Of a DNA stretch of 64,000 bases, positions 1-64,000 are shown in pieces. The stretch is from Dyella sp. BiH032. GTDB taxonomy: Bacteria; Pseudomonadota; Gammaproteobacteria; Xanthomonadales; Rhodanobacteraceae. Each line of letters opens with the position of its first letter. Within the stretch, counting starts at the first letter, position 1. The notes beneath the pieces are model-generated. The model was not told the DNA's origin. It searched no databases and worked only from the letters and a program-made list of their open reading frames with translations. Made by a program: the position numbers and the translations under genes. The stretch lies in assembly GCF_031954525.1 (NCBI RefSeq), contig NZ_CP134867.1, positions 2,108,001-2,172,000 on the forward strand. Direction: 5' to 3'.

Positions 1-461
1 GCCTGGGTGATGACATTGCGTTGCGGATGGCGTGCGGCCTGGCTGGCATCGAGCGTGCCTGCAGCCACCAGTTCCTGAACCAGCGAGTGGTCATGACTGA
101 TCTGCTTCAGGCCGTCTTTCCACAGGTAGATACGGCTGTCGCCGACCCAGGCTACCTCGTAGCCGGCCGGACTCAACCGCAGCGCCGCAATGGTGGTACC
201 CATCGGAAGCGGGTCGCGGTAGTTCCGCGTCTGCGCCATGAGACGCTCATCGGCACCTTTGATCGCCTCGACGAGGGTGTGCCCGCGGGTCACAAGATCG
301 GTCACCGCGTCGCGCACCAAGGCCGAGGCGACCTCGCCATGCTGATGACCGCCCATACCGTCGGCGACCAGGAACAGGCCCAGGCCGGCGTCGGCGTAAT
401 AGGTGTCTTCGTTGCGCGCACGCCGCAGGCCGACGTGGGTACCGTGTCCGAATTCGATCAT
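1..461 (-). CDS. PP2C-family Ser/Thr protein phosphatase, 3' end cut by window edge
   Basis: About 153 N-terminal residues are visible and the reading frame runs off the left edge. The protein opens MIEFGHGTHVGLRRARNEDT and carries the PP2C metal-binding blocks RNED (about 16-19), VADGMGGHQHGE (about 33-44) and WVGDSRIYLW (about 104-113). These aspartates and glycines coordinate the two Mn/Mg ions in the Stp/PrpC family, which removes phosphate from Ser/Thr of proteins in the cytoplasm. The ATG at 461 is the only start that keeps the family N-terminus. Partner kinase or FHA genes, if any, would lie left of the window, so its target cannot be inferred here. Confidence 0.9.
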   Translation of the reverse strand, partial: MIEFGHGTHVGLRRARNEDTYYADAGLGLFLVADGMGGHQHGEVASALVRDAVTDLVTRGHTLVEAIKGADERLMAQTRNYRDPLPMGTTIAALRLSPAGYEVAWVGDSRIYLWKDGLKQISHDHSLVQELVAAGTLDASQAARHPQRNVITQ

Positions 462-573
462 GGGCTGCCGGGAGGGACGTGTGCGCGCAGGATGCCCCAT
501 GTCCGGGGAGTTGTCACGACGAACCGTCTCGCGTATGATCGCCGGCTCGCGCGGACCACCGTGTGACCCCTTC

Positions 574-666
<93 letters not shown>

Positions 667-670
667 ATGC

Positions 671-701
671 AAAAGGCCCCGATCGGGGCCTTTTGCTTTT
701 T
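671..701 (+). terminator. Rho-independent terminator of tRNA-Ser
   Basis: AAAAGGCCCC GATC-type palindrome at 671-694, followed by TTTTGCTTTTTC. The perfect stem has a U-rich tail on the plus strand. The mirrored A run at 671-674 gives a short U run on the minus strand, so it may also help end the convergent lepB transcript. Confidence 0.88.
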
Positions 702-733
702 CGGCTTGCTGTTTGCTGGGCGCGCGGAAGTGG

Positions 734-1408
734 TTACTCCAGCTTGCTCCAGTAACGGCCGTGCCGCGGCAAATAGTGGTTGGCGGGATCGAGCGATACC
801 GCCACGCGTGTCGCCTGCCCAGTAATTTCCTGCCGTGGGAAGAAGCCGTAGTAGCGCGAGTCCGCGCTGTTGTCGCGGTTGTCTCCCATCAAAAGATAGC
901 GTCCCTGGGGGACGACCACGGGGCCGAAATCGCGCATCGGGCTCGCATGGAATCGGGATAGTCGCACGGGGTGTCCGCCGTCTGCGGTCTCCTCAAGGAC
1001 ATAGTCGGCCGGATCGGTGGTGTCGTCATCGATGCCGGTGACGTGGGTCGGCCGGTAATGCGCATCGCGTCCATTGACGAACAGGCGATTGCCGCGCAAC
1101 GCCACCATGTCCCCGGGAACGCCGATCACACGTTTGACGAGGCGTTCCCCCGCTGCTTCCGACTCCAGTACCACGATATCGCCGCGCTTCGGATCTCCCA
1201 GATGCAGAAGCGAGACATGCGTAAATGGAATGCGCATGTCATAGGCCATCTTGTCCACCACGATACGGTCACCGATGCGTATGGTGGGTTGCATGGAGCC
1301 GGTGGGGACCACGTTCCAGTCCGCCACTGCGCTGCGGAACACCAGCATGCACAGCAGGAATGCCAGGAACCCGCGGTTTCGGCGCAGAAACGATCTGAGC
1401 AGCTGCAT
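734..1408 (-). CDS. lepB: Signal peptidase I (short form, next to type I secretion genes)
   Basis: 224 aa. Cleaves signal peptides from proteins crossing the inner membrane. There is one N-terminal membrane segment (about residues 14-30), then the catalytic serine in PTGSMQPT (Ser38) and the general-base lysine in KRVIGVPGD (Lys92). The C-terminal box GDNRDNSADSR is also present, so all S26A landmarks are intact. It is shorter than the second copy at 25368-26279, which has an extra N-terminal membrane segment. It lies 80 bp downstream of the HlyD-type gene on the same strand and could be co-transcribed with it. Whether it is the general enzyme or has a dedicated substrate is not visible; the copy beside lepA is the likelier housekeeping one. 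Confidence 0.92.
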   Translation of the reverse strand: MQLLRSFLRRNRGFLAFLLCMLVFRSAVADWNVVPTGSMQPTIRIGDRIVVDKMAYDMRIPFTHVSLLHLGDPKRGDIVVLESEAAGERLVKRVIGVPGDMVALRGNRLFVNGRDAHYRPTHVTGIDDDTTDPADYVLEETADGGHPVRLSRFHASPMRDFGPVVVPQGRYLLMGDNRDNSADSRYYGFFPRQEITGQATRVAVSLDPANHYLPRHGRYWSKLE

Positions 1409-1488
1409 GATCCTTCTCCCAACCCGTAGGCATCGTTGCCTCGATGCGAGACAGGCCGGTGTAGGGATAGTTCCCGATCCGACGTGTT

Positions 1489-2709
1489 TTATCGCTCCCG
1501 GAAGGCTTCCTTGGCCTTGAAGACTGGTTTGAGCAAGTAGTCGAGAATGGTCTTGTCGCTGGTGCGGATGTCGATGGTCGACGTCATGCCGGGACGTATG
1601 GCCAATGGCTTGTCGGCCACCATGAGCGAGTCCCCGTCCGTGCGCACCAGCACGCGGTAATAGGTGGTGTCGTCGCCTGGCTTCTTTTCGTTTTCCAGCG
1701 TGTCGGAGCTGACCAGCTCCACCTTGCCCTTCAGCGCGCCATAGATGCCGTAGTCGTAGGCCGAGATCTTCACCGTGGCCGCCTGGCCGATGTGCACAAA
1801 GCCCACGTCCGCCGGCTTGATCTTGCCCTCGACCAGGAGTCGTCCGTCGACGGGAGATATCTCCATGATGGTCTCGCCAGGCCGCACCACGCCCCCGATG
1901 GTCTTGATGCGGATGTTTTTGACCACGCCTTTGACGGGGGAGGCGAGCAGGGTGTGCTCCACCACACTGGCATTGCCTGCCAGGCGTTCCTTCGTTTGCG
2001 CCAGCTCCAGCTCCGCCTGTGCGAGCTCGGAGTTGGCCTGTGCCTTGAAGCGATTGCGCTGTTCCGCGATCTGCATCTTGTAGTTGTTGGCGTCGCGGCG
2101 CATGCGCAGGATTTCGACTTCCGAAACTAGTCCCTTGCGCATGAGAGGTTCCGAAAGCGCCAGTTCCTTGGTTGCGAGGTCGAAGCTTCGTTGCAACGAG
2201 GCGACGCTTTCGTCGAGGGACCTGCGCCGTGCCTCGAAGGCCTGCGTTTCTTCCTGAATCACCTTGGGTTCGTTGCGGACCTCTTCCGAAAAATCCAGGG
2301 CTTGGTCATAGGCCTCGGCACGCAGTCGTGCCACGTTGCCCTGCAGGCCGATGACCTTGGAACGGACTTCGCGATAGCCGGCTTCGGCACGTGTTGGGTC
2401 GATCTTCGCCAGCGGTTGGCCCTGTTCGACCAGATCGCCTTCCCGCACGAGCAAGGCCTGCAGGATGCCGCCATCGAGACTCTGGATATTCTGTTCGCCG
2501 CCCGAGGCGACGATGCGTCCTTCCGCCCTGGTCACTTCATCGACGCGCGCGATCGCGGCCCAGCTCATGGCACATATCAGTATCACCAGCATGAGATAGA
2601 GCATGGCGTTCATGCGAGGCGTGGAATGTGCCAGCATGGCCTGCCGGATGTCGTTGACGTAAGCGATGTCGCCCGGCTGCAGGGTGGCCGAGTGCTTCTT
2701 CTTTTTCAT
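1489..2709 (-). CDS. HlyD-family type I secretion membrane fusion protein
   Basis: 406 aa periplasmic adaptor linking an inner-membrane ABC exporter to a TolC-like outer-membrane channel. It has a short cytoplasmic N-terminus, one membrane segment (about 36-58) and the first lipoyl half-motif around GGILQALLVREGDLVEQGQP. A long helical hairpin follows (about 115-245, rich in E, R, Q and L), then the second lipoyl half (LLASPVKGVVKNIRIKTIGG) and beta-barrel domains. Its start codon overlaps the stop of the upstream ABC transporter gene by 4 bp (ATGA at 2706-2709), so the two are translationally coupled and probably stoichiometric. No TolC homologue or RTX substrate is present within the window. 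Confidence 0.92.
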   Translation of the reverse strand: MKKKKHSATLQPGDIAYVNDIRQAMLAHSTPRMNAMLYLMLVILICAMSWAAIARVDEVTRAEGRIVASGGEQNIQSLDGGILQALLVREGDLVEQGQPLAKIDPTRAEAGYREVRSKVIGLQGNVARLRAEAYDQALDFSEEVRNEPKVIQEETQAFEARRRSLDESVASLQRSFDLATKELALSEPLMRKGLVSEVEILRMRRDANNYKMQIAEQRNRFKAQANSELAQAELELAQTKERLAGNASVVEHTLLASPVKGVVKNIRIKTIGGVVRPGETIMEISPVDGRLLVEGKIKPADVGFVHIGQAATVKISAYDYGIYGALKGKVELVSSDTLENEKKPGDDTTYYRVLVRTDGDSLMVADKPLAIRPGMTSTIDIRTSDKTILDYLLKPVFKAKEAFRER

Positions 2710-4943
2710 GCGTCGAGCCCTCCTTGACTCGCCACCTGTGGCGTTGGAGCGGCAGAGGAGGATTTCTTTGACGCAAGCCGAGCCATGATGTCGGCCTTCT
2801 TCCCGTCGGCGACGATCTTGCCCTCGTCGATCACGATCACGCGTTCGACCAACCTCAAAGCCGATGGCCGATGCGTCACCATCAGGACGGTCTGGTCCTG
2901 CAGTGCGTGCTGGAGTTGTTCGAGAAACTGGCTTTCGGTCTGCGCATCCATGGCGCTGGTTGGCTCGTCGAGCAGGAGCACCTTGGGGTTGGCGATCAAG
3001 GCACGGGCGAGCGCGACCATCTGTCGCTGTCCTCCGGACAAGCCTTCGCCTGTCTCGCCGATCGGCAGATTGATCCCGAGCGGGTGGCGGGAGGCCATAT
3101 CCTCCAGACCCGTGAGACGCAGTACGCGCAGGAATGCCTCGGCCGAGGCGTCCGGTCGCGAGATGAGGACGTTCTGGCGCAGCGTGCCGTAGAAGAGGCG
3201 GGAGTGCTGGCCGACATAGGCCACTGCGTGGCGCCAGTCGGCGACATCCAGCTGCGAGGCATTGAGTCCATCGGCGAGCAGCTGCCCCTTGGTGGGCTCA
3301 TAGAGTCTGCCGATCACCTTCAATAGCGTGGACTTGCCGCTACCCACCTTGCCGAGGATGCCTATCCGCTCGCCAGGAGCCACGCTGAAACTGATGCGAT
3401 CCAGCATGGGCGGCGGGGAAGGCCGATCGGGCGGTACCGGGTAGCCGAAACCGATGTCGCGCAGCTCGATGCCGCCGCTCAAGGTGTGGCCGGCCAGATA
3501 ATCGCGCTCCTTATCGCGTTCGGTCGGTGTCGCCATCAACTGATCCATGGACCGGTAAGCGACCTTGGCCTGCTGATAGCGAATGGCCAACCCGGCTACC
3601 TGGCTTAGCGGTGCGAGTGCGCGGCCGGAAAGCATCACGGTGGCGATGAGTGCGCCTTGGGTAAGTTCCTTTGCCTCGATGAGGTAGACGCCCATGACGA
3701 TGAGCACCACGGTCTGCAATTGCTGAAGGAAAGCGATGATGCCCGTCGCCGTCGCGGATAGATGGCGCGATTTCATCGACGTGGCCGCCGACAGCGCGCT
3801 GAAGGTATCCCAGCGCCGCTGCATGAAGCCTTCGCCCGAGACGGCCTTGAGCGTCTCGATACCTTCCAGTGATTCGATCAATACGCCCTGCTTGAGCGAG
3901 GACTCCCGCAGGTTTTCGTTCATGATCCGCGCGAGCGGCCATTGAACCCACACGCTGATCAGGGCGATCAGGGGAATCATCGCCGCAGGCACCCATCCCA
4001 GCGGACCGCCGACGGCGAAGATCACGCCGACGAACAGGAGCACGAAGGGGAGGTCGGCAATCGCCGAAAGCGTCGCGGAAGTGATGAAGTCGCGCACCGA
4101 ATCGAATTCACGCAACTGATTGGCGAAGGTGCCGGGAGACGCTGGCTTCCGCTCCATGCGAACGGACATGGCCTGCTGGAACAGCATGCTGCCCACCGCA
4201 AGATCGGCCTTCTTGCCGGCAAGGTCCAGCAGGTAGCTGCGGATGTAGCGCGTCACGCCTTCGAAGATCATGGCGAGCGATACGCCGATGGCCAGCGACC
4301 ATAAGGTCACGATGGCAAAGTTCGGGACCACTCGGTCGTAGACGTTCATGGTGAAGAAAATGCTGGCCAGGGAAAGCACGTTCACCAGCAAGGTGGCGAT
4401 CGCAGCATTGGCGTAGTAACCGCGGTAACGCCACAAAGTGCCGAACAGCCAGTGCGAAGGGCGGCTCTTGGGGAGGCCGGTGTCTCTGCCGTTCTCGCCG
4501 ACGGTGCCCTTAGGCTTGGCGAGAATGGCAGCACCGGCGTACAGCGCATCCATCTCATCGGCGTCTAGTGCCACAGGGTCTCTGCCGAGTTCGGGCAGCA
4601 CGACCCGATAGATGGGGCCGTTCTCGCCGGAGGATCGATCCAGCAAGAGACAGCCGCCTCCGTCCTTGCGCAACAGGACGACGGGCCACAGGTGCTCCGA
4701 GATCTTCGCGGCCTTGCGCAGGACCATGGTCGCCGACAGCCCGGCACGCTCCAGCGCGACTAAGGCGAGTCCTGGTTCCAGCGGCGTCGACACGGGCAGC
4801 CCCGCGAAGACGGCTCGCTCGCTCCTGCTCACTCCATGCTGCTCGCATAGCAGCATCACACTCTGCTGCAAGGTGTCTTCGCTGGCGGCGGTCGGCGCCG
4901 TTCCCACGCTTTTGCGCGGAAGGCTAAAGGCTTCGGTGGACAC
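2706..4943 (-). CDS. Type I secretion ABC transporter ATPase/permease, LssB-like
   Basis: 745 aa fused exporter. Residues about 22-145 resemble the C39-like N-terminal domain of type I exporters, but the position of the protease cysteine reads CEQHGVSRSE, without the usual Q-x4-D/E-C-G/A catalytic context. It is therefore likely a substrate-docking domain, not a peptidase. Six membrane helices follow (about 165-455). The nucleotide-binding domain has Walker A GKVGSGKST (about 530), signature LSGGQRQ (about 636) and Walker B VLLLDEPT (about 657). This architecture is typical of LssB/LapB/RTX-adhesin exporters. It is first in a two-gene unit with the HlyD adaptor. The ATG at 4943 is the first start, and a 16-bp palindrome lies 52 bp upstream. 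Confidence 0.92.
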   Translation of the reverse strand: MSTEAFSLPRKSVGTAPTAASEDTLQQSVMLLCEQHGVSRSERAVFAGLPVSTPLEPGLALVALERAGLSATMVLRKAAKISEHLWPVVLLRKDGGGCLLLDRSSGENGPIYRVVLPELGRDPVALDADEMDALYAGAAILAKPKGTVGENGRDTGLPKSRPSHWLFGTLWRYRGYYANAAIATLLVNVLSLASIFFTMNVYDRVVPNFAIVTLWSLAIGVSLAMIFEGVTRYIRSYLLDLAGKKADLAVGSMLFQQAMSVRMERKPASPGTFANQLREFDSVRDFITSATLSAIADLPFVLLFVGVIFAVGGPLGWVPAAMIPLIALISVWVQWPLARIMNENLRESSLKQGVLIESLEGIETLKAVSGEGFMQRRWDTFSALSAATSMKSRHLSATATGIIAFLQQLQTVVLIVMGVYLIEAKELTQGALIATVMLSGRALAPLSQVAGLAIRYQQAKVAYRSMDQLMATPTERDKERDYLAGHTLSGGIELRDIGFGYPVPPDRPSPPPMLDRISFSVAPGERIGILGKVGSGKSTLLKVIGRLYEPTKGQLLADGLNASQLDVADWRHAVAYVGQHSRLFYGTLRQNVLISRPDASAEAFLRVLRLTGLEDMASRHPLGINLPIGETGEGLSGGQRQMVALARALIANPKVLLLDEPTSAMDAQTESQFLEQLQHALQDQTVLMVTHRPSALRLVERVIVIDEGKIVADGKKADIMARLASKKSSSAAPTPQVASQGGLDA

Positions 4944-4995
4944 GTGGTTGCTCCGTGGCGAGGCCGGACACCATCGCGTCCCGCGCGCGGGGGGA

Positions 4996-5011
4996 GCGAT
5001 TCATGAATCGC
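4996..5011. promoter_or_regulatory. Perfect 16-bp palindrome upstream of the type I secretion operon
   Basis: GCGATTCATGAATCGC reads identically on both strands. It sits 53-68 bp upstream of the ABC transporter start codon, where a dimeric regulator could overlap the promoter. I do not recognise the consensus, so its role as an operator is inference. Confidence 0.45.
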
Positions 5012-5044
5012 GGAAAGCCCGGGCTACGTGCCATCGGGCTTTCC
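5012..5044. repeat. Inverted repeat, 10-bp arms
   Basis: GGAAAGCCCG (5012-5021) and CGGGCTTTCC (5035-5044) are perfect reverse complements separated by 13 nt. The repeat directly follows the 16-bp palindrome. It could be a second regulator site or a hairpin. No U-tract follows on either strand, so it is not a good terminator. Confidence 0.4.
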
Positions 5045-5154
5045 CGGTGCCCGGAAAAGTCTGCCAAGGATCGAAGACGGTCCTGTCAGGGGCCATCGAA
5101 GAGGTACGAAACGGCGGTGCCCCTCAGTCCTAAATGCTCGAATGACTGCGACTC

Positions 5155-5187
5155 CAAAAAGATAAGGGCGGTGTCGCCACCGCCCTT
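5155..5187 (-). terminator. Rho-independent terminator of ppsA
   Basis: On the minus strand AAGGGCGGTG pairs with CACCGCCCTT around a GCGA tetraloop (5164-5187) and is followed by ATCTTTTTGG. It starts 26 bp after the ppsA stop codon. Confidence 0.9.
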
Positions 5188-5212
5188 CCTGAGCTTTCTT
5201 TTTCCCTGGCGC

Positions 5213-7585
5213 TCAGCCGGCTTTCTTCTTGGCCAACCGCAACCAAGTATCCACCACGGTGTCCGGATTCAGCGATACCGATTCGATGCCCTGGTCCATC
5301 AGCCATTCGGCGAGATCCGGATGGTCGGACGGGCCTTGGCCGCAGATGCCCACGTACTTGCCTTTCTCGCGAGCGGTCTTGATCGCCATGGCGAGCAGCT
5401 TCTTGACCGCCGGATCGCGCTCGTCGAACAGGTTGGCGACGATGCTGGAATCGCGGTCCAGGCCCAGGGTGAGCTGGGTGAGGTCATTGGAGCCGATCGA
5501 GAAACCGTCGAAGATGTCGAGAAACTCATCGGCGAGCAATGCGTTGGAGGGCACCTCGCACATCATGATGATCTTCAGGTCGCGCTCGCCTTGCTTCAGG
5601 CCGTTCTTGGCCAGCACCTCGACCACCTTGCGGCCTTCGCCCAGCGTGCGCACGAAGGGGATCATTACCCACACATTGTCCAGGCCCATCACCTCGCGCA
5701 CGCGCTTGACGGCTTTGCATTCCAGCCCGAACGATTCGGCGAAGCCTGCGTCGACGTAGCGGCTGGCGCCGCGGTAGCCGATCATCGGATTTTCTTCGTG
5801 CGGCTCATAGCGCGAGCCACCCAGGAGGTTGGCGTACTCATTGGACTTGAAGTCCGACAAGCGCACGATCACCGGCTTGGGGAAGACCGAGGCGGCGATG
5901 GTGGCAATGCCTTCCGCCAGCCGGTCGACGTAGAACGACACCGGGTCGGCGTAGCCGGCGATGCGTTCGTCGATCTTCGCCTTGGTGGCGGCATCCTGCT
6001 TGGCGTATTCGAGCAAGGCCTTGGGGTGCACGCCGATGTGGCTGGCGATGATCATCTCCAGGCGGGCCAGGCCGATGCCGGCATTCGGCAGCATGCCGAA
6101 ATCGAAGGCGCGTTCCGGGTTGGCCACGTTCATCATGATCTTCAGCGGCGCCTCGGGCATGTCGCCCAGGTCGGCGGTGACACGATCGAACTTCAGCGTG
6201 CCTTCGTAGATCGTGCCGGTATCGCCTTCCGCGCAGGACACGGTGACGTCCATGCCATCAGGGATTTTTTCCAGCGCATTGCCCGTCCCTACCACCGCGG
6301 GCACGCCCAGTTCGCGCGCGATGATCGCGGCGTGGCAGGTGCGGCCGCCGCGATTGGTGACGATCGCGGAGGCGCGCTTCATCACCGGCTCCCAATCGGG
6401 GTCGGTCATGTCGGCCACCAGCACGTCGCCGGGCTGCACCTTGTTCATATCGGCAAGACTGCGCACGACGCGCGCCTTGCCGGCGCCGATCTTCTGGCCG
6501 ATGGCGCGGCCTTCGGCCAGGACCTTGCCCTTCTCCGCGAGATGGAAGCGCTCCAATTGCGTGGCATGGGCGCGCGATTTCACCGTTTCCGGGCGGGCCT
6601 GCACGATGTACAGCTTGCCGGTATGGCCGTCCTTCGCCCATTCGATGTCCATCGGGCGGCCGTAGTGCTGCTCGATGATCAGCGCCTGCTTGGCCAATTC
6701 CTGCACGTCCTCGTCGGTGATGCAGAAGCGGTGGCGCAGCTCGTCCGGCGTCGGCTCGGTCTTTACGCGCTCGCCCGGCGTGGACGAATAGACCATGCGC
6801 AGCTGCTTGGCACCGAGCTGGCGGCGCAGCACCGCCGGCTTGCCCTGCTTGAGCGTGGGTTTGAAGACATAGAACTCGTCGGGGTTCACCGCGCCCTGTA
6901 CGACCATTTCGCCCAGGCCATAGGAGCCGGTGACGAATACGACGTCGCGGAAGCCGGACTCGGTGTCCAGCGTGAACAGCACGCCGGAAGCGCCCACGTC
7001 CGAGCGCACCATCAGCTGCACGCCGGCGGAGAGGAACACGTCTTCGTGCTTGAAGCCCTGGTGCACGCGATAGGCGATGGCGCGATCGTTGTAGAGCGAG
7101 GCGAAGACTTCCTTCACCTTGTGCAGCACGTCATCGATGCCGACCACGTTGAGGAAGGTTTCCTGCTGGCCTGCGAAGGACGCGTCGGGCAGGTCTTCGG
7201 CGGTAGCAGAGGAGCGCACGGCCACGGCGATGTTCTCCGCGCCGGCGTCCTTGCAGAGCTTTGCGTAGGCGCCTCGAATGGCTTGATCGAGGTCGGCCGG
7301 CAGCGGCGTCTCGGTGACCCACTCGCGGATCTCCTTGCCGGCGGTGGTGAGGGCGTCGACGTCATCGACGTCCAGATCGGCCAGGCGAGCCTGGATGCGC
7401 TTGGCCACCCCACTCTTGTCCAGGTACTGCTGAAAGGCTTCGGCAGTGGTGGCGAAGCCGCCGGGGACGGAAACCCCGAGCTTGGCCAGGTTGCCGATCA
7501 TCTCGCCGAGCGACGCATTCTTGCCGCCGACCTTGCCCAGGTCGGTCATGCGCAGCGAGTCGAGCCAAAGCACCAGATCGTTCAA
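5213..7585 (-). CDS. ppsA: Phosphoenolpyruvate synthase
   Basis: 790 aa, the usual length. Converts pyruvate plus ATP to PEP, AMP and phosphate for gluconeogenesis. The N-terminal ATP-grasp domain starts with [11 protein letters not shown] (about 19-29) and contains [20 protein letters not shown] (about 131-150). The central swivel domain carries the phosphohistidine loop [18 protein letters not shown] with catalytic His418. The C-terminal TIM barrel holds the [16 protein letters not shown] loop. It is transcribed divergently from ppsR, its bifunctional regulator, 238 bp away. In E. coli that protein phosphorylates a threonine beside the catalytic His, and the T-C-H sequence needed is present here. 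Confidence 0.98.
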
Positions 7586-7823
7586 GGGAGTCTCCTCAGA
7601 GCTCTATAGGGGGTAAGGCGATAGGGGTAGGGCGTGTGACAGCGCGCAAACGCGGCCGCAAAGAACTGGTATTGTCCGCCGCCGATGGTGCGGGGCACAA
7701 GAAGACCATTGACGCCCACTGCCGCGCCAACTGCATACCAGTCAGGAGATGGTCAAGCAAAGACAGGGATTCGCGCATGCGCTAAGGTGGCGGCCACTCT
7801 TTATCGAGGCCCCAGGGACAGGT

Positions 7824-8639
7824 ATGCGGCGAACCGTTTTTTATATCTCCGATTCCACTGGTATTACCGCGGAGACGATCGGCAACAGCATCCTGGCCCA
7901 ATTCGAGGGCGTGCAGTTCGACAAGCATCGCCTGCCGTTCGTGGACGATCCGCAAAAAGCTGAGGCTGCGGCGTTGCGTATCAAGACGAGATACGCCCAG
8001 ACCGGCGAGCGTCCGATCGTGGTCAACACCATGGCGTCCCGCGACCTGTGCGAGATCGTGGCGGGGAGCGGGGCGCTGATGCTGGACGTATTCGCGCCGT
8101 TCATCGGTCCGCTGGAGGATGAGCTGGGCGCCAAGCGCTCGGGGGCTGTCAACCGTTCCCATGGCCTGGTGGACTTCGACAAGTACGAGGCGCGCATCAA
8201 TGCCACCAACTATGCGCTGTCCCACGACGACGGCATCGACGTGGACTATGCGCAGGCGGATCTGATCCTGGTCGGCGTATCGCGCTCGGGCAAGACGCCG
8301 ACCTGCCTTTACATGGCCTTGCATTACGGGGTGAGCGCCGCCAATTACCCTCTGACCGACGACGATCTCGACAAGCTGGAGCTTCCGGCGCGGCTGCGTC
8401 CCTATCGGGACCGGTTGTTCGGCCTCACCATCGACCCCCAGCGGCTGGCGCAGATCCGCGAGCAGCGGCGCGCCGGCAGTCGTTATGCGACCCTGCAGCA
8501 GTGCCGATGGGAGCTGGAGCAGGCCGAGAAGCTCATGCGCCGCGAAGGGATTCCCAGCCTCAACACTACGCACGTGTCGATCGAGGAAATCGCGAGCAAG
8601 ATTCTGGACCGCTTCGGTATCGAGCGGACCATGTTCTGA
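7824..8639 (+). CDS. ppsR: PEP synthase regulatory protein (bifunctional kinase/pyrophosphorylase)
   Basis: 271 aa DUF299 protein. It inactivates PpsA by ADP-dependent Thr phosphorylation and reactivates it by phosphate-dependent dephosphorylation. The start MRRTVFYISDSTG matches the family N-terminus, and GGGACAG lies just before the ATG at 7824. An in-frame upstream ATG at 7749 would add 25 unrelated residues and is rejected. The P-loop GVSRSGKTPTCLY lies near residue 151. The divergent placement beside ppsA fixes the function. Confidence 0.96.
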   Translation: MRRTVFYISDSTGITAETIGNSILAQFEGVQFDKHRLPFVDDPQKAEAAALRIKTRYAQTGERPIVVNTMASRDLCEIVAGSGALMLDVFAPFIGPLEDELGAKRSGAVNRSHGLVDFDKYEARINATNYALSHDDGIDVDYAQADLILVGVSRSGKTPTCLYMALHYGVSAANYPLTDDDLDKLELPARLRPYRDRLFGLTIDPQRLAQIREQRRAGSRYATLQQCRWELEQAEKLMRREGIPSLNTTHVSIEEIASKILDRFGIERTMF

Positions 8640-8663
8640 CCCCGAGGAGTAGCCATCGTCTTT

Positions 8664-9164
8664 ATGAGTGCCGTGCTGGACAGTCGCCAGTCCCTGTTGC
8701 CGGATCGCTTCGGTTTTCTGATGGGACTGTATGCGGAGAACTACCATCGCCTGACGCACCTGTTCGCACCGCACGAACTGGCGCCGGGCTATTACGTGTC
8801 GGCCGTGGACGACGGGCTGGACGTTCGCCTGCAGGTGCAGGAACGGCACCCCTATACGCTGGAACTGGAACTGACCTACGACTTCCTCGACGACAACACG
8901 GGCCATCCTTCCCCGTCGGCGCAGTTGAGGATGTATACGGACGCGCATGTCGCCGAGGCGTTGCATTGCCATCCAGGCCGCCACCTGTGGCAGGTGCTGG
9001 GGCCGTTTCCTCCGGCGCACACGGTATTGCAGCACCGGTTGCGCATGAACGGCTTTCTCTCCCGCTGGCTGGAGTACCTTGCCGAACAGGGACACTCGCG
9101 CGGAACGCTCGAGCCGATCGAGCATCACAAGCCAGTGGAGCTCCCGCCGGGACACGAGTTGTAA
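8664..9164 (+). CDS. DUF1249 family protein (YqiB-like)
   Basis: 166 aa soluble protein of unknown biochemical function. Family hallmarks are the N-terminal LMGLYAENYHRLTHLF segment, an LELELTYDF strand near residue 72, and the conserved ARLRMYTDAHVAE-type block, read here as QLRMYTDAHVAEAL (about 92-105). The end includes NGFLSRWLEYLAEQGH. It follows ppsR by 24 bp on the same strand and may be read through from it. In other proteobacteria DUF1249 genes lie near cpdA and parE, which are not present here. No signal peptide or membrane segment. Confidence 0.8.
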   Translation: MSAVLDSRQSLLPDRFGFLMGLYAENYHRLTHLFAPHELAPGYYVSAVDDGLDVRLQVQERHPYTLELELTYDFLDDNTGHPSPSAQLRMYTDAHVAEALHCHPGRHLWQVLGPFPPAHTVLQHRLRMNGFLSRWLEYLAEQGHSRGTLEPIEHHKPVELPPGHEL

Positions 9165-9214
9165 GTCTGCGAAGCGCCGATCTTGCGCTGACGGAGCTGT
9201 GCAAAACGCAGGCA

Positions 9215-9239
9215 ACAAAAAACCCGCGCGAGGCGGGTT
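9215..9239 (-). terminator. Rho-independent terminator of the tRNA operon
   Basis: On the minus strand AACCCGC-CTCGC-GCGGGTT is followed by TTTTGTTGCC. It lies 12 bp past the CCA end of tRNA-Asp and closes the tRNA-Ala-Glu-Asp transcript. Confidence 0.9.
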
Positions 9240-9250
9240 CCTTGGAAAAG

Positions 9251-9327
9251 TGGCGGAGCGGACGGGACTCGAACCCGCGACCTCCGGCGTGACAGGCCAG
9301 CATTCTAACCGACTGAACTACCGCTCC
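9251..9327 (-). tRNA. tRNA-Asp (anticodon GTC)
   Basis: 77 nt. Acceptor stem GGAGCGG/CCGCTCC, discriminator G, encoded CCA. The anticodon loop CTGTCAC lies between GGC stems, and the T-arm reads GCGGGTTCGAGTCCCGT. It is the third and last gene of a three-tRNA minus-strand operon. Confidence 0.98.
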
Positions 9328-9410
9328 GCATTTTCGAACAACTCAAGCCAAAGAGGCCCCTGCTTTCCAGCTCGGCTCCGTCGCTTCATGGCGAAGCATC
9401 CGGTTCAAAC

Positions 9411-9486
9411 TGGCGTCCCCACGGGGATTCGAACCCCGGTCGCCACCGTGAAAGGGTGATGTCCTAGGCCTCTAGACGATGGGGAC
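9411..9486 (-). tRNA. tRNA-Glu (anticodon TTC)
   Basis: 76 nt. Acceptor stem GTCCCCA/TGGGGAC with encoded GCCA. The anticodon loop CTTTCAC gives TTC, and the T-arm is GGGGTTCGAATCCCC. It lies 83 nt upstream of tRNA-Asp and 14 nt downstream of tRNA-Ala. Confidence 0.98.
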
Positions 9487-9500
9487 GTGATTTAAAACTT

Positions 9501-9576
9501 TGGTGGAGCCAGGCGGGATCGAACCGCCGACCTCCTGCATGCCATGCAGGCGCTCTCCCAGCTGAGCTATGGCCCC
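9501..9576 (-). tRNA. tRNA-Ala (anticodon GGC)
   Basis: 76 nt. Acceptor GGGGCCA pairs with TGGCTCC, which includes the G3:U70 wobble that is the main alanine identity element. Anticodon loop ATGGCAT, encoded ACCA. It is the promoter-proximal gene of the tRNA operon. Confidence 0.98.
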
Positions 9577-9778
9577 ACTGCTGTGGAGCCCGAAAGAATA
9601 GATAGGGTTCCGGGTTTCGTCAAGCATCCGCGAAGAATTTTTTTCACAAATGTGGGTGGCGGATGACCGCCGTTTGGCCGGTCATCCGCGCGTTCTCGGA
9701 GCCGGCTTCGCGTAGGTGCCTGTCGGTGCAGCGCATGCCTTGCATGTAGTCTGTCCTCGGTTCGACACGGAAGCCTCC

Positions 9779-11545
9779 ATGCACGATCTGCACTTCATCC
9801 AGGACCTCGCCACGGTGATGCTGGTCGCCGGCCTCACCACCGTAATCTTCCAGCGCCTGAAGCAGCCGGTCGTGCTCGGCTACATCATCGCCGGGCTGGT
9901 GGTCGGGCCGTACACCTCGGCAGTGATCTTCATCCACGACGAAGACACCATCCGCACGCTGTCGGAGCTGGGCATGATCCTGCTCCTGTTCGCCCTGGGG
10001 CTGGAGTTCAGCCTGAAAAAACTGAGGGCCGTGGGCGGCGCGGCGCTGGTAGCGGCGATCTGCGAGATCGTGCTGATGGTATGGATCGGCTACGAGATCG
10101 GGCGCTTCTTCGGCTGGAGCTCGATGGACTCGATGTTCCTCGGCGCCATGCTGTCGATCTCGTCCACCACGATCATCATGAAGGCGCTGGACGACCTGGA
10201 TCTGAAGCGCGAGCGCTTCGCCCAGCTGATCTTCGGCATTCTCATCATCGAGGATGTGCTCGCGGTGGTGCTGATGGCCCTGCTCACGGGCATCGCCAGC
10301 ACCGGGAACCTGGAGGCCGGGCCGGCCATGGAAGCCGTCGGCCGCCTAATGCTCTTCATGGTGGTATCGCTGGTCGTGGGATTGCTGCTGGTCCCGCGGG
10401 TGGTCGATTACATCGCACGCGTCAGCCGCGACGATGTGTTGCTGGTGGCGGTGCTGGGTCTGTGCTTCGGTTTCTGCCTGCTCGTGTCTGAGATGGGGTA
10501 TAGCGTGGCGCTCGGCGCGTTCCTGATCGGCGCGATCGTGGGCGAGTCCGACAGCGTGGCCCGCATCGAGCGGATCATCGGGCCAGTGCGGGACATGTTC
10601 AGCGCCATTTTCTTCGTCGCCATCGGCATGCTGATCGATCCGGCGCTGCTGGCCCAGTACGCGTTGCCGATTACCGTGGTGACGATCGTCGTGGTGCTCG
10701 GCAAGGTGATTACCTGCAGCTTCGGTACCTTCGTGGCGGGCAACGGCGGACGGACTTCCCTTCGCGTCGGCATGGGGCTGGCGCAGATCGGTGAGTTCTC
10801 GTTCGTGATCGCTTCGCTGGGATTGAGCCTGAAGGTGACCAGCAGCTTCCTCTACCCGGTTGCGGTGGCGGTATCCGCCATCACCACCTTTCTTACGCCG
10901 TACCTGATACGAGCAGCGGACCCGCTAGCGTCGGGACTGGCCCGCCGCCTGCCTTCCGGCATCAGCGGCATGTTCAACGCGTACACCGACTGGATGGGTA
11001 GCCTGAGCCTGAGCGGGCAGGGCGCCATGGTGATGAAGATGATCCGCCGCCTGATCTGGCACGTGATCATCAACATGATGCTCGTGGTGGCAGTGTTCCT
11101 GATCATGGCCTTCCTGTACCGCCGCGGCTTCTTCCATTGGGACCTGTTCGCCCAGCGCCCCCCGGTCGCGCGCTCGCTGGCATGGTCCCTGGCGGCCCTG
11201 CTTTCCCTGCCGATGATCGTGGCGACCTATCGGAAGGCGGCCGCGCTCGGCATGTTGCTCGCCGAACTGAGCATTCCGGAACGTGTGGGCGGTTCGCTCA
11301 ATGTGAAGATCCGGTCCGTATTGGCACGTCTTGTGCCTCTGGCGGCGATGTGGGTGCTCGGACTGCTGGTCGCCGCGCTGGCGTCGACCATCCTGCCGCC
11401 GCGCGAAGTGGCGCTGGTGCTGCTGTTGGTCGGGCTGGGGCTCACCTGGTTGCTGTGGCGCGTACTGGTCCAGGTGCACGCCCGTTTGCAGGCGGCGCTG
11501 AAGGATACGCTGGAGCGCGACGGACGCCCGGGCGGACATCCGTGA
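9779..11545 (+). CDS. Kef/CPA2-family cation:proton antiporter
   Basis: 588 aa inner-membrane antiporter exchanging K+ or Na+ for protons. The N-terminal 380 residues form a CPA2 exchanger core of about 12 helices, with family blocks LKQPVVLGYIIAGLVVGP (about 24-41), LGMILLLFALGLEFS and MGLAQIGEFSFVIASLG. The C-terminal 200 residues add about five more hydrophobic segments and end in a basic tail. They lack the TrkA-N/RCK NAD-binding domain of KefB/KefC, so glutathione gating is not expected. The ATG at 9779 is preferred over the in-frame one at 9716, because membrane helix 1 begins right after it. It stands alone between the tRNA operon and the FKBP gene. Confidence 0.88.
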   Translation: MHDLHFIQDLATVMLVAGLTTVIFQRLKQPVVLGYIIAGLVVGPYTSAVIFIHDEDTIRTLSELGMILLLFALGLEFSLKKLRAVGGAALVAAICEIVLMVWIGYEIGRFFGWSSMDSMFLGAMLSISSTTIIMKALDDLDLKRERFAQLIFGILIIEDVLAVVLMALLTGIASTGNLEAGPAMEAVGRLMLFMVVSLVVGLLLVPRVVDYIARVSRDDVLLVAVLGLCFGFCLLVSEMGYSVALGAFLIGAIVGESDSVARIERIIGPVRDMFSAIFFVAIGMLIDPALLAQYALPITVVTIVVVLGKVITCSFGTFVAGNGGRTSLRVGMGLAQIGEFSFVIASLGLSLKVTSSFLYPVAVAVSAITTFLTPYLIRAADPLASGLARRLPSGISGMFNAYTDWMGSLSLSGQGAMVMKMIRRLIWHVIINMMLVVAVFLIMAFLYRRGFFHWDLFAQRPPVARSLAWSLAALLSLPMIVATYRKAAALGMLLAELSIPERVGGSLNVKIRSVLARLVPLAAMWVLGLLVAALASTILPPREVALVLLLVGLGLTWLLWRVLVQVHARLQAALKDTLERDGRPGGHP

Positions 11546-11558
11546 AGGAATTCGCAAA

Positions 11559-11581
11559 AAGCCACGACTGTCACGTGGCTT
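11559..11581. terminator. Hairpin after the antiporter gene, possible terminator
   Basis: AAGCCACG (11559-11566) pairs with CGTGGCTT (11574-11581). On the plus strand only GAACCTTTA follows. The better U-run is on the minus strand, where no gene ends, so function as a plus-strand terminator is uncertain. Confidence 0.4.
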
Positions 11582-11719
11582 GAACCTTTATCATGCCTGA
11601 TGGTCCCAGGCCCGAATCGTTGCTAAGACCGGGAAGGCGCCGCACAATGCGTGGCGCTGCCTCCATCGGGGAGGCCCGTCCGGTGAGCACCGGGACATCC
11701 AAAAACGAGGGAGTTTCAA

Positions 11720-12490
11720 ATGAAGCAATTTTTGCGTCCCACGCTGACGGCCGCCGCCCTGGCGGTTGCGCTGGGCCTCACCGCCGGCGCCCACGCCCAG
11801 GCCGCCAAGACCGCCGCTCCGGCGGCTGGCGCGGTCGACAAGACCAAGGCCAGCTACGTGGTCGGTTGGGACCTGGCCAGCCAGCTGCCTCCGCTCGTGC
11901 GCGAGGAAGTGGATCCGGCCACCGTGGCCCGCGCCGTGCAGTCCGCCCTGTCCGGCCAGAAGCCGACCATGACCGAGGCTGAGGCCAAGCAGGTGCGTGA
12001 CGCTTTCGTCGCCAATCTGCAGACCAAGGCCAAGGCCGAGTACGAGAAGGTCGCCGCCAAGAACAAGTCGGATGGCGACGCGTTCCTGGCCAAGAACAAG
12101 AGCGCCGCTGGCGTGAAGACCACCGCCTCGGGCCTGCAGTACCAGGTGATCAGCCAGGGCACCGGCGCCCGCCCGGGTCCGAACGACACCGTGCAGGTCA
12201 ACTATGTGGGCAGCTTCGTCGACGGCACCGTGTTTGACGACTCCTCCAAGCACGAAGGCAGCCAGGGTCCGGCTTCGATCCCGCTCAACGGCGTGATCCC
12301 GGGCTTCCGCGAAGGCCTGCAGCTGATGCAGGTGGGCGGCCACTACAAGCTGTTCATCCCGTCGAACATCGCCTACGGCGCTCAGCCGCAGAACGGCTTC
12401 CCGCCGAACGCGACCATCATCTTCGACGTGACCCTGGTGAAGACCGGCCCGACGCCGGCCGGTGCTGGCGACCAGGGCGGCGCGAAGTAA
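11720..12490 (+). CDS. FKBP-type peptidyl-prolyl cis-trans isomerase, periplasmic (FkpA/Mip-like)
   Basis: 256 aa. A Sec signal peptide (MKQFLRPTLTAAALAVALGL, cleavage likely after AGAHA near residue 26) is followed by an N-terminal helical dimerisation domain (about 35-125) with the FKBP_N pattern SYVVGWDLASQLP. The C-terminal FKBP domain (about 140-245) includes DTVQVNYVGSFVDGTVFDDS, VIPGFREGLQLM and GGHYKLFIPSNIAYG. These active-site aromatics and the GFREG/LFIP blocks are intact. The role is proline isomerisation and chaperoning in the periplasm. The ribosome site GAGGGAG lies about 8 nt before the ATG. It is monocistronic and followed by a terminator at 12518. Confidence 0.93.
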   Translation: MKQFLRPTLTAAALAVALGLTAGAHAQAAKTAAPAAGAVDKTKASYVVGWDLASQLPPLVREEVDPATVARAVQSALSGQKPTMTEAEAKQVRDAFVANLQTKAKAEYEKVAAKNKSDGDAFLAKNKSAAGVKTTASGLQYQVISQGTGARPGPNDTVQVNYVGSFVDGTVFDDSSKHEGSQGPASIPLNGVIPGFREGLQLMQVGGHYKLFIPSNIAYGAQPQNGFPPNATIIFDVTLVKTGPTPAGAGDQGGAK

Positions 12491-12517
12491 GCGCGGCTTT
12501 TTTCGCTGTCACACGCA

Positions 12518-12551
12518 CGGGGCGCGAAGCGATTCGCGCCCCGTTGCTTTT
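12518..12551 (+). terminator. Rho-independent terminator of the FKBP gene
   Basis: An 11-bp perfect stem CGGGGCGCGAA/TTCGCGCCCCG around a GCGA tetraloop, followed by TTGCTTTT. Confidence 0.85.
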
Positions 12552-12629
12552 CGGAAAGGCACGCGGCGCGATACGTGAAGACGGCCTGCTAGAATTCGCG
12601 GTCTGTCGTTTCCCCGGAATCCCTGGACG

Positions 12630-13967
12630 ATGAAAGCCACCATTTTCGGCACCGGCTATGTAGGCCTGGTCACCGGTGCCTGCCTGGCCGAGATGGGCAA
12701 CCACGTAGTCTGCGTCGACATCGATGCCGCCAAGGTCGAGCGCCTCAAGCGCGGCGAGATCCCCATCTACGAGCCGGGCCTCGAACCCATCGTCAAGCGT
12801 AACCATGCGAGCGGGCAGCTGGATTTCACCACCGATCCCGCCCCGGCGATCGCGCACGGCCAGGTGATCTTCATCGCCGTCGGCACGCCGCCGGATGAAG
12901 ACGGCAGCGCCGACCTCAAGTACGTCCTCGGCGTGGCACGCACGATCGGTCGTCATCTCGATCGCTATGCGGTCGTCGTGAACAAGTCCACCGTCCCGGT
13001 GGGTACGGCCGACCGCGTGCGCGAGGCGATCGCGGCCGAACTGGATGCACGTGGAGTGGATGTCGAATTCGACGTGGTCTCGAACCCGGAATTCCTCAAG
13101 GAGGGCGATGCGGTCGAGGACTGCCTGCGCCCCGACCGCATCATCATCGGCAGTTCCAGTGAGCGCGCGGTGGGTGTGCTGCGCAAGCTGTACGCGCCGT
13201 TCAACCGCAACCACGATCGCACCGTGGTGATGGACGAGCGTTCGGCCGAGCTGACCAAGTACGCGGCGAATGCCATGCTGGCGACCAAGATCAGCTTCAT
13301 GAATGAGATCGCCAATATCGCCGAGCGCGTCGGCGCCGACGTGGAACTGGTCCGCCAGGGCATCGGTTCGGACCCGCGGATCGGCTATCACTTCATCTAT
13401 CCCGGTGCCGGTTACGGCGGTTCCTGCTTCCCGAAGGACGTGCAGGCCCTGGAGCGCACGGCGCGCGGTGTCGGCTATGAGGCGCAGCTGCTGGGCGCCG
13501 TCGAGGCGGTGAATCATGCGCAGAAGGGCAAGCTGTTCGAACTGATCTCGCGCCACTTCGGTGGCGAACTCCAGGGCAAGACCGTCGCCCTGTGGGGCCT
13601 CGCGTTCAAGCCGAACACGGACGACATGCGCGAAGCGTCCAGCCGTCACCTGATGGAAGCCCTGTGGAAGGCCGGCGCCACCGTGCGCGCCTTCGACCCG
13701 GAGGCGCGCGAGGAAACCCATCGCATCTACGGCGACCGCGGGGACCTCGTGCTGTGCGATGGCGCTTATCAAGCACTCGAGAGGGCTGACGTCCTGGCCA
13801 TCGTCACCGAATGGAAGGCATTCCGCAGCCCCGATTTCGCGCGCATCCGCGCTGCGCTGACAAGTCCGGCAATTTTCGATGGCCGCAATCTCTACGATCC
13901 TTCGGCCGTCGAAGAAGCCGGGCTCGCGTATTACGGCATCGGCCGCGGCCGCAGCCTGAGGGTTTGA
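12630..13967 (+). CDS. ugd: UDP-glucose 6-dehydrogenase
   Basis: 445 aa. Oxidises UDP-glucose to UDP-glucuronate with two NAD+, supplying exopolysaccharide or lipid A modification precursors. The Rossmann start is [20 protein letters not shown]. The central domain contains the [20 protein letters not shown] helix and the catalytic cysteine in [10 protein letters not shown] (Cys266). The C-terminal UDP-binding domain begins near [15 protein letters not shown]. Length and motifs are standard. slyX follows after 1 nt, so the two share a transcript. Confidence 0.97.
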
Positions 13968-13968
13968 C

Positions 13969-14184
13969 GTGTCCGCCTCCCTGGAACAGCGCCTGACCGA
14001 ACTCGAAGTGCGGCTTACCTTCCTGGACGATACGGTAAACGCGTTGGTGGCTGCGGAAACCGCGCAGGCCCAGCGTGTCCTGGTCCTCGAACAGCTGCTC
14101 CGTGGTCTGCGCGAGGAGCTTGTGGCGCTGCGCACTTCCCAGGCGCACGATCCCCACAGCGAACCGCCGCCGCCGCATTACTGA
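13969..14184 (+). CDS. slyX: SlyX family protein
   Basis: 71 aa with a GTG start 1 nt after the ugd stop, which suggests translational coupling. SlyX proteins are short coiled coils of unknown function. Here residues 4-55 form a heptad-like helix beginning LEQRLTELEVRLTFLDDTV, and the C-terminus carries the family's polyproline end (SEPPPPHY). Position between ugd and a DUF2058 gene gives no functional clue. Confidence 0.88.
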   Translation: MSASLEQRLTELEVRLTFLDDTVNALVAAETAQAQRVLVLEQLLRGLREELVALRTSQAHDPHSEPPPPHY

Positions 14185-14224
14185 TCAATCTCCACTACCC
14201 GTACAGCAAGACAGGTTCATCGAC

Positions 14225-14785
14225 ATGGCCGAATCCCTGCGCGATCAGCTGCTCAAGAGCGGCATCGTCAAACAGGTCCGTGATGAGAAGCGGCAGTCCC
14301 AGCCGCCCGCCGGAAAGCCCACGAACAAAGGCGGCAAGCCGAAGCCACAGCCGCAGCCGGGGCGGAAGCCGCGCGATGGCGAGATCGATCTGGCCAAGGC
14401 ATACGCCATCCGCGCACAGTCGGAGGCCAGCGAGCGGCGTCAGGCCGAGCAGGAGGCTGCCGAGCAGGCGCGCCTCAAGCGGGAGCGCAAGCAGAAGATC
14501 CAGCAGCTGCTGCAAGGGCAGGCACTGAACAAGAACGATGCCGAGCATCCGCGCCATTTCGAGTACGGAGGCAAGATCCGCCGCGTCTACCTGGATCAGG
14601 CCCAACTGGCGGCCGTGAATGCCGGCGAGTTGGGCATCGTGCAGCAGAATGGCCGCTACACGGTCGTCACCCGCGCGATCGCCGAGCAGGTACGGGAGAT
14701 CGATCCGCACCAGCTTGCGCTACTGGTCGACCCGAACGCGGGCGGCGTGGGCGAGGATGGCGTGCCCGACGATCTGGTGTGGTGA
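14225..14785 (+). CDS. DUF2058 family protein (YaiL-like, nucleoprotein/polynucleotide-associated)
   Basis: 186 aa. Starts MAESLRDQLLKSGIVKQVRD, the characteristic DUF2058 N-terminus. It then has a lysine/glutamine/proline-rich linker (about 28-55), a long charged helix (about 60-105) and a compact C-terminal domain with HFEYGGKIRRVYL and NGRYTVV. The C-terminus DGVPDDLVW is also typical. Family members are annotated as nucleoprotein- or polynucleotide-associated, but no activity is established. The ATG at 14225 is chosen because upstream in-frame codons overlap slyX. It ends before a bidirectional terminator. Confidence 0.85.
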   Translation: MAESLRDQLLKSGIVKQVRDEKRQSQPPAGKPTNKGGKPKPQPQPGRKPRDGEIDLAKAYAIRAQSEASERRQAEQEAAEQARLKRERKQKIQQLLQGQALNKNDAEHPRHFEYGGKIRRVYLDQAQLAAVNAGELGIVQQNGRYTVVTRAIAEQVREIDPHQLALLVDPNAGGVGEDGVPDDLVW

Positions 14786-14807
14786 CGCGCACTCCCACCG
14801 CATGACC

Positions 14808-14840
14808 AAAAAAAGGCCGGCATCGCTGCCGGCCTTTTTC
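14808..14840. terminator. Bidirectional Rho-independent terminator
   Basis: AAGGCCGGCA-TCGC-TGCCGGCCTT with A7 before and T5 after. It has a U-tract in both directions and lies between the convergent DUF2058 gene and the FadJ-type gene. Confidence 0.93.
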
Positions 14841-14855
14841 TTATGAGGCTACGCG

Positions 14856-16916
14856 TCAGGCTTCGGGCGGTTGCGCAAGGACCGGCAGATCCCAGCCTTG
14901 CTTGGGAGCGAAGCGTTCGCCGTGACGCTGGGCCAGGTGTTCCAGTTTGCCCTTGATCACGCTCACGCCTTCGCTGCGGACGTACTGGATCGGGCCGCCG
15001 CGGAACGGCGCGAAGCCGGTGCCGAAGATCACGCCGGCATCGAGCAGGTCGGGATCGTCCACCACGCCGTCGGCAAGGCACGCGACCGCTTCGTTGACCA
15101 TAGGCAGCAGCATGCGGTCCTGCAGGTCGGCCGGAACTGCATAGTCCGGATCCACTTCGGGCTTCTGCGGCTTGCCTTCCTGCCACACGTAGAAACCTTG
15201 CCCGTCCTTCTTTCCGCGCTTGCCTGCAGCGAGCTTGTCCTCGATGCCGGGCGGCAATTCCAGGCCCAGGAACGGCGCCAGTTCCTTGCCGACCGATGCG
15301 CAGACGTCCAGCCCCACGGTATCGGCCAGTTCGATCGGGCCCATCGGCATGCCGAACTTCTTGGCTTCCTTGTCGAGCACGGGCCCGGGCACGCCCTCGT
15401 TGTAAAGGCGCATGGCCTCGAGCAGATACGGCATCAGGATACGGTTCACCAGGAATCCGGGCGTTCCTTTCACCGCTATCGGCAGCTTGCCGATGGCCTT
15501 GCAGAAGGCGAGGGCGCGTTTTTCCACGGCCGGATCGAGGCCGTCATGGCGGACCACCTCCACCAAGGGCATCTGCGCCACCGGATTGAAGAAGTGCAGG
15601 CCCAGGAAGCGCTGCGGCGCCTTCAGGCCCTGGCGCAATTCGTCCAGCGGGATGCTGGAGGTATTGGTGGCGAGGATTTCGTCGGCCTGGAACTGAGGCT
15701 CGATGATGGCGTACAGAGCCTTCTTCGCTTCCGGGTTCTCGAAGATGGCCTCGATGGCGAGGTCGGCCTGTGCCACGCCTTTGCCCTCGACGTCAGCGCG
15801 CAGGCGGCGGGCGGTCTCTTCGACTTTCTCGGCGGTCTTGAGTTTCTTCTCGTACAACTGCCGTGCGCGGTCCTGGGCGGGCTGGATGAACTTCATCTCG
15901 CGGTCCTGCAGGGTCACCTGGAAACCCTTGAACGCTGCCCATGCGGCAATGTCGCCGCCCATCACGCCGGCGCCCACCACGTGGACGTGCTCGATGCCGT
16001 GTTCGACACCGCCACCCTGGCCTTTCAGGCGTTCCTGCAGCAGGAAGATGCGGATCAGGTTGCGCGCGGTGCTGGTCTCGGCCAGCTTGGCCACGGAGCG
16101 AGCCTCGAGCTTCAGTCGCTGCTGGATGCTGCTGCCGCCGCGCTGCCAGACATTGATGAGCGCGAACGGCGCCGGGTAATGCTCCTTGCGTACCTTGGCC
16201 GCGGTCTGCTTGATCACCATCGGCGCGAGGATCTGGCGCGCGGGCCAGGTATTGGTGGCCCAGGCTTTCAGACGCTGGGCCAGGGGACGCACGTGCGGCC
16301 GGCGCAGCAGCGCGCGCGCCTCGGCAAGCAATTCACTGGGCGGCGCGAGACGGTCCACCACGCCGAGCGAGGCGGCGCGCCTGGCCGACAGGGCTTTGCC
16401 CGTCAGCATCAGTGGTAGGGCGTCGGGCGCACCGATCAGACGGGGCAGGCGCGCCGTGCCACCCCAGCCCGGATGGATGCCCAGCATCACCTCCGGCAGG
16501 CCGATCCGGGTCTTCTCGTCATCCGCGGCAATGCGCTGGCGGCAAGCCAGGACCAGCTCCGTGCCGCCGCCCATGCAGGCGCCATGCACGGCGGCCACGG
16601 TGGGGCAGGGCAGGCGGGCGAGGGACTCGAAGACCCGCTGGCCGTTCTCGATGTTCTGCAGGACTGTGCCTTGACGGGCGTACTCGACGAACTCCTTGAT
16701 GTCCGCCCCCACCGCGAACCCGCCAGGCTTGGCCGAATGGATCAGCACGCCGGCCGGCTTCTCGATCGAAAGGCGCTCCACGATCTGTCCGAGCTCGTCG
16801 AGCACCTCGCGCGAAAGCGCGTTGACGCTGCTGTTGGCCCGGTCGAGCGTCAGGGTGACGATGCCGCTGTCATCCAGGCTCGTCTTCCAGTGGTTGAAGC
16901 GCAATCCTTCGAACAT
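14856..16916 (-). CDS. Fatty-acid oxidation multifunctional enzyme: enoyl-CoA hydratase / 3-hydroxyacyl-CoA dehydrogenase (FadB/FadJ type)
   Basis: 686 aa from the ATG at 16916; an upstream in-frame start at 17039 adds 41 residues unlike the family. The N-terminal crotonase domain (about 1-190) contains the oxyanion-hole region SAKPGGFAVGADIKEF and the active-site stretch AAVHGACMGGGTELVLACRQ. The 3-hydroxyacyl-CoA dehydrogenase NAD-binding domain starts HVHVVGAGVMGGDIAAWAAF (about 310-329), with catalytic HFFNPVAQMPLVEVV. Two C-terminal 3HCDH domains follow. It catalyses hydration and NAD-dependent oxidation in beta-oxidation. No thiolase partner (FadA/FadI) is adjacent, which fits a FadJ-like or stand-alone copy. 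Confidence 0.93.
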   Translation of the reverse strand: MFEGLRFNHWKTSLDDSGIVTLTLDRANSSVNALSREVLDELGQIVERLSIEKPAGVLIHSAKPGGFAVGADIKEFVEYARQGTVLQNIENGQRVFESLARLPCPTVAAVHGACMGGGTELVLACRQRIAADDEKTRIGLPEVMLGIHPGWGGTARLPRLIGAPDALPLMLTGKALSARRAASLGVVDRLAPPSELLAEARALLRRPHVRPLAQRLKAWATNTWPARQILAPMVIKQTAAKVRKEHYPAPFALINVWQRGGSSIQQRLKLEARSVAKLAETSTARNLIRIFLLQERLKGQGGGVEHGIEHVHVVGAGVMGGDIAAWAAFKGFQVTLQDREMKFIQPAQDRARQLYEKKLKTAEKVEETARRLRADVEGKGVAQADLAIEAIFENPEAKKALYAIIEPQFQADEILATNTSSIPLDELRQGLKAPQRFLGLHFFNPVAQMPLVEVVRHDGLDPAVEKRALAFCKAIGKLPIAVKGTPGFLVNRILMPYLLEAMRLYNEGVPGPVLDKEAKKFGMPMGPIELADTVGLDVCASVGKELAPFLGLELPPGIEDKLAAGKRGKKDGQGFYVWQEGKPQKPEVDPDYAVPADLQDRMLLPMVNEAVACLADGVVDDPDLLDAGVIFGTGFAPFRGGPIQYVRSEGVSVIKGKLEHLAQRHGERFAPKQGWDLPVLAQPPEA

Positions 16917-17116
16917 GGGTCTGGTCCAGCATGGAAAGGCTCGAACCATACCCTCCCGTAGCGAGGATTGCGAGATGGCCGGCGGAGCTCCCGGATCGCA
17001 TGAAAATGGCGTAAAAGAGCGGCCTGTGCGCTGACGCAAGGAACGGGGCCGCGATTCCAGCGAGCCTGTCCAGGACGCTAGGCGAAGCCATCGGGACCGC
17101 GTAACTTACTCCCCAG

Positions 17117-17611
17117 ATGAATACGTCCATTGCCGCTCCTTCCGTCCAGCAGGGCGCCGATGTCCTCGAGCGCATCCTGGGCGCGCGCGGCTGCCTGGTC
17201 GCGCTGGAAGACGTCGACAGCGAGGCCTTGATCGGGCAGTTCCGGACCCTGGTCCGGCGTACGGGCCAGACCGTTTATCTGTGGAGCCCGGAGGAAGGGC
17301 TGGGGAATCTGCGCGAGGAGCATGCGGACAAGGCGCTTCATCCGCGCCTCGGCCATGTGTTGCGCTACATCCAGCAGAGCAACCATTTCGGCATCTATCT
17401 GCTGCGACGGCTGCCTTTGCCGCTGGCTGCGCCGGACGTGGCCCTGCTGCGGCAATTGGCACGCACGCCGACAGGGCATGTGCGACGGGTCGTCTTGCTG
17501 GACGCGCCGGGTTCGCTGCTCGACGGGCTGAGCGATGTCGTGGTCCGGCTGAGCTGCCAGGTAAAACCGGCGCACCGGCCCCGTCTTCGCGACGGCCGGT
17601 GGGTGCTTTGA
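17117..17611 (+). CDS. Uncharacterised protein upstream of and coupled to a GGDEF-EAL gene
   Basis: 164 aa, no signal peptide or membrane helix. I do not recognise a family. The sequence is alpha/beta in character: VLERILGARGCLVALEDVD, then a charged helix, GQTVYLWSPEEGL, and HVRRVVLLDAPGSLLDGL. This could be a small P-loop-free NTPase-like or BLUF/receiver-like fold, but no catalytic motif is evident. It ends in TGA at 17609-17611, which overlaps an in-frame TTG (17608) of the following c-di-GMP gene, whose first ATG is at 17620. The two genes are therefore one translation unit and the protein may modulate that enzyme. Confidence 0.7.
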   Translation: MNTSIAAPSVQQGADVLERILGARGCLVALEDVDSEALIGQFRTLVRRTGQTVYLWSPEEGLGNLREEHADKALHPRLGHVLRYIQQSNHFGIYLLRRLPLPLAAPDVALLRQLARTPTGHVRRVVLLDAPGSLLDGLSDVVVRLSCQVKPAHRPRLRDGRWVL

Positions 17612-17619
17612 CCACGGCC

Positions 17620-20175
17620 ATGCCGATGCATGCCGGCATCATGGTGGTGGCGGCGCAGCGCGAGCTGCGTCGCGCAGTATTCGACGCGCTGGATCGCGAC
17701 GGCCATCTCGCCGTGCATTCGGCGCGCGATACCACGCATGCCGGCATCCTGCTCGAAGGGCGGGCCGATCTTGCCCTCGTCGTGATGGTGCTCGAGGGCG
17801 ATGCCCGCGACGCGCTGGCGTCGGTGGAGCAGCTCCGGCGCCTGCCGGCCTGCGCCGAGGCGCCGCTGATCGCCGTGTTGACCGAAGACGCCTCCATCCG
17901 TCCGGCCCAGCTTCCGGCGGGCGTATCCGACTGGCTGTATGCCTCCCAGATAGACAGCGAGCTGATCGCGCGCTGGCGGCGACTGCAGCGGACCGGCGCG
18001 ATGCCGCCCGCGGCCAGCCCGGGGCCGGGGCAGGGTGGCGATTACCGCTTTGCCTTCGATGAGACGGACGGCGAATGGGCCATCGTCGATACGTCGCGCG
18101 GACGGCTGCTCGAGGTCAGTCCGGCATTGATACGACGCAGCGGGCTGGTCGGCGATCGCCTGATCGGCCTGCCGCTGACGGAGCTGCTCGAATTCCAAGA
18201 AGTCACGGCCGAGCAGGCCATCGCCGACGATTCCCGCCGCTGGCACCCCTGTCGGCGCCGCACCCGCGAGGGGTACGACAGCGGTGAAGCCAGTGCCCGG
18301 CCGGTCCGTCATGCCGGCGCCGACGCGGTGGCGTTCGCCTTTCGCAGCGACAAGGCGGGAGCGCGCGCCGAGGTGGCGCTGTCCCTGCTGGCGCGGCTAT
18401 TCGGTACCGGCAGCGGCGACGACAGCATCGATACCGCGGCCCGCATGATTTACGAGGAGCTGGGGTTGGACTACCTGGCCGTCTGGTCCGCTCGTCCCGA
18501 GGAAGGCGGTGCGCCGCTCCAGCTGGCGCAGTGGTGGAGCGGCGAGGAGCAGCTCTGGCCGAGTCCGCAGTTGCAGAGCTCCCTGCGGCTGGTGCTCTCC
18601 GGGCAGGCTATGCTGCATCCCGGCGACGCACGTCGGCTTGCCGCGATGGATCCTCTGCTGGAGCAGCTGGGGCTCAGCGGCTTCGCCGGCCTGCCGCTGC
18701 TGGACGAGCGGCACTCCGTGCTGGGTGCCCTGCTGGCGGGCACACGGCAGCCGTTCGGCGAACTGACCATCATCGAACCGGTATTGCGCTGTGCCGCGGC
18801 ACGCTTCGCGCATGCGCTGGAGTTGCGCCGCACCCGCGAACAGGGGCGCGCCGAGGGCCTGCTGGATGCACTGACCGGCCTGCCGAACCGGCTGCTGTTC
18901 AACGACCGGCTGGACACGATCATCCGCGAGGCCAACCGCACCGGCGAGTGCTTCGCCATGCTGTTCGTCGACCTCGATCGCTTCAAGACCATCAACGACA
19001 CGCTGGGCCACGCTGTGGGCGACCAGGTGCTGATCACCGCCACCCAACGCCTGCGGACGAGCGTGCGCGCTTCGGATACGGTAGCCCGCTATGCGGGCGA
19101 CGAATTCGTCGTCATCCTCCGCCACATTGTCAAGAGCGAGGACGTGCTGCGCATCGCCGAGAAGATCGTGCAGGTGATGGAGGCGCCGTTCCGCATCGAC
19201 GATGGCACCGAGCTGCAGGTCACCGCGTCGATCGGCGTGAGCTTCTTCCCGGACGACGCGCCGGACGCCGAGACCCTGCTCAAGCACGCCGACGAGGCGA
19301 TGTACGCGGCCAAGAGCCTGGGCCGCAACAACTATCAGATCTACGAGATCAGCGCCGAGCAGGCGCAGCAGCAGAACATGGCGCTCAAATCGGGGCTGCG
19401 CCACGCCGAGCACAATGGCGAGCTGCGCGTGTTCTATCAGCCGCAGGTGGACGCGGCCAGCGAAGACATCGTCGGCATGGAAGCGCTGGTCCGCTGGGAG
19501 CACCCGGAGCTGGGCTTCATTGGGCCGGGCTTCTTCATTCCGCTGGCGGAGGAGACCGGGCTGATCGTGTCGATCGGCGAATGGGTGTTGCGCACCGCCT
19601 GCAGGCAGGCGCAGGAATGGGAGCGCAAGTTCGGCTTGCGGCTGCGCCTGGGCGTGAATCTTTCCGCGGTGCAGCTGATGCAGCCGAACCTGCTCGAGGT
19701 GGTGTCCTCCGCACTGCAGGAGAGCGGACTGGATCCCGGCCTACTGGAAATGGAGGTGACCGAGAGCATCAGTATCAAGGCGGCACCGAACCTGGTGGAG
19801 AACCTGCACGGGCTGCATCGGCTGGGTTGCCGCATTGCCATCGACGATTTCGGCACCGGCGCCGCTTCGCTGGACTACCTGCGCAAGCTGCCCGCCGACC
19901 GGATCAAGATCGACCAGAGCTTCGTGCGCAACATCGGGGTGGACCCCGACGATGAGGCCATCGTGCGCGCCACCATCGAAATGGCCCATCGCCTCAAGCG
20001 CGGCGTGGTGGCCGAGGGCGTGGAGATCGAGCAGCACCTGCACTTCCTGCGCGCCAACCGCTGCGACGAACTGCAGGGCTATTTGTTCTGCAGGCCGCTC
20101 CCGACCCCGGCTTTCGAGAAACTGCTGCTGGAGCGGCAGCGCCTGCTGGCGACGGCCGACGAAGGCGAGGCCTGA
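17620..20175 (+). CDS. Dual-domain GGDEF-EAL c-di-GMP signalling protein with receiver-like and GAF-like sensor regions
   Basis: 851 aa from the ATG at 17620; a coupled TTG at 17608 would add 4 residues. Residues 1-120 resemble a degenerate receiver domain without a clear phosphoacceptor aspartate. About 125-220 looks PAS-like and about 245-400 GAF-like (MIYEELGLDYLAVWSARPEE). The GGDEF domain (about 410-570) has an active-type AGDEF at 492. The EAL domain (about 590-840) has EALVRWEH at 621, DDFGTG at 742 and the late glutamate in EGVEIEQH, so all metal-binding positions look present. Both synthesis and hydrolysis of c-di-GMP are therefore possible. Soluble: no membrane segment seen. Confidence 0.92.
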   Translation: MPMHAGIMVVAAQRELRRAVFDALDRDGHLAVHSARDTTHAGILLEGRADLALVVMVLEGDARDALASVEQLRRLPACAEAPLIAVLTEDASIRPAQLPAGVSDWLYASQIDSELIARWRRLQRTGAMPPAASPGPGQGGDYRFAFDETDGEWAIVDTSRGRLLEVSPALIRRSGLVGDRLIGLPLTELLEFQEVTAEQAIADDSRRWHPCRRRTREGYDSGEASARPVRHAGADAVAFAFRSDKAGARAEVALSLLARLFGTGSGDDSIDTAARMIYEELGLDYLAVWSARPEEGGAPLQLAQWWSGEEQLWPSPQLQSSLRLVLSGQAMLHPGDARRLAAMDPLLEQLGLSGFAGLPLLDERHSVLGALLAGTRQPFGELTIIEPVLRCAAARFAHALELRRTREQGRAEGLLDALTGLPNRLLFNDRLDTIIREANRTGECFAMLFVDLDRFKTINDTLGHAVGDQVLITATQRLRTSVRASDTVARYAGDEFVVILRHIVKSEDVLRIAEKIVQVMEAPFRIDDGTELQVTASIGVSFFPDDAPDAETLLKHADEAMYAAKSLGRNNYQIYEISAEQAQQQNMALKSGLRHAEHNGELRVFYQPQVDAASEDIVGMEALVRWEHPELGFIGPGFFIPLAEETGLIVSIGEWVLRTACRQAQEWERKFGLRLRLGVNLSAVQLMQPNLLEVVSSALQESGLDPGLLEMEVTESISIKAAPNLVENLHGLHRLGCRIAIDDFGTGAASLDYLRKLPADRIKIDQSFVRNIGVDPDDEAIVRATIEMAHRLKRGVVAEGVEIEQHLHFLRANRCDELQGYLFCRPLPTPAFEKLLLERQRLLATADEGEA

Positions 20176-20336
20176 GGCCCGCCGGCTTGCCTCGGCCGAG
20201 GCAGGCCCTATATCGGTCAACGGGAGGTCGGCCGGCAGGACGCCTGCTGCGTTCGCTACGATGTCGCCGAAGCCGCTGGATGAATGCCATCCAGCACTGG
20301 GCATCGTTCTTCCGCAGGGAGAAGCTCCGGCGCGAC

Positions 20337-20364
20337 TGAACTTGGTGGCGCGATCCTTGTCATA
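20337..20364 (+). promoter_or_regulatory. Candidate sigma-E (RpoE) promoter of the rpoE operon
   Basis: TGAACTT at 20337-20343, a 16-nt spacer, then TCATA at 20360-20364. It resembles the GGAACTT-N16-TCnnA sigma-E consensus and lies 66 nt before the rpoE start. This fits positive autoregulation known for rpoE, but is by eye only. Confidence 0.5.
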
Positions 20365-20429
20365 GCGGACCGTCCCGAGCCGGCGGAATCCCCTCAAGCG
20401 GGTGGCAGAGTCAGAAGGAGACGGCCCGG

Positions 20430-21026
20430 ATGGGCGAAAACGAACTGGACAGCGCCCTCGTCGAGCGGGTCCAAAAAGGGGACAAGCGGGCGTTCGACCT
20501 GCTGGTGCGCAAGTACCAGCACAAGGTGATCGCGTTGATCTCCCGCTATGTGAACAACTACGCCGAGTGCGAGGACGTCGCCCAGGAGGCCTTCGTGCGC
20601 GCATGGCGCGCGATCGGCTCCTTCCGTGGCGAGAGCGCTTTCTATACCTGGATGTACAAGATCGCCGTGAACACGGCGAAGAACCACCTGGTAGCCATGG
20701 GGCGGCGACCGCCGGCCGATGACATCGCCGTGGACGACGCGGTCTTCGTGCCAGGCTCGGACCGCATGCAGGAGAGCGCCACCCCCGAGCGCGAGCTGTT
20801 GCGGCAGGAAATTGAACAAACGGTGTATTCCACTGTCCAAGCGCTGCCCGAGGAACTGCGGACCGCCATCACGCTGCGCGAGGTGGATGGCCTCAGTTAC
20901 GAAGAAATCGCCGAGGCGATGGGCTGTCCGATCGGTACGGTGCGTTCGCGTATCTTCCGGGCACGTGAAGCTATCGATGAGAAATTGCGGCCCCTGTTGT
21001 CGGACCGTGAGGACCTGACTCCATGA
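20430..21026 (+). CDS. rpoE: RNA polymerase sigma factor RpoE (sigma-E/AlgU)
   Basis: 198 aa ECF sigma factor directing the envelope-stress regulon. Region 2 (about 12-90) includes FDLLVRKYQHKVIALISRYV, DVAQEAFVRAWRAI and FYTWMYKIAVNTAKNHL. Region 4 (about 133-185) includes LPEELRTAITLREVDGLSYE and the helix-turn-helix GCPIGTVRSRIFRAREAID. The sequence is close to RpoE/AlgU of other gammaproteobacteria. The stop overlaps the rseA start (ATGA at 21023-21026), coupling sigma and anti-sigma synthesis. A sigma-E-like promoter precedes it. Confidence 0.97.
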   Translation: MGENELDSALVERVQKGDKRAFDLLVRKYQHKVIALISRYVNNYAECEDVAQEAFVRAWRAIGSFRGESAFYTWMYKIAVNTAKNHLVAMGRRPPADDIAVDDAVFVPGSDRMQESATPERELLRQEIEQTVYSTVQALPEELRTAITLREVDGLSYEEIAEAMGCPIGTVRSRIFRAREAIDEKLRPLLSDREDLTP

Positions 21027-21697
21027 CTGACACCCATCGCGAAACTCTGTCCGCTGGTATGGACGGCGAGCTGACCCAGGAGGAACTCCGCTTCCTGCTG
21101 CGCCGGCTTGACCACGACGCTGCGTTGCAGCAAGCCTGGTCGCGCTATCACGTAGCGCGTGACGGCCTGCGCCGGCAGCAGCCCCCGTTGGCCTCGGAAG
21201 GTTTCTCGGCTCGCGTCATGCTGGCGATCGAACAGGAAGCGGCCGTCGTGGCCGGTTCAGGACGCCGCCGCCACTGGTTGCGCTGGTCGGCCGGCGGCGC
21301 GATTGCCGCCACGGTGGCCGTCGCGGCCCTGCTGGTAACCCAGCCGGCAGGACCTGGCGGCGAAAGCGCCGCTCCACAGGTCGCCGCCAAGGGCGGTCAT
21401 CGACCGGCTGCGGTCCAGGCCGGGGCTACGGCCGTCGCCTCCCGCGTGGACACGCCGGCTGCCGCGCCCGCCTGGCTCAACAATTACGCCAGTCTGCCTT
21501 CGGCCCTGACCCAGCAGGCTTCGGCGACGGTGGACGGTGGCGACGGGGCGACCTTCCTCTACTCGCGCAATCGCCTGAATCCCTATCAGGTGGACCGCTA
21601 CCGGGCAATCAACAACGGCGACGGCAGCTACCTGCTGCTGGTGTCGCCGACGCAGCGGGCGCCGCAGGCCCCGCAGCCGGAACCGCCGGCTCAGTGA
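21023..21697 (+). CDS. rseA: Sigma-E negative regulator RseA (anti-sigma factor)
   Basis: 224 aa. The cytoplasmic N-terminal domain RETLSAGMDGELTQEELRFL (about 5-24) is the conserved RseA sigma-binding region. One membrane segment (about 94-110, AGGAIAATVAVAALLV) is followed by a periplasmic C-terminus rich in Ala, Pro and Gln. Regulated cleavage by DegS/RseP releases RpoE in the E. coli model. rseB is absent here; the gene is followed directly by the mucD protease gene, as in Xanthomonas-type clusters. Confidence 0.9.
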   Translation: MTDTHRETLSAGMDGELTQEELRFLLRRLDHDAALQQAWSRYHVARDGLRRQQPPLASEGFSARVMLAIEQEAAVVAGSGRRRHWLRWSAGGAIAATVAVAALLVTQPAGPGGESAAPQVAAKGGHRPAAVQAGATAVASRVDTPAAAPAWLNNYASLPSALTQQASATVDGGDGATFLYSRNRLNPYQVDRYRAINNGDGSYLLLVSPTQRAPQAPQPEPPAQ

Positions 21698-21699
21698 CG

Positions 21700-21764
21700 C
21701 CCGGGCATGCCTTTGCCCGGGTTCGCATTTCCGCATCTACCGCCGGCCCTTCGACAGGGCCGGC
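21700..21764. repeat. Two hairpins between rseA and mucD
   Basis: Stem CCCGGGCA/TGCCCGGG (21700-21721, loop TGCCTT) and stem GCCGGCCCT/AGGGCCGGC (21742-21764, loop TCGAC). Neither has a strong U-tract. They could attenuate read-through from rpoE-rseA into mucD or protect the upstream mRNA end. Confidence 0.5.
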
Positions 21765-21831
21765 CGATGCGTGCCCGGCAGCCCAACCTTCAGCCTGAAA
21801 CCTCAAGCCTGACAGACCCAAGGAGGAACAC

Positions 21832-23328
21832 ATGAGTCGAACGATCCTGCGTCGCGCCGCGTGCGGTGCGCTGGTATCGCTTGCCGTGGCAAGCGGAGCG
21901 CAGGCGCAGACGCAGCCGGCCGGCGCCGCGCCGGCACCTGCGGCCAGCCTGCCGGACTTCACCGGCATCGTGCAGAAGAACGCCCCGGCCGTGGTCCACG
22001 TGGAAGCCAAGTACAGCGGCAAGAGCGCCCGCAAGGCCGCCCCTCCGGTGCGCGGCCGCGGTGCCATGCCGGACGATCCGCAGTTGGACATCTTCCGCCG
22101 TTTCTTCGGCATGCCGATGGTGCCGTCGCCGGAAGAACAGCAGAGCACCTCGCTCGGCTCGGGCTTCATCATTTCGAGCGACGGCTACATCCTCACCAAT
22201 ACCCACGTGGTGGAGGACGCCGACCAGATCACCGTGCGCCTCCAGGACCGCCGCACGCTGACCGCCAAGGTGGTCGGCAGCGACCCGCAATACGACATTG
22301 CCCTGCTGAAGGTCGACGCGGGCGGCAACCTTCCCGCCGTGACCGTCGGCGATTCGCGCAGCCTCAAGCCGGGCCAATGGGTGCTGGCGATCGGCTCGCC
22401 GTTCGGCTTCGACTACACCGTGACCCAGGGCATCGTGAGCGCGGTCGGTCGCAACCTGGGCAGCCAGGATCAGCCGTACACCTCGTTCATCCAGACCGAC
22501 GTGCCGATCAACCGCGGCAACTCCGGCGGCCCGCTGTTCGACCTGCAGGGGCGGGTGGTGGGCGTCAATTCGCAGATCTACTCCAATACCGGCGGTTACC
22601 TCGGCGTGGCGTTCTCGATCCCGATCGACGTGGCCATGAACGTGGTCAAGCAGATCAAGGAGAAGGGCTACGTCACCCGCGGGCAGCTCGGCGTGATGAT
22701 GCAGCCGATCACCGACGACATCGCCAAGGCGCTCAAGCTCGGCAGCAACTCCGGCGCGGCGGTGACCCAGGTGAGCCCTGGCAGCGGCGCCGAAAAAGCC
22801 GGCCTCAAGCCGGGTGACATCATCGTGGGCTACAACGGCCAGCCGATCACCCAGGCGGCCGATCTGCCGCCCCTGGTCGGCATCACGCCGCCGGGCAGCA
22901 AGGCGACGCTGAGCATCCTGCGCGACGGTAAGAAGCAAGACGTACCGGTGACCATCGGCGAGATGAAGCGCGACGGCAAGGCAGCGTCCGCCGCACCGGC
23001 GGTGGGTGGCGGTCCTGCCGCGGCGACCGGTTCCACGGCGCTGGGGCTGGCGGTGGAGGACGTGGACAGCGATACGCGCCAGCAGCTCGGCCTGAAGGCG
23101 GGCGAGGGCGTGCTGATCGGCGATGTCACCGGATCCGTGGCGGCTCGGGCCGGCCTGCAGCCGGGAGACGTGATCCTGATGGTCAACCAGCAGCGGGTCG
23201 GCAGCGCGGCGGCCTTTCATGCGGCGACCAAGGGTCTCAAGCCCGGCGACACCGTGCTGCTGCTGGTTCGTCACGGCGACCAGAGCGGTTTCGTCGGGCT
23301 GACCCTTCCCAAAGGGGACGACGAGTGA
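21832..23328 (+). CDS. mucD: Periplasmic serine protease of the Do/DegP family (MucD)
   Basis: 498 aa. Degrades or refolds misfolded envelope proteins. A Sec signal peptide ends near ASGAQA (residue 25). The trypsin-like domain has the triad His125 (NTHVVED), Asp155 (YDIALLKVD) and Ser231 (NRGNSGGPLFD). Two PDZ domains follow (about 290-380 and 405-490), each opening with a GLxxG-style ligand loop such as RGQLGVMMQ. A strong ribosome site AAGGAGG lies just upstream of the ATG. It is the third gene of the sigma-E cluster and is usually a regulon member that feeds back on RseA stability. Confidence 0.95.
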   Translation: MSRTILRRAACGALVSLAVASGAQAQTQPAGAAPAPAASLPDFTGIVQKNAPAVVHVEAKYSGKSARKAAPPVRGRGAMPDDPQLDIFRRFFGMPMVPSPEEQQSTSLGSGFIISSDGYILTNTHVVEDADQITVRLQDRRTLTAKVVGSDPQYDIALLKVDAGGNLPAVTVGDSRSLKPGQWVLAIGSPFGFDYTVTQGIVSAVGRNLGSQDQPYTSFIQTDVPINRGNSGGPLFDLQGRVVGVNSQIYSNTGGYLGVAFSIPIDVAMNVVKQIKEKGYVTRGQLGVMMQPITDDIAKALKLGSNSGAAVTQVSPGSGAEKAGLKPGDIIVGYNGQPITQAADLPPLVGITPPGSKATLSILRDGKKQDVPVTIGEMKRDGKAASAAPAVGGGPAAATGSTALGLAVEDVDSDTRQQLGLKAGEGVLIGDVTGSVAARAGLQPGDVILMVNQQRVGSAAAFHAATKGLKPGDTVLLLVRHGDQSGFVGLTLPKGDDE

Positions 23329-23337
23329 TCCATGTGA

Positions 23338-23365
23338 CGGGGCGCCTTCGGGCGCCCCGCTTCGT
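23338..23365 (+). terminator. Terminator-like hairpin after mucD
   Basis: CGGGGCGCC-TTCG-GGCGCCCCG: a 9-bp stem with a stable UUCG loop, followed by CTTCGTTC. The U-tract is weak, so termination may be partial. Confidence 0.65.
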
Positions 23366-23474
23366 TCAGCTGCCGGTGCCTTGGGTTTCCATGCGATAAT
23401 GCCGGGTTCGTATCGCCATCCCGGTGATACGCTGCCTGCGCCCGCGCAGGCGGTGACCGCAGCCAGCGTGTTCC

Positions 23475-25265
<1,791 letters not shown>

Positions 25266-25367
25266 GCGTGCACGACATGGAACGTACAGGGGGCTGCCGC
25301 ACCTTCGCCGGCGAGACGGGCCGGCATTGCAGAACCCATCCGCGACTCACGCTCTGAAGGAGCCCTC

Positions 25368-26279
25368 ATGGATTTCGATTTTTCGGCGATTCTGCTTGGC
25401 CTCACGGTGCTGTTCGGCGTGATCTGGGCTCTGGACCGCCTGTTCTTCTACAAGGGGCGCAAGACCCGCGCCGAAGCGTCGGGGCAGCCGCTGCAGGACC
25501 CGATGCCGGTGGACTGGGCTCGGTCGCTGTTCCCGGTGGTGCTGGTGGTGCTGCTGCTGCGCTCGTTCGTGGCCGAGCCGTTCCGCATTCCTTCCGGCTC
25601 GATGATGCCTACGCTCGACGTCGGCGATTTCATCCTGGTGAACAAGTTCGCCTATGGCCTGCGCATGCCGGCCTTCAACAACAAGTTCCTCGCGCTGGGC
25701 GAACCCAAGCGCGGCGACGTGGTGGTATTCCGCTTCCCGGGCTACCTATGCCGCGTGGACGGCCAGCTGGTGCGCAGCGGCGACCAGACCTGCGCCAACC
25801 CGCAGGCGCCGGTGCAGAGCCAGAACTGGATCAAGCGCGTGATCGGCCTGCCGGGCGACCGCATCGAGATGCAGGGCGACCAGTTGCTGATCAATGGCGA
25901 ACCGGTCGCCGCGGACCAGGTCGGCCCGTACATGGGCAACCCCAAGCGCGACGAAGACCGCCTGATGCTTGAGATGGGCGCCACGGTGTGGAACGAACAC
26001 CTGCGCACGGAAGAAGGCGTCGTAGTGAACCACCTGACCGCGCGCATGCCGGCCTACAACCGCCCGCCGCCGATCCCCAACGACAAGGTGCCGTCGGTGG
26101 TGCCGCAGGGTTGCTACCTGGTGATGGGCGACAACCGCTACAACAGCACCGATAGTCGCTGGTGGGGCTGCCTGCCGGAGCAGAACCTGGCCGGCAAGGC
26201 GTTCCTGATCTGGCTCAGCTGGAAGGGCACCGATGCGGGTTGGGTGGACTTCTCCCGCCTGGGCCGCGTCATCCATTGA
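25368..26279 (+). CDS. lepB: Signal peptidase I (housekeeping copy)
   Basis: 303 aa with two N-terminal membrane segments (about 7-23 and 54-68), as in E. coli LepB. The catalytic Ser78 lies in PSGSMMPTLDVGDF and the base Lys156 in KRVIGLPGDRIE. The box GDNRYNSTDSRWWG is intact. The large catalytic insert between the boxes matches the long proteobacterial form. It follows lepA by about 100 bp, a conserved neighbourhood, and is the likely essential signal peptidase; a shorter second copy lies at 734-1408. Confidence 0.96.
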   Translation: MDFDFSAILLGLTVLFGVIWALDRLFFYKGRKTRAEASGQPLQDPMPVDWARSLFPVVLVVLLLRSFVAEPFRIPSGSMMPTLDVGDFILVNKFAYGLRMPAFNNKFLALGEPKRGDVVVFRFPGYLCRVDGQLVRSGDQTCANPQAPVQSQNWIKRVIGLPGDRIEMQGDQLLINGEPVAADQVGPYMGNPKRDEDRLMLEMGATVWNEHLRTEEGVVVNHLTARMPAYNRPPPIPNDKVPSVVPQGCYLVMGDNRYNSTDSRWWGCLPEQNLAGKAFLIWLSWKGTDAGWVDFSRLGRVIH

Positions 26280-26429
26280 CCAAAGCGTGATGGCGGTCGG
26301 GTCGCGCGGCGTGACGCCGGCCCGCCGCGGCGCCAAAATCCGCCCTGCACGATGCCGGCGGGCCGGCAACGTGGCACCATTCTCACCATACGTTGCGGGG
26401 CCGCCGCCAGTCGGCATAGCGAGGGGACT

Positions 26430-26810
26430 ATGAAAGCGAAGCAGTCGGGTATCACCCTGATCGGGTTTCTGTTGGTGCTGCTGGTGGTGGCCTTCTTCGG
26501 CTACATGGCCATGAAGCTGGTGCCGGCCTATGCCGAGTTCATGGGCGTGAACAAGGCGATGACCCAGGTGGCCAGCGCCGGCGTCGAGGGCAAGACCCTG
26601 GACGACATCCGCCGCGACCTGATGTTCAAGATGGGCTTCCAGTACGTGGACGACGCTACCATCAAGCCCAAGGACATCACCATCACGCGCGCCAACAACG
26701 CCGCGCAGCTGAACGTCACGTACGAGAAGCGCGTGCCCTTCATGTACAACATCGATTTCCTGCTGCACTTCCAGAAGAGCGTGCCGTTGCAGGGCAACGT
26801 GGGTTACTGA
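26430..26810 (+). CDS. DUF4845 family membrane protein
   Basis: 126 aa. It has one N-terminal hydrophobic helix (about 7-28) after a short basic leader. The junction SGITLIGFLLVLL looks like a type IV prepilin N-terminus, but the usual Glu at position +5 is Gly, so it is probably a simple membrane anchor. The rest is a small periplasmic domain. Ribosome site GAGGGGA precedes the ATG. DUF4845 genes sit between lepB and rnc in many beta- and gammaproteobacteria, and the function is unknown. The rnc start is only 7 nt downstream. Confidence 0.88.
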   Translation: MKAKQSGITLIGFLLVLLVVAFFGYMAMKLVPAYAEFMGVNKAMTQVASAGVEGKTLDDIRRDLMFKMGFQYVDDATIKPKDITITRANNAAQLNVTYEKRVPFMYNIDFLLHFQKSVPLQGNVGY

Positions 26811-26817
26811 GGTTTTT

Positions 26818-27474
26818 TTGTCCAAGCTGACTTACCGCTTCCGCGATCCGGCGCTGGCACAACTGGCACTGACCCATCGCAGCGCCGGCAAGCCGAACAA
26901 CGAGCGGCTGGAGTTCCTCGGCGACGCACTGCTCGGCGTAGTGGTCGCCGAGCTGCTTTACGAAGCACACCCGAACGCCAGCGAAGGCGAGCTGTCGCGC
27001 CTGCGCGCGCAACTGGTGAACGGGCAGGCGCTGGCGCTCATCGCGCGCGAACTGGAGCTCGGCGACGAGCTGAAGCTCGGCTCCGGCGAACTGAAGAGCG
27101 GTGGGTTCCGCCGGGATTCGATTCTCGCGGACGCTTTCGAGGCGCTGGTGGCGGCGGTTTACCTGGATAGCGATTTCGCGCAGTGCCGCGAGGTGGTGCG
27201 CAGCCTGTTCGCCGAGCGCGTCGCGGCCATTCCGCGATCCTCCAAGGATGCCAAGACCCGCCTGCAGGAATGGCTGCAGGCGCGCGGCTGGCCCTTGCCG
27301 CATTACGAACTGAAAGACAGCTACGGCGAGGATCACGCGAAGACGTTCGACGTCTCCTGCACGATCGCCGAGCCTATGCCGATCAGCGAGGATGGCCGCG
27401 GCGGCAGCCGCCGCGCCGCCGAGCAGGACGCGGCCGAGGCCGTGCTGCGCCAACTGCAGGAAACCAGACCATGA
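26818..27474 (+). CDS. rnc: Ribonuclease III
   Basis: 218 aa. Cleaves double-stranded RNA in rRNA maturation and mRNA decay. The catalytic domain contains the signature [13 protein letters not shown] (about 28-40), plus the acidic [13 protein letters not shown] segment. The dsRNA-binding domain (about 150-216) begins [13 protein letters not shown] and ends [14 protein letters not shown]. The start codon is TTG, preceded by seven Ts and no visible ribosome site, so translation probably depends on termination of the DUF4845 gene 7 nt upstream. The stop overlaps the era start (ATGA). Confidence 0.96.
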
Positions 27475-28415
27475 GCGACCACGACAACGATTTCGACACT
27501 CTCGAGCCGGCCGAGCTGCCGCACGAGGATTTCCGCTGCGGCGCGGTAGCGCTGCTGGGCCGCCCCAACGTGGGCAAGTCCACGTTGCTCAACGCGATGA
27601 TCGGTTTCCGCCTGTCCATCGTCAGCCCGCGACCGCAGACCACCCGCCACCGCATTCTCGGCATCGCCACCAGCGAGGCGGGGCAGATCCTGTACGTGGA
27701 CACGCCCGGCTTGCACCGTGGTGCCAAGCGCGCCATGAACCGCAGCCTCAACCGCGCCGCCCGTTCGGCGATCAGCGAGGTCGATCTGGCCGTGCAGGTG
27801 ATCGAGGCCGGTCGCTGGACGGACGAGGACCAGGCGCTGTACGACGCCCTGGCCGAACAGAAGATCCCGCGCCTGCTGGCGATCAACAAAGTCGATCTCA
27901 GCAAGGACAAGTCCGCACTGCTGCCGTTCGTGGCCGGCCTGATGGATCAGCATGTCTTCGACGAGGTCTATTACGTCAGCGCGCTCAAGGAGAAGGGGTT
28001 GAAGGAACTGGAGAAGGGCATTCTCCAGCGCCTGCCGGTGCGTGCGCCGATGTACGGCGAGGACGAAATCACCGACCGCAGTGAGCGCTTTCTTGCGGCG
28101 GAAATGGTTCGCGAGCAGCTCATGCTCCGTCTCGACCAGGAACTGCCTTACGCCACCACGGTGGAAATCGAACAGTTCAAGGACCGCGAGGACGGCGTGG
28201 CCGAGATCCATGCCGTGATCTGGGTCGAGCGGGACGGGCAGAAGGCCATCGTGATCGGCAACGGCGGCCAGCAACTCAAGGCTATCGGCTCCGCCGCGCG
28301 GCGGAAGATGGAGCAACTGTTCGAGCGCAAGGTCTACCTGAAGCTGTGGGTGAAGGTGCGCGAGGGCTGGGTCGACGACGAGTCCATGCTCAAGAAGTTC
28401 GGTTACACCGATTGA
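27471..28415 (+). CDS. era: GTPase Era
   Basis: 314 aa. Binds the 3' end of 16S rRNA during 30S assembly. G1 GRPNVGKST (about 29-37), G3 DTPGLHRG and G4 NKVD. The C-terminal KH domain has the GxxG-like loop [16 protein letters not shown] (about 264-279). The start overlaps the rnc stop by 4 bp, so RNase III and Era are coupled, as in E. coli. A long in-frame extension upstream of 27471 overlaps rnc and is not credible. Confidence 0.97.
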
Positions 28416-28491
28416 CGTGACGGATCGCGGCCGCGACGCGATCGCCGCCCACGCGTATCCTTGAACGGCATCCCGCTCCGCCCTCGACGCC

Positions 28492-29202
28492 ATGCAACTG
28501 CTGCAGCAGCCGGCTTACGTCCTCCACGCCCGGCCCTACCGGGAGACCTCGCTGCTGCTGGAGTGCCTCACGCTCGAGCATGGCCGTCTCGGTGTGGTGG
28601 CGCGCGGCGTACGGCGCGAGCGCGCCAAACTGCAGCGTTCGCAACTGGAGCCGTTCCAGCCGCTGGCGTTCGACCTGCTGCTGCGCGGTGAGCTGGCTAC
28701 CTTGCAGGGCGCGGAAAACACCGGCTCGCCGCGCCGCCTCGTCGGCGACGCCGGCCTGGCCGGCCTCTATCTCAATGAATTGGTGGTGCGCCTGACCGGC
28801 CGTCAGGACCCGCACCCGGAGCTGTTCCAGGCCTACGCGGTCACCTTGGACCGCATGGCGGCCGGCGACCCTCTGGCGTGGACGCTGCGCCGGTTCGAGC
28901 GCGATCTGCTCGACGCGATCGGTTATGGCCTGCAACTGGAGTACGAAGGGGAGTCCGGCGAGCCGCTCGATCCGCAGCGGCATTACCGCTACCAGGTGGA
29001 GCAGGGGCCCGCACCCTGCCGCCCGGACCTTCCGCATGCCTTGCGCGGCAGCGATCTGCTGGCGCTGTCGATGGACGCCATGCCCGATGCGGCCGGCTTG
29101 TCCGCGTTGCGGACGATGATGCGCGACGTCATCCGGTTCCATCTTGGCGGCGCCGAGCTGCGCGCCTGGCACGTGCTGGCCGCGGCGCTGTCTCGCCGCT
29201 GA
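28492..29202 (+). CDS. recO: DNA repair protein RecO
   Basis: 236 aa. Loads RecA onto SSB-coated single-stranded DNA together with RecR. The N-terminal OB-fold begins QQPAYVLHARPYRETSLLLE and includes HGRLGVVARGVRRERAKLQ. The helical C-terminal domain (about 80-236) lacks the zinc cysteines found in some homologues, as in other gammaproteobacteria. It follows era in the conserved cluster and ends 6 bp from the convergent REC-HPt gene. Confidence 0.94.
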   Translation: MQLLQQPAYVLHARPYRETSLLLECLTLEHGRLGVVARGVRRERAKLQRSQLEPFQPLAFDLLLRGELATLQGAENTGSPRRLVGDAGLAGLYLNELVVRLTGRQDPHPELFQAYAVTLDRMAAGDPLAWTLRRFERDLLDAIGYGLQLEYEGESGEPLDPQRHYRYQVEQGPAPCRPDLPHALRGSDLLALSMDAMPDAAGLSALRTMMRDVIRFHLGGAELRAWHVLAAALSRR

Positions 29203-29208
29203 CAGGGC

Positions 29209-29976
29209 TCAGGGCCGGGGCACCAGTGCCTCGATGGTGTGCCGCAGGGTGGTGCGGAAGCGATCATGCAGGGCGGGCGGCACCGGGCGCCCCTGGCGCA
29301 TCCGTTCCTGCAATTGCACTACTCGCGCCGCCAGCGCCGTGGCGCCGCAGAAGCCGCACGAGCCGCGCAGCTTGTGCAGGCGATCGCCGAAGCCGGCGTC
29401 GGTCAGCGCGATGTCCAGCTCCTGATAGATGCTCACCAGTTCGTCGCGCAGCAGGGCGCGCATGGCGAGCATGATCTGCTCGCTGCCGGCGCTGGCCAGG
29501 CCTTGCGCGTCGTCGAGCAGCGGTTGTGCGTCCGGCTGCACCAGCGCGACGACGCGGCGCAGGTCGGAGAGATCGCAGGGCTTCTGCAGCACCTCGCTGA
29601 ACCCCTGGGAGAGCAGGCGCTGCCGTTCGGTCGCGTCCATCTCGGCGCTGGTCGCCACGGCGGTGCTTTCGGCGGAGGGAGCCGCGGGGTCGCCGCGCAG
29701 TTCGGTCAGCACCTGCTGCGCGCCGGCGCCCGGCATGCGGCAATCGAGCAGGAGCAGGTCGTACGCCTCCTGCCGGCCGCGCGCGATGGCCGCCGGGCCG
29801 TCGTCGCAGGATTCGGCATCCAGGCCCAGGGTGCGCATGGCTTCCACCAGGAAAAGCCGGCTGGCCGGATCGTCGTCGGCCACCAGCACGCGGAGCACAT
29901 GACTACCGGGCGCATGACGGCCTGGCGGACCGGCGGGCGAGCCGTTGGAAGGCGTGTTGAACATTGACGAGTCCAT
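29209..29976 (-). CDS. Two-domain phosphorelay protein: receiver (REC) plus histidine phosphotransfer (HPt)
   Basis: 255 aa. The REC domain (about 27-145) has the acidic triplet ADDDP (34-36), phosphoacceptor Asp78 in LLLLDCRMPG and Lys in LQKPCDL. The HPt domain (about 165-250) carries His201 in DRLHKLRGSCGFCGA, the classic HxLKGS-CG-xGA helix. No DNA-binding or enzymatic output domain. It probably shuttles phosphate between a hybrid kinase and a response regulator encoded elsewhere. It converges on recO; the same neighbour pair occurs in xanthomonads as I recall. The first 26 residues are low-complexity. Confidence 0.9.
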   Translation of the reverse strand: MDSSMFNTPSNGSPAGPPGRHAPGSHVLRVLVADDDPASRLFLVEAMRTLGLDAESCDDGPAAIARGRQEAYDLLLLDCRMPGAGAQQVLTELRGDPAAPSAESTAVATSAEMDATERQRLLSQGFSEVLQKPCDLSDLRRVVALVQPDAQPLLDDAQGLASAGSEQIMLAMRALLRDELVSIYQELDIALTDAGFGDRLHKLRGSCGFCGATALAARVVQLQERMRQGRPVPPALHDRFRTTLRHTIEALVPRP

Positions 29977-30009
29977 GTCGTTCAGCTGGTTTTGGCAGAA
30001 TGGCGCGAC

Positions 30010-32031
30010 ATGCGCCCGACATCAAGCCACCTTTTGTTCTATTTGTGCATCGTGTTCGGTTTCGCCGCGGCGCTTCCCGCCCGTGCGGACATCGTGCTCG
30101 GAGCCAAGCAATTGGCGGCCCCTGGGGTGAAATTGCAGGACGTGCAGGTGCGCATCGCCGAGGATGCCGACGGTGGCCTGCAACTGGCGATCCGCGCCGC
30201 CAAGGCCGAACTGCCGGCGCTTGGCTGGCGGCGTGTCGGGGTGGACCTGCGCGGCGGGCTATCGCGGGATCCGCATCTGCGCTGGCTGTTCGACGGCGAC
30301 CTGCGCTTGGCCGGCGCATCTGGCGGGGCTTGGAACGACGCCAAGCTTTCGCTGGTGCTGGACGAGGCGGCCAACACCCTCCAGGTCGACCTCAACCAGG
30401 GCAAGTCCCTGGCCAGTGCGGCGCTGCCGCTCGACCAGCCCACGCACGCCCAGATCAGCCTCAAGGGGCTGCCGGCCGGGTGGTTGCAGGGCCTGCTCGG
30501 GACCATGTGGTCAGGCCGCACGACCGCCGGGCGACTGGACGCCGACATGGCGCTGGACGTGGAGGACGCCGGCGTACAGGCCTCCGGCCAGTTCGGCCTG
30601 GCTGACGTCGGCTTCGACACGCCTTCGGGCACTCTGGCCGGACAGCGCGTCAATGGCTCCGGCCGCCTCAGCGTCGATACCACCGGTGGTCCGGCCAGGA
30701 TCAGCCTGGATGCCAGCCTGCGCGGCGGCGAACTGCTGCTGGGGCCGATCTACGCCCGCCTGCCGGATCACCCGGTGCAGCTGGGGCTCGATGCGAGCGC
30801 GCGCAACGGCGCCCTGGATCTGAGCCGGCTGCGCGTGGGCGACGCGGACGCCATGCAGCTGGACGGCTCGCTGGCGTTCGATGCCAAGGGCGAACTGCAG
30901 AAGCTCAAGTTGGACCGTTTCCAGGCCAGCTTCCCCGCGGCTTATCAGCGCTATGGCCAGTCCTGGCTGGCTACGCTCGGCCTGCGCAACATGCGCATCG
31001 CCGGCCAGCTCTCGGCGACGCTGGACCTGGCGGCCGACGGTCCCCGCGCGTTCTCCTTCGATACGGACGGCCTGGACGTGGCCGACGGCGAAGGGCGCCT
31101 GGCTGTCGACGGCCTGCGCGGCGGCATGGACTGGGCGGCGCGCGGCACCCGTCCCGCCACCACGCTGAACTGGCGCAGCGTGCAGATCTACCGGCTGATG
31201 CATGGTGCGGCGCAGACCGCCTGGCAAAGCCGCGACGGCAGCCTGGGGTTGCAGAAGCCGGTGGACGTGCCCTTGCTCAACGGCCGCTTGCGCGTGGCGA
31301 ACCTCGACTGGCGACCGGCCGCCGCCAAGGGCCGGCGCCTGACCACCTCCCTGGCGCTCACCGGCGTGGACATGTCGGCTTTCAGCCGTGCCATGGGCTG
31401 GCCGGAATTTCCCGGCACCCTCGGCGGCGCGATCCCGGCGCTGCGCTGGGTGGACGACCGCATCGAACTCGAAGGCGGGCTTTCGGTGAACGTGTTCGAC
31501 GGCTTCGTCGACGTCACCCGCATGTCGCTGCAGGACCCGTTCGGCAACAGCCCGGTGCTCGCCGGCGACGTCACGCTGCGCCAGCTCGACCTGGGCGCCA
31601 TGACCAGCGTCTTCGACATCGGCAGCATTACCGGCCGCATGGACGGAACGATCCAGAACCTGCGACTGGTGAACTGGACTCCGGTCGCCTTCGATGCGCG
31701 CCTGCTGGCCGGCAGCGGCGGACGCATCAGCCAGCGCGCGGTCAACAGCATCGTCTCGGTGGGTGGCGGCGGCATCGCCGCCGGGCTGCAGGGGGCGATG
31801 CTCCGTCTGTTCAAGAATTTCAGCTACAAGCGCATCGGCCTCAACTGCGTGCTGCAGGGAAGCGTGTGCCGCATGAGCGGCCTGGACAGCGACGGCGACG
31901 GCTACACTATCGTCGAAGGCAGCGGGCTGCCGCGGCTCCAGGTCGTGGGCCACCAGACCCAGGTGGACTGGCCGACGCTGGTGCGGCGTCTGAAGGCCGC
32001 GACGGAAAGCGGCGGGCCTGAAGTCCGTTGA
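30010..32031 (+). CDS. YdbH-family intermembrane AsmA-like protein
   Basis: 673 aa from the ATG at 30010, which begins a signal sequence or membrane anchor (HLLFYLCIVFGFAAALPARA); an in-frame ATG at 29992 adds six residues. The body is a long run of repeating beta-strands of the AsmA/YdbH type. The C-terminal domain has the YdbH pattern VNSIVSVGGGGIAAGLQGA and FKNFSYKRIGLNCVLQGSVC, ending near SGLPRLQVVGH. In E. coli YdbH works redundantly with TamB and YhdP in moving phospholipid to the outer membrane. The next gene encodes the YdbL-like partner, which supports the assignment. Confidence 0.8.
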   Translation: MRPTSSHLLFYLCIVFGFAAALPARADIVLGAKQLAAPGVKLQDVQVRIAEDADGGLQLAIRAAKAELPALGWRRVGVDLRGGLSRDPHLRWLFDGDLRLAGASGGAWNDAKLSLVLDEAANTLQVDLNQGKSLASAALPLDQPTHAQISLKGLPAGWLQGLLGTMWSGRTTAGRLDADMALDVEDAGVQASGQFGLADVGFDTPSGTLAGQRVNGSGRLSVDTTGGPARISLDASLRGGELLLGPIYARLPDHPVQLGLDASARNGALDLSRLRVGDADAMQLDGSLAFDAKGELQKLKLDRFQASFPAAYQRYGQSWLATLGLRNMRIAGQLSATLDLAADGPRAFSFDTDGLDVADGEGRLAVDGLRGGMDWAARGTRPATTLNWRSVQIYRLMHGAAQTAWQSRDGSLGLQKPVDVPLLNGRLRVANLDWRPAAAKGRRLTTSLALTGVDMSAFSRAMGWPEFPGTLGGAIPALRWVDDRIELEGGLSVNVFDGFVDVTRMSLQDPFGNSPVLAGDVTLRQLDLGAMTSVFDIGSITGRMDGTIQNLRLVNWTPVAFDARLLAGSGGRISQRAVNSIVSVGGGGIAAGLQGAMLRLFKNFSYKRIGLNCVLQGSVCRMSGLDSDGDGYTIVEGSGLPRLQVVGHQTQVDWPTLVRRLKAATESGGPEVR

Positions 32032-32102
32032 GCCTTCATTCGCTGGCGCGGCGTCTCTGGTCGAGGACCGCCCAGCATCAAGCCATCCAAGGAGTGCCGA
32101 TC

Positions 32103-32714
32103 ATGCGCAAGCTCGCTTATGTCCTGTTGACCTCGCTGTTCGTCGCCCTGGTCGGCTGCGTGACCATCAATGTGTACTTCCCCGAGGCCGCCGCGCAGAA
32201 GGCGGCCGACCAGTTCATCGGCACGGTGCTGGACAACGCCAAGCCGGCCGCCAAGAGCGGCGACGAGAGCGACGCCAAGCCCGCACCGGCCAATCCCGGC
32301 AAGCAGCCGTCGGCGATGCTGCTGGATCTCCTCATTCCCGCCGCCTATGCGGCCGACACGCCCGACATCCGCATCCAGACCAGCACGAGCGAAGCGATCC
32401 GCGCCCGCATGCAGCAGCGCTTCCAGGGCAGCCTGGGCGCGCTGTTCGACAGCGGGGCGGTGGGCTTCACCCGGGACGGCCTGGTGACCGTGCGCGATGC
32501 CTCCAAGGTGCCGTTGAACCAGCGCGCCGAAGTCAACGCGACCGTGGCCGACGAGAACCGCGACCGCAGCGCGCTGTACCGCGAGGTCGCCAACGCCAAC
32601 GGTCACGCCGAATGGGAGCCGCAGATCCGCGCCACCTTCGCCAAGGGCTGGATCGAGCGGGCTCGCGCCGGCTGGTATTATCAGGACCCTTCGGGCGCCT
32701 GGAAGCAGAAGTAA
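32103..32714 (+). CDS. YdbL-like DUF1318 lipoprotein with a YnbE-like N-terminus
   Basis: 203 aa. A lipoprotein signal peptide (MRKLAYVLLTSLFVALVGC) places the lipidated Cys at residue 19. It is followed by VTINVYFPEAAAQKAAD, reminiscent of the strand in YnbE, then a Lys/Ala/Pro linker (about 45-70) and a DUF1318 domain (about 95-203). The domain ends VANANGHAEWEPQIRATFAK and ARAGWYYQDPSGAWKQK. It lies 72 bp after the YdbH gene with a strong AAGGAG site. In E. coli YnbE and YdbL are two separate proteins acting with YdbH. Here one protein seems to carry both features and no separate YnbE gene is present. Confidence 0.8.
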   Translation: MRKLAYVLLTSLFVALVGCVTINVYFPEAAAQKAADQFIGTVLDNAKPAAKSGDESDAKPAPANPGKQPSAMLLDLLIPAAYAADTPDIRIQTSTSEAIRARMQQRFQGSLGALFDSGAVGFTRDGLVTVRDASKVPLNQRAEVNATVADENRDRSALYREVANANGHAEWEPQIRATFAKGWIERARAGWYYQDPSGAWKQK

Positions 32715-32784
32715 CGCCGCGCCTGTTCTCCTCTTTTCGCGCCCGGACCGTACGATCCGGGCGCGCGCTTTTTGCACGGGTCCC

Positions 32785-34098
32785 ATGAAAGAATTCGAAG
32801 CCACCATCACCGACCTCAGCCACGACGGCCGCGGCGTCGCCCGCGTCGACGGCAAAGCCGTCTTCGTCTCCGGCGCGCTGCCCGGGGAAGAGGTGTTGCT
32901 GCGCATCCGCCGCCGCCATCGCAACTTCGACGAAGCCGAGACGGTGGAGCTGCGTACCCGCTCGCCGCATCGCGTCGAACCGCGTTGCCGCCACTACGGT
33001 CAATGCAGCGGCTGCGCCCTGCAGCACTTGGATGCCGAATCGCAGATCGCCGCCAAGCAGCGCGTGCTGGCGGAGAACTTCGAGCGCATCGGCAAGGTGG
33101 CCCCCGCCGCATGGCTGCCGCCGCTGGTCGATGCCCCGTGGGGCTATCGCCGCAAGGGACGGTTGTCGGTGCGCAACGTGGCGAAGAAGGGCCGCGTGCT
33201 GGTCGGCTTCCGCGAAGAGGACAACCCGCGCTTCGTCGCCGACATCACCCAGTGCGAAGTCGTGCATCCGGCACTCGGCCCCAAGATCGGCCTGCTCGGT
33301 GAACTGGTCAGCGCGCTCGATGCCGCGGGCGACATCGCGCAGATCGAATTCGCGGCCGGCGACGAAACGGTCGCCCTGGTGTTCCGCCACCTCAAGCCCC
33401 TGAGCGAAGGCGACCTGGCCAAGCTCAAGGCCTTCGGCCAGGAGCACGATTTCGCTATCTATCTGCAACCGGGCGGCATCAGCAGCGTGCACCCGCTGTG
33501 GCCGGAGCAGCCGCGCCTCGCGTTCCGCATCGACGCGGGTGAGGGCGTGCCGGACGTCGAACTGGAGTTCCGCCCGCTGGATTTCGTGCAGGTCAACGCC
33601 GGCATGAACCGCAGCATGATGGCCCGCGCGCTGGAACTGCTGGACCCGCAGCCCACCGACCGGGTGCTCGACCTGTTCTGCGGCCTCGGCAACTTCACCC
33701 TGCCGATCGCCCGCCGCGTGGCGGAAGTGGTGGGCGTAGAGGGCGAGCACGGGCTGGTCGAGCGCGCGGCGGCGAACGCCATGCGCAACGGTATTTCCAA
33801 CGCGCGGTTCGAGGTCGCCAATCTGTTCGAGGACCAGCGCGGCACGTCCTGGGCGCGCCAGCCCTGGGACAAGCTGTTGCTCGACCCGCCGCGCGCCGGC
33901 GCCGACAAGGTGCTGGAGTACCTGCCGCATCGCGAGACCCGTCGCATCGTGTACGTGTCCTGCCATCCGGGATCGCTCGCCCGCGACGCCGGTATCCTGG
34001 TGCAGAAGCACGGGTTCCGCCTCAGCGCGGCCGGCGTGATGGACATGTTCCCGCACACCGCGCACGTGGAGTCCATCGCCCTGTTCGAGCGCGACTGA
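32785..34098 (+). CDS. rlmD: 23S rRNA (uracil-1939-C5)-methyltransferase RlmD
   Basis: 437 aa. The TRAM domain occupies 1-60. Four-cysteine iron-sulfur ligands Cys68, Cys74 and Cys77 (PRCRHYGQCSGC) are joined by a later Cys in ITQCEVVHP. The SAM-binding domain begins RVLDLFCGLGNFTLPIA. Further family blocks are LLLDPPRAGA and the catalytic nucleophile in YVSCHPGSLARD. It methylates U1939 of 23S rRNA. Five nucleotides separate it from the CYTH gene, so it begins a tightly packed run to 36207. Confidence 0.95.
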   Translation: MKEFEATITDLSHDGRGVARVDGKAVFVSGALPGEEVLLRIRRRHRNFDEAETVELRTRSPHRVEPRCRHYGQCSGCALQHLDAESQIAAKQRVLAENFERIGKVAPAAWLPPLVDAPWGYRRKGRLSVRNVAKKGRVLVGFREEDNPRFVADITQCEVVHPALGPKIGLLGELVSALDAAGDIAQIEFAAGDETVALVFRHLKPLSEGDLAKLKAFGQEHDFAIYLQPGGISSVHPLWPEQPRLAFRIDAGEGVPDVELEFRPLDFVQVNAGMNRSMMARALELLDPQPTDRVLDLFCGLGNFTLPIARRVAEVVGVEGEHGLVERAAANAMRNGISNARFEVANLFEDQRGTSWARQPWDKLLLDPPRAGADKVLEYLPHRETRRIVYVSCHPGSLARDAGILVQKHGFRLSAAGVMDMFPHTAHVESIALFERD

Positions 34099-34103
34099 CT
34101 GCC

Positions 34104-34631
34104 ATGGGCGTCGAGATCGAGCGCAAGTTCCTCCTCCACGGCGACGGCTGGCGCAGCCTGGTCGAAAGCACCGAGCGCCTGGCGCAGGGTTATCTCGTCG
34201 GCGCGGAGGCACTGCGTACCGGCGTGTCCCGCGCCTCGGTGCGCGCCCGCATCGCCGGCGACCGCGCGTGGCTCAACATCAAGTCGGCCCGGCTGGGCAT
34301 CGAGCGGGCGGAATTCGAGTACGCCATTCCCGTCGCCGACGCCGAGTCCATGCTGGCGGAGCTTTGCGACGGCGTGCTGGAGAAATTTCGTCACCTTGTC
34401 ACCGTGGATGGCGTAACGTTCGAGATCGACGAATTCCTCGGCGACAACGCCGGCCTGGTGGTCGCCGAAGTGGAACTCGATGCGCCGGATGCGCCTTTCC
34501 CGCGGCCCACCTGGCTGGGGCGGGAGGTGAGCGCACTGCCGCGCTACTACAACGTCAACCTGATCGAGCATCCGTATTCGCGCTGGTCCACCGCCGAGCG
34601 GCATGCCGACGATGCGGAGGAGCGAGCCTGA
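34104..34631 (+). CDS. CYTH-domain triphosphate tunnel protein
   Basis: 175 aa. The N-terminus MGVEIERKFLL contains the ExExK signature (Glu4, Glu6, Lys8) of CYTH enzymes, which bind organic or inorganic triphosphates in a beta-tunnel. Further family residues: RARIAGDRAWLNIKS and VDGVTFEIDEFLG, then LVVAEVELD. Bacterial stand-alone members are mostly inorganic triphosphatases; the N-terminus differs from class IV adenylate cyclases. Its stop overlaps the nagZ start (TGATG). The substrate is not determined from sequence. Confidence 0.88.
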   Translation: MGVEIERKFLLHGDGWRSLVESTERLAQGYLVGAEALRTGVSRASVRARIAGDRAWLNIKSARLGIERAEFEYAIPVADAESMLAELCDGVLEKFRHLVTVDGVTFEIDEFLGDNAGLVVAEVELDAPDAPFPRPTWLGREVSALPRYYNVNLIEHPYSRWSTAERHADDAEERA

Positions 34632-35647
34632 TGCTGATGATCGGCCTGGCCGGACTGGAACTGACCGATGCCGAACGGCGTCGGCTCGTGGCGCCCGGCG
34701 TGTCCGGCGTGCTGCTGTTCGCGCGCAATTTCGCTTCGCGGGAGCAGGTCAGCACCTTGATCGAATCGATCCGCGAGGTCGCCGGCGAGGACATCCTCGT
34801 GGCGGTCGACCAGGAAGGCGGTCCGGTGCAGCGCTTCCGCGACGGCTTCACGCGCCTGCCGGCGCTGGCCAAAGTGGGCGCTGTCTACGACCGCAATCCC
34901 GTCGAAGCCATCCGCCTGGCCGAGGAACATGCCTGGGTGATGGCCAGCGAGATGCGGGCGATCGGCGTCGACTTCAGCTTCGCCCCCGTGGTGGACCTGG
35001 CACGCGGCAACGCCGCCATCGGCACCCGCGCCTTCCATGCCGACCCCGCCGCCGCCGCCGAGCTGGGCCAGGCCTATGTGCGCGGCATGCACCTGGGCGG
35101 CATGGCCGCGGTGCTCAAGCATTTCCCCGGCCATGGTTCGGTGGCGGTGGATACGCACAAGGCCACGGCGGTGGACCCGCGTCCGCTGGAGACGATCCGC
35201 CGCGAAGACCTGCATCCATTCGCCGAATGCATCGAGGCGCGGGTGGAGGCGGTCATGATGGCCCATGTCATCTACCCTGCCGTCGACGCGCAGCCGGCCG
35301 GCTTCTCGAAGCTCTGGATCCGGGACATCCTGCGCGGCGACCTGGGCTTCAAAGGCGCGGTGATCAGCGACGACATCAGCATGGCTGCCGCCGGCGCCGC
35401 CGGCGGTGTGGCCGCGCGTGTGGCGGCCCATCTCGACGTCGGTTGCGATCTGGTATTGGCTTGCTTCCCCGACGTGGTGGACGAGGCCATCGCCGCCGTG
35501 CAGGGCCGCGCCGCCACGGCGCCGGAACGGCTGGCCGCCCTGCGCGGCGCACTGGGCGCCACCTGGGAAGGATTGACCGACAACCCGCAGCGCGACCGTT
35601 TCATCGCGCGCATCACGGCGCTGGACGCCGAGGAAGGCAAGGCATGA
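34631..35647 (+). CDS. nagZ: Beta-N-acetylhexosaminidase NagZ
   Basis: 338 aa cytosolic glycoside hydrolase family 3. Removes GlcNAc from GlcNAc-anhydromuramyl peptides in cell-wall recycling. Motifs: GLELTDAERRRL at the N-terminus, VDQEGGPVQRFR (about 59-70), the family signature KHFPGHGSVAVDTH (about 163-176) with the catalytic His/Asp loop, and the nucleophile region VISDDISMAAA. It starts inside the CYTH stop and ends inside the hpt start (ATGA), so it is translationally coupled on both sides. Confidence 0.96.
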   Translation: MLMIGLAGLELTDAERRRLVAPGVSGVLLFARNFASREQVSTLIESIREVAGEDILVAVDQEGGPVQRFRDGFTRLPALAKVGAVYDRNPVEAIRLAEEHAWVMASEMRAIGVDFSFAPVVDLARGNAAIGTRAFHADPAAAAELGQAYVRGMHLGGMAAVLKHFPGHGSVAVDTHKATAVDPRPLETIRREDLHPFAECIEARVEAVMMAHVIYPAVDAQPAGFSKLWIRDILRGDLGFKGAVISDDISMAAAGAAGGVAARVAAHLDVGCDLVLACFPDVVDEAIAAVQGRAATAPERLAALRGALGATWEGLTDNPQRDRFIARITALDAEEGKA

Positions 35648-36207
35648 GCACCGACGTTTCCGCATCCACCGTTCCGCCGCTCGCCGACGCGTTGGCGAAC
35701 GCCGACCTGCTGTTCGATCGCGGCAGCCTCGAGGGCGTGATCGCCGACATGGGCCGCCGCATCGATACGGCGCTCGACGGCGAACGCGCCGTATTCCTCA
35801 CCGTGATGAACGGGGCGCTGGTGTTCGGCGGCCACCTGGCCCTGGCCATCCGCACCGACCTCGAATTCGACTACGTCCATGCCACGCGCTATCGCGGCAC
35901 CACCTCGGGCAGCGAACTGTATTGGCTGCGCGAGCCGCAGGTTTCGCTCGAAGGGCGCATGGTCCTGCTGGTCGACGACATCCTCGACGAAGGCCACACC
36001 CTGAAGGCCGTGCGCGACGATTGCCTGCGCCGGGGCGCCAAGCGCGTGCTCGTGGTGACGCTGTGCAGCAAGCGGCATGATCGCCTGGTGGAAGGCATCA
36101 CGGCGGATTTCAACGGCGTGGAGCTGCCGGACCGCTACGTCTTCGGCTTCGGCATGGACTACTACGAGCAGGGCCGCAACCTGCCGGGCATCTACGCGCT
36201 GCGCTGA
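35644..36207 (+). CDS. hpt: Hypoxanthine-guanine phosphoribosyltransferase
   Basis: 187 aa. Salvages hypoxanthine and guanine to IMP and GMP using PRPP. The PRPP loop is VLLVDDILDEGHTLK (about 103-117), with VTVMNGALVFGG earlier and YVFGFGMDYYEQGRNLPGIY at the end. The start overlaps the nagZ stop by 4 bp. A long in-frame extension upstream lies antisense-like within nagZ and is not credible. With the MTI phosphorylase at 36813 it forms a purine-salvage pair: that enzyme releases hypoxanthine, the substrate of this one. Confidence 0.93.
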   Translation: MSTDVSASTVPPLADALANADLLFDRGSLEGVIADMGRRIDTALDGERAVFLTVMNGALVFGGHLALAIRTDLEFDYVHATRYRGTTSGSELYWLREPQVSLEGRMVLLVDDILDEGHTLKAVRDDCLRRGAKRVLVVTLCSKRHDRLVEGITADFNGVELPDRYVFGFGMDYYEQGRNLPGIYALR

Positions 36208-36223
36208 GCGCACCTGGGGGCAC

Positions 36224-36778
36224 ATGGACATTCTCGGCATTTCCGGCAGCCTGCGCGCCGCGTCGTTCAACACTGCGCTGCTGCGGGCCGCGCAGGAATT
36301 GGCGCCGGCGGGCATGCGGATCGCCACCCATCGGCTGCACGAGCTGCCGCTGTTCGACCAGGACGTGGAAGAGCAGGGCGACCCGCCGCCGGTCGTGGCG
36401 CTGAAGGATGCGATCGACGCGGCCGATGCCCTGCTGCTGGCCTGTCCCGAATACAACGGCGGCATCAGCGGCGTGCTGAAGAACGCCATCGACTGGGCCT
36501 CCCGCGCCGGACGCGACCGCGCCAAGTCGCCGCTGGCCGGCAAGCTGGTCTGCATCGTCGGCGCCAGCCCCGGCATCACCGGTACCGTGCGCGCCCAGGA
36601 CGCCCTGCGGCTGGTGCTGCGCCGCGCCGGCGCGCGGACCGAGCCGCAGGGCGAGGTGCTGGTGTTCCAGGCGCATACCAAGATCGCGGATGGCAAGCTC
36701 GCGGACGAGCGCACGCGCGACGCGCTGGCCCGCCATCTGCAGGCCTTCGCCGACCGGGTGGCCGCGTCGCGCGGCTGA
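36224..36778 (+). CDS. NAD(P)H-dependent FMN reductase family protein (flavodoxin-like)
   Basis: 184 aa. The N-terminal FMN phosphate loop GISGSLRAASFNTALL (about 5-20), the isoalloxazine loop CPEYNGGISGVLKNAIDW (about 79-96) and the KLVCIVGASPG strand are those of the NADPH-dependent FMN/quinone/chromate reductase family (ChrR/WrbA relatives). The electron acceptor cannot be predicted. It sits 16 bp after hpt and 34 bp before the nucleoside phosphorylase gene, in the same run. Confidence 0.9.
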   Translation: MDILGISGSLRAASFNTALLRAAQELAPAGMRIATHRLHELPLFDQDVEEQGDPPPVVALKDAIDAADALLLACPEYNGGISGVLKNAIDWASRAGRDRAKSPLAGKLVCIVGASPGITGTVRAQDALRLVLRRAGARTEPQGEVLVFQAHTKIADGKLADERTRDALARHLQAFADRVAASRG

Positions 36779-36812
36779 GTTTCTCGATTCGAACCAAGCA
36801 GGAAGATCCTTC

Positions 36813-37556
36813 GTGACCATCGATCTAGCCGTCATCGGCGGCAGCGGCCTCTATAGCTTCCCCGGCCTGGAAAACACGACCCGCCACAGCGTCGAAACGC
36901 CCTACGGCAAGGCGTCCGGCGACGTGGTGATCGGCGACTTCGCCGGCAAGCGCGTGGCCTTCCTGGCGCGTCACGGCGAGAGCCATACCGTGCCGCCGCA
37001 TCGCGTCAATTACCGTGCCAATCTTTGGGCGCTGCATTCGCTGGGTGCGCGAAGTGTGATCGGCGTCAATGCCGTCGGCGGTATCCGCGACGACATGGGG
37101 CCGCGCGTGATCGCGGTGCCAGACCAGGTCATCGATTACACGCACGGCCGCTACACCAGCTTCTGCGACGTGGAAGGCGTCGAGGTGAAGCACATCGATT
37201 TCAGCGAGCCGTACACCGGATCGCTGCGGCGCGAGCTGATCGAGGCGGCGCAGCGCGCCGGCGTGCCCGTCGTCGACGGCGGCTGCTACGGCGCGACCCA
37301 GGGGCCGCGCCTGGAGACCCGGGCGGAGATCGCCCGGATGAAGCGCGACGGCTGCGACCTGGTCGGGATGACCGGCATGCCCGAGGCGGCGCTGGCGCGC
37401 GAACTGGAGCTGGCTTACGCCTGCCTGGCGCTGGTCGCCAATTTCGCCGCTGGCTGCGGTGACGAGGCCGAGATCAGCATTGACGAAATCTTCGCGCACC
37501 TTAAAGCGGCGACGGCGGAAGTGCCCCGCATCCTGGAGGCTTTGCTCAAAAGCTGA
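36813..37556 (+). CDS. S-methyl-5'-thioinosine phosphorylase (MTAP/PNP family)
   Basis: 247 aa with a GTG start (36813), since the protein [20 protein letters not shown] starts like the family and no nearby ATG fits; GGAAG lies 7-11 nt upstream. The phosphate and base sites [20 protein letters not shown] and [14 protein letters not shown] are present, and [19 protein letters not shown] is typical. In Pseudomonas the related enzyme phosphorolyses methylthioinosine to hypoxanthine. The neighbour hpt would salvage that product. An MTA-specific activity is an alternative. Confidence 0.88.
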
Positions 37557-37717
37557 GCATCGCGGCCTATCCCGTCCGGCTATACGCACCCGCATATTGC
37601 GCTTTCCCATCAAACATGTTGATACTTCCGCCCGTGCCAGGGGCGGCGAACCAAGGGGTTGTGGTGGTTCTGCAGGAAGCCATGGTGCATCCAATCCATG
37701 ATTCAGAGGTTCACGCA

Positions 37718-37924
37718 ATGCGTTTCGGTACGGTCAAGTGGTTCAACGACGCCAAAGGCTTCGGCTTCATCGCGCCTGAGGACGGTGGGGAGGACGTGTT
37801 CGTCCACTTTTCGGCGATCAACGCCAAGGGCTTCCGCAGTCTGCAGGAAGGCCAGCGCGTGAAGTTCGAAGTGACTCAGGGCCCGAAGGGCGCTCAGGCT
37901 TCGGGCGTCGAGATCGCGGGCTGA
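37718..37924 (+). CDS. Cold-shock protein, CspA family
   Basis: 68 aa single-stranded RNA/DNA-binding cold-shock domain with RNP1 KGFGFIA and RNP2 DVFVHFS. The start [17 protein letters not shown] at 37718 is preceded by AGAGG. An in-frame ATG 102 nt upstream is not used in the family. The 161-nt space after the phosphorylase gene is long enough for the structured 5' leader common to csp genes and contains the small inverted repeat ATCAA-ACATG-TTGAT near 37609. A clear terminator follows. Confidence 0.95.
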
Positions 37925-37967
37925 TACGCCGCGCCGGCGGCGACGCCGGCCACCGGTCAGAAACAAA

Positions 37968-38000
37968 AGAGTCCCGCGCCGCAAAGCGCGGGATTTTTTT
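37968..38000 (+). terminator. Rho-independent terminator of the cold-shock gene
   Basis: TCCCGCGC (37972-37979), loop CGCAAA, GCGCGGGA (37986-37993), then seven Ts. The U-tract abuts the stop codon of the convergent LacI-family gene (37999-38001). Confidence 0.93.
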
Positions 38001-39099
38001 ATGCGCTCGCCGCCTTCGTGCGCGACAGCGCAGGCCCCTTGCGGCCCGCGCGGGGCGGGGCCGTGGAGCCGCGGATCACCAGTTCCGGGACGAACCGCTC
38101 GCTGCCCGGCTGGCTGCCTTTCTGCAATTGCTCCAGCAGGCGGGACGCTGCGTGCCGGCCGATCTCGCTGGTCGACTGGCTCGCCGTGGTGAGCGCCGGC
38201 CAGGCCTGGCGCGAGAACGGATTGTCCTCGAAGCCCGCGATGGACAGGTCCCACGGCACGTCCAGTCCTGCCGAGCGAGCCGCGGCGAGCGCGCCGGCGG
38301 CAATCTCGTCGTTGCTCCCGAAGATCGCCGTCGGCGCGTCCTTGCCGGCCAGCAGCTTGCGCGCGCGGCGAAAGCCGTCCTCGAACGTGTAGGTACCTTC
38401 CAGCACGTATTTCTTCCGCACGGGAATGCCGTGCTCCTTCATCGCGTCGGCGAAGCCTTCGTAGCGCTCCGGGCTGGACCGGTAATGCGGGTCGCCCCAG
38501 AGGAACGCGATGGACGTATGCCCCAACTGGATCAGATATGCGGTGATGGCATAGGCGGCCTTGTGGTCGTCGACGTAGACGCAGGGGGCGCCGTCGCGCG
38601 GATCGCCGCGGGCCGCGATGATCCTCGCGTAGGCCACGTCGTTCGCCTTGAGCCTGGCCAGCAGACGCGGGTTCTCCGACATCGGCGGCGTGAGCACCAG
38701 GCCGGCGAGGCGGGCGTTCTTGGCCAGCAGCGACAGCTCGTCGACCAGTCGCGGCGAGCTTGGGGTGCAGGGATAGATCAGCAGCTCGTAGCCGCGCTCG
38801 CGGCAGGCCGCCAGCACGCCGTTCTGCAGGCTGAGAATGTAGTTGGCGTTGGGGTTGTCGTCGTAGACCAGCGCGATGGTGAACGAGCGCGTGCCGCGCA
38901 GGCTGCGCGCGGTCGCATCCGGCCGGTAGTGCAGGGCCTCGATCGCGCGTCGCACCTTCTGCACGGTATCGGCATGCACCGTCGGCTCGAGGTTGATCAC
39001 GCGCGACACCGTCATCGGCGATACGCCGGCGAGACTGGCGACGTCTTTGATCGTAGGCCTGCGCAACGCGACGCTCTCCCCTGGCGGCGATGTCCGCAT
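37999..39099 (-). CDS. LacI-family transcriptional regulator of the adjacent sugar locus
   Basis: 366 aa from the ATG at 39099; an in-frame upstream start at 39198 adds 33 residues not typical of the family and would cover an operator. The helix-turn-helix PTIKDVASLAGVSPMTVSRV (about 15-34) and hinge with YRPDATARSLR are followed by a periplasmic-binding-protein-like sugar domain (about 75-340; FTIALVYDDNPNANY, AIFGSNDEIAAGAL, DLSIAGFEDNPFS). It is divergent from glk and the TonB receptor, with two operator-like palindromes between them. Its ligand is unknown; a hexose or amino sugar is likely. Confidence 0.92.
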   Translation of the reverse strand: MRTSPPGESVALRRPTIKDVASLAGVSPMTVSRVINLEPTVHADTVQKVRRAIEALHYRPDATARSLRGTRSFTIALVYDDNPNANYILSLQNGVLAACRERGYELLIYPCTPSSPRLVDELSLLAKNARLAGLVLTPPMSENPRLLARLKANDVAYARIIAARGDPRDGAPCVYVDDHKAAYAITAYLIQLGHTSIAFLWGDPHYRSSPERYEGFADAMKEHGIPVRKKYVLEGTYTFEDGFRRARKLLAGKDAPTAIFGSNDEIAAGALAAARSAGLDVPWDLSIAGFEDNPFSRQAWPALTTASQSTSEIGRHAASRLLEQLQKGSQPGSERFVPELVIRGSTAPPRAGRKGPALSRTKAASA

Positions 39100-39177
39100 C
39101 CTAGCCCAAGCGGCGGCACTTGAAAGCATCCGCGCATTCGCCAGCGCCGTACGGGATTGCTCTGCGCGACGCAGCTT

Positions 39178-39191
39178 AGGTAGCGTTACCA
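39178..39191. promoter_or_regulatory. Candidate LacI-family operator (proximal to the regulator)
   Basis: AGGTAGCGTTACCA, an imperfect palindrome centred on CG with GGTA/TACC arms. It lies 79-92 bp upstream of the regulator start and matches the second site at 39365 in its right half (CGTTACCA). It suits autoregulation. Confidence 0.55.
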
Positions 39192-39364
39192 CGATCACCG
39201 TGGACTTCGTACCAGAGCGAGCTTCTGCCGTTGTGCGAAAGAGGTCTTCGGATTCCCCGCACGATGCAAGCCTCTCCTGCGCACTCCTTATATATAGACA
39301 TCCATCCGCGATCGATCACGTCTGCGGTGCAGTTCCCCTGTCGCACCGTGTCTTACGTCATCGT

Positions 39365-39378
39365 TGATAACGTTACCA
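39365..39378. promoter_or_regulatory. Candidate LacI-family operator (proximal to glk)
   Basis: TGATAACGTTACCA: TGnTAACGTTAnCA is palindromic in 12 of 14 positions with the central CG typical of LacI-family sites. It lies 73 bp upstream of the glk start. Around it, 39100-39450 holds no gene; an AT-rich stretch ATATATAG near 39292 could be part of a promoter. Confidence 0.65.
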
Positions 39379-39450
39379 TTCGGGTTTAGCATCCGATCGA
39401 GATGACAGGGACACGGCATTCGCGTGTCCGCCGCGTGACGGGGAGAGCCA

Positions 39451-40452
39451 ATGCGGGATCGTGCGTGGGGAGCCGTGGCGCATAGGCCGCGGATCATGCT
39501 GGCGGCAGACGTGGGCGGCACGCATGCGCGGGTCGGCCTGGTCGACGGCGCGGCGCCGGCCGGCGTCCCCGGCATCGTTGCCTACGAGCGCTACGCCGGC
39601 GCCGACTGGCCCGGCCTGGCCGAGATCCTCGCCGATTTCCTTGCGCGTTATCCCGGCCATGCGGTCAGCGAGGCCTCCATCGCGGTGGCCGGCTACGTGC
39701 GCGATGGCGAGCTGGTGGCGGAGAATCTGCGCTGGCCGGTCCGCCTCGCCGAACTGCGCGAGCGGCTCGGACTGCGCCATCTGCGCGTGGTCAACGATTT
39801 CGAGGCGCTTGCCTACGCCACGCAATTTCTGCAGGACCACGAAAGCCTCGCCGTGATCGACGCGCCGCGAGCGGCGGGCCCGGTCGCGGTGGTCGGACCC
39901 GGTACCGGCCTGGGCTGCGCGCTGCTGCTGCCCGGCGCGCAGGGGGCGACCGTGCTGCCCAGCGAAGGAGGGCACGTCGCCCTCGCGCCGGGCAACGAAC
40001 GGGAGCTGGCCCTGCTGCGTCTGCTCTCGCGCGGTCGCGACTACGTTCACACCGGGCATGTGCTGTCCGGTCCCGGCCTGGTGAATCTCTATTGCGCGTT
40101 GGGCGAGCTGGACGGTATGCCCATCGTGCACGCCGAACCCGAGCGCATCACGGCGGCGGCGCTGGAGGGCGAAGACCGCCTCGCGCTGGAAACCTTGCGC
40201 GTGTTCTGCGCCATGCTCGGCGGCTTCGTCGGCGACCTGGCTGTGCTGTTCAAAGCCTCCGGCGGCGTTTTCCTGGCCGGCGGCATCCTGCCGCAATTGA
40301 GCGAATTCCTGCCCCGCAGCGAGTTCCGCGAGCGCTTCTTCAACAAGGGCGTGATGCGTGAATTCCTTGCGGGCGTGCCCGTGCGCCTGATCGAGCACGG
40401 CCGCCTGGGCGTGCTCGGGGCGGCGGGGCTGCAGGCACGCGACGTCGCGTGA
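39451..40452 (+). CDS. glk: Glucokinase (Glk family)
   Basis: 333 aa. Phosphorylates glucose with ATP. The phosphate-1 motif is AADVGGTHARVGLVDG (about 18-33), with VVNDFEALAYA, GPGTGLGCALLLPG and EGGHVALAPGNERE. VLSGPGLVNLY is shared with E. coli Glk. The N-terminal 15 residues are extra, and a second start at Met16 is possible. First gene of the locus under the LacI-type operator at 39365; the TonB receptor starts 119 bp later. Activity on GlcNAc or mannose cannot be excluded. Confidence 0.9.
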   Translation: MRDRAWGAVAHRPRIMLAADVGGTHARVGLVDGAAPAGVPGIVAYERYAGADWPGLAEILADFLARYPGHAVSEASIAVAGYVRDGELVAENLRWPVRLAELRERLGLRHLRVVNDFEALAYATQFLQDHESLAVIDAPRAAGPVAVVGPGTGLGCALLLPGAQGATVLPSEGGHVALAPGNERELALLRLLSRGRDYVHTGHVLSGPGLVNLYCALGELDGMPIVHAEPERITAAALEGEDRLALETLRVFCAMLGGFVGDLAVLFKASGGVFLAGGILPQLSEFLPRSEFRERFFNKGVMREFLAGVPVRLIEHGRLGVLGAAGLQARDVA

Positions 40453-40571
40453 ACGACGCGGGCGCAAGCCCGCGAACAAGGACCGGTCCAGTCCGGGTGA
40501 GCGGCCGCAGCTCGATGCTGCGGTCGCGGGAGGGGGATATGACAACGACAACCATGGCGAGGTGAGCAGGC

Positions 40572-43500
40572 ATGTTGGCAATCAAATATCGCGGGCATGA
40601 GCTGTCCCGCAACGTATTGGCGTGCGTCCTGGGCCTGGCGCTGAGCGGTACCGCCTTTGCGCAGGCGACGACCGGTTCGATCTTCGGCACGGTGGCCGGC
40701 GACGCCGGCGGCACGACGGTGATCGTGCAGGGTGACAACGGCGTGTCGCGCCGCATTCCGGTCGGCGCGGACGGGCGCTACCAGGCCGGCGCGTTGCCGG
40801 TCGGCGTCTACAAGGTGTTGCTGGAGCGCCAGGGCGCGGTGGTGGCCTCGCACGAGCAGGTCGCGCTGCGCGTCAGTAGCGGCACTCAGGTGGACTTCGC
40901 CGGCACCGGTGCGGCCGCCGGCGCCACCAATCTGCAGGGCGTGCAGGTCACCGCGAGCGCCTTGCCGCCAATCGACGTGAGCAGCGTGGATTCGCGCACG
41001 GTCATCACCGCGCAGCAGCTCGACGCGCTGCCGCTGGCCCGCACGGCCGAGGACATCGCGCTGCTGGCGCCGGGCACGGTCACTTCCGGCTCGAACTTCA
41101 CCAGCCGTATCGGTGGCGGCGGCGACCTGGTGTCGTTCGGCGGCGCTTCCGGCGCGGAGAACGCGTACTACATCAACGGTTTCAACACGACCGATCCTTA
41201 CAAGGGCCAGGGCGCGCTGCAGTTGCCTTACGGCGCGATCGACCAGCAGGAAGTGCTGACCGGCGGCTACAGCTCCATGTATGGCCGCTCCGACGGCGGC
41301 GTGATCAGCCAGGTGGGCAAGAGCGGCACCAACGAATGGCACTTCGGCGCGCAGGCGCAGTGGACCCCGCGCTCCCTGATGTCTTCGCCCGACGACATCA
41401 TCTATGCGCGCAACCGTTACGCCGGCAAGACCTACCAGTACCGGCAGGACGACAAGTCGTGGCGCACCACCTACAGTGCCTACGTAGGCGGCCCGCTGAT
41501 CAAGGACCGCCTGTACTTCTTCGTCGCCGCCGAGGCCGACAAGGAGCAGGGCTCGCAGACGTCCACCAGCGATGCCAGCAGTCCGTCGCGCACCAACTAC
41601 ACGTACACCACGCCCAAGTGGTACGCGAAGCTCAACTGGAACATCACCGACAACCACATGCTCGAGCTGACCGGCATCCAGAGCGAGCAGCATGGCTCCG
41701 GCAGCAACTACGCGTTCGACTATGCGACCCATCGCGCCGGCGCATTCCAGTCGTACTCCGACCGCACCAAGACCGGCGGCGATGCGTACATCGTCAAGTA
41801 CACCGGCTACCTCACCGACAACATCACGCTGAGCGCGATGTACGGCAAGATGCGCCTGCACGATTACTCGGCGCCGGTCAGCTACGACCCGAATCTGCCG
41901 TACCTGCAGAACATCCAGGACCAGAACCTGGCGCTCACCGGAGGCCGTCCGGTCGGCAACAGCCAGTCCACCTTCTCGGTGCCCGCGCCCACCCAGGGCT
42001 CGCAGAACACCAACCTGCGCATCGACCTGGAATGGCGCCTGGGTGACCACAAGCTCAACCTGGGCATCGACGACCAGACCCCGCGCACCATCGACCAGGG
42101 CAGCAACAGTCTCACCTGGACGTATGCGCACAACAACGACGCCACCGCGCCGGTCGACCCGGCCAACGGCATCGGCGCGCCCGGCGGCAACGGCTACTAC
42201 GTGATGAAGGAAGTGGTGACCGGCGCAGCGGGCGTGAAGACCGTCGAGCACGCGCAGTACATCGAAGACACCTGGCAGATGACCGACCGCTTCCTGCTCA
42301 ACGTCGGCCTGCGCAACGACGCCTTCGCCAACTACAACAACAGCGGGCAGAAATTCACCTCGCAGAACCACAACTGGTCGCCGCGCCTGGGCTTCAGCTG
42401 GGACGTCTACGGCGACGCCAGCCTGAAGGTCTACGGCAACGCCGGCCGCTACTACCTGGCGATTAACAACAACACCGCCTACGACGGCGCCACCGGCTAC
42501 GCCTGGAACCGCACCTATTACACCTACACCGGCATCGATGCCAACGGCATGCCCACCGGCCTGACGCCGTTCGGCTACTACGACGTCAACGGCCACACCG
42601 GCCAGGCGCCCGACCCGCGCACGGTGGCGTCCAAGAATCTGGGCGCGGAATACCAGGACGAGTTCATCCTGGGTGCCACCAAGGCGATCACGCCGGAATG
42701 GATCGCCGGCGTGAAGGGCACCTTCCGCGTGCTGCGGCAGATCTCCGACGACGTCTGCGACAGCTCCAACCTGCTCATCGCCAAGACCAAGGCGATGTAC
42801 AACCTCACCGACGACCAGATCACCGCCAACCGCGGCGCCTGCTACATTTTCAACCCGGGCAAGACCAACGACTTCGACGTGCTCACCACGCAGGGCTACC
42901 TGCGCGTGCCCATGAGCAATGCCGACTGGGGCTTCGCGCAGGGTCCGAAGCGCAAGTACTACGCGCTTGAGATGTTCTTGGAGCATCCGCTGGGCAAGGA
43001 CGACTGGGGCGGCCGCGTCAGCTACGTGTATTCGCGCAGCTACGGCAACTCCGAAGGCCTGCTGCAGGTGTCGCGCGGCAACGACTCGGTTGGCGTGACC
43101 CAGGACTGGGACAACTCATACGTGATGGACCGCGCCAACGGCGTGCTCGGCAACAACCGCACGCACCAGATCAAGGCGTACGGCGCCTATCGCATCTCGC
43201 CGGAATGGATGCTCTCGGGCGTGGCCAACCTCGCCTCGGGCGGCCCGCATAACTGCCTGGGCTTCTTCGGCCCCGACCAGACCCAGCCCGACGGTTACGG
43301 CTCGTACTACCACTGGTGCAACGGCAAGCCCTCGGTGCCTGGCTCCATGGGCGACCTGCCTTGGACCTATCGCGTCGACCTCAACGTGACGTACCGGCCG
43401 GCCTTCGCTGACCACAAGCTGGCCTTCAACCTGAGCGTATTCAACGTGCTGAACCAGCAGCGCCCGCTGGTGTTGTACACCCGCTACAACAGCAACAACA

Positions 43501-43589
43501 CGCCGGACAAGCTCAATGACCTGTACGACACGGTCAAGGTGATGGAGTCGCCGCGCTACGTGCGCTTCGGCGTCAGCTACGACTTCTGA
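40572..43589 (+). CDS. TonB-dependent outer-membrane receptor with carboxypeptidase-like N-terminal domain
   Basis: 1005 aa. Signal peptide ends at LSGTAFA (about residue 32). A carboxypeptidase regulatory-like beta-sandwich (about 36-105, GSIFGTVAGDAGGTTVIVQG) precedes the plug domain (about 115-250). The 22-strand barrel ends in the terminal aromatic YVRFGVSYDF required for BAM recognition. This Oar/CirA-like architecture with a glucokinase and LacI regulator suggests uptake of a carbohydrate or glycopeptide, which is an inference from context. A 12-bp hairpin follows at 43598. Confidence 0.93.
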   Translation: MLAIKYRGHELSRNVLACVLGLALSGTAFAQATTGSIFGTVAGDAGGTTVIVQGDNGVSRRIPVGADGRYQAGALPVGVYKVLLERQGAVVASHEQVALRVSSGTQVDFAGTGAAAGATNLQGVQVTASALPPIDVSSVDSRTVITAQQLDALPLARTAEDIALLAPGTVTSGSNFTSRIGGGGDLVSFGGASGAENAYYINGFNTTDPYKGQGALQLPYGAIDQQEVLTGGYSSMYGRSDGGVISQVGKSGTNEWHFGAQAQWTPRSLMSSPDDIIYARNRYAGKTYQYRQDDKSWRTTYSAYVGGPLIKDRLYFFVAAEADKEQGSQTSTSDASSPSRTNYTYTTPKWYAKLNWNITDNHMLELTGIQSEQHGSGSNYAFDYATHRAGAFQSYSDRTKTGGDAYIVKYTGYLTDNITLSAMYGKMRLHDYSAPVSYDPNLPYLQNIQDQNLALTGGRPVGNSQSTFSVPAPTQGSQNTNLRIDLEWRLGDHKLNLGIDDQTPRTIDQGSNSLTWTYAHNNDATAPVDPANGIGAPGGNGYYVMKEVVTGAAGVKTVEHAQYIEDTWQMTDRFLLNVGLRNDAFANYNNSGQKFTSQNHNWSPRLGFSWDVYGDASLKVYGNAGRYYLAINNNTAYDGATGYAWNRTYYTYTGIDANGMPTGLTPFGYYDVNGHTGQAPDPRTVASKNLGAEYQDEFILGATKAITPEWIAGVKGTFRVLRQISDDVCDSSNLLIAKTKAMYNLTDDQITANRGACYIFNPGKTNDFDVLTTQGYLRVPMSNADWGFAQGPKRKYYALEMFLEHPLGKDDWGGRVSYVYSRSYGNSEGLLQVSRGNDSVGVTQDWDNSYVMDRANGVLGNNRTHQIKAYGAYRISPEWMLSGVANLASGGPHNCLGFFGPDQTQPDGYGSYYHWCNGKPSVPGSMGDLPWTYRVDLNVTYRPAFADHKLAFNLSVFNVLNQQRPLVLYTRYNSNNTPDKLNDLYDTVKVMESPRYVRFGVSYDF

Positions 43590-43597
43590 GCCGCCAG

Positions 43598-43625
43598 CCC
43601 GCGGCCGGCCCATGCCGGCCGCGGG
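43598..43625 (+). terminator. Strong hairpin after the TonB receptor gene
   Basis: A 12-bp perfect stem CCCGCGGCCGGC/GCCGGCCGCGGG with loop CCAT, without a U-tract. It may lower, not end, transcription into the asparaginase gene or stabilise the receptor mRNA. Confidence 0.5.
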
Positions 43626-43682
43626 CGATCGCCTGTACTCTCGGGCGGTCGTCATTTCTCTTCACCTAAAAGGAGATGCCCG

Positions 43683-44732
43683 ATGGCCGATCGCCGTCGC
43701 TTTCTCAAGACCGCCGCCCTGGGCGTCACCGCCGCGGCGCTGAGCTCCCGCATCGCACCGGCCCTGGCCGACGCCAAGGGGGCCGCCCCTGCCGGCGGCG
43801 GTCGCAAGCCCCGCGTGATCTCCACCTGGGATTTCGGCGTGCCCGCCAACCTCGCGGCCTGGGCTGTGCTCGCCAAGGGCGGCCGCGCGCTGGACGCCGT
43901 GGAAGCCGGCGTGATGATTCCCGAGGCCGACCTCAAGAACCACAGCGTGGGCCGTGCCGGCTATCCCGACCGCGACGGCCACGTCAGCCTGGACGCCAGC
44001 ATCATGGATGGCGACGGCGGTTGCGGCGCGGTCGCCGCGCTGGAGAACATCGCCCATCCCATCCAGGTCGCGCGCCGAGTGATGGAGCGCACCCCGCACG
44101 TGCTGCTGGTGGGTGAGGGCGCGCAGCAGTTCGCGCTCGAACAAGGCTTCAAGAAGGAAAAGCTGCTGACGCCGGAGTCCGAAAAGGCCTGGCACGAGTG
44201 GCTGAAGACCGCGCATTACCAGCCCAGCGCCAACAGCGAGGTGCGCGATTACGGCAAGGGCGTGCGCGACGCGAAGAGCCTGCCGGGCGGCAAGGACAAC
44301 CACGACACCATCGGCATGCTTGCCGTCGACGCCCAGGGCCGCCTGGCCGGTGCCTGCACCACCAGCGGCATGGCCTGGAAGCTGCGCGGCCGCGTAGGCG
44401 ACAGCCCGATCATCGGCGCGGGCCTTTATGTGGATGGGGAGGTCGGCGGCGCCACCTCCACGGGCGTGGGCGAAGAAGTGATCCGCAACGCCGGCAGCTT
44501 CCTGGTGGTGGAGCTGATGCGCCAGGGCCGCTCGCCGCAGCAAGCCTGCGAGGAGGCGGTCATGCGCATCGTCAAGAAGCGTCCGCAGGCATCCAAGGAC
44601 CTGCAGGTCGGCTTTCTCGCCATCAACCGCGAAGGCGAGGTCGGCGCATTCGCCATCCAGCCCGGTTTCAGCTACGCGGTGTGCGATGGCGCGAAGCAGG
44701 ACGGCCTGTTTCCCTCCAAGAGCGTCTACTGA
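43683..44732 (+). CDS. N4-(beta-N-acetylglucosaminyl)-L-asparaginase (glycosylasparaginase), Tat-exported
   Basis: 349 aa Ntn-hydrolase. Splits GlcNAc-asparagine, the linkage of N-glycoproteins, into aspartate and aminoGlcNAc. It has a twin-arginine signal (MADRRRFLKTAALG), so it acts folded in the periplasm. The nucleophile is Thr209 in NHDTIGMLA, exposed by self-cleavage after Asp208. The substrate loop GRVGDSPIIGAGLYVD and GGATSTGVGEE are conserved. The ribosome site AAAGGAG is clear. It lies between the TonB receptor and cutC; its stop overlaps the cutC start (TGATG). Confidence 0.93.
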   Translation: MADRRRFLKTAALGVTAAALSSRIAPALADAKGAAPAGGGRKPRVISTWDFGVPANLAAWAVLAKGGRALDAVEAGVMIPEADLKNHSVGRAGYPDRDGHVSLDASIMDGDGGCGAVAALENIAHPIQVARRVMERTPHVLLVGEGAQQFALEQGFKKEKLLTPESEKAWHEWLKTAHYQPSANSEVRDYGKGVRDAKSLPGGKDNHDTIGMLAVDAQGRLAGACTTSGMAWKLRGRVGDSPIIGAGLYVDGEVGGATSTGVGEEVIRNAGSFLVVELMRQGRSPQQACEEAVMRIVKKRPQASKDLQVGFLAINREGEVGAFAIQPGFSYAVCDGAKQDGLFPSKSVY

Positions 44733-45460
44733 TGGCCGGCCGCTACTTGCTGGAAGTGGCGGCCAATTCCGTCGCCTCCGCGCTCGCCGCGCAGGACGGC
44801 GGCGCCGGCCGGGTGGAGCTGTGCACCGGCCTGGAATTGGGCGGGCTCACGCCATCGGCGTCGCTGATCGCGATGGTGCGCGAGCGGCTGCATATTCCGC
44901 TGTACGTGCTGGTGCGTCCGCGCGCCGGCGATTTTCTCTACGACGATCTCGAATGCGAAGTGATGCAGCGGGACATCGAGACTTGCGCCGCCCTGGGCTG
45001 CGATGGCGTGGTGATCGGCGTGCTCGACCCCGACGGCTGCGTGGACGCCGCGCGCTGCAAGCCGCTGGTGCGTGCGGCGGGTGGCATGGGCGTAACCTTT
45101 CATCGCGCCTTCGATCTGACCTGCGATCCGGAGCAGGCCCTGGAAGACGCCATCGCGCTCGGTTGCGAACGCGTGCTCACCTCGGGCACGCGGGCCAGCG
45201 CCATCGACGGCGCGCCGTTGATCCGTCGGCTGGTGGAGCGTGCGGACGGCTGCATCGCAGTCATGCCCGGCGCAGGCATCACCCCGCAGAACATCGCCGC
45301 GCTCGTAGCAGCCACGGGGGCGACCGAGCTCCACGCGTCGGCCAAGCGCCAGCTGCCCTCCGGCATGCGGCATCGCCGGCCGGAGCTGCACGACATGGAA
45401 GGCGGCGAAATTCGTAGCGACGTGGAGCAGGTGCGCGCCCTCGTCGCCGCCTTGCAGTAA
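44732..45460 (+). CDS. cutC: CutC family protein
   Basis: 242 aa TIM-barrel protein. The N-terminus YLLEVAANSVASALAAQDGG and RVELCTGLELGGLTPS, together with VTFHRAFDL and RVLTSGTRASAIDG, are the family blocks. It was named for copper homeostasis in E. coli, but that role is disputed. The frequent genomic link of cutC to glycan and asparaginase genes suggests a carbohydrate-related enzyme. It is translationally coupled to the glycosylasparaginase gene and is the last gene of the locus. Confidence 0.92.
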   Translation: MAGRYLLEVAANSVASALAAQDGGAGRVELCTGLELGGLTPSASLIAMVRERLHIPLYVLVRPRAGDFLYDDLECEVMQRDIETCAALGCDGVVIGVLDPDGCVDAARCKPLVRAAGGMGVTFHRAFDLTCDPEQALEDAIALGCERVLTSGTRASAIDGAPLIRRLVERADGCIAVMPGAGITPQNIAALVAATGATELHASAKRQLPSGMRHRRPELHDMEGGEIRSDVEQVRALVAALQ

Positions 45461-45464
45461 CGCT

Positions 45465-45497
45465 CCCTTTCCCCGCCGGGGAGAGGGCCGGGGTGAA
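45465..45497 (+). repeat. REP-like palindrome after cutC
   Basis: CCCTTTCCCC-GCC-GGGGAGAGGG followed by CCGGGGTGA. It has the same layout as the tail module (CCTTCTCCCC-TCC-GGGGAGAAGG, then CGGGATGAGG) of the 0.4-kb repeats at 52.5-61.8 kb. Confidence 0.6.
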
Positions 45498-45646
45498 GAG
45501 CCGCGCGGAGCGTGGAAGCGGGACGCAGGGCGAGCGCCGCGCTAGGCAAACGAGACCTTCCGCGAGCCCCTCCTCATCCTGCGATCGAAGTTAGCCTCGT
45601 AGATCCAAACGTTCCCCAGGCAGGAAGCAGGAACTTCTAGCAGCTG

Positions 45647-47419
45647 CTACGCCGCAAACTGCAGCCGCGCAAGCTCCGCATACAGTCCACCTTCCGCCAG
45701 CAGGCTCTCGTGCGTCCCCTGGGCCACGATCCGTCCACCATCCATTACCACGATGCGATCAGCACGCTGCACCGTGGCCAGGCGATGCGCGATCACCAGC
45801 GTGGTGCGTCCTTTCTCCAGCCGCTCCAGCGCCTGCTGGATGGCCGCTTCGGATTGCGCGTCCAGCGCCGAGGTTGCCTCGTCCAGCAGCAGCAGCGGCG
45901 CATCGCGCAGGATCGCGCGCGCGATCGCGACGCGCTGGCGCTGTCCGCCGGACAGGCGTACGCCGCGCTCGCCCAGTTCGGCGCCGTAGCCGCCGTCCAG
46001 GGCGCTGACGAATTCGTGCGCTTCGGCCGCGCGTGCGGCATCGCGTACTTCGTCGTCGCTGGCGTCCTGGCGGCCGAAGCGGATGTTGTCCGCCGCGGTG
46101 CCGCTGAAGATCACCGTCTCCTGCGGCACCAGCGCGATGGCGCCGCGCAGCTCGGGCAGCGCCAGCGTGCGCAGGTCCATGCCGTCGAGCGTGATGCGTC
46201 CGCTTTGCGGATCGTAGAAGCGCAGCAGCAGGGCGAACACGGTGCTCTTGCCCGCGCCCGATGGGCCGACCAGCGCCACTGTCTCGCCCGGCTGGATGCG
46301 CAGGTCGAAATCGTGCAACGCCGGCGCGTCGGGGCGCGAGGGATAGTGGAAGCCGACGTTCTCGAACCGCAGCGCGCCGCGCACCGGTTTCGGCAAGGAT
46401 GCCGGCTGCGCGGGGCTGGCCACTTCGGCCTTCTCGGCGAACAGTTCGCCGATGCGCTCCATCGCGCCGGCCGCGCGCAACACGTCGCCCCAGACCTCCG
46501 AGAGTCCGGCGACCGAACCGGCAGCGAAGATCGCATACAGGACGAACTGGCTGAGCAGGCCCGGCGTCAAGTCGCCCGCCAATACGTCGCGCGCGCCGAT
46601 CCATAGCACCAGCGTGATGGCGCCGAACATCAACACGATTACGGTGGCGGTGAGCAGGGCGCGCGTACCGATGCGTTTGCGTGCGGTGGCCAGCGCACGG
46701 GTGATGGCGCTGCCGTAGCGGGTGCTCTCGATGTCCTCGCGCGCGTAAGCCTTCACCGCGGGCGCGGCATTGAGCGTCTCGTTGGCGATGGCGGCCGCGT
46801 CGGCCAGCCGGTCCTGGCTGGCACGCGAGAGTTTGCGCACGCGGCGACCGAACACCAGGATCGGCAGCATCATCGCGGGGATCACCAGGGCGGTGAAGCC
46901 AGCCAGGCGCGGGATCGTCCACACCATGGCCACCACCGCGCCCGCCAGGGTCACCACGCTGCGCAGCGCGACCGAAATGCCGGAGCCGATCAGTGCCTGC
47001 ACCACTTCGGTGTCGGTGCCCAGCCGCGAGATCAGTTCACCCACGCGGCTGCGCTCGAAGAAACTTACGTCCAGGCGGATCACGTGCGTGTAGAGCTTCG
47101 AACGCATCGAAGCCAGCGCACGCTCGCCCAGGAGGGTGATGCAGAAATACCGCGCCGCGGTGGATGCGGCCAGCACCAGCGCCACGCCGAACAGCCCCAG
47201 GAAGGTCAGGTTGATGGTCGCCGCGCTCGCCGCGCCGAAGCCCTGGTCGATCATGTGCCGCACCGCCATAGGCAGCACCAGGGTGGAACCGGAGGAGATC
47301 GCCAGGAAGACCAGCCAGCCGATCGCCAGCCCCCGATGGGGCCTGAGGAAGGGCCAGAGCTGGCGCAGCGCGCCGAGGCGCCGTTGGGGAGTCGTGTCGT
47401 TCGCCTGTGATGCGCTCAT
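45647..47419 (-). CDS. ABC exporter, fused permease-ATPase (MsbA-like)
   Basis: 590 aa half-transporter from the ATG at 47419. Six membrane helices (about 20-310) precede the ATPase domain with Walker A GPSGAGKST (about 380), signature RLSGGQRQRVAIARA and Walker B LLLLDEATSALD, plus the H-loop IAHRLATVQ. Such homodimeric exporters move lipids, drugs or peptides outward; the sequence resembles the MsbA/BmrA-like group common as a second copy in xanthomonads. The substrate is unknown. No lpxK neighbour is present, which argues against the essential MsbA. Confidence 0.9.
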   Translation of the reverse strand: MSASQANDTTPQRRLGALRQLWPFLRPHRGLAIGWLVFLAISSGSTLVLPMAVRHMIDQGFGAASAATINLTFLGLFGVALVLAASTAARYFCITLLGERALASMRSKLYTHVIRLDVSFFERSRVGELISRLGTDTEVVQALIGSGISVALRSVVTLAGAVVAMVWTIPRLAGFTALVIPAMMLPILVFGRRVRKLSRASQDRLADAAAIANETLNAAPAVKAYAREDIESTRYGSAITRALATARKRIGTRALLTATVIVLMFGAITLVLWIGARDVLAGDLTPGLLSQFVLYAIFAAGSVAGLSEVWGDVLRAAGAMERIGELFAEKAEVASPAQPASLPKPVRGALRFENVGFHYPSRPDAPALHDFDLRIQPGETVALVGPSGAGKSTVFALLLRFYDPQSGRITLDGMDLRTLALPELRGAIALVPQETVIFSGTAADNIRFGRQDASDDEVRDAARAAEAHEFVSALDGGYGAELGERGVRLSGGQRQRVAIARAILRDAPLLLLDEATSALDAQSEAAIQQALERLEKGRTTLVIAHRLATVQRADRIVVMDGGRIVAQGTHESLLAEGGLYAELARLQFAA

Positions 47420-47507
47420 GGGGGTCGCCGCGGTCGGAATCCGTCCGAGATTGGGGGCCTCGACAGTTGATTCAATCACAGACCGGCGATGCGTGGCGCC
47501 ACGGCGG

Positions 47508-48614
47508 TCACGCCCCGGCCGATGTGGGCGCCAGCGCCGTGCGAGATTCGCGCCGGCCCTGCAGGCGATCGCGCAGACGCAGGAAGGGACCCTCCACCGT
47601 GTAATGCAGCAGCGCGCCGCCGGCCAGCGTGAACATGGCGTAGAGCGCGAAGGCGGCCACGCCCTGGACTTGCGGATGCGTGGCAAGCCAGCCCTGCACG
47701 GCATGGAACACCAGCTTGTGGCTGAGATAAAGGCTGTAGGAAACCAGCGCCAGCCATCCCGCGCCCGGCACGGGCCGGCTCAGCAGACAGGCCGGGCTTG
47801 TACACGCCGCGACCACCAGCGCCAGGCCCCACGACAGCAGCGGATAGCCGACGACCGAGGCCAGCAGGCCGGCGCGGTCCTGGAAAATCGCGATCGCGGC
47901 ACCGGTCATCGCCAGGCCGGCGAGCAACAGGAGGTTGGCTTTGGCCTGCAGCGATGCCCACAGGGCCGGGCGATACGCCTGGATGGTCGCGAGCACCACA
48001 CCCGCCAGCAGACCGTCCAGGCGGTTCCAGGTCGGGTAATAGATCACCTCGACGAACGGCCGGTCGCCCATGTGCAGCCACAGCCAAGCACGCAGCGCCA
48101 GGCCGCCGAGCAGCACGAGCAGGCAGGTGGCGACGGATGCTTTCGCCGAGCCGAGCTGCGCGAGCCACCAGGCCAGCAGCGGGAAGGCCAGATAGAAGTG
48201 CTCTTCCACGCACAGCGACCACACGTGCGAGAACGCCTGATTCTGCCGGTAGTCGATCAGGAAGTTGACGGTGTAGGTAAGGAACTGCCAGAGCGGCTGG
48301 ATGCCCGGCGCCTCGCGCGCAGCAGGCACGACGAAATAAACCATCAGTACCGCCAGGTAGGCCGGCACGGTGCGCATCAACCGGCGCGCGTAGAAGCGGC
48401 CGAAGGCGGGCGGACGTCCTTCGCTCAGCGGTTTCAGCCACTGCGCCCCGATCAGGTAGCCGCTCAACACGAAGAACAGGTCCACGCCCATCCAGCCGTT
48501 GTTCTCCAGCCAGGCGTACGAGTCGCCCAGGCCGCCGACCAGATAGGCATGGAACAGCATCACCCACACGATGGCGATGGCGCGCAGCAGATCTAGACCG
48601 GGCAGGCGGTGCAT
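47508..48614 (-). CDS. Membrane acyltransferase family 3 (OafA/YrhL-type)
   Basis: 368 aa integral membrane protein with about ten helices. The N-terminus GLDLLRAIAIVWVMLFHAYL contains the catalytic-type His of acyltransferase-3 proteins, followed by GVDLFFVLSGYLIGAQWL and RFYARRLMRTVPAYL. These enzymes transfer acetyl or other acyl groups to surface sugars such as O-antigen. No SGNH domain is fused. It lies 88 bp upstream of the ABC exporter on the same strand and could be in one transcript with it. The acceptor is unknown. Confidence 0.9.
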   Translation of the reverse strand: MHRLPGLDLLRAIAIVWVMLFHAYLVGGLGDSYAWLENNGWMGVDLFFVLSGYLIGAQWLKPLSEGRPPAFGRFYARRLMRTVPAYLAVLMVYFVVPAAREAPGIQPLWQFLTYTVNFLIDYRQNQAFSHVWSLCVEEHFYLAFPLLAWWLAQLGSAKASVATCLLVLLGGLALRAWLWLHMGDRPFVEVIYYPTWNRLDGLLAGVVLATIQAYRPALWASLQAKANLLLLAGLAMTGAAIAIFQDRAGLLASVVGYPLLSWGLALVVAACTSPACLLSRPVPGAGWLALVSYSLYLSHKLVFHAVQGWLATHPQVQGVAAFALYAMFTLAGGALLHYTVEGPFLRLRDRLQGRRESRTALAPTSAGA

Positions 48615-48759
48615 GGCTTCCTCATTCCCTGGGGCGGCGCGGCCGGAGGCCGGCGCAAGGCGCGATTCTGGGAAGCCGGTGAGGTACCGGCAAGAAGGCT
48701 TCGTGGCGTTTTGCGGGCAATCGGCGAGCCGTTCGCCACGGCCGGCGAACCGTGTGCGA

Positions 48760-49356
48760 TCAGTCCAGTCGACGTGCCTCGGCGCGGCCGCGGGTAATGT
48801 CCACGATGCGTGCCTGCGCTTCCGCCACCTGGCTTTCCGGCAGGCTCAGCACGAGGTCGGCGCCATCCGCACCGAAGCGTTCCTCGTCGATGTGCGCGCC
48901 GGCATCCTTCATGCGGGCCTTCAGCAGCGCCAGTTCCGCGAAGTCGCAATGCAGTGCCAGCCGGGCCATCGCGACGATGGGCACCCGCTCGGCCGTGCGC
49001 AGGCACTCGGCGGCCGCGCCGCCGTAGGCGCGCACCAGGCCGCCGGCGCCGAGCTTCACGCCGCCGAACCAGCGCGTCACCACGACCACGGCGCGATCGA
49101 TGCCCTGGCCCTCGATCGCCTGCAGGATCGGCCGGCCGGCGGTGCCGCCGGGTTCGCCGTCGTCGTTGAAGCGGTAGTCCTGGCCGATGCGATAGGCCCA
49201 GCAATTGTGCGTGGCGGACGGATCGCTCACCTGCCGCACGAAGGCCAGCGCCTGCTCGGGCGATTCGACCGGCGCGGCCTGCGCGAGGAAGCGGCTCTTC
49301 TTGACCTCTTCGACGTGCTGGCACGGCCCCGCGAGGGTGTGGGCCGGTGCGCTCAT
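48760..49356 (-). CDS. IMPACT/YigZ family protein
   Basis: 198 aa. The N-terminal UPF0029 domain has EVKKSRFLAQAAPV, SDPSATHNCWAYRIG, DDGEPGGTAGRPIL and VVVTRWFGGVKLGAGGLVRAY, all diagnostic of YigZ/IMPACT proteins. A ferredoxin-like C-terminal domain (about 135-198) follows. Eukaryotic IMPACT restrains GCN2, and the bacterial role is unclear, perhaps in translation. The start codon overlaps the stop of the putative anti-sigma gene (ATGA at 49353-49356), an unexpected operon partner. Confidence 0.92.
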   Translation of the reverse strand: MSAPAHTLAGPCQHVEEVKKSRFLAQAAPVESPEQALAFVRQVSDPSATHNCWAYRIGQDYRFNDDGEPGGTAGRPILQAIEGQGIDRAVVVVTRWFGGVKLGAGGLVRAYGGAAAECLRTAERVPIVAMARLALHCDFAELALLKARMKDAGAHIDEERFGADGADLVLSLPESQVAEAQARIVDITRGRAEARRLD

Positions 49357-50183
49357 GGCGTGAGCAACTGCTCGCGCAGATCGTCGGGCAGGGGATAGTC
49401 CGGATGGTCACGATGGAAATCGGCGAGCCGCTGCCGCGCTTCCTCGCGATGACGTTCCGCGAAGAGGTGGCGGATCTTGTCCAGCTCCTGCGCGGGCGTG
49501 TCGGCGGCATTGCGCGCCGTGTCGGCCGGTGCGGGCGCCGCCGGCGCCATGGCGGGCGTGGCGGCTGCGATGCGCTGGGCGGGGGGCGCGCCCGCTGCCG
49601 GAGCGGGTCCGGGCGCGAATGCCGGCGCGGACTTCGGCGCCGCCATCGCGGGCGCCGCCTCGGTGGCATAGTCGGCCACGGGAGGCTGCTGCGCTTGGCT
49701 GAGGCGCTCGGCGAGGGGGGCATTGCCTGCGATCGTCTCCGGCTTGCGGAGCTTGGCCGCCATCGCACGCTGCGCGAGCACCGGTGCGGCAGCCGGCGGA
49801 GGCGGCATAGCCGCGTTGTCCGCTGCATTGGCGGCCAGCTGCCCGGTCGCGGCTTGGGCGGCAGAGGCGGCGGCCGGTACCGCGGCACTTTCGTGCACCG
49901 TCACCGCGGCAGGCGTCGCGGGCGGCGCGCTGGCCGGCATGTCGCGCATGCGCCAGCCCAGCCCCGCGGCAAGCACCAGCACCGCGGCGCTGCCCAGCGC
50001 CACCGGCCAGCGCGCGCGGCGTTTCGGGGTCGCCGGTACCGCGGCTTCCACTGCGCGCGCGGCGGCGCGCAGCACGGCCGCGTCGAGCGCGGGGCCGGGC
50101 TCTTTATGCGGCAGCTTGCGGTACAGCGCCGCCAGCTCGTCTTCGCCGGGCAGGTGTTCGTCGTCGGGGCGGTGCGTATTCAT
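49353..50183 (-). CDS. Putative anti-sigma factor, single-pass, Ala/Pro-rich
   Basis: 276 aa. A cytoplasmic N-terminus (about 1-60; DELAALYRKLPHKEPGPALD) precedes one membrane helix (about 63-78). A low-complexity Ala/Pro periplasmic region (about 84-225) follows, then a compact charged C-terminus (LDKIRHLFAERHREEARQRL, ending DYPLPDDLREQLLTP). No zinc-binding anti-sigma motif is visible. The function is inferred from the gene order ECF sigma, this gene, each overlapping by 4 bp, the standard layout for sigma/anti-sigma pairs. Confidence in the reading frame is high, in the role moderate. Confidence 0.72.
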   Translation of the reverse strand: MNTHRPDDEHLPGEDELAALYRKLPHKEPGPALDAAVLRAAARAVEAAVPATPKRRARWPVALGSAAVLVLAAGLGWRMRDMPASAPPATPAAVTVHESAAVPAAASAAQAATGQLAANAADNAAMPPPPAAAPVLAQRAMAAKLRKPETIAGNAPLAERLSQAQQPPVADYATEAAPAMAAPKSAPAFAPGPAPAAGAPPAQRIAAATPAMAPAAPAPADTARNAADTPAQELDKIRHLFAERHREEARQRLADFHRDHPDYPLPDDLREQLLTP

Positions 50184-50734
50184 TCGGCCAGCTGCTCGCG
50201 CAGTTTGTTCATGGCATAGCGCAGGCGGGACTTCACCGTCTCGCGGCCTACGCCGGTGACCTCGGCGATCTCCTCCAGGCTCAGCTCCTGTTCCAGGCGC
50301 AGCAGCACGGCAGCGCGCTGTTCGTCCGGCAATTGTTCGATGGCCATCTGCAGGCGGCGGCGCTGCTCGAAGTCCGACAGGGCGTGCTCGGGTTGCTCCT
50401 GCGCCGGCGCCTCCACCTGGGCCAGGGCCAGCTCGCCGGCCTCGCCATCGAGGGTGGGGCGCTTGCGGCGGTAGCTGTCCACCAGCAGGTTATGCGCGAT
50501 CTGCAGCATCCACGTCGTGAACTTGGCCTGCGGCTGGTAACGCTCGCGGGCGGCGATCACGCGACTCCAGGTTTCCTGGAACAGTTCGTCCGCCAGCGCC
50601 TGATCGTGGCAGGTACGCAGCAGGAAGCGGTAGAGGGTGCCGCGATGGCGCGCGTAGAGGGCCTCGAACGCAGCCAGGTCGCCCTGCGCGTAGGCCAGCA
50701 TCAGCGTCGCGTCCTCGTCCACCGCGGTATCCAT
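50180..50734 (-). CDS. ECF-type RNA polymerase sigma factor
   Basis: 184 aa from the ATG at 50734; a much longer in-frame extension to 52201 lies inside the hydrolase gene on the same strand and is rejected. Region 2 (about 10-85): LAAFEALYARHRGTLYRFLL, DELFQETWSRVI and FTTWMLQIAHNLLVDSYRRK. Region 4 (about 125-180): LPDEQRAAVLLRLEQELSLE and TGVGRETVKSRLRYAMNKL. It is a distinct second ECF factor besides RpoE. It probably responds to a signal sensed by the membrane protein encoded next. Confidence 0.93.
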   Translation of the reverse strand: MDTAVDEDATLMLAYAQGDLAAFEALYARHRGTLYRFLLRTCHDQALADELFQETWSRVIAARERYQPQAKFTTWMLQIAHNLLVDSYRRKRPTLDGEAGELALAQVEAPAQEQPEHALSDFEQRRRLQMAIEQLPDEQRAAVLLRLEQELSLEEIAEVTGVGRETVKSRLRYAMNKLREQLAE

Positions 50735-50886
50735 GGCGGGCGAGGGTAAGCGAAATCGGTCGCGGGCATAAGCGGGGGCGACGCGTGGGCGGGGATCGAC
50801 GATCGCGCGATGCATGCCTTCTGCAACGCAGGCGCAGCCGCGATGGGGTCGTCGCCGGCCACGAAGGCGGGGGAACGAACCGTATC

Positions 50887-52323
50887 TCAGCCGATCAGCG
50901 GGCCCGGATCGGTACGCCGGAAGTCCTCCGGCGCGAAGTTCTGCGTCAGGCGGAACACGCCTTCGTGCACTTTGCGCGGCAGCACCACGTCGAGCACCGT
51001 GGTCTGGTGCGGCCCCAGCGCGGCGAACAGGTCGTCCGCCGGATCCGTCGCGGCCGGTGCGTGATGCACCAGCCCCGCGAGGATGGTGGGCTGGATGCGC
51101 GCCGCGTACGGGCGACGGCCATCGGCCACAGGACGCAAGGTGCGGCGGCTGTTGGTCGGATCGGCCACGCGCGCGTCGCCGGCGAGCAGTGCATGGTTGA
51201 GAAAGAACGAGATCACATTGGGCGTGCGGCTGTTGGCCTGCCGGTCCTGCATGAAGCCGTGCGGCATCCAGTCCGGATTCGGTGGCGAACCGGCGGCGAA
51301 CAGGAAGCGCGTATCCAGCAGCGGTTCGCCGGCTTCGTCGCTCAGCCGGACGATCAGCAGGCTGCGCGGGTCGTGGATGTGCACGCGCGGCGGGAAGGGG
51401 CCCACCGGTTCGAGTTCCACCTTGTCGGCATCGCGTTGTGCGTTCTCCGCGTCGAAGGCGTCGCACAGCGCGGCGTAGCTTTCGCGATCCGCCACGCGCA
51501 GGCAGCGCAGCACTGCATCGACCGTCGCGGCCGGTGCCGCCGTCATGATGCCCTGCGCCTCGCCGGAGTGGGATGCTCCGGGAACCAGCTTGAACGCAGT
51601 GCGCGGCGCGCGCGTGAGATTCAGCGCGAGCACGTCGCTGTTCGCGCCGGCCTGATTGAGCGAAAGCACCGCGTGCGTCGCGTTGAGATTGGTCGCGGCG
51701 ATGCGCACCACGCCGTCGGAGCCGTCCTCGCCGGTGTAGCTGTTGATGTGGTCGTACATCGAGCGGTCCGGCCGGTCGCCGGCCAGCGCGAAGAGAAACT
51801 GTCCCCGTGCCGCGGGATCCGGACCGTGGATGTGGTCGACGTTGAGCGAAAGCGATTCGCGGCTGCCCAGTTCCAGCCAGTCGAGAATCCGCTGCCCGGG
51901 TTCCACGCCATCGAACCACGAGCGCAACCGCCCGAGCAGGCCCTTGCCCAGCTGCGCCAGCGCGGAGCCGAAATTGGCCGGCGCCAGCATGACCAGGTGC
52001 GTGAGCTTGATGGTGCTGTACGCACCGGGCCGGTCGCGCTGCGCGCGCAGCCACTCGCGCACCAGCGGACCGCCGGTGGAGTGGGTGATGCAGGCGAAGC
52101 TGGGCCCGGTGAGATGGAGATCGCGCAGCGCGTGATCGAAAGCGCGCACGAGGTCGGCCATGGTGACGGCGTCGTCGAAGCTCACGTATTTGGACAGCCA
52201 CAGGTCGGCGATCCGCAGGCCCATCCCCTGTGCGGCGGCCTGCTGTTGCAGGCGCGCGGGGAGGGCGCCGTAGGTCGAGGTGTTGGTGACGCTCCAGCCG
52301 TGGACGAAGACGAGGGTGGTCAT
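50887..52323 (-). CDS. Alpha/beta-hydrolase, lipase/esterase-like
   Basis: 478 aa, no signal peptide. The N-terminus TTLVFVHGWSVTNTSTYGAL has the HGW oxyanion strand. The nucleophile elbow is ITHSTGGPLV (about 97-106), where Thr replaces the first Gly of G-x-S-x-G. The catalytic His could be in GASHSGEAQG. The C-terminal 180 residues form an extra domain without a match I recognise (RVHIHDPRSLLIVRLSDEAG onward), ending in DFRRTDPGP. THSTGG elbows occur in PGAP1-like lipases and some type VI lipase effectors; no secretion genes are near. The upstream region is T/G-skewed with long A/T runs, then repeat copy 1. Confidence 0.8.
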   Translation of the reverse strand: MTTLVFVHGWSVTNTSTYGALPARLQQQAAAQGMGLRIADLWLSKYVSFDDAVTMADLVRAFDHALRDLHLTGPSFACITHSTGGPLVREWLRAQRDRPGAYSTIKLTHLVMLAPANFGSALAQLGKGLLGRLRSWFDGVEPGQRILDWLELGSRESLSLNVDHIHGPDPAARGQFLFALAGDRPDRSMYDHINSYTGEDGSDGVVRIAATNLNATHAVLSLNQAGANSDVLALNLTRAPRTAFKLVPGASHSGEAQGIMTAAPAATVDAVLRCLRVADRESYAALCDAFDAENAQRDADKVELEPVGPFPPRVHIHDPRSLLIVRLSDEAGEPLLDTRFLFAAGSPPNPDWMPHGFMQDRQANSRTPNVISFFLNHALLAGDARVADPTNSRRTLRPVADGRRPYAARIQPTILAGLVHHAPAATDPADDLFAALGPHQTTVLDVVLPRKVHEGVFRLTQNFAPEDFRRTDPGPLIG

Positions 52324-52523
52324 GGGCTTCGCTGTTTGGTTTTGGAGTGGGGGTTTTGTGGTTTGTAGGATGCCTGGTTGTTGTCGCTTGGGTTGCGACG
52401 GGTAGGGCTTTTTTTTGCTTTTTTTGGGTCTGGCGAGCCTGGTTTGTGTTGGCGGAGGGCGGCCCCGACGGGGCGAGCGTAGCGAGTTATCCGGTGGCGG
52501 TATCGCTTGGTCGTCGCGATATC

Positions 52524-52917
52524 GCCAGTCGTGTCTCGCCCCTGCCGGGGCGAGGGTTTCGCTCTCCTGCCGGAGAGCGAGTTACTTCTTCTTGCTTGCC
52601 CAAGAAGAAGTAACCAAGAAGAAGGGCACCCTGCGCGGCGCCCTCCGCAGCCTACGCTGCTGCGGGTGCGTTGAGGGCTGGCCGGGCTTTTCGATCGGGC
52701 ATCCATGCCCGAATCGAAAAGGCGGGGACGTCCTGTCCCCGCCCGCCTTCGGCGGCCTGATCGTCCAGCCCTCACCGCCGCGAAGGGAACCCGGAAGATC
52801 AAGAGCGTTACGGAGCGTCGCTTCGCTCGCTCTTGTTTTTGTTTTTGCTTGCCGCGGTACCGTACTTCTCCTTCTCCCCTCCGGGGAGAAGGCGGGATGA
52901 GGGGTGGGTGCTCGCGG
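52524..52917 (+). repeat. Structured intergenic repeat, copy 1
   Basis: First of three related elements of about 0.4 kb. Order of hairpins: CTCGCCCC/GGGGCGAG (52535-52554), TCGCTCTCC/GGAGAGCGA (52559-52580), a 14-bp stem GTTACTTCTTCTTG/CAAGAAGAAGTAAC (52581-52614), a closing helix TGAGGGCTGG (52672-52681) with CCAGCCCTCA (52765-52774) enclosing hairpins at 52687-52721 and 52721-52743, then CAAGAGCG/CGCTCTTG and the tail CCTTCTCCCC/GGGGAGAAGG. Reading frames across it are artefacts. The gap 52324-52952 contains otherwise only G/T-skewed DNA with runs of T near 52409-52427. Confidence 0.85.
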
Positions 52918-52952
52918 GAACGGTTGCCAGAGCGAGCTCTAAGAACGAAACC

Positions 52953-53699
52953 TCACCGCACCCTCGGCGCATTCCACCCCAGCGCGTTGTACACGTGATA
53001 CCGCGCGATCCCTACGTATTCATGCAGCGCCGCGTCCGCCACGGTGAAGTTCCACGACAGTGGGTAGAACGACCATAGCGGTTCGATCAGATCGCCTCGC
53101 ACGGCTTGCGGCTGGATGCCGAAGTGGGCGAAGTACAGCAGGCTGCGCCGCATGTGCAAGCCGGAGGTGATCAGGACGGTGTGCTGCGGGGCGTAGGTGT
53201 CCAGGATCGGCTTGCTGTACTGGGCGTTGTGCCAGGTGCTGAGGCTGCGGTCTTCCAGCAGCACATCGCCGGCGGGGACGCCGGCGCGGACCAGGGTGTC
53301 GCGGTAGACGGTGGCTTCCGGGGCGCCGTTGTGCAGGGCATCGCCGCCGCTCGCCAGCACTTTGCAATCGCCGCCGGCGGCATGGCAGGACTGGTATTGC
53401 GCGACGGCGGCCAGGATGCGGCCATTGGCGAAGAAACTCGGTTCCAGCGTGCCGTGGATGGGGTCGCGGAAGGTGCCTGCGCCGAGCAGCACGATCGCGT
53501 TGCGTGCCTGCCAGTGCGGCGCCGGCGTAGCTGCATAGTCGTCCTGCAGGCCGCGCATCAGCCATGCGGGTATCGGCCCGCAGCCGATGGCGGCGACGAG
53601 CAGCAGAGCCAGCACGAGGACGGCGCGCGTGGCGGCGGGGCGACGGCGCCGCAGCGCGAAGGCGAGCAGGCACAACAGCAGCAATACGGTTAGTGTCAT
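52953..53699 (-). CDS. YdcF/ElyC-like DUF218 membrane protein
   Basis: 248 aa. One N-terminal membrane segment (residues 1-17), a basic stretch (ALRRRRPAATR) and a second segment (about 27-50). A DUF218 domain follows (about 65-225) with NAIVLLGAGTF, ASGGDALHNGAPEATVYRD, EDRSLSTWHNAQYSKPIL and VLITSGLHMRRSLLYFAHFG. DUF218 proteins include ElyC/YdcF/SanA, linked to envelope polysaccharide metabolism; the enzymatic activity is not settled. It is divergent from the sugar porter gene 201 bp away. Confidence 0.88.
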   Translation of the reverse strand: MTLTVLLLLCLLAFALRRRRPAATRAVLVLALLLVAAIGCGPIPAWLMRGLQDDYAATPAPHWQARNAIVLLGAGTFRDPIHGTLEPSFFANGRILAAVAQYQSCHAAGGDCKVLASGGDALHNGAPEATVYRDTLVRAGVPAGDVLLEDRSLSTWHNAQYSKPILDTYAPQHTVLITSGLHMRRSLLYFAHFGIQPQAVRGDLIEPLWSFYPLSWNFTVADAALHEYVGIARYHVYNALGWNAPRVR

Positions 53700-53900
53700 C
53701 GTCTGCGTCCAGGCTGGGGCAAAGGGGGAAGCTTAACCTGCGCCGCGCACATCGCGGCGGAGCGCATGGCCACTCGCGTGGCATGCGAAACGTGTTGCTT
53801 AGCAGCACGAGCTGCATACGTATTCATCCGCCGACGGCCCGGACGCAACGCAGAATCGGCCGACTTTTTTTCAACGCACGGCACGGGGAGAGCCGCACGC

Positions 53901-55328
53901 ATGAATGCAGTGGACATCGTCGAAGGGGAAGGGCGCGCCACCGCGCGCGTGGTGTTGATCGCCGCCGCGGCGGCGCTGGGCGGTTTTCTGTTCGGTTTCG
54001 ATACCGCCGTGATCAACGGCGCGGTCGATGCGGTGCGCGGCAGCTTCGGATTGGGCGCGGGACGGATCGGTTTCGCCGTCTCCTGCGCCTTGCTCGGGTC
54101 GGCGCTGGGCGCGTGGTATGCCGGTCCGCTGGCGGATCGCTGGGGCCGCGTGCGCACCATGCAGGTGGCGGCGGCGTTCCTCGCCCTGAGCGCGCTGGGC
54201 TCGGGCCTGGTCGCGGGGGTGTGGGACCTGGTCCTGTGGCGCCTGGTGGGTGGCGTCGGCGTGGGCATGGCGTCGGTGATCGCGCCGACCTACATCGCCG
54301 AGGTTTCGCCGGCACAGGTGCGCGGACGGCTGGGTTCGTTGCAGCAGCTGGCGATCGTGCTGGGCATCTTCGCCGCGTTGCTGAGTGACGCCTGGCTCGC
54401 CAGCTCGGCCGGCGGCGCGTCGCAGCCATTGTGGCTGGGCCTGGCCGCGTGGCGCTGGATGTTCCTGGTCGCGGTGCTGCCCGCGCTGATCTACGGTTCG
54501 CTGGTGCTGGGCGTGCCCGAATCGCCGCGCCATCTCGTCGCCAAGGGACGAATGGACGAGGCGAAGGTCGTGCTGCGCCAAGTGCTGGATCTGCGTGACG
54601 AAGGCGCACTCGATCGCAAGCTTGCCGACATCGCGCAGAGCCTGCGCTCCGAATACCGTCAGGGTCTGCGCGACCTGCGCGACCTGCGCGGCCCGGTGGC
54701 CGGTCTGCTGCCGGTGGTGTGGGTGGGCATCCTGCTGTCGGTGTTCCAGCAGTTCGTCGGCATCAACGTGATCTTCTATTACTCGTCCACGCTATGGCAT
54801 TCGGTGGGCTTCAGCGAGTCGGATGCCTTCACGATCAGCGTGGTGACGTCGGTGGTGAACGTGCTGGTGACGCTGGTGGCGATCGCGCTGGTGGACCGCG
54901 TCGGGCGCAAGCCGCTGCTGCTGGTCGGCTCGGCCGGCATGGCGGTCACGCTGGGCCTGATGGCGTGGTGCTTCTCGCAGGCCAGCGGCAGCGGTGCGGC
55001 GCTGAGCCTGCCGGCGCCGTGGGGCATGGTGGCGCTGGTGGCGGCCAATGCCTACGTGGTGTTCTTCGGCCTGAGCTGGGGGCCGATGGTGTGGGTGCTG
55101 CTGGGCGAGATGTTCCCCAACCGCATTCGCGCAGTGGCGCTGGCGGTGGCCGCGGCGGCGCAGTGGGTGGCGAACTTCGTCATCACCAGCACCTTCCCGG
55201 CGTTGTCGGAAGCGGGCCTGAGCTTGGCCTATGGGCTGTACGCGCTGTTCGCGCTGATCTCCCTGGTGTTCGTCGCCAAAGCGGTGCGGGAGACCAAGGG
55301 GATGGAACTGGAGGAGATGCAGAGCTGA
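53901..55328 (+). CDS. MFS sugar porter
   Basis: 475 aa with 12 membrane helices. Signature motifs of the sugar-porter family: GFLFGFDTAVINGA (helix 1), DRWGRVRT, PTYIAEVSPAQVRGRLGSLQ, PESPRHLV before the central loop, QQFVGINVIFYYSSTLW in helix 7 (hexose-binding QQxxGxN) and DRVGRKPLLL. It probably takes up a hexose or pentose with a proton. The ATG at 53901 follows a GGGGAGAG site; an in-frame start at 53766 would add 45 residues and is unlikely. It stands alone. Two hairpins overlap and follow its stop codon. Confidence 0.93.
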   Translation: MNAVDIVEGEGRATARVVLIAAAAALGGFLFGFDTAVINGAVDAVRGSFGLGAGRIGFAVSCALLGSALGAWYAGPLADRWGRVRTMQVAAAFLALSALGSGLVAGVWDLVLWRLVGGVGVGMASVIAPTYIAEVSPAQVRGRLGSLQQLAIVLGIFAALLSDAWLASSAGGASQPLWLGLAAWRWMFLVAVLPALIYGSLVLGVPESPRHLVAKGRMDEAKVVLRQVLDLRDEGALDRKLADIAQSLRSEYRQGLRDLRDLRGPVAGLLPVVWVGILLSVFQQFVGINVIFYYSSTLWHSVGFSESDAFTISVVTSVVNVLVTLVAIALVDRVGRKPLLLVGSAGMAVTLGLMAWCFSQASGSGAALSLPAPWGMVALVAANAYVVFFGLSWGPMVWVLLGEMFPNRIRAVALAVAAAAQWVANFVITSTFPALSEAGLSLAYGLYALFALISLVFVAKAVRETKGMELEEMQS

Positions 55329-55386
55329 GCCAGCTCTGCATCTCGCCCGCGTAGGCTGGGGTTCGCCTGTGGCTCGCCCCAGCCTA
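55317..55386 (+). terminator. Two hairpins at the end of the sugar porter gene
   Basis: The first is an 11-bp stem ATGCAGAGCTG/CAGCTCTGCAT (55317-55341, loop AGC) spanning the stop codon. The second is TAGGCTGGGG/CCCCAGCCTA (55352-55386). No U-tract; they lie between convergent genes and probably insulate both. Confidence 0.55.
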
Positions 55387-55400
55387 TACGCCTGGCTTTG

Positions 55401-56459
55401 TCAGGCCTTCTTCAGCGACGCGATGTCGATCACGAAGCGGTACCGCACGTCGCTGCGCAGCATGCGTGCGTAGGCTTCGTTGATGCCCTGGATGTCGATC
55501 ATCTCGATGTCCGCCACGATGCCGTGCTCGGCGCAGTAATCCATCATCTCCTGCGTCTCGGCGATGCCGCCGATGGCGGAGCCCGCGATCGAGCGGCGGC
55601 CGATCACCACGTTGCCTGCTTGCACCGGCGGCTCGACCGGTTCGAGCAGGCCGACCAGGCACAGCGTGCCGTCGATGGCCAGGGTCGACAGGTACGGATT
55701 GAGGTCGTGCGGGCTCGGCACCGTGTCGAGGATGAAGTCGAACGCGCGCGACACTGCCTTCATCTGTTCCGGGTCCGTGGACAGCACTACGTGGTCGGCG
55801 CCCAGGCGCCGTGCCTCGGCTTCCTTGTCCGGGGTGCGGGTGAACAGGGTGACGTCGGCGCCCATGGCCTTGGCGAACTTCAGGCCCATGTGGCCCAGGC
55901 CGCCCAGGCCCACGACGGCGATCTTGCTGCCCTTGCCGATCTTCCAGTGGCGCAGCGGCGACCACGTGGTGATGCCCGCGCACAGCAGCGGCGCGGCGGC
56001 CTTGGGGTCGAGCTTGTCGGGTACGCGCACGACGAACTTGTCGGACACCACGATGCGCTCGGAATAGCCGCCGAACGTGGGCATGCCGTCGCGGCGGTCC
56101 ATGGCGTTGTAGGTCCAGGTGGCGCCTTCGACGCAGTACTGCTCCAGGCCCGCGTGGCAGGCGCCGCAATGCTGGCAGGAATCGACCATGCAGCCGACGC
56201 CGACCATGTCGCCTACCTTGAACTTGCTCACCTCGGCGCCGACCGAGCTGATGCGGCCGATGATTTCGTGGCCGGGCACCATCGGATAGATGCTGTTATG
56301 CCATTCGTTGCGTGCCTGATGGATGTCGGAATGGCAGACGCCGCAATACAGGATGTCGATCACCACGTCGTCCGGCCGCGGATCGCGCCGTTCGAAACGG
56401 TGCGGAGCCAGCGGGGTGGTGGCGGACTGCGCGGCGTAGCCTTGGATGGACTGGGCCAT
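55401..56459 (-). CDS. Zinc-dependent NAD(P)+ alcohol dehydrogenase (YahK/cinnamyl-ADH type)
   Basis: 352 aa. The catalytic zinc ligands are in ILYCGVCHSDIH and GHEIIGRI, the structural zinc cysteines in CQHCGACHAGLEQYC, and the Rossmann motif is AVVGLGGLGHMGLKFAKAMG. This group usually reduces a broad range of aldehydes with NADPH. It is divergent from an AraC-family gene 193 bp away, an arrangement like yqhC-yqhD in E. coli where the regulator senses aldehydes. A similar control is inferred here. Confidence 0.94.
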   Translation of the reverse strand: MAQSIQGYAAQSATTPLAPHRFERRDPRPDDVVIDILYCGVCHSDIHQARNEWHNSIYPMVPGHEIIGRISSVGAEVSKFKVGDMVGVGCMVDSCQHCGACHAGLEQYCVEGATWTYNAMDRRDGMPTFGGYSERIVVSDKFVVRVPDKLDPKAAAPLLCAGITTWSPLRHWKIGKGSKIAVVGLGGLGHMGLKFAKAMGADVTLFTRTPDKEAEARRLGADHVVLSTDPEQMKAVSRAFDFILDTVPSPHDLNPYLSTLAIDGTLCLVGLLEPVEPPVQAGNVVIGRRSIAGSAIGGIAETQEMMDYCAEHGIVADIEMIDIQGINEAYARMLRSDVRYRFVIDIASLKKA

Positions 56460-56652
56460 GGGGCGGTGCTCCTAGGTCGATGGGGTGGGGCAATGAGGCG
56501 GTGAATGACCTGAAAAGTATGGATTCGCGAGCCGGCGCAGGGTTAGCCGGATCCAGCGGGATCGTTGCCCGATCCTGCAAAGTGTCGTGGCCAGGGTCGC
56601 CGTGGGACGCAGAAACAGGCAAGCTTGCCCCGTCGCTTTTCAATGCAAGGCC

Positions 56653-57585
56653 ATGCAATACATGCCCTTATCTGACGGTGCCGGGACGACCCTGGAGCGT
56701 TCCCGCGAGGAATTGACAGCGCTGGTTGAACGATACGCTGCGACGGAGGGCACCCACGCCACGGCGTGGGGACCTTTGACCGTCTTCCGTGCCGATTCCA
56801 CCAGCACGCCCACCTGCACGCTGTACGAGCCGGGCATCGGCCTGGCGCTGCGCGGGGCCAAGCAGATCGTGTCCGGCCAGGACGCGCTGGTGTACGAGCC
56901 AGGCAAGTACCTACTCACTTCGGTGGACATGCCCGTGATCGCCCAGGTATTGCGCGCGGATGCCGGCGAGCCTTGCCTGTGCCTCAATCTCCGCCTCGAC
57001 TTGCAGCGCATCCGCGAATTGCTGCCGGAAGTGCGCATGCCGCGCGGGGCGACGGTGTCTTCCCGTGGCATCGCTTTGAGCACGGCGGATGCCGGCCTAC
57101 TGAATCCGGTGCTGCGGCTGGTGCGCCTGCTGGAGACCCCGGAAGATCTGCCGTTCCTGGGGCCGCTAGCCGAGCGCGAACTGCTGTACCGGCTACTGAC
57201 GGGCGAGCAGGGTGTGCGCCTGGCGCAGATCGCCACGGCGGGCAGCCAAGGCCATCAGGTCGCGCGTGCGGTGCAGTGGCTGCGCGAGCACTATCACCGA
57301 CCGCTTCGCATCGATGACCTCGCGACGCTGGTGAACATGTCCACGTCGTCGCTGCATCACCACTTTCGCGCGGTAACGGCATTGAGTCCTCTGCAGTACC
57401 AGAAGCAGCTTCGCCTGCAGGAGGCGCGCCGTTTGTTGCTGGCCGAGCGGTGCGATGTGGCGACGGCGGCGCATCGGGTGGGATATGAGAGCCCTTCTCA
57501 GTTCAGTCGCGAGTACAGCCGGCATTTTGGGGCGCCGCCGTTGCGGGATGTGGGGAGGTTGCGGTTGGAGGCGAGTGTGGCGTGA
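56653..57585 (+). CDS. AraC-family transcriptional regulator
   Basis: 310 aa from the ATG at 56653; Met4 or an upstream in-frame ATG at 56587 are alternatives. The AraC_N cupin-like domain (about 30-190) contains TCTLYEPGIGLALRGAKQIV and YEPGKYLLTSVDMPV. The C-terminal double helix-turn-helix (about 212-305) has LRIDDLATLVNMSTSSLHHH and AAHRVGYESPSQFSREYSRH. The 3' end is rich in G and T on the coding strand. It is divergent from the alcohol dehydrogenase gene, its likely target. Confidence 0.93.
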   Translation: MQYMPLSDGAGTTLERSREELTALVERYAATEGTHATAWGPLTVFRADSTSTPTCTLYEPGIGLALRGAKQIVSGQDALVYEPGKYLLTSVDMPVIAQVLRADAGEPCLCLNLRLDLQRIRELLPEVRMPRGATVSSRGIALSTADAGLLNPVLRLVRLLETPEDLPFLGPLAERELLYRLLTGEQGVRLAQIATAGSQGHQVARAVQWLREHYHRPLRIDDLATLVNMSTSSLHHHFRAVTALSPLQYQKQLRLQEARRLLLAERCDVATAAHRVGYESPSQFSREYSRHFGAPPLRDVGRLRLEASVA

Positions 57586-57625
57586 TGGGGGGGCTGGCGG
57601 TGCCGGCGTCTGCTGCGGTTTGCTG

Positions 57626-58033
57626 GCCAGCCGTGTCTCGCCTCGTGCGGGGCGAGGGTTTCGCTCTCCTGCCGGAGAGCGAGTTACTTCTTCTTGCTTG
57701 CCCATCCCCTCAAGGGGGACCACGAGAAGAAGTAACCAAGAAGAAGGGCCCCCTGCGCGGCGCCCTCCACAGCCTTCGCTGCTGCGGGTGCGTTGAGGGC
57801 TGGCCGGGCTTTTCGATCGGGCATCCTTGCCCGAATCGAAAAGGCGGGGACGTCCTGTCCCCGCCCGCCTGCGGCGGCCTGATCGTCCAGCCCTCACCGC
57901 CGCGAAGGGAACCCGGCAGATCGAGAGCGATACGGAGCGTCGCTTCGCTCGCTCTTGTTTGGTTTTCGCCTCGGTCCGTCACTTCTCCTTCTCCCCTCCG
58001 GGGAGAAGGCGGGATGAGGGGCGGGTGCTCGCC
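57626..58033 (+). repeat. Structured intergenic repeat, copy 2
   Basis: Same order of hairpins as copy 1. The closing helix is TGAGGGCTGG (57794-57803) with CCAGCCCTCA (57887-57896), and the inner hairpin lies at 57809-57843. The GTTACTTC stem (57683-57736) carries an insertion in its loop that itself pairs (TCCCCTCAAGGGGGA), while the outer 12 bp stay paired. It fills the gap between the convergent AraC and aldehyde dehydrogenase genes (57586-58066). Confidence 0.85.
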
Positions 58034-58066
58034 TTAACGCATCCTCAACGCAAGGCATGAGTACCT

Positions 58067-59497
58067 TCAACTCTCCCGCATCACCATCAAACGCAGTTCG
58101 GTCATGTCTTCGATCGCGTAACGCACGCCTTCGCGTCCGGCGCCGGACAGTTTCACGCCGCCGTAGGGCATATTGTCCACGCGGAAACTCGGTACGTCGT
58201 TGACGATGACGCCGCCTTGTTCAAGCTCGTTCCAGGCGCGCATGGCGTGGGTAAGGCTGTCGGTGAAGATGCCGGCTTGCAGGCCGTAGTCCGAGTCGTT
58301 GGTCATGGCGATCGCGTCGTCCAGAGTCTTGAACGGTGCGAGCAGGGCGAAGGGGCCGAATACCTCCATGCGGTTGACCTTGGCGTCGCGCGGCACGTTC
58401 TCCATGAGCGTGGCGTCGAGCATGGATCCCTTGCGCGAGCCGCCGCACAGCACCTTGCCGCCGGCCTTGCGTGCTTCTTCGATCCAGCCGTGCAGGCGTT
58501 CGGCGGCGGCTTCGTCGATCATGGGGCCGAGGAAGGTCTCCTTCTTCTTGGGATCGCCGGCCTTGAGCGCCTTCACCGCGGCGACCAGGCGCTTCTTCAG
58601 CTCGTCGTAGAGACTTTCGTGGACATAAATGCGCTGCACGCTGATGCAGCTCTGGCCGGACTGGTAGAACGCGCCGAAGATCAGGCGTTCGATCACGTGA
58701 TCGAGCCGCGGTTTCTGGTCGGCATCGACGATGCAGGCGGCGTTGCCGCCCAGTTCCAGCGTCACCTTCTTGTGGCCAGCCTTCGCCTTGAGGTCCCAGC
58801 CGATCTGGCTGCCGGTGAAGGAGAGCAGCTTGAAGCGCGGGTCCTCCACCAGCGGAGACGCATGCTTGCCGTCCAGGTTGAGGATCGAGAACGCGCCTTT
58901 GGGCAGGTCGGTTTCCGCCAGCACCTCGCCGATGATCAGCGCGCCGATCGGCGTGCGCTCGGCCGGCTTGAGCACGAATGGGCAGCCCGCGGCGATGGCG
59001 GGCGCCACCTTGTGCGCCACCAAATTGAGAGGGAAGTTGAACGGCGTGATGAAGGACACCGGGCCCAGCGGCACGCGCTTGGTATAGCCGTGATAGCCGT
59101 CCAGGCGTTTGGCGATTTCCAGGTTGATGGATTCGCCGTTCACGCGCACCGCCTCTTCGGCGGCGATGGTGAAGGTTTCGATCAGGCGCGTGACTTCGCC
59201 GGCCGAGTCCTTGATCGGCTTGCCGGCCTCCACGCACAGCGCGTACGCCAATTCGTCCCGGCGCTCGGCGAATCGCTTCGCGCAATGCTGCAGCACGGCC
59301 TGGCGTGCCCAGGGCTTGAAGTCGCGCATGGGGCCGCCGGCTTTCACCGCCGCGGTGATCGCCTGTTCGACGGCCTTGGCATCGGGCACCGCGACCCGCG
59401 TGGCTACCTTGCCGCTGTATTTGTCCACCACGTCCATCCATTCCTTGGATGTCTGAGCCTTGTTGGCGAGGTAGTAGGGGTACTTCTTTTCGAGCAT
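58067..59497 (-). CDS. Aldehyde dehydrogenase, NAD(P)+-dependent
   Basis: 476 aa. Family blocks: FNFPLNLVAHKVAPAIAAGC, KPAERTP, FTGSQIGWDLKAKAG, the general base in LELGGNAACIVD and nucleophile Cys284 in YQSGQSCISVQRI. EVFGPFALLAPF and YGGVKLSGAGREG are near the end. It resembles the phosphonoacetaldehyde/sulfoacetaldehyde or lactaldehyde group, but the substrate cannot be fixed. It starts 13 bp after the stop of the ThDP-enzyme gene on the same strand, so the two are an operon and may act in sequence. Confidence 0.92.
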   Translation of the reverse strand: MLEKKYPYYLANKAQTSKEWMDVVDKYSGKVATRVAVPDAKAVEQAITAAVKAGGPMRDFKPWARQAVLQHCAKRFAERRDELAYALCVEAGKPIKDSAGEVTRLIETFTIAAEEAVRVNGESINLEIAKRLDGYHGYTKRVPLGPVSFITPFNFPLNLVAHKVAPAIAAGCPFVLKPAERTPIGALIIGEVLAETDLPKGAFSILNLDGKHASPLVEDPRFKLLSFTGSQIGWDLKAKAGHKKVTLELGGNAACIVDADQKPRLDHVIERLIFGAFYQSGQSCISVQRIYVHESLYDELKKRLVAAVKALKAGDPKKKETFLGPMIDEAAAERLHGWIEEARKAGGKVLCGGSRKGSMLDATLMENVPRDAKVNRMEVFGPFALLAPFKTLDDAIAMTNDSDYGLQAGIFTDSLTHAMRAWNELEQGGVIVNDVPSFRVDNMPYGGVKLSGAGREGVRYAIEDMTELRLMVMRES

Positions 59498-59510
59498 GTC
59501 GGAACTCCGG

Positions 59511-61154
<1,644 letters not shown>

Positions 61155-61374
61155 GCATTCGGGCTCCATCGGGGCAGATGGGCGGGCAGGATGCGCTCGG
61201 GGGTGTTCAGAAGGTGTGAGATGTGGGGTGGTTGCTTATATGAAATGTGGTGGGTTGTTATTCGGTTTCTTGTGGTGCTCCGCTGAGGCGTTTCGCGCGT
61301 ATGTCGGACGTAGGTTGGGGTGAGCTTGCGAACCCAACGGGCGCTATGGGTCGCCTCGCCCTCCGATCCTCGTC

Positions 61375-61394
61375 ATTCCGGCGTAGGCCGGAAT
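61375..61394. repeat. REP-like palindrome
   Basis: ATTCCGGC-GTAG-GCCGGAAT in the context CGTC...CCAG, the layout of small scattered palindromes in many proteobacteria. About 60 bp upstream, GTTGGG (61315) and CCCAAC (61333) form another inverted pair. The rest of 61155-61427 is G/T-skewed and without a gene. Confidence 0.65.
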
Positions 61395-61427
61395 CCAGTA
61401 GCGACATGGCTCGGTTGTCGCCTTATA

Positions 61428-61825
61428 GCCAGCCTTGTCTCGCCCCGTGCGGGGCGAGGGTTTCGCTCTCCTGCCGGAGAGCGAGTTACTTCTTCTTTGC
61501 TTGCCCAAAGAAGAAGTAACCAAGAAGAAAGGGCCCCCTGCGCGGCGCCCTCCGCAGCCTACGCTGCTCCGGGTGCGTTGAGGGCTGGCCGGGCTTTTCG
61601 ACAGGACATCCATGTCCTGATCGAAAAGGCGGGGACGTCCTGTCCCCGCCCGCCTTTGGCGGCCTGATCGTCCAGCCCTCACCGCCGCGAAGGGAACCCG
61701 GAAGATCAAGAGCGGCACGGAGCGTCGCTTCGCTCGCTCTTGTTTGGTCGTTGCTGCTTGCCGCGGTACCGCACTTCTCCTTCTCCCCTCCAGGGAGAAG
61801 GCGGGATGAGGGGCGGGTGCTCGCG
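61428..61825 (+). repeat. Structured intergenic repeat, copy 3
   Basis: Third copy. The GTTACTTC stem is 15 bp (61485-61499 with 61506-61520), one pair longer than in copy 1 through matched T and A insertions. The closing helix is TGAGGGCTGG (61579-61588) with CCAGCCCTCA (61672-61681). The enclosed hairpin (61594-61628) differs from copies 1 and 2 by three compensated base pairs. It lies between the AlsS-like gene start and the xseA stop (gap 61155-61874). Confidence 0.85.
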
Positions 61826-61874
61826 GAGACGTTTCTATGTCTCCACCCTCAATATCGACCCCCAACGCCCGGAC

Positions 61875-63227
61875 TCAATCCTCTTCCCGCCGCAACGCCA
61901 TGTCCCCATCCGCCACCTTCGCCCTGACGCGCGCACCGACGGCGACGCTGCTGGCGGAGCGGATAACGTGGCCCTGGTCGTCGAACAGGATCGCGTAGCC
62001 GCGATCGAGGGTGGCGAGGGGGCTGATGGCGTGGAGGGCGCGGGCGGTCTGGTGGAGGGAGGCGCGGCGGCGTTCGAGGATCTGGAAGATCGCCTGGCGC
62101 AGGCGGCGTTCCTGTTGCGCGAGCTGTTGTGCGTAGAGCGAAAGACGCTGGCGCGGATGGCGGGCGAGCAGGCGGGCGTGGGTGCGTTCGAGGCGGCGTT
62201 CGCGGTCGCGCATCGCTTCGCGCATGGCGACGGCCAGGCGATGGCGCAGATGAGCGAGGCGTTCGCGGTCGCGCAGCAGCCGGGTCTGGGGGCGCTGCGC
62301 CTGCAGGCGGGCGAGCAGATGGTCGGTGCGCTGGATCAGCGCGTGCAGCCGGCGTTGCTGCAGGGTGGCCATGCGCTGGCGCAGCTGCTGCAGGTGGCGG
62401 CGGATGGCCTGGGCGTCGGGCACCAGCAGTTCCGCGGCGGCGGAAGGCGTGGGCGCGCGCAGGTCGGCGACGAAGTCGGCGATGCTGAAATCGACCTCGT
62501 GGCCCACCGCCGACACCACCGGCACCGCGCTGGCATGCACCGCGCGCGCGACCTGTTCGTCGTTGAAGGCCCACAGGTCTTCCAGCGAACCGCCGCCGCG
62601 GGTCAGCAGCAGCACGTCATAGCGTCCGCTGGCCGAGGCGCGGCGGAGCATAGAGACGATCGCGGGCGGCGCTTCGCGGCCCTGCACCGGTACGGGCAGC
62701 ACCTCGACCTCGGCCAGCGGCCAGCGTCGCGACATCACGCTGAGTACGTCGCGGACAGCCGCGCCGGTCGCCGAGGTGATGACGCCAATGCGCTTGGCGA
62801 AGGCGGGCAGTGGGCGCTTGCGTGCCGGGTCGAACAGACCTTCCGCATCCAGGCGCGCCTTCAGCTGCTCGAACTCGCGTTGCAGCGCGCCTTCGCCGGC
62901 CGGTTCCATGTGTTCGGCGACCAGCTGGAATTCACCGCGCGGTTCGTAGAGGCCCACGCGGGCGCGCACCAGCACGTGCATGCCGTCGACGGGGCGGAAG
63001 CGCAGCCAGCCGGTCTTAGGCCGGAACATCGCGCAGCGCACCTGCGCGTTGGCATCTTTCAGGGTGAAGTACAGATGCCCGGAGGCGGGCCGCGCCACGT
63101 TGGACAGCTCGCCCTCGATCCACACCAGCGGCAGCGCGTCCTCCAGCAGGTCGCGGACCAGCCGGTTGAGCGAGCTTGGCGTGAGGATGTGCCGCGGCGG
63201 CGGCGCGGGTGCGTCGGGCGAGTGCAT
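61875..63227 (-). CDS. xseA: Exodeoxyribonuclease VII large subunit
   Basis: 450 aa. The N-terminal OB-fold (about 15-105; [39 protein letters not shown]) binds single-stranded DNA. The catalytic domain includes [38 protein letters not shown] and [21 protein letters not shown] long Arg/Gln/Leu-rich coiled coil (about 265-395) contacts the small subunit XseB, and the C-terminus has LDRGYAIL. It degrades ssDNA in mismatch repair and lesion processing. xseB is not in the window. Confidence 0.95.
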
Positions 63228-63328
63228 GGAAAGCGGGAGACTAGCACGATCCGCTTGGATTCCATCGACTTGGACGGGAGAGCGCAGGTGGCTTGTCAGA
63301 GGCCCCGGCTAAGCGCCTGATAAGTCGC

Positions 63329-64000
<672 letters not shown>

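Follow-up and report, generated by a model that had tools for sequence, protein, structure and literature searches.

The window, a 64,000-nucleotide stretch of the Dyella sp. BiH032 chromosome (NZ_CP134867.1, positions 2,108,001 to 2,172,000), contains three copies of a repeated element that share one orientation and lie between genes as delimited by our own simple gene caller, as the sequence-only reading had described. Over the spans 52524-52917, 57626-58033 and 61428-61826, identity to copy 1 is 89% for copy 2 and 93% for copy 3. With their left modules included, copy 1 reaches back to 52489 and copy 3 to 61309. The features are as follows.

52489..52917, + strand: element copy 1 (consensus 92-517)
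52535..52554, + strand: hairpin 1 in copy 1, differing among members of the family (sequence, alignments)
52560..52579, + strand: hairpin 2 of copy 1, stem CGCTCTCC/GGAGAGCG, loop TGCC
52581..52593, + strand: hairpin 3, pyrimidine 5' arm GTTACTTCTTCTT
52602..52614, + strand: hairpin 3, purine 3' arm AAGAAGAAGTAAC
52616..52623, + strand: third strand AAGAAGAA, an exact mirror image of the purine arm, with which it co-varies family-wide
52597..52628, + strand: loop-tail pairing that closes the hairpin-3 module, TGCCC (52597-52601) with GGGCA (52624-52628)
52672..52774, + strand: long-range helix of TGAGGGCTGG (52672-52681) and CCAGCCCTCA (52765-52774), which closes around hairpins 5, 6 and 7
52688..52720, + strand: hairpin 5, TTTTCGA..TCGAAAA
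52721..52743, + strand: hairpin 6, GGCGGGGAC..GTCCCCGCC
52744..52754, + strand: hairpin 7, CGCCTTCGGCG
52870..52892, + strand: right-hand module hairpin, CCTTCTCCCC/GGGGAGAAGG
57626..58033, + strand: element copy 2 (consensus 128-516), with extra sequence in the hairpin-3 loop
57726..57743, + strand: conserved word GAAGAAGTAACCAAGAAG in copy 2 (contig 2165726-2165743), comprising the purine arm and the start of the third strand
61309..61826, + strand: element copy 3 (consensus 7-517), including left modules
61510..61527, + strand: conserved word GAAGAAGTAACCAAGAAG in copy 3 (contig 2169510-2169527)

The copies first reported as about 0.4 kb are real, but the unit to which they belong is longer, about 520 bp, with a core of about 300 bp. 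Seven or more hairpins make it up, arranged in a single order and not as inverted doublets, and this order, proposed from the three copies, is kept across the family. The left module contains a CGTC-tagged palindrome, and the right-hand module hairpin is also found by itself close to several copies, in most cases on the opposite strand.

Size, placement and spread of the family

The chromosome carries at least 111 copies of the element, and genome-wide site counts rule out a local three-copy family: one conserved word has 95 chromosomal sites and a second has 112 sites in the genome (100 of them listed), with none for the control in either case. The earlier statement that the copies are confined to a 9.3-kb stretch is true inside the window alone, 110 elements having been delimited in fetched stretches of the chromosome. 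All 110 are intergenic by the same gene caller. Gaps between convergent genes are overrepresented (they hold 38 of the 110 elements but make up 92 of the 473 background gaps; p = 0.0013), 131 of the 220 gene ends that face elements are 3' ends (p = 0.006), and the orientation of the elements relative to flanking genes is mixed. The two smaller contigs have no element site among the matches listed, and the element is absent from 72,556 plasmid records and 50,697 phage records. Of 233 genomes from the bacterial family, 162 match the core, and they are spread over 23 of 26 genera. A literature search confined to open-licence papers showed no prior description of the repeat among the papers listed. 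A coding function is unsupported, in keeping with the initial view that the reading frames are spurious: a 161-aa forward frame matches 5 of 712 protein-database candidates, with 35-82% of the frame covered.

Paired stems and the three-strand module

The hairpins of the core follow one another in set succession inside the long closing helix. Folded as single-stranded DNA, the core of copy 1 has a z score of -9.7, and none of 200 shuffles folds equally well. In the family alignment, built from oriented copies with their strands unified, 96.0% of 3521 pair cells (50 diverse copies, 71 pairs) are canonical, compared with 37-49% in slid controls. Changes on both sides are found at 47 of the 71 pairs, none of 500 shuffles does as well, and the count of further pair types is not above shuffles (143/500); family-wide, a position in hairpin 2 can show as many as four Watson-Crick pair types. 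Between the stems, the unpaired words too are kept in copies from five genera. The hairpins and the long-range helix are kept mostly as Watson-Crick palindromes.

In hairpin 3 a pyrimidine arm is followed by a purine arm, by the mirror image of that purine arm, and then by a word that pairs with the loop. Across ten arm sequences the three-strand mirror match averages 7.9 of 8 positions, which none of 20,000 permutations equals, although the ten arms are related sequences and the permutation overrates their independence. Among 125 unique modules, from which 62 readings were left out, all of them the opposite strand of such modules, 103 match at 8/8 and 124 at 7 or more; the complement between loop and tail extends to at least 4 in 56 of 65 cases. 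Perfect 8-triad motifs in 1.09 Mb number 72, of which 70 lie inside the 110 elements, and the one block-shuffled set gives none. The order of the strands (pyrimidine arm, purine arm, mirror purine strand), with at least 8 triads, is that of the class II motif, and the arrangement of hairpin 3 is the layout of a predicted class II intrastrand DNA triplex.

A plainer candidate, in which the third strand would compete as an antiparallel partner for the pyrimidine arm, is above chance (length of the words shared by third strand and purine arm, 6.1 versus 5.1 permuted; p = 0.0009) but weaker than the mirror match (7.9 versus 5.3 expected), and the mirror signal overlaps partly with this Watson-Crick alternative. 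Co-variation of three segments between species is comparative evidence that simple hairpins could not provide; the segments vary between related bacteria in the way that a DNA triple helix would demand, and this is unusual natural evidence for one.

The mirror-image third strand that follows hairpin 3, the most unusual feature of the element, was missed by the sequence-only reading.

Turnover, ends and orientation

Occupied sites differ between sister species. Comparison of occupied with empty sites, as had been suggested at the outset, shows that 12 of 17 orthologous sites tested are without the element in one sister species, which could reflect losses instead of gains. At two shared sites the copies are about 90% identical to sampled paralogs in their own genome, versus 77% and 82% to the ortholog. 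In genome G089 an element adjoins, in the same orientation, a homologue of copy 1's left neighbour within a rearranged segment, and copy 1 may therefore predate what G086 and G087 suggest. Exact ends are not recovered from the empty-site alignments because the intergenic flanks are too diverged. Target duplication is not above chance in 51 full copies (shared-word score at the ends 2.59 versus 2.56 permuted), and inspection of the consensus ends shows no terminal inverted repeats. No IS or MITE boundary with target duplications is therefore apparent, in line with the first description, and the hairpin order is conserved. All 12 copies of one insertion sequence enter the hairpin-3 module, in 12 other element copies, at a single base, after GTAA in the purine arm.

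The copies follow the replication fork in 79 of 110 cases (p = 5e-6), by 36:15 and 43:16 on the two arms and in the majority in every arrangement of neighbouring genes; 28% run against it. The bias is modest relative to the genes of unselected control stretches (p = 0.03), and in four related genomes 48 of 85 copies lie along the fork, which is not significant (p = 0.28). Gene orientation was considered as its source and rejected, genes being co-directional in 55% of cases overall (453/823) and in 59% in controls (138/233).

Interpretation and relation to known systems

The reading we prefer, and consider about evenly poised, is that the family consists of non-coding, intergenic, composite DNA repeats that combine hairpins, a long-range helix, a co-varying three-strand module and loop-tail complementarity, the core being kept for its predicted single-strand fold and the copies homogenised. 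One DNA strand, when single-stranded, would fold into the hairpins and a purine-motif triplex, and in this genome the folded strand would more often be the lagging-strand template. A protein would recognise the folded strand, the core being kept for that reason; the fold would drive or protect the spread or copying of the element, as with REP/REPIN sequences, and copies would be homogenised within a genome. More tentative is the proposal that a predicted natural intrastrand triplex, locked by a pseudoknot-like loop-tail helix, selected across several genera and revealed by its three-strand co-variation, is what is recognised in single-stranded form when a non-autonomous element inserts at replication forks; we regard this as possible, with the balance somewhat against it.

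The initial suggestions of a composite REP or a non-autonomous mobile unit are broadly supported by the modular, intergenic, high-copy character of the family and by its empty sites. A REP/REPIN/BIME-type composite moved by a RAYT (TnpA-REP) single-strand transposase, to which the three-strand module would be incidental, nevertheless seems unlikely. The enrichment between convergent genes agrees with it, as do the insertion sequence that targets a single base in 12 of 12 copies, as reported for REPs (PMC1525189), and the CGTC-tagged palindrome of the left module, CGTC REPs being said to lack a dedicated transposase (PMC3733652). The unit is, however, about ten times the length of a REP and has one fixed order instead of inverted doublets, and the mirror strand is left unexplained. 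Mobilisation by a Y1 transposase (RAYT or IS200/IS605) within this genome is likewise unsupported: a search for PF01797 gives no match at E <= 0.001 in the element's own genome (4 candidates scored), the control search being positive in 5 of 14 named genomes.

We consider it improbable that the elements are neutral DNA, their hairpins perfected by template switching during replication, their copies homogenised by gene conversion and their fold without function. Correction of palindromes would yield Watson-Crick stems with no preference for G·U, and the high turnover of sites and the two shared sites, with copies nearer to their own paralogs than to the ortholog, agree with this reading. Neutral DNA leaves the third strand unexplained, because a mirror image should not arise from template switching inside a hairpin, and the words left unpaired from stem to stem are conserved in five genera as well.

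A structured RNA, which the sequence-only reading had also entertained, whether a non-coding RNA or a 3' untranslated region, repeated genome-wide, is disfavoured, and we rate it as quite improbable. The strongly co-varying, multi-branched fold with its pseudoknot-like helix and the excess of facing 3' gene ends are compatible with RNA; the mixed orientation relative to flanking genes speaks against it. The 65 predicted pairs contain 505 G·U versus 96 A·C cells in total, but five columns account for 398 of the 505 G·U, the other 60 pairs having 107 G·U versus 91 A·C and a chosen 43 pairs 53 versus 39, the G·U-rich columns having been excluded only after the counts were seen. With those five columns set aside, G·U and A·C are similarly scarce, which would point to DNA; for comparison, the acceptor stems of tRNAs at the same loci contain 12 G·U and no A·C in 217 pairs. 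Two of the five, 96/124 and 144/223, are nearly fixed as G·U and could serve an RNA reading. No Rfam family matches the element at gathering level, the best sub-threshold hit being RsmW (25.2 versus 52 bits), and purine-motif triplexes, whose class II shares the strand order seen here, are reported to be unable to form in RNA (PMC4666352).

A fork-directed chromosome-organising site, bound for example by gyrase, a nucleoid protein or a fork factor, is very unlikely: the fork bias on both arms and in every neighbour arrangement, and the absence of the element from plasmid and phage collections and from the smaller contigs among the listed sites, agree with it, but 28% of copies are reversed, the related genomes show no significant bias and most tested positions are not conserved in a sister species.

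To the question of whether intrastrand DNA triplexes have a role in vivo, the putative triplex of this family brings comparative evidence, together with ten naturally occurring variants, each with a third strand that matches its arms, for biophysical and genetic tests. A large repeat family is also added for the annotation of Dyella and Rhodanobacter relatives, in which the elements give spurious reading frames.

MITEs, like the enterobacterial RU-1 and RU-2 and other small mobile repeat units, are non-coding, intergenic, mobile-looking and hundreds of bases long. The Dyella element resembles them in each of these respects; unlike MITEs, it has no terminal inverted repeats visible on inspection and target duplication not above chance. 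As REP, BIME and REPIN sequences are described (PMC6006769, PMC3733652), it shares with them palindromic structure, intergenic location, high copy number, proximity to gene 3' ends and use as an insertion-sequence target, and the tagged palindrome of its left module likens it to CGTC REPs (PMC3733652). It differs in being a unit of about 520 bp with a fixed order of several hairpins, where REPs and REPINs are palindromes of 20-65 bp or inverted doublets, and, unlike REP/RAYT systems, it has a co-varying third strand in a genome where no Y1 transposase was found.

The closest parallels are the BoxC, PIT and TM-ECO elements of E. coli and other bacteria, which are reported to be intergenic, to occur in many copies and to differ between close relatives, and which have the same class II purine-motif order of pyrimidine, purine and reverse-Hoogsteen purine strands (PMC4666352). 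According to the same source, the analogous E. coli elements folded in vitro with no stable signal in vivo, where footprinting did not support stable triplex formation (PMC4666352). The BoxC/TM-ECO pattern CCCTCNCCC..GGGNGAGGG..GGGNGAGGG is not present in the ten arm sequences, which are A-rich by inspection; the Dyella stem is A-rich, whereas the BoxC/PIT stem is described as C/G-rich, and the loops of 1-6 nt given for the PIT finder accommodate the second loop (5 nt) but not the first, which is 8 nt in copy 1 (PMC4666352). Also unlike BoxC/PIT, the Dyella third strand precedes a loop-complementary word, and the whole module sits in a 520-bp multi-hairpin unit.

Copy number and distribution of the repeat

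The repeat under study is an intergenic multi-hairpin element whose core is enclosed by a long-range closing helix, with the following features in the window:

52489-52917, + strand: copy 1
57626-58033, + strand: copy 2
61309-61826, + strand: copy 3
52581-52593, + strand: pyrimidine arm of hairpin 3 in copy 1
52602-52614, + strand: purine arm of the same hairpin
52616-52623, + strand: its third strand
52597-52628, + strand: its loop-tail pairing

As the sequence-only reading had it, the three copies share one orientation (copies 2 and 3 are 89% and 93% identical to copy 1) and lie between genes, as predicted by a simple gene caller; its claim that the family is limited to one short stretch does not hold, word sites and matches being found across the chromosome contig C1 (4,995,955 bp of a 5.25-Mb genome in three contigs). 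Allowing one mismatch, the word GAAGAAGTAACNAAGAAG has 95 sites in the genome, of which 49 are forward and 46 reverse (none for the reversed-pattern control), every one on C1; allowing three mismatches, a second core word has 112 (none for its control). C1 holds all 100 second-word sites among the matches listed; the other 12 of the 112 could be on the remaining 256 kb, for which density predicts ~5.6 elements (probability of none 0.004). BLAST within the genome returned at least 43 matches from the best 40 of 218 candidates. In stretches fetched round the listed sites 110 elements were delimited, and one further element lies at C1:1852326. The consensus unit is ~520 bp long; in an alignment of 83 copies most core positions reach at least 90% conservation, and only some copies have the left modules. 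One left module (consensus ~70-93; window ~61370-61400) has a built-in CGTC-tagged palindrome, ATTCCGGCGCAGGCCGGAAT, with the version GCGTAGGCC in copy 3; PMC3733652 describes a CGTC-tagged REP super-family. A small additional hairpin, CCCCTCAAGGGG, is located within the hairpin 3 loop of copy 2 (57626-58033) and of other copies (e.g. C1:3414295 and C1:3425571).

Copy 1 as query had a match in 162 of 233 genomes of the family, representing 23 of 26 genera, in a survey that scored only two candidates per genome and gives presence, not copy number. A stricter word was found in 6 of 369 genomes sampled across the class, the source genome among them; the remaining five, with one or two hits apiece, may be chance matches, because the reversed control finds three genomes as well. 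A scan of named genomes returned at least 120 stretches, and the 80 titles among the matches listed are Dyella, Rhodanobacter or metagenome bins. The element was not found in plasmid or phage collections. A 5.1-kb contig assigned to Candidatus Eremiobacteraeota (locus L209) has two core copies and is probably misbinned. In genome G049 (contamination score 9), two site pairs of equal spacing (C1:322973/339956 and 5374977/5391960) are possibly an assembly duplication. At fetched loci L271, L145, L226, L273, L285, L197, L157 and L245 there is a divergent subfamily, with a long-range helix of the CGG/CCG type and a correspondingly changed inner helix.

The three-strand module and the nature of the stems

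Hairpin 3 comprises a pyrimidine arm, a loop (8 bases in copy 1) and a purine arm, followed by TAACC and then by another run of purines, which mirrors the purine arm, as in the arm/mirror pairs AAGAGAAAG / AAAGAGAA, AAAGAGAAG / AAGAGAAA, AGAGAAAAG / AAAAGAGA and AAGGAGAAG / AAGAGGAA. Arm and mirror agree at a mean of 7.9 of 8 positions over ten distinct arms from the loci in hand, against a mean of 5.3 for permuted partners (maximum 7.6; 7.9 reached in 0 of 20,000); in an earlier parse, which covered 210 of 240 copies, the corresponding means were 7.7 and 5.4. The 125 unique modules with a purine-rich tail include 103 with 8/8 agreement and 124 with at least 7; each of positions 3-8 has both A/A and G/G, and no more than two exceptions. 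Sorting by tail composition could conceal modules whose third strand was lost, but the 62 readings that it excluded are all the opposite strand of purine-tail modules and, read so, agree at 0.8/8. In 56 of the 65 distinct loop/tail pairs, sequence past the third strand is complementary to a loop word of at least 4 bases, the mean complementary run being 4.51 against 3.52 when permuted (permuted maximum 3.91).

A scan for perfect 8-triad motifs in 1.09 Mb, most of it stretches picked round elements, found 72, of which 70 fall within the 110 elements; one block-shuffled set contained none, and 300 kb of control stretches contained neither element nor motif. About 40 elements are without a perfect motif inside the set loop limits, including the 11 split by an insertion sequence. 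The two motifs outside delimited elements (C1:447004 and C1:779975) are hairpins of the same type with a mirror third strand, each ~400 bases from a copy, and a second subfamily is possible. A Watson-Crick reading, with the third strand as a repeat of part of the purine arm, also scores above chance (6.1 versus 5.1, p = 0.0009) and falls to 4-5 in four arms whose mirror stays at 8. The three strands co-vary, and hairpin 3 with its third strand may form an intrastrand triplex; the strand order is that of the class II purine motif described in PMC4666352, where the authors state that no purine-motif triplex is possible in RNA and report no support for a stable in vivo triplex of the E. coli element.

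Of 167 full-core copies found in other genomes, 157 are unique, and in these most stems of the consensus fold carry compensated changes. RNAalifold on a 50-copy alignment, made of copy 1 and 49 sequences out of 56 diverse picks, gave a structure with both-side changes in 45 of 67 pairs; after hand addition of the loop-tail helix, the formal count has 96.0% of 3521 cells paired and both-side changes in 47 of 71 pairs, values that none of 500 shuffles attains; for the number of further pair types, 143 of the 500 shuffles do as well or better. With partners slid by 1-3 columns, 37-49% of cells were paired, a control that flatters the structure because the structure derives from the same alignment. 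Folded as single-stranded DNA, copy 1 has z = -9.7.

An RNA helix can accommodate G·U pairs on the strand that folds. The element's helices scarcely do so outside a few columns: across the 157 copies, the 65 predicted pairs amount to 9383 Watson-Crick cells, with 505 G·U, 96 A·C and 142 of other kinds, and five columns, two of them near-fixed (153/157 and 132/157), account for 398 of the 505. The remaining 60 pairs have 107 G·U and 91 A·C cells, the five columns having been excluded after the counts were seen. A likewise post hoc choice of 43 pairs, which leaves out hairpin 3 because a one-base variation in its arm length breaks the columns, has 6509 Watson-Crick, 53 G·U, 39 A·C and 75 other cells. 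Where pairs depart from the consensus in 83 copies of the source genome, 151 cases are compensated, 53 give G·U, 75 give A·C and 135 belong to none of these classes, hairpin 4 being misregistered in this count. The acceptor stems of 31 tRNAs in the same loci, taken as a yardstick, contain 12 G·U and no A·C pairs, alongside 203 Watson-Crick pairs and 2 of other kinds. The repeat is genuine and widespread, and its stems are DNA-like.

Site turnover, insertion-sequence targeting and orientation

Occupied sites differ between related genomes. In 1.08 Mb fetched from sister genome G086, both flanks are in line at 17 of the 110 sites, with a full-size core in the same orientation at 2, a fragment match of 73-79 bp at 3 and none at 12. 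Neither G086 nor G087 has the element at the in-line site of copy 1; G089 has one, oriented alike, next to the homologue of copy 1's left neighbour, within a segment whose arrangement differs from that of the source genome. The in-line site of copy 2 is without the element in G086 to G090. For copy 3 there are two comparable genomes, G086 with a fragment and G090 with nothing. The copies at the two sites shared with G086 are 77% and 82% identical to their orthologs, and 90% on average to 43 and 45 sampled paralogs in their own genome, which suggests that copies at shared sites have been homogenised or re-inserted. No target duplication was found among 51 full copies, and the source genome has no match to PF01797 (Y1 transposase).

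Hairpin 3 is itself the target of a 1118-bp insertion sequence, which we take to be IS30-type, encoding a 354-aa transposase with an HTH_38 match and an rve match below cutoff. At least 12 matches were obtained from the best 40 of 76 candidates scored, all in C1 (including L061:3747-4864); all 12 are inserted at the same base, after GTAA of the purine arm, with a 3-bp duplication (TAA), ten facing one way and two the other. Site-specific insertion of other insertion sequences into REPs is recorded in PMC1525189.

Overlap with a predicted gene is 30 bp at most for each of the 110 elements, and gaps between convergent genes are over-represented (38/110 versus 92/473 background gaps, which include gaps that hold elements; p = 0.0013). 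On C1, dnaA (252 kb) and dif (2,751 kb) are mutually opposite, consistent with the GC skew of the fetched stretches (+0.022 and -0.026). Of the 110 elements, 79 point in the direction of the fork (p = 5e-6; arms 36:15 and 43:16); in that orientation the triplex-order strand is the lagging-strand template. Genes point that way in 453 of 823 cases in all stretches and 138 of 233 in control stretches, a weaker bias than that of the elements (p = 0.001 and p = 0.03, respectively), and the fork-following majority is present in every neighbour arrangement (19/23, 23/32, 23/38 and 14/17). Insertion may be linked to the fork. The orientation bias itself shows in the source genome only: four related single-contig genomes, with the origin assumed opposite dif and lengths rounded, have 48 of 85 along the fork (p = 0.28).

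Relationship to known repeats

The likeliest reading is a non-autonomous repeat with a single-strand fold, triplex module included, that a protein would recognise while the element copies or spreads. The element falls outside what defines the TM-ECO sequence family and what defines REPs, and is therefore not filed as a member of either; its core module resembles PIT elements, and its lifestyle resembles that of REPs.
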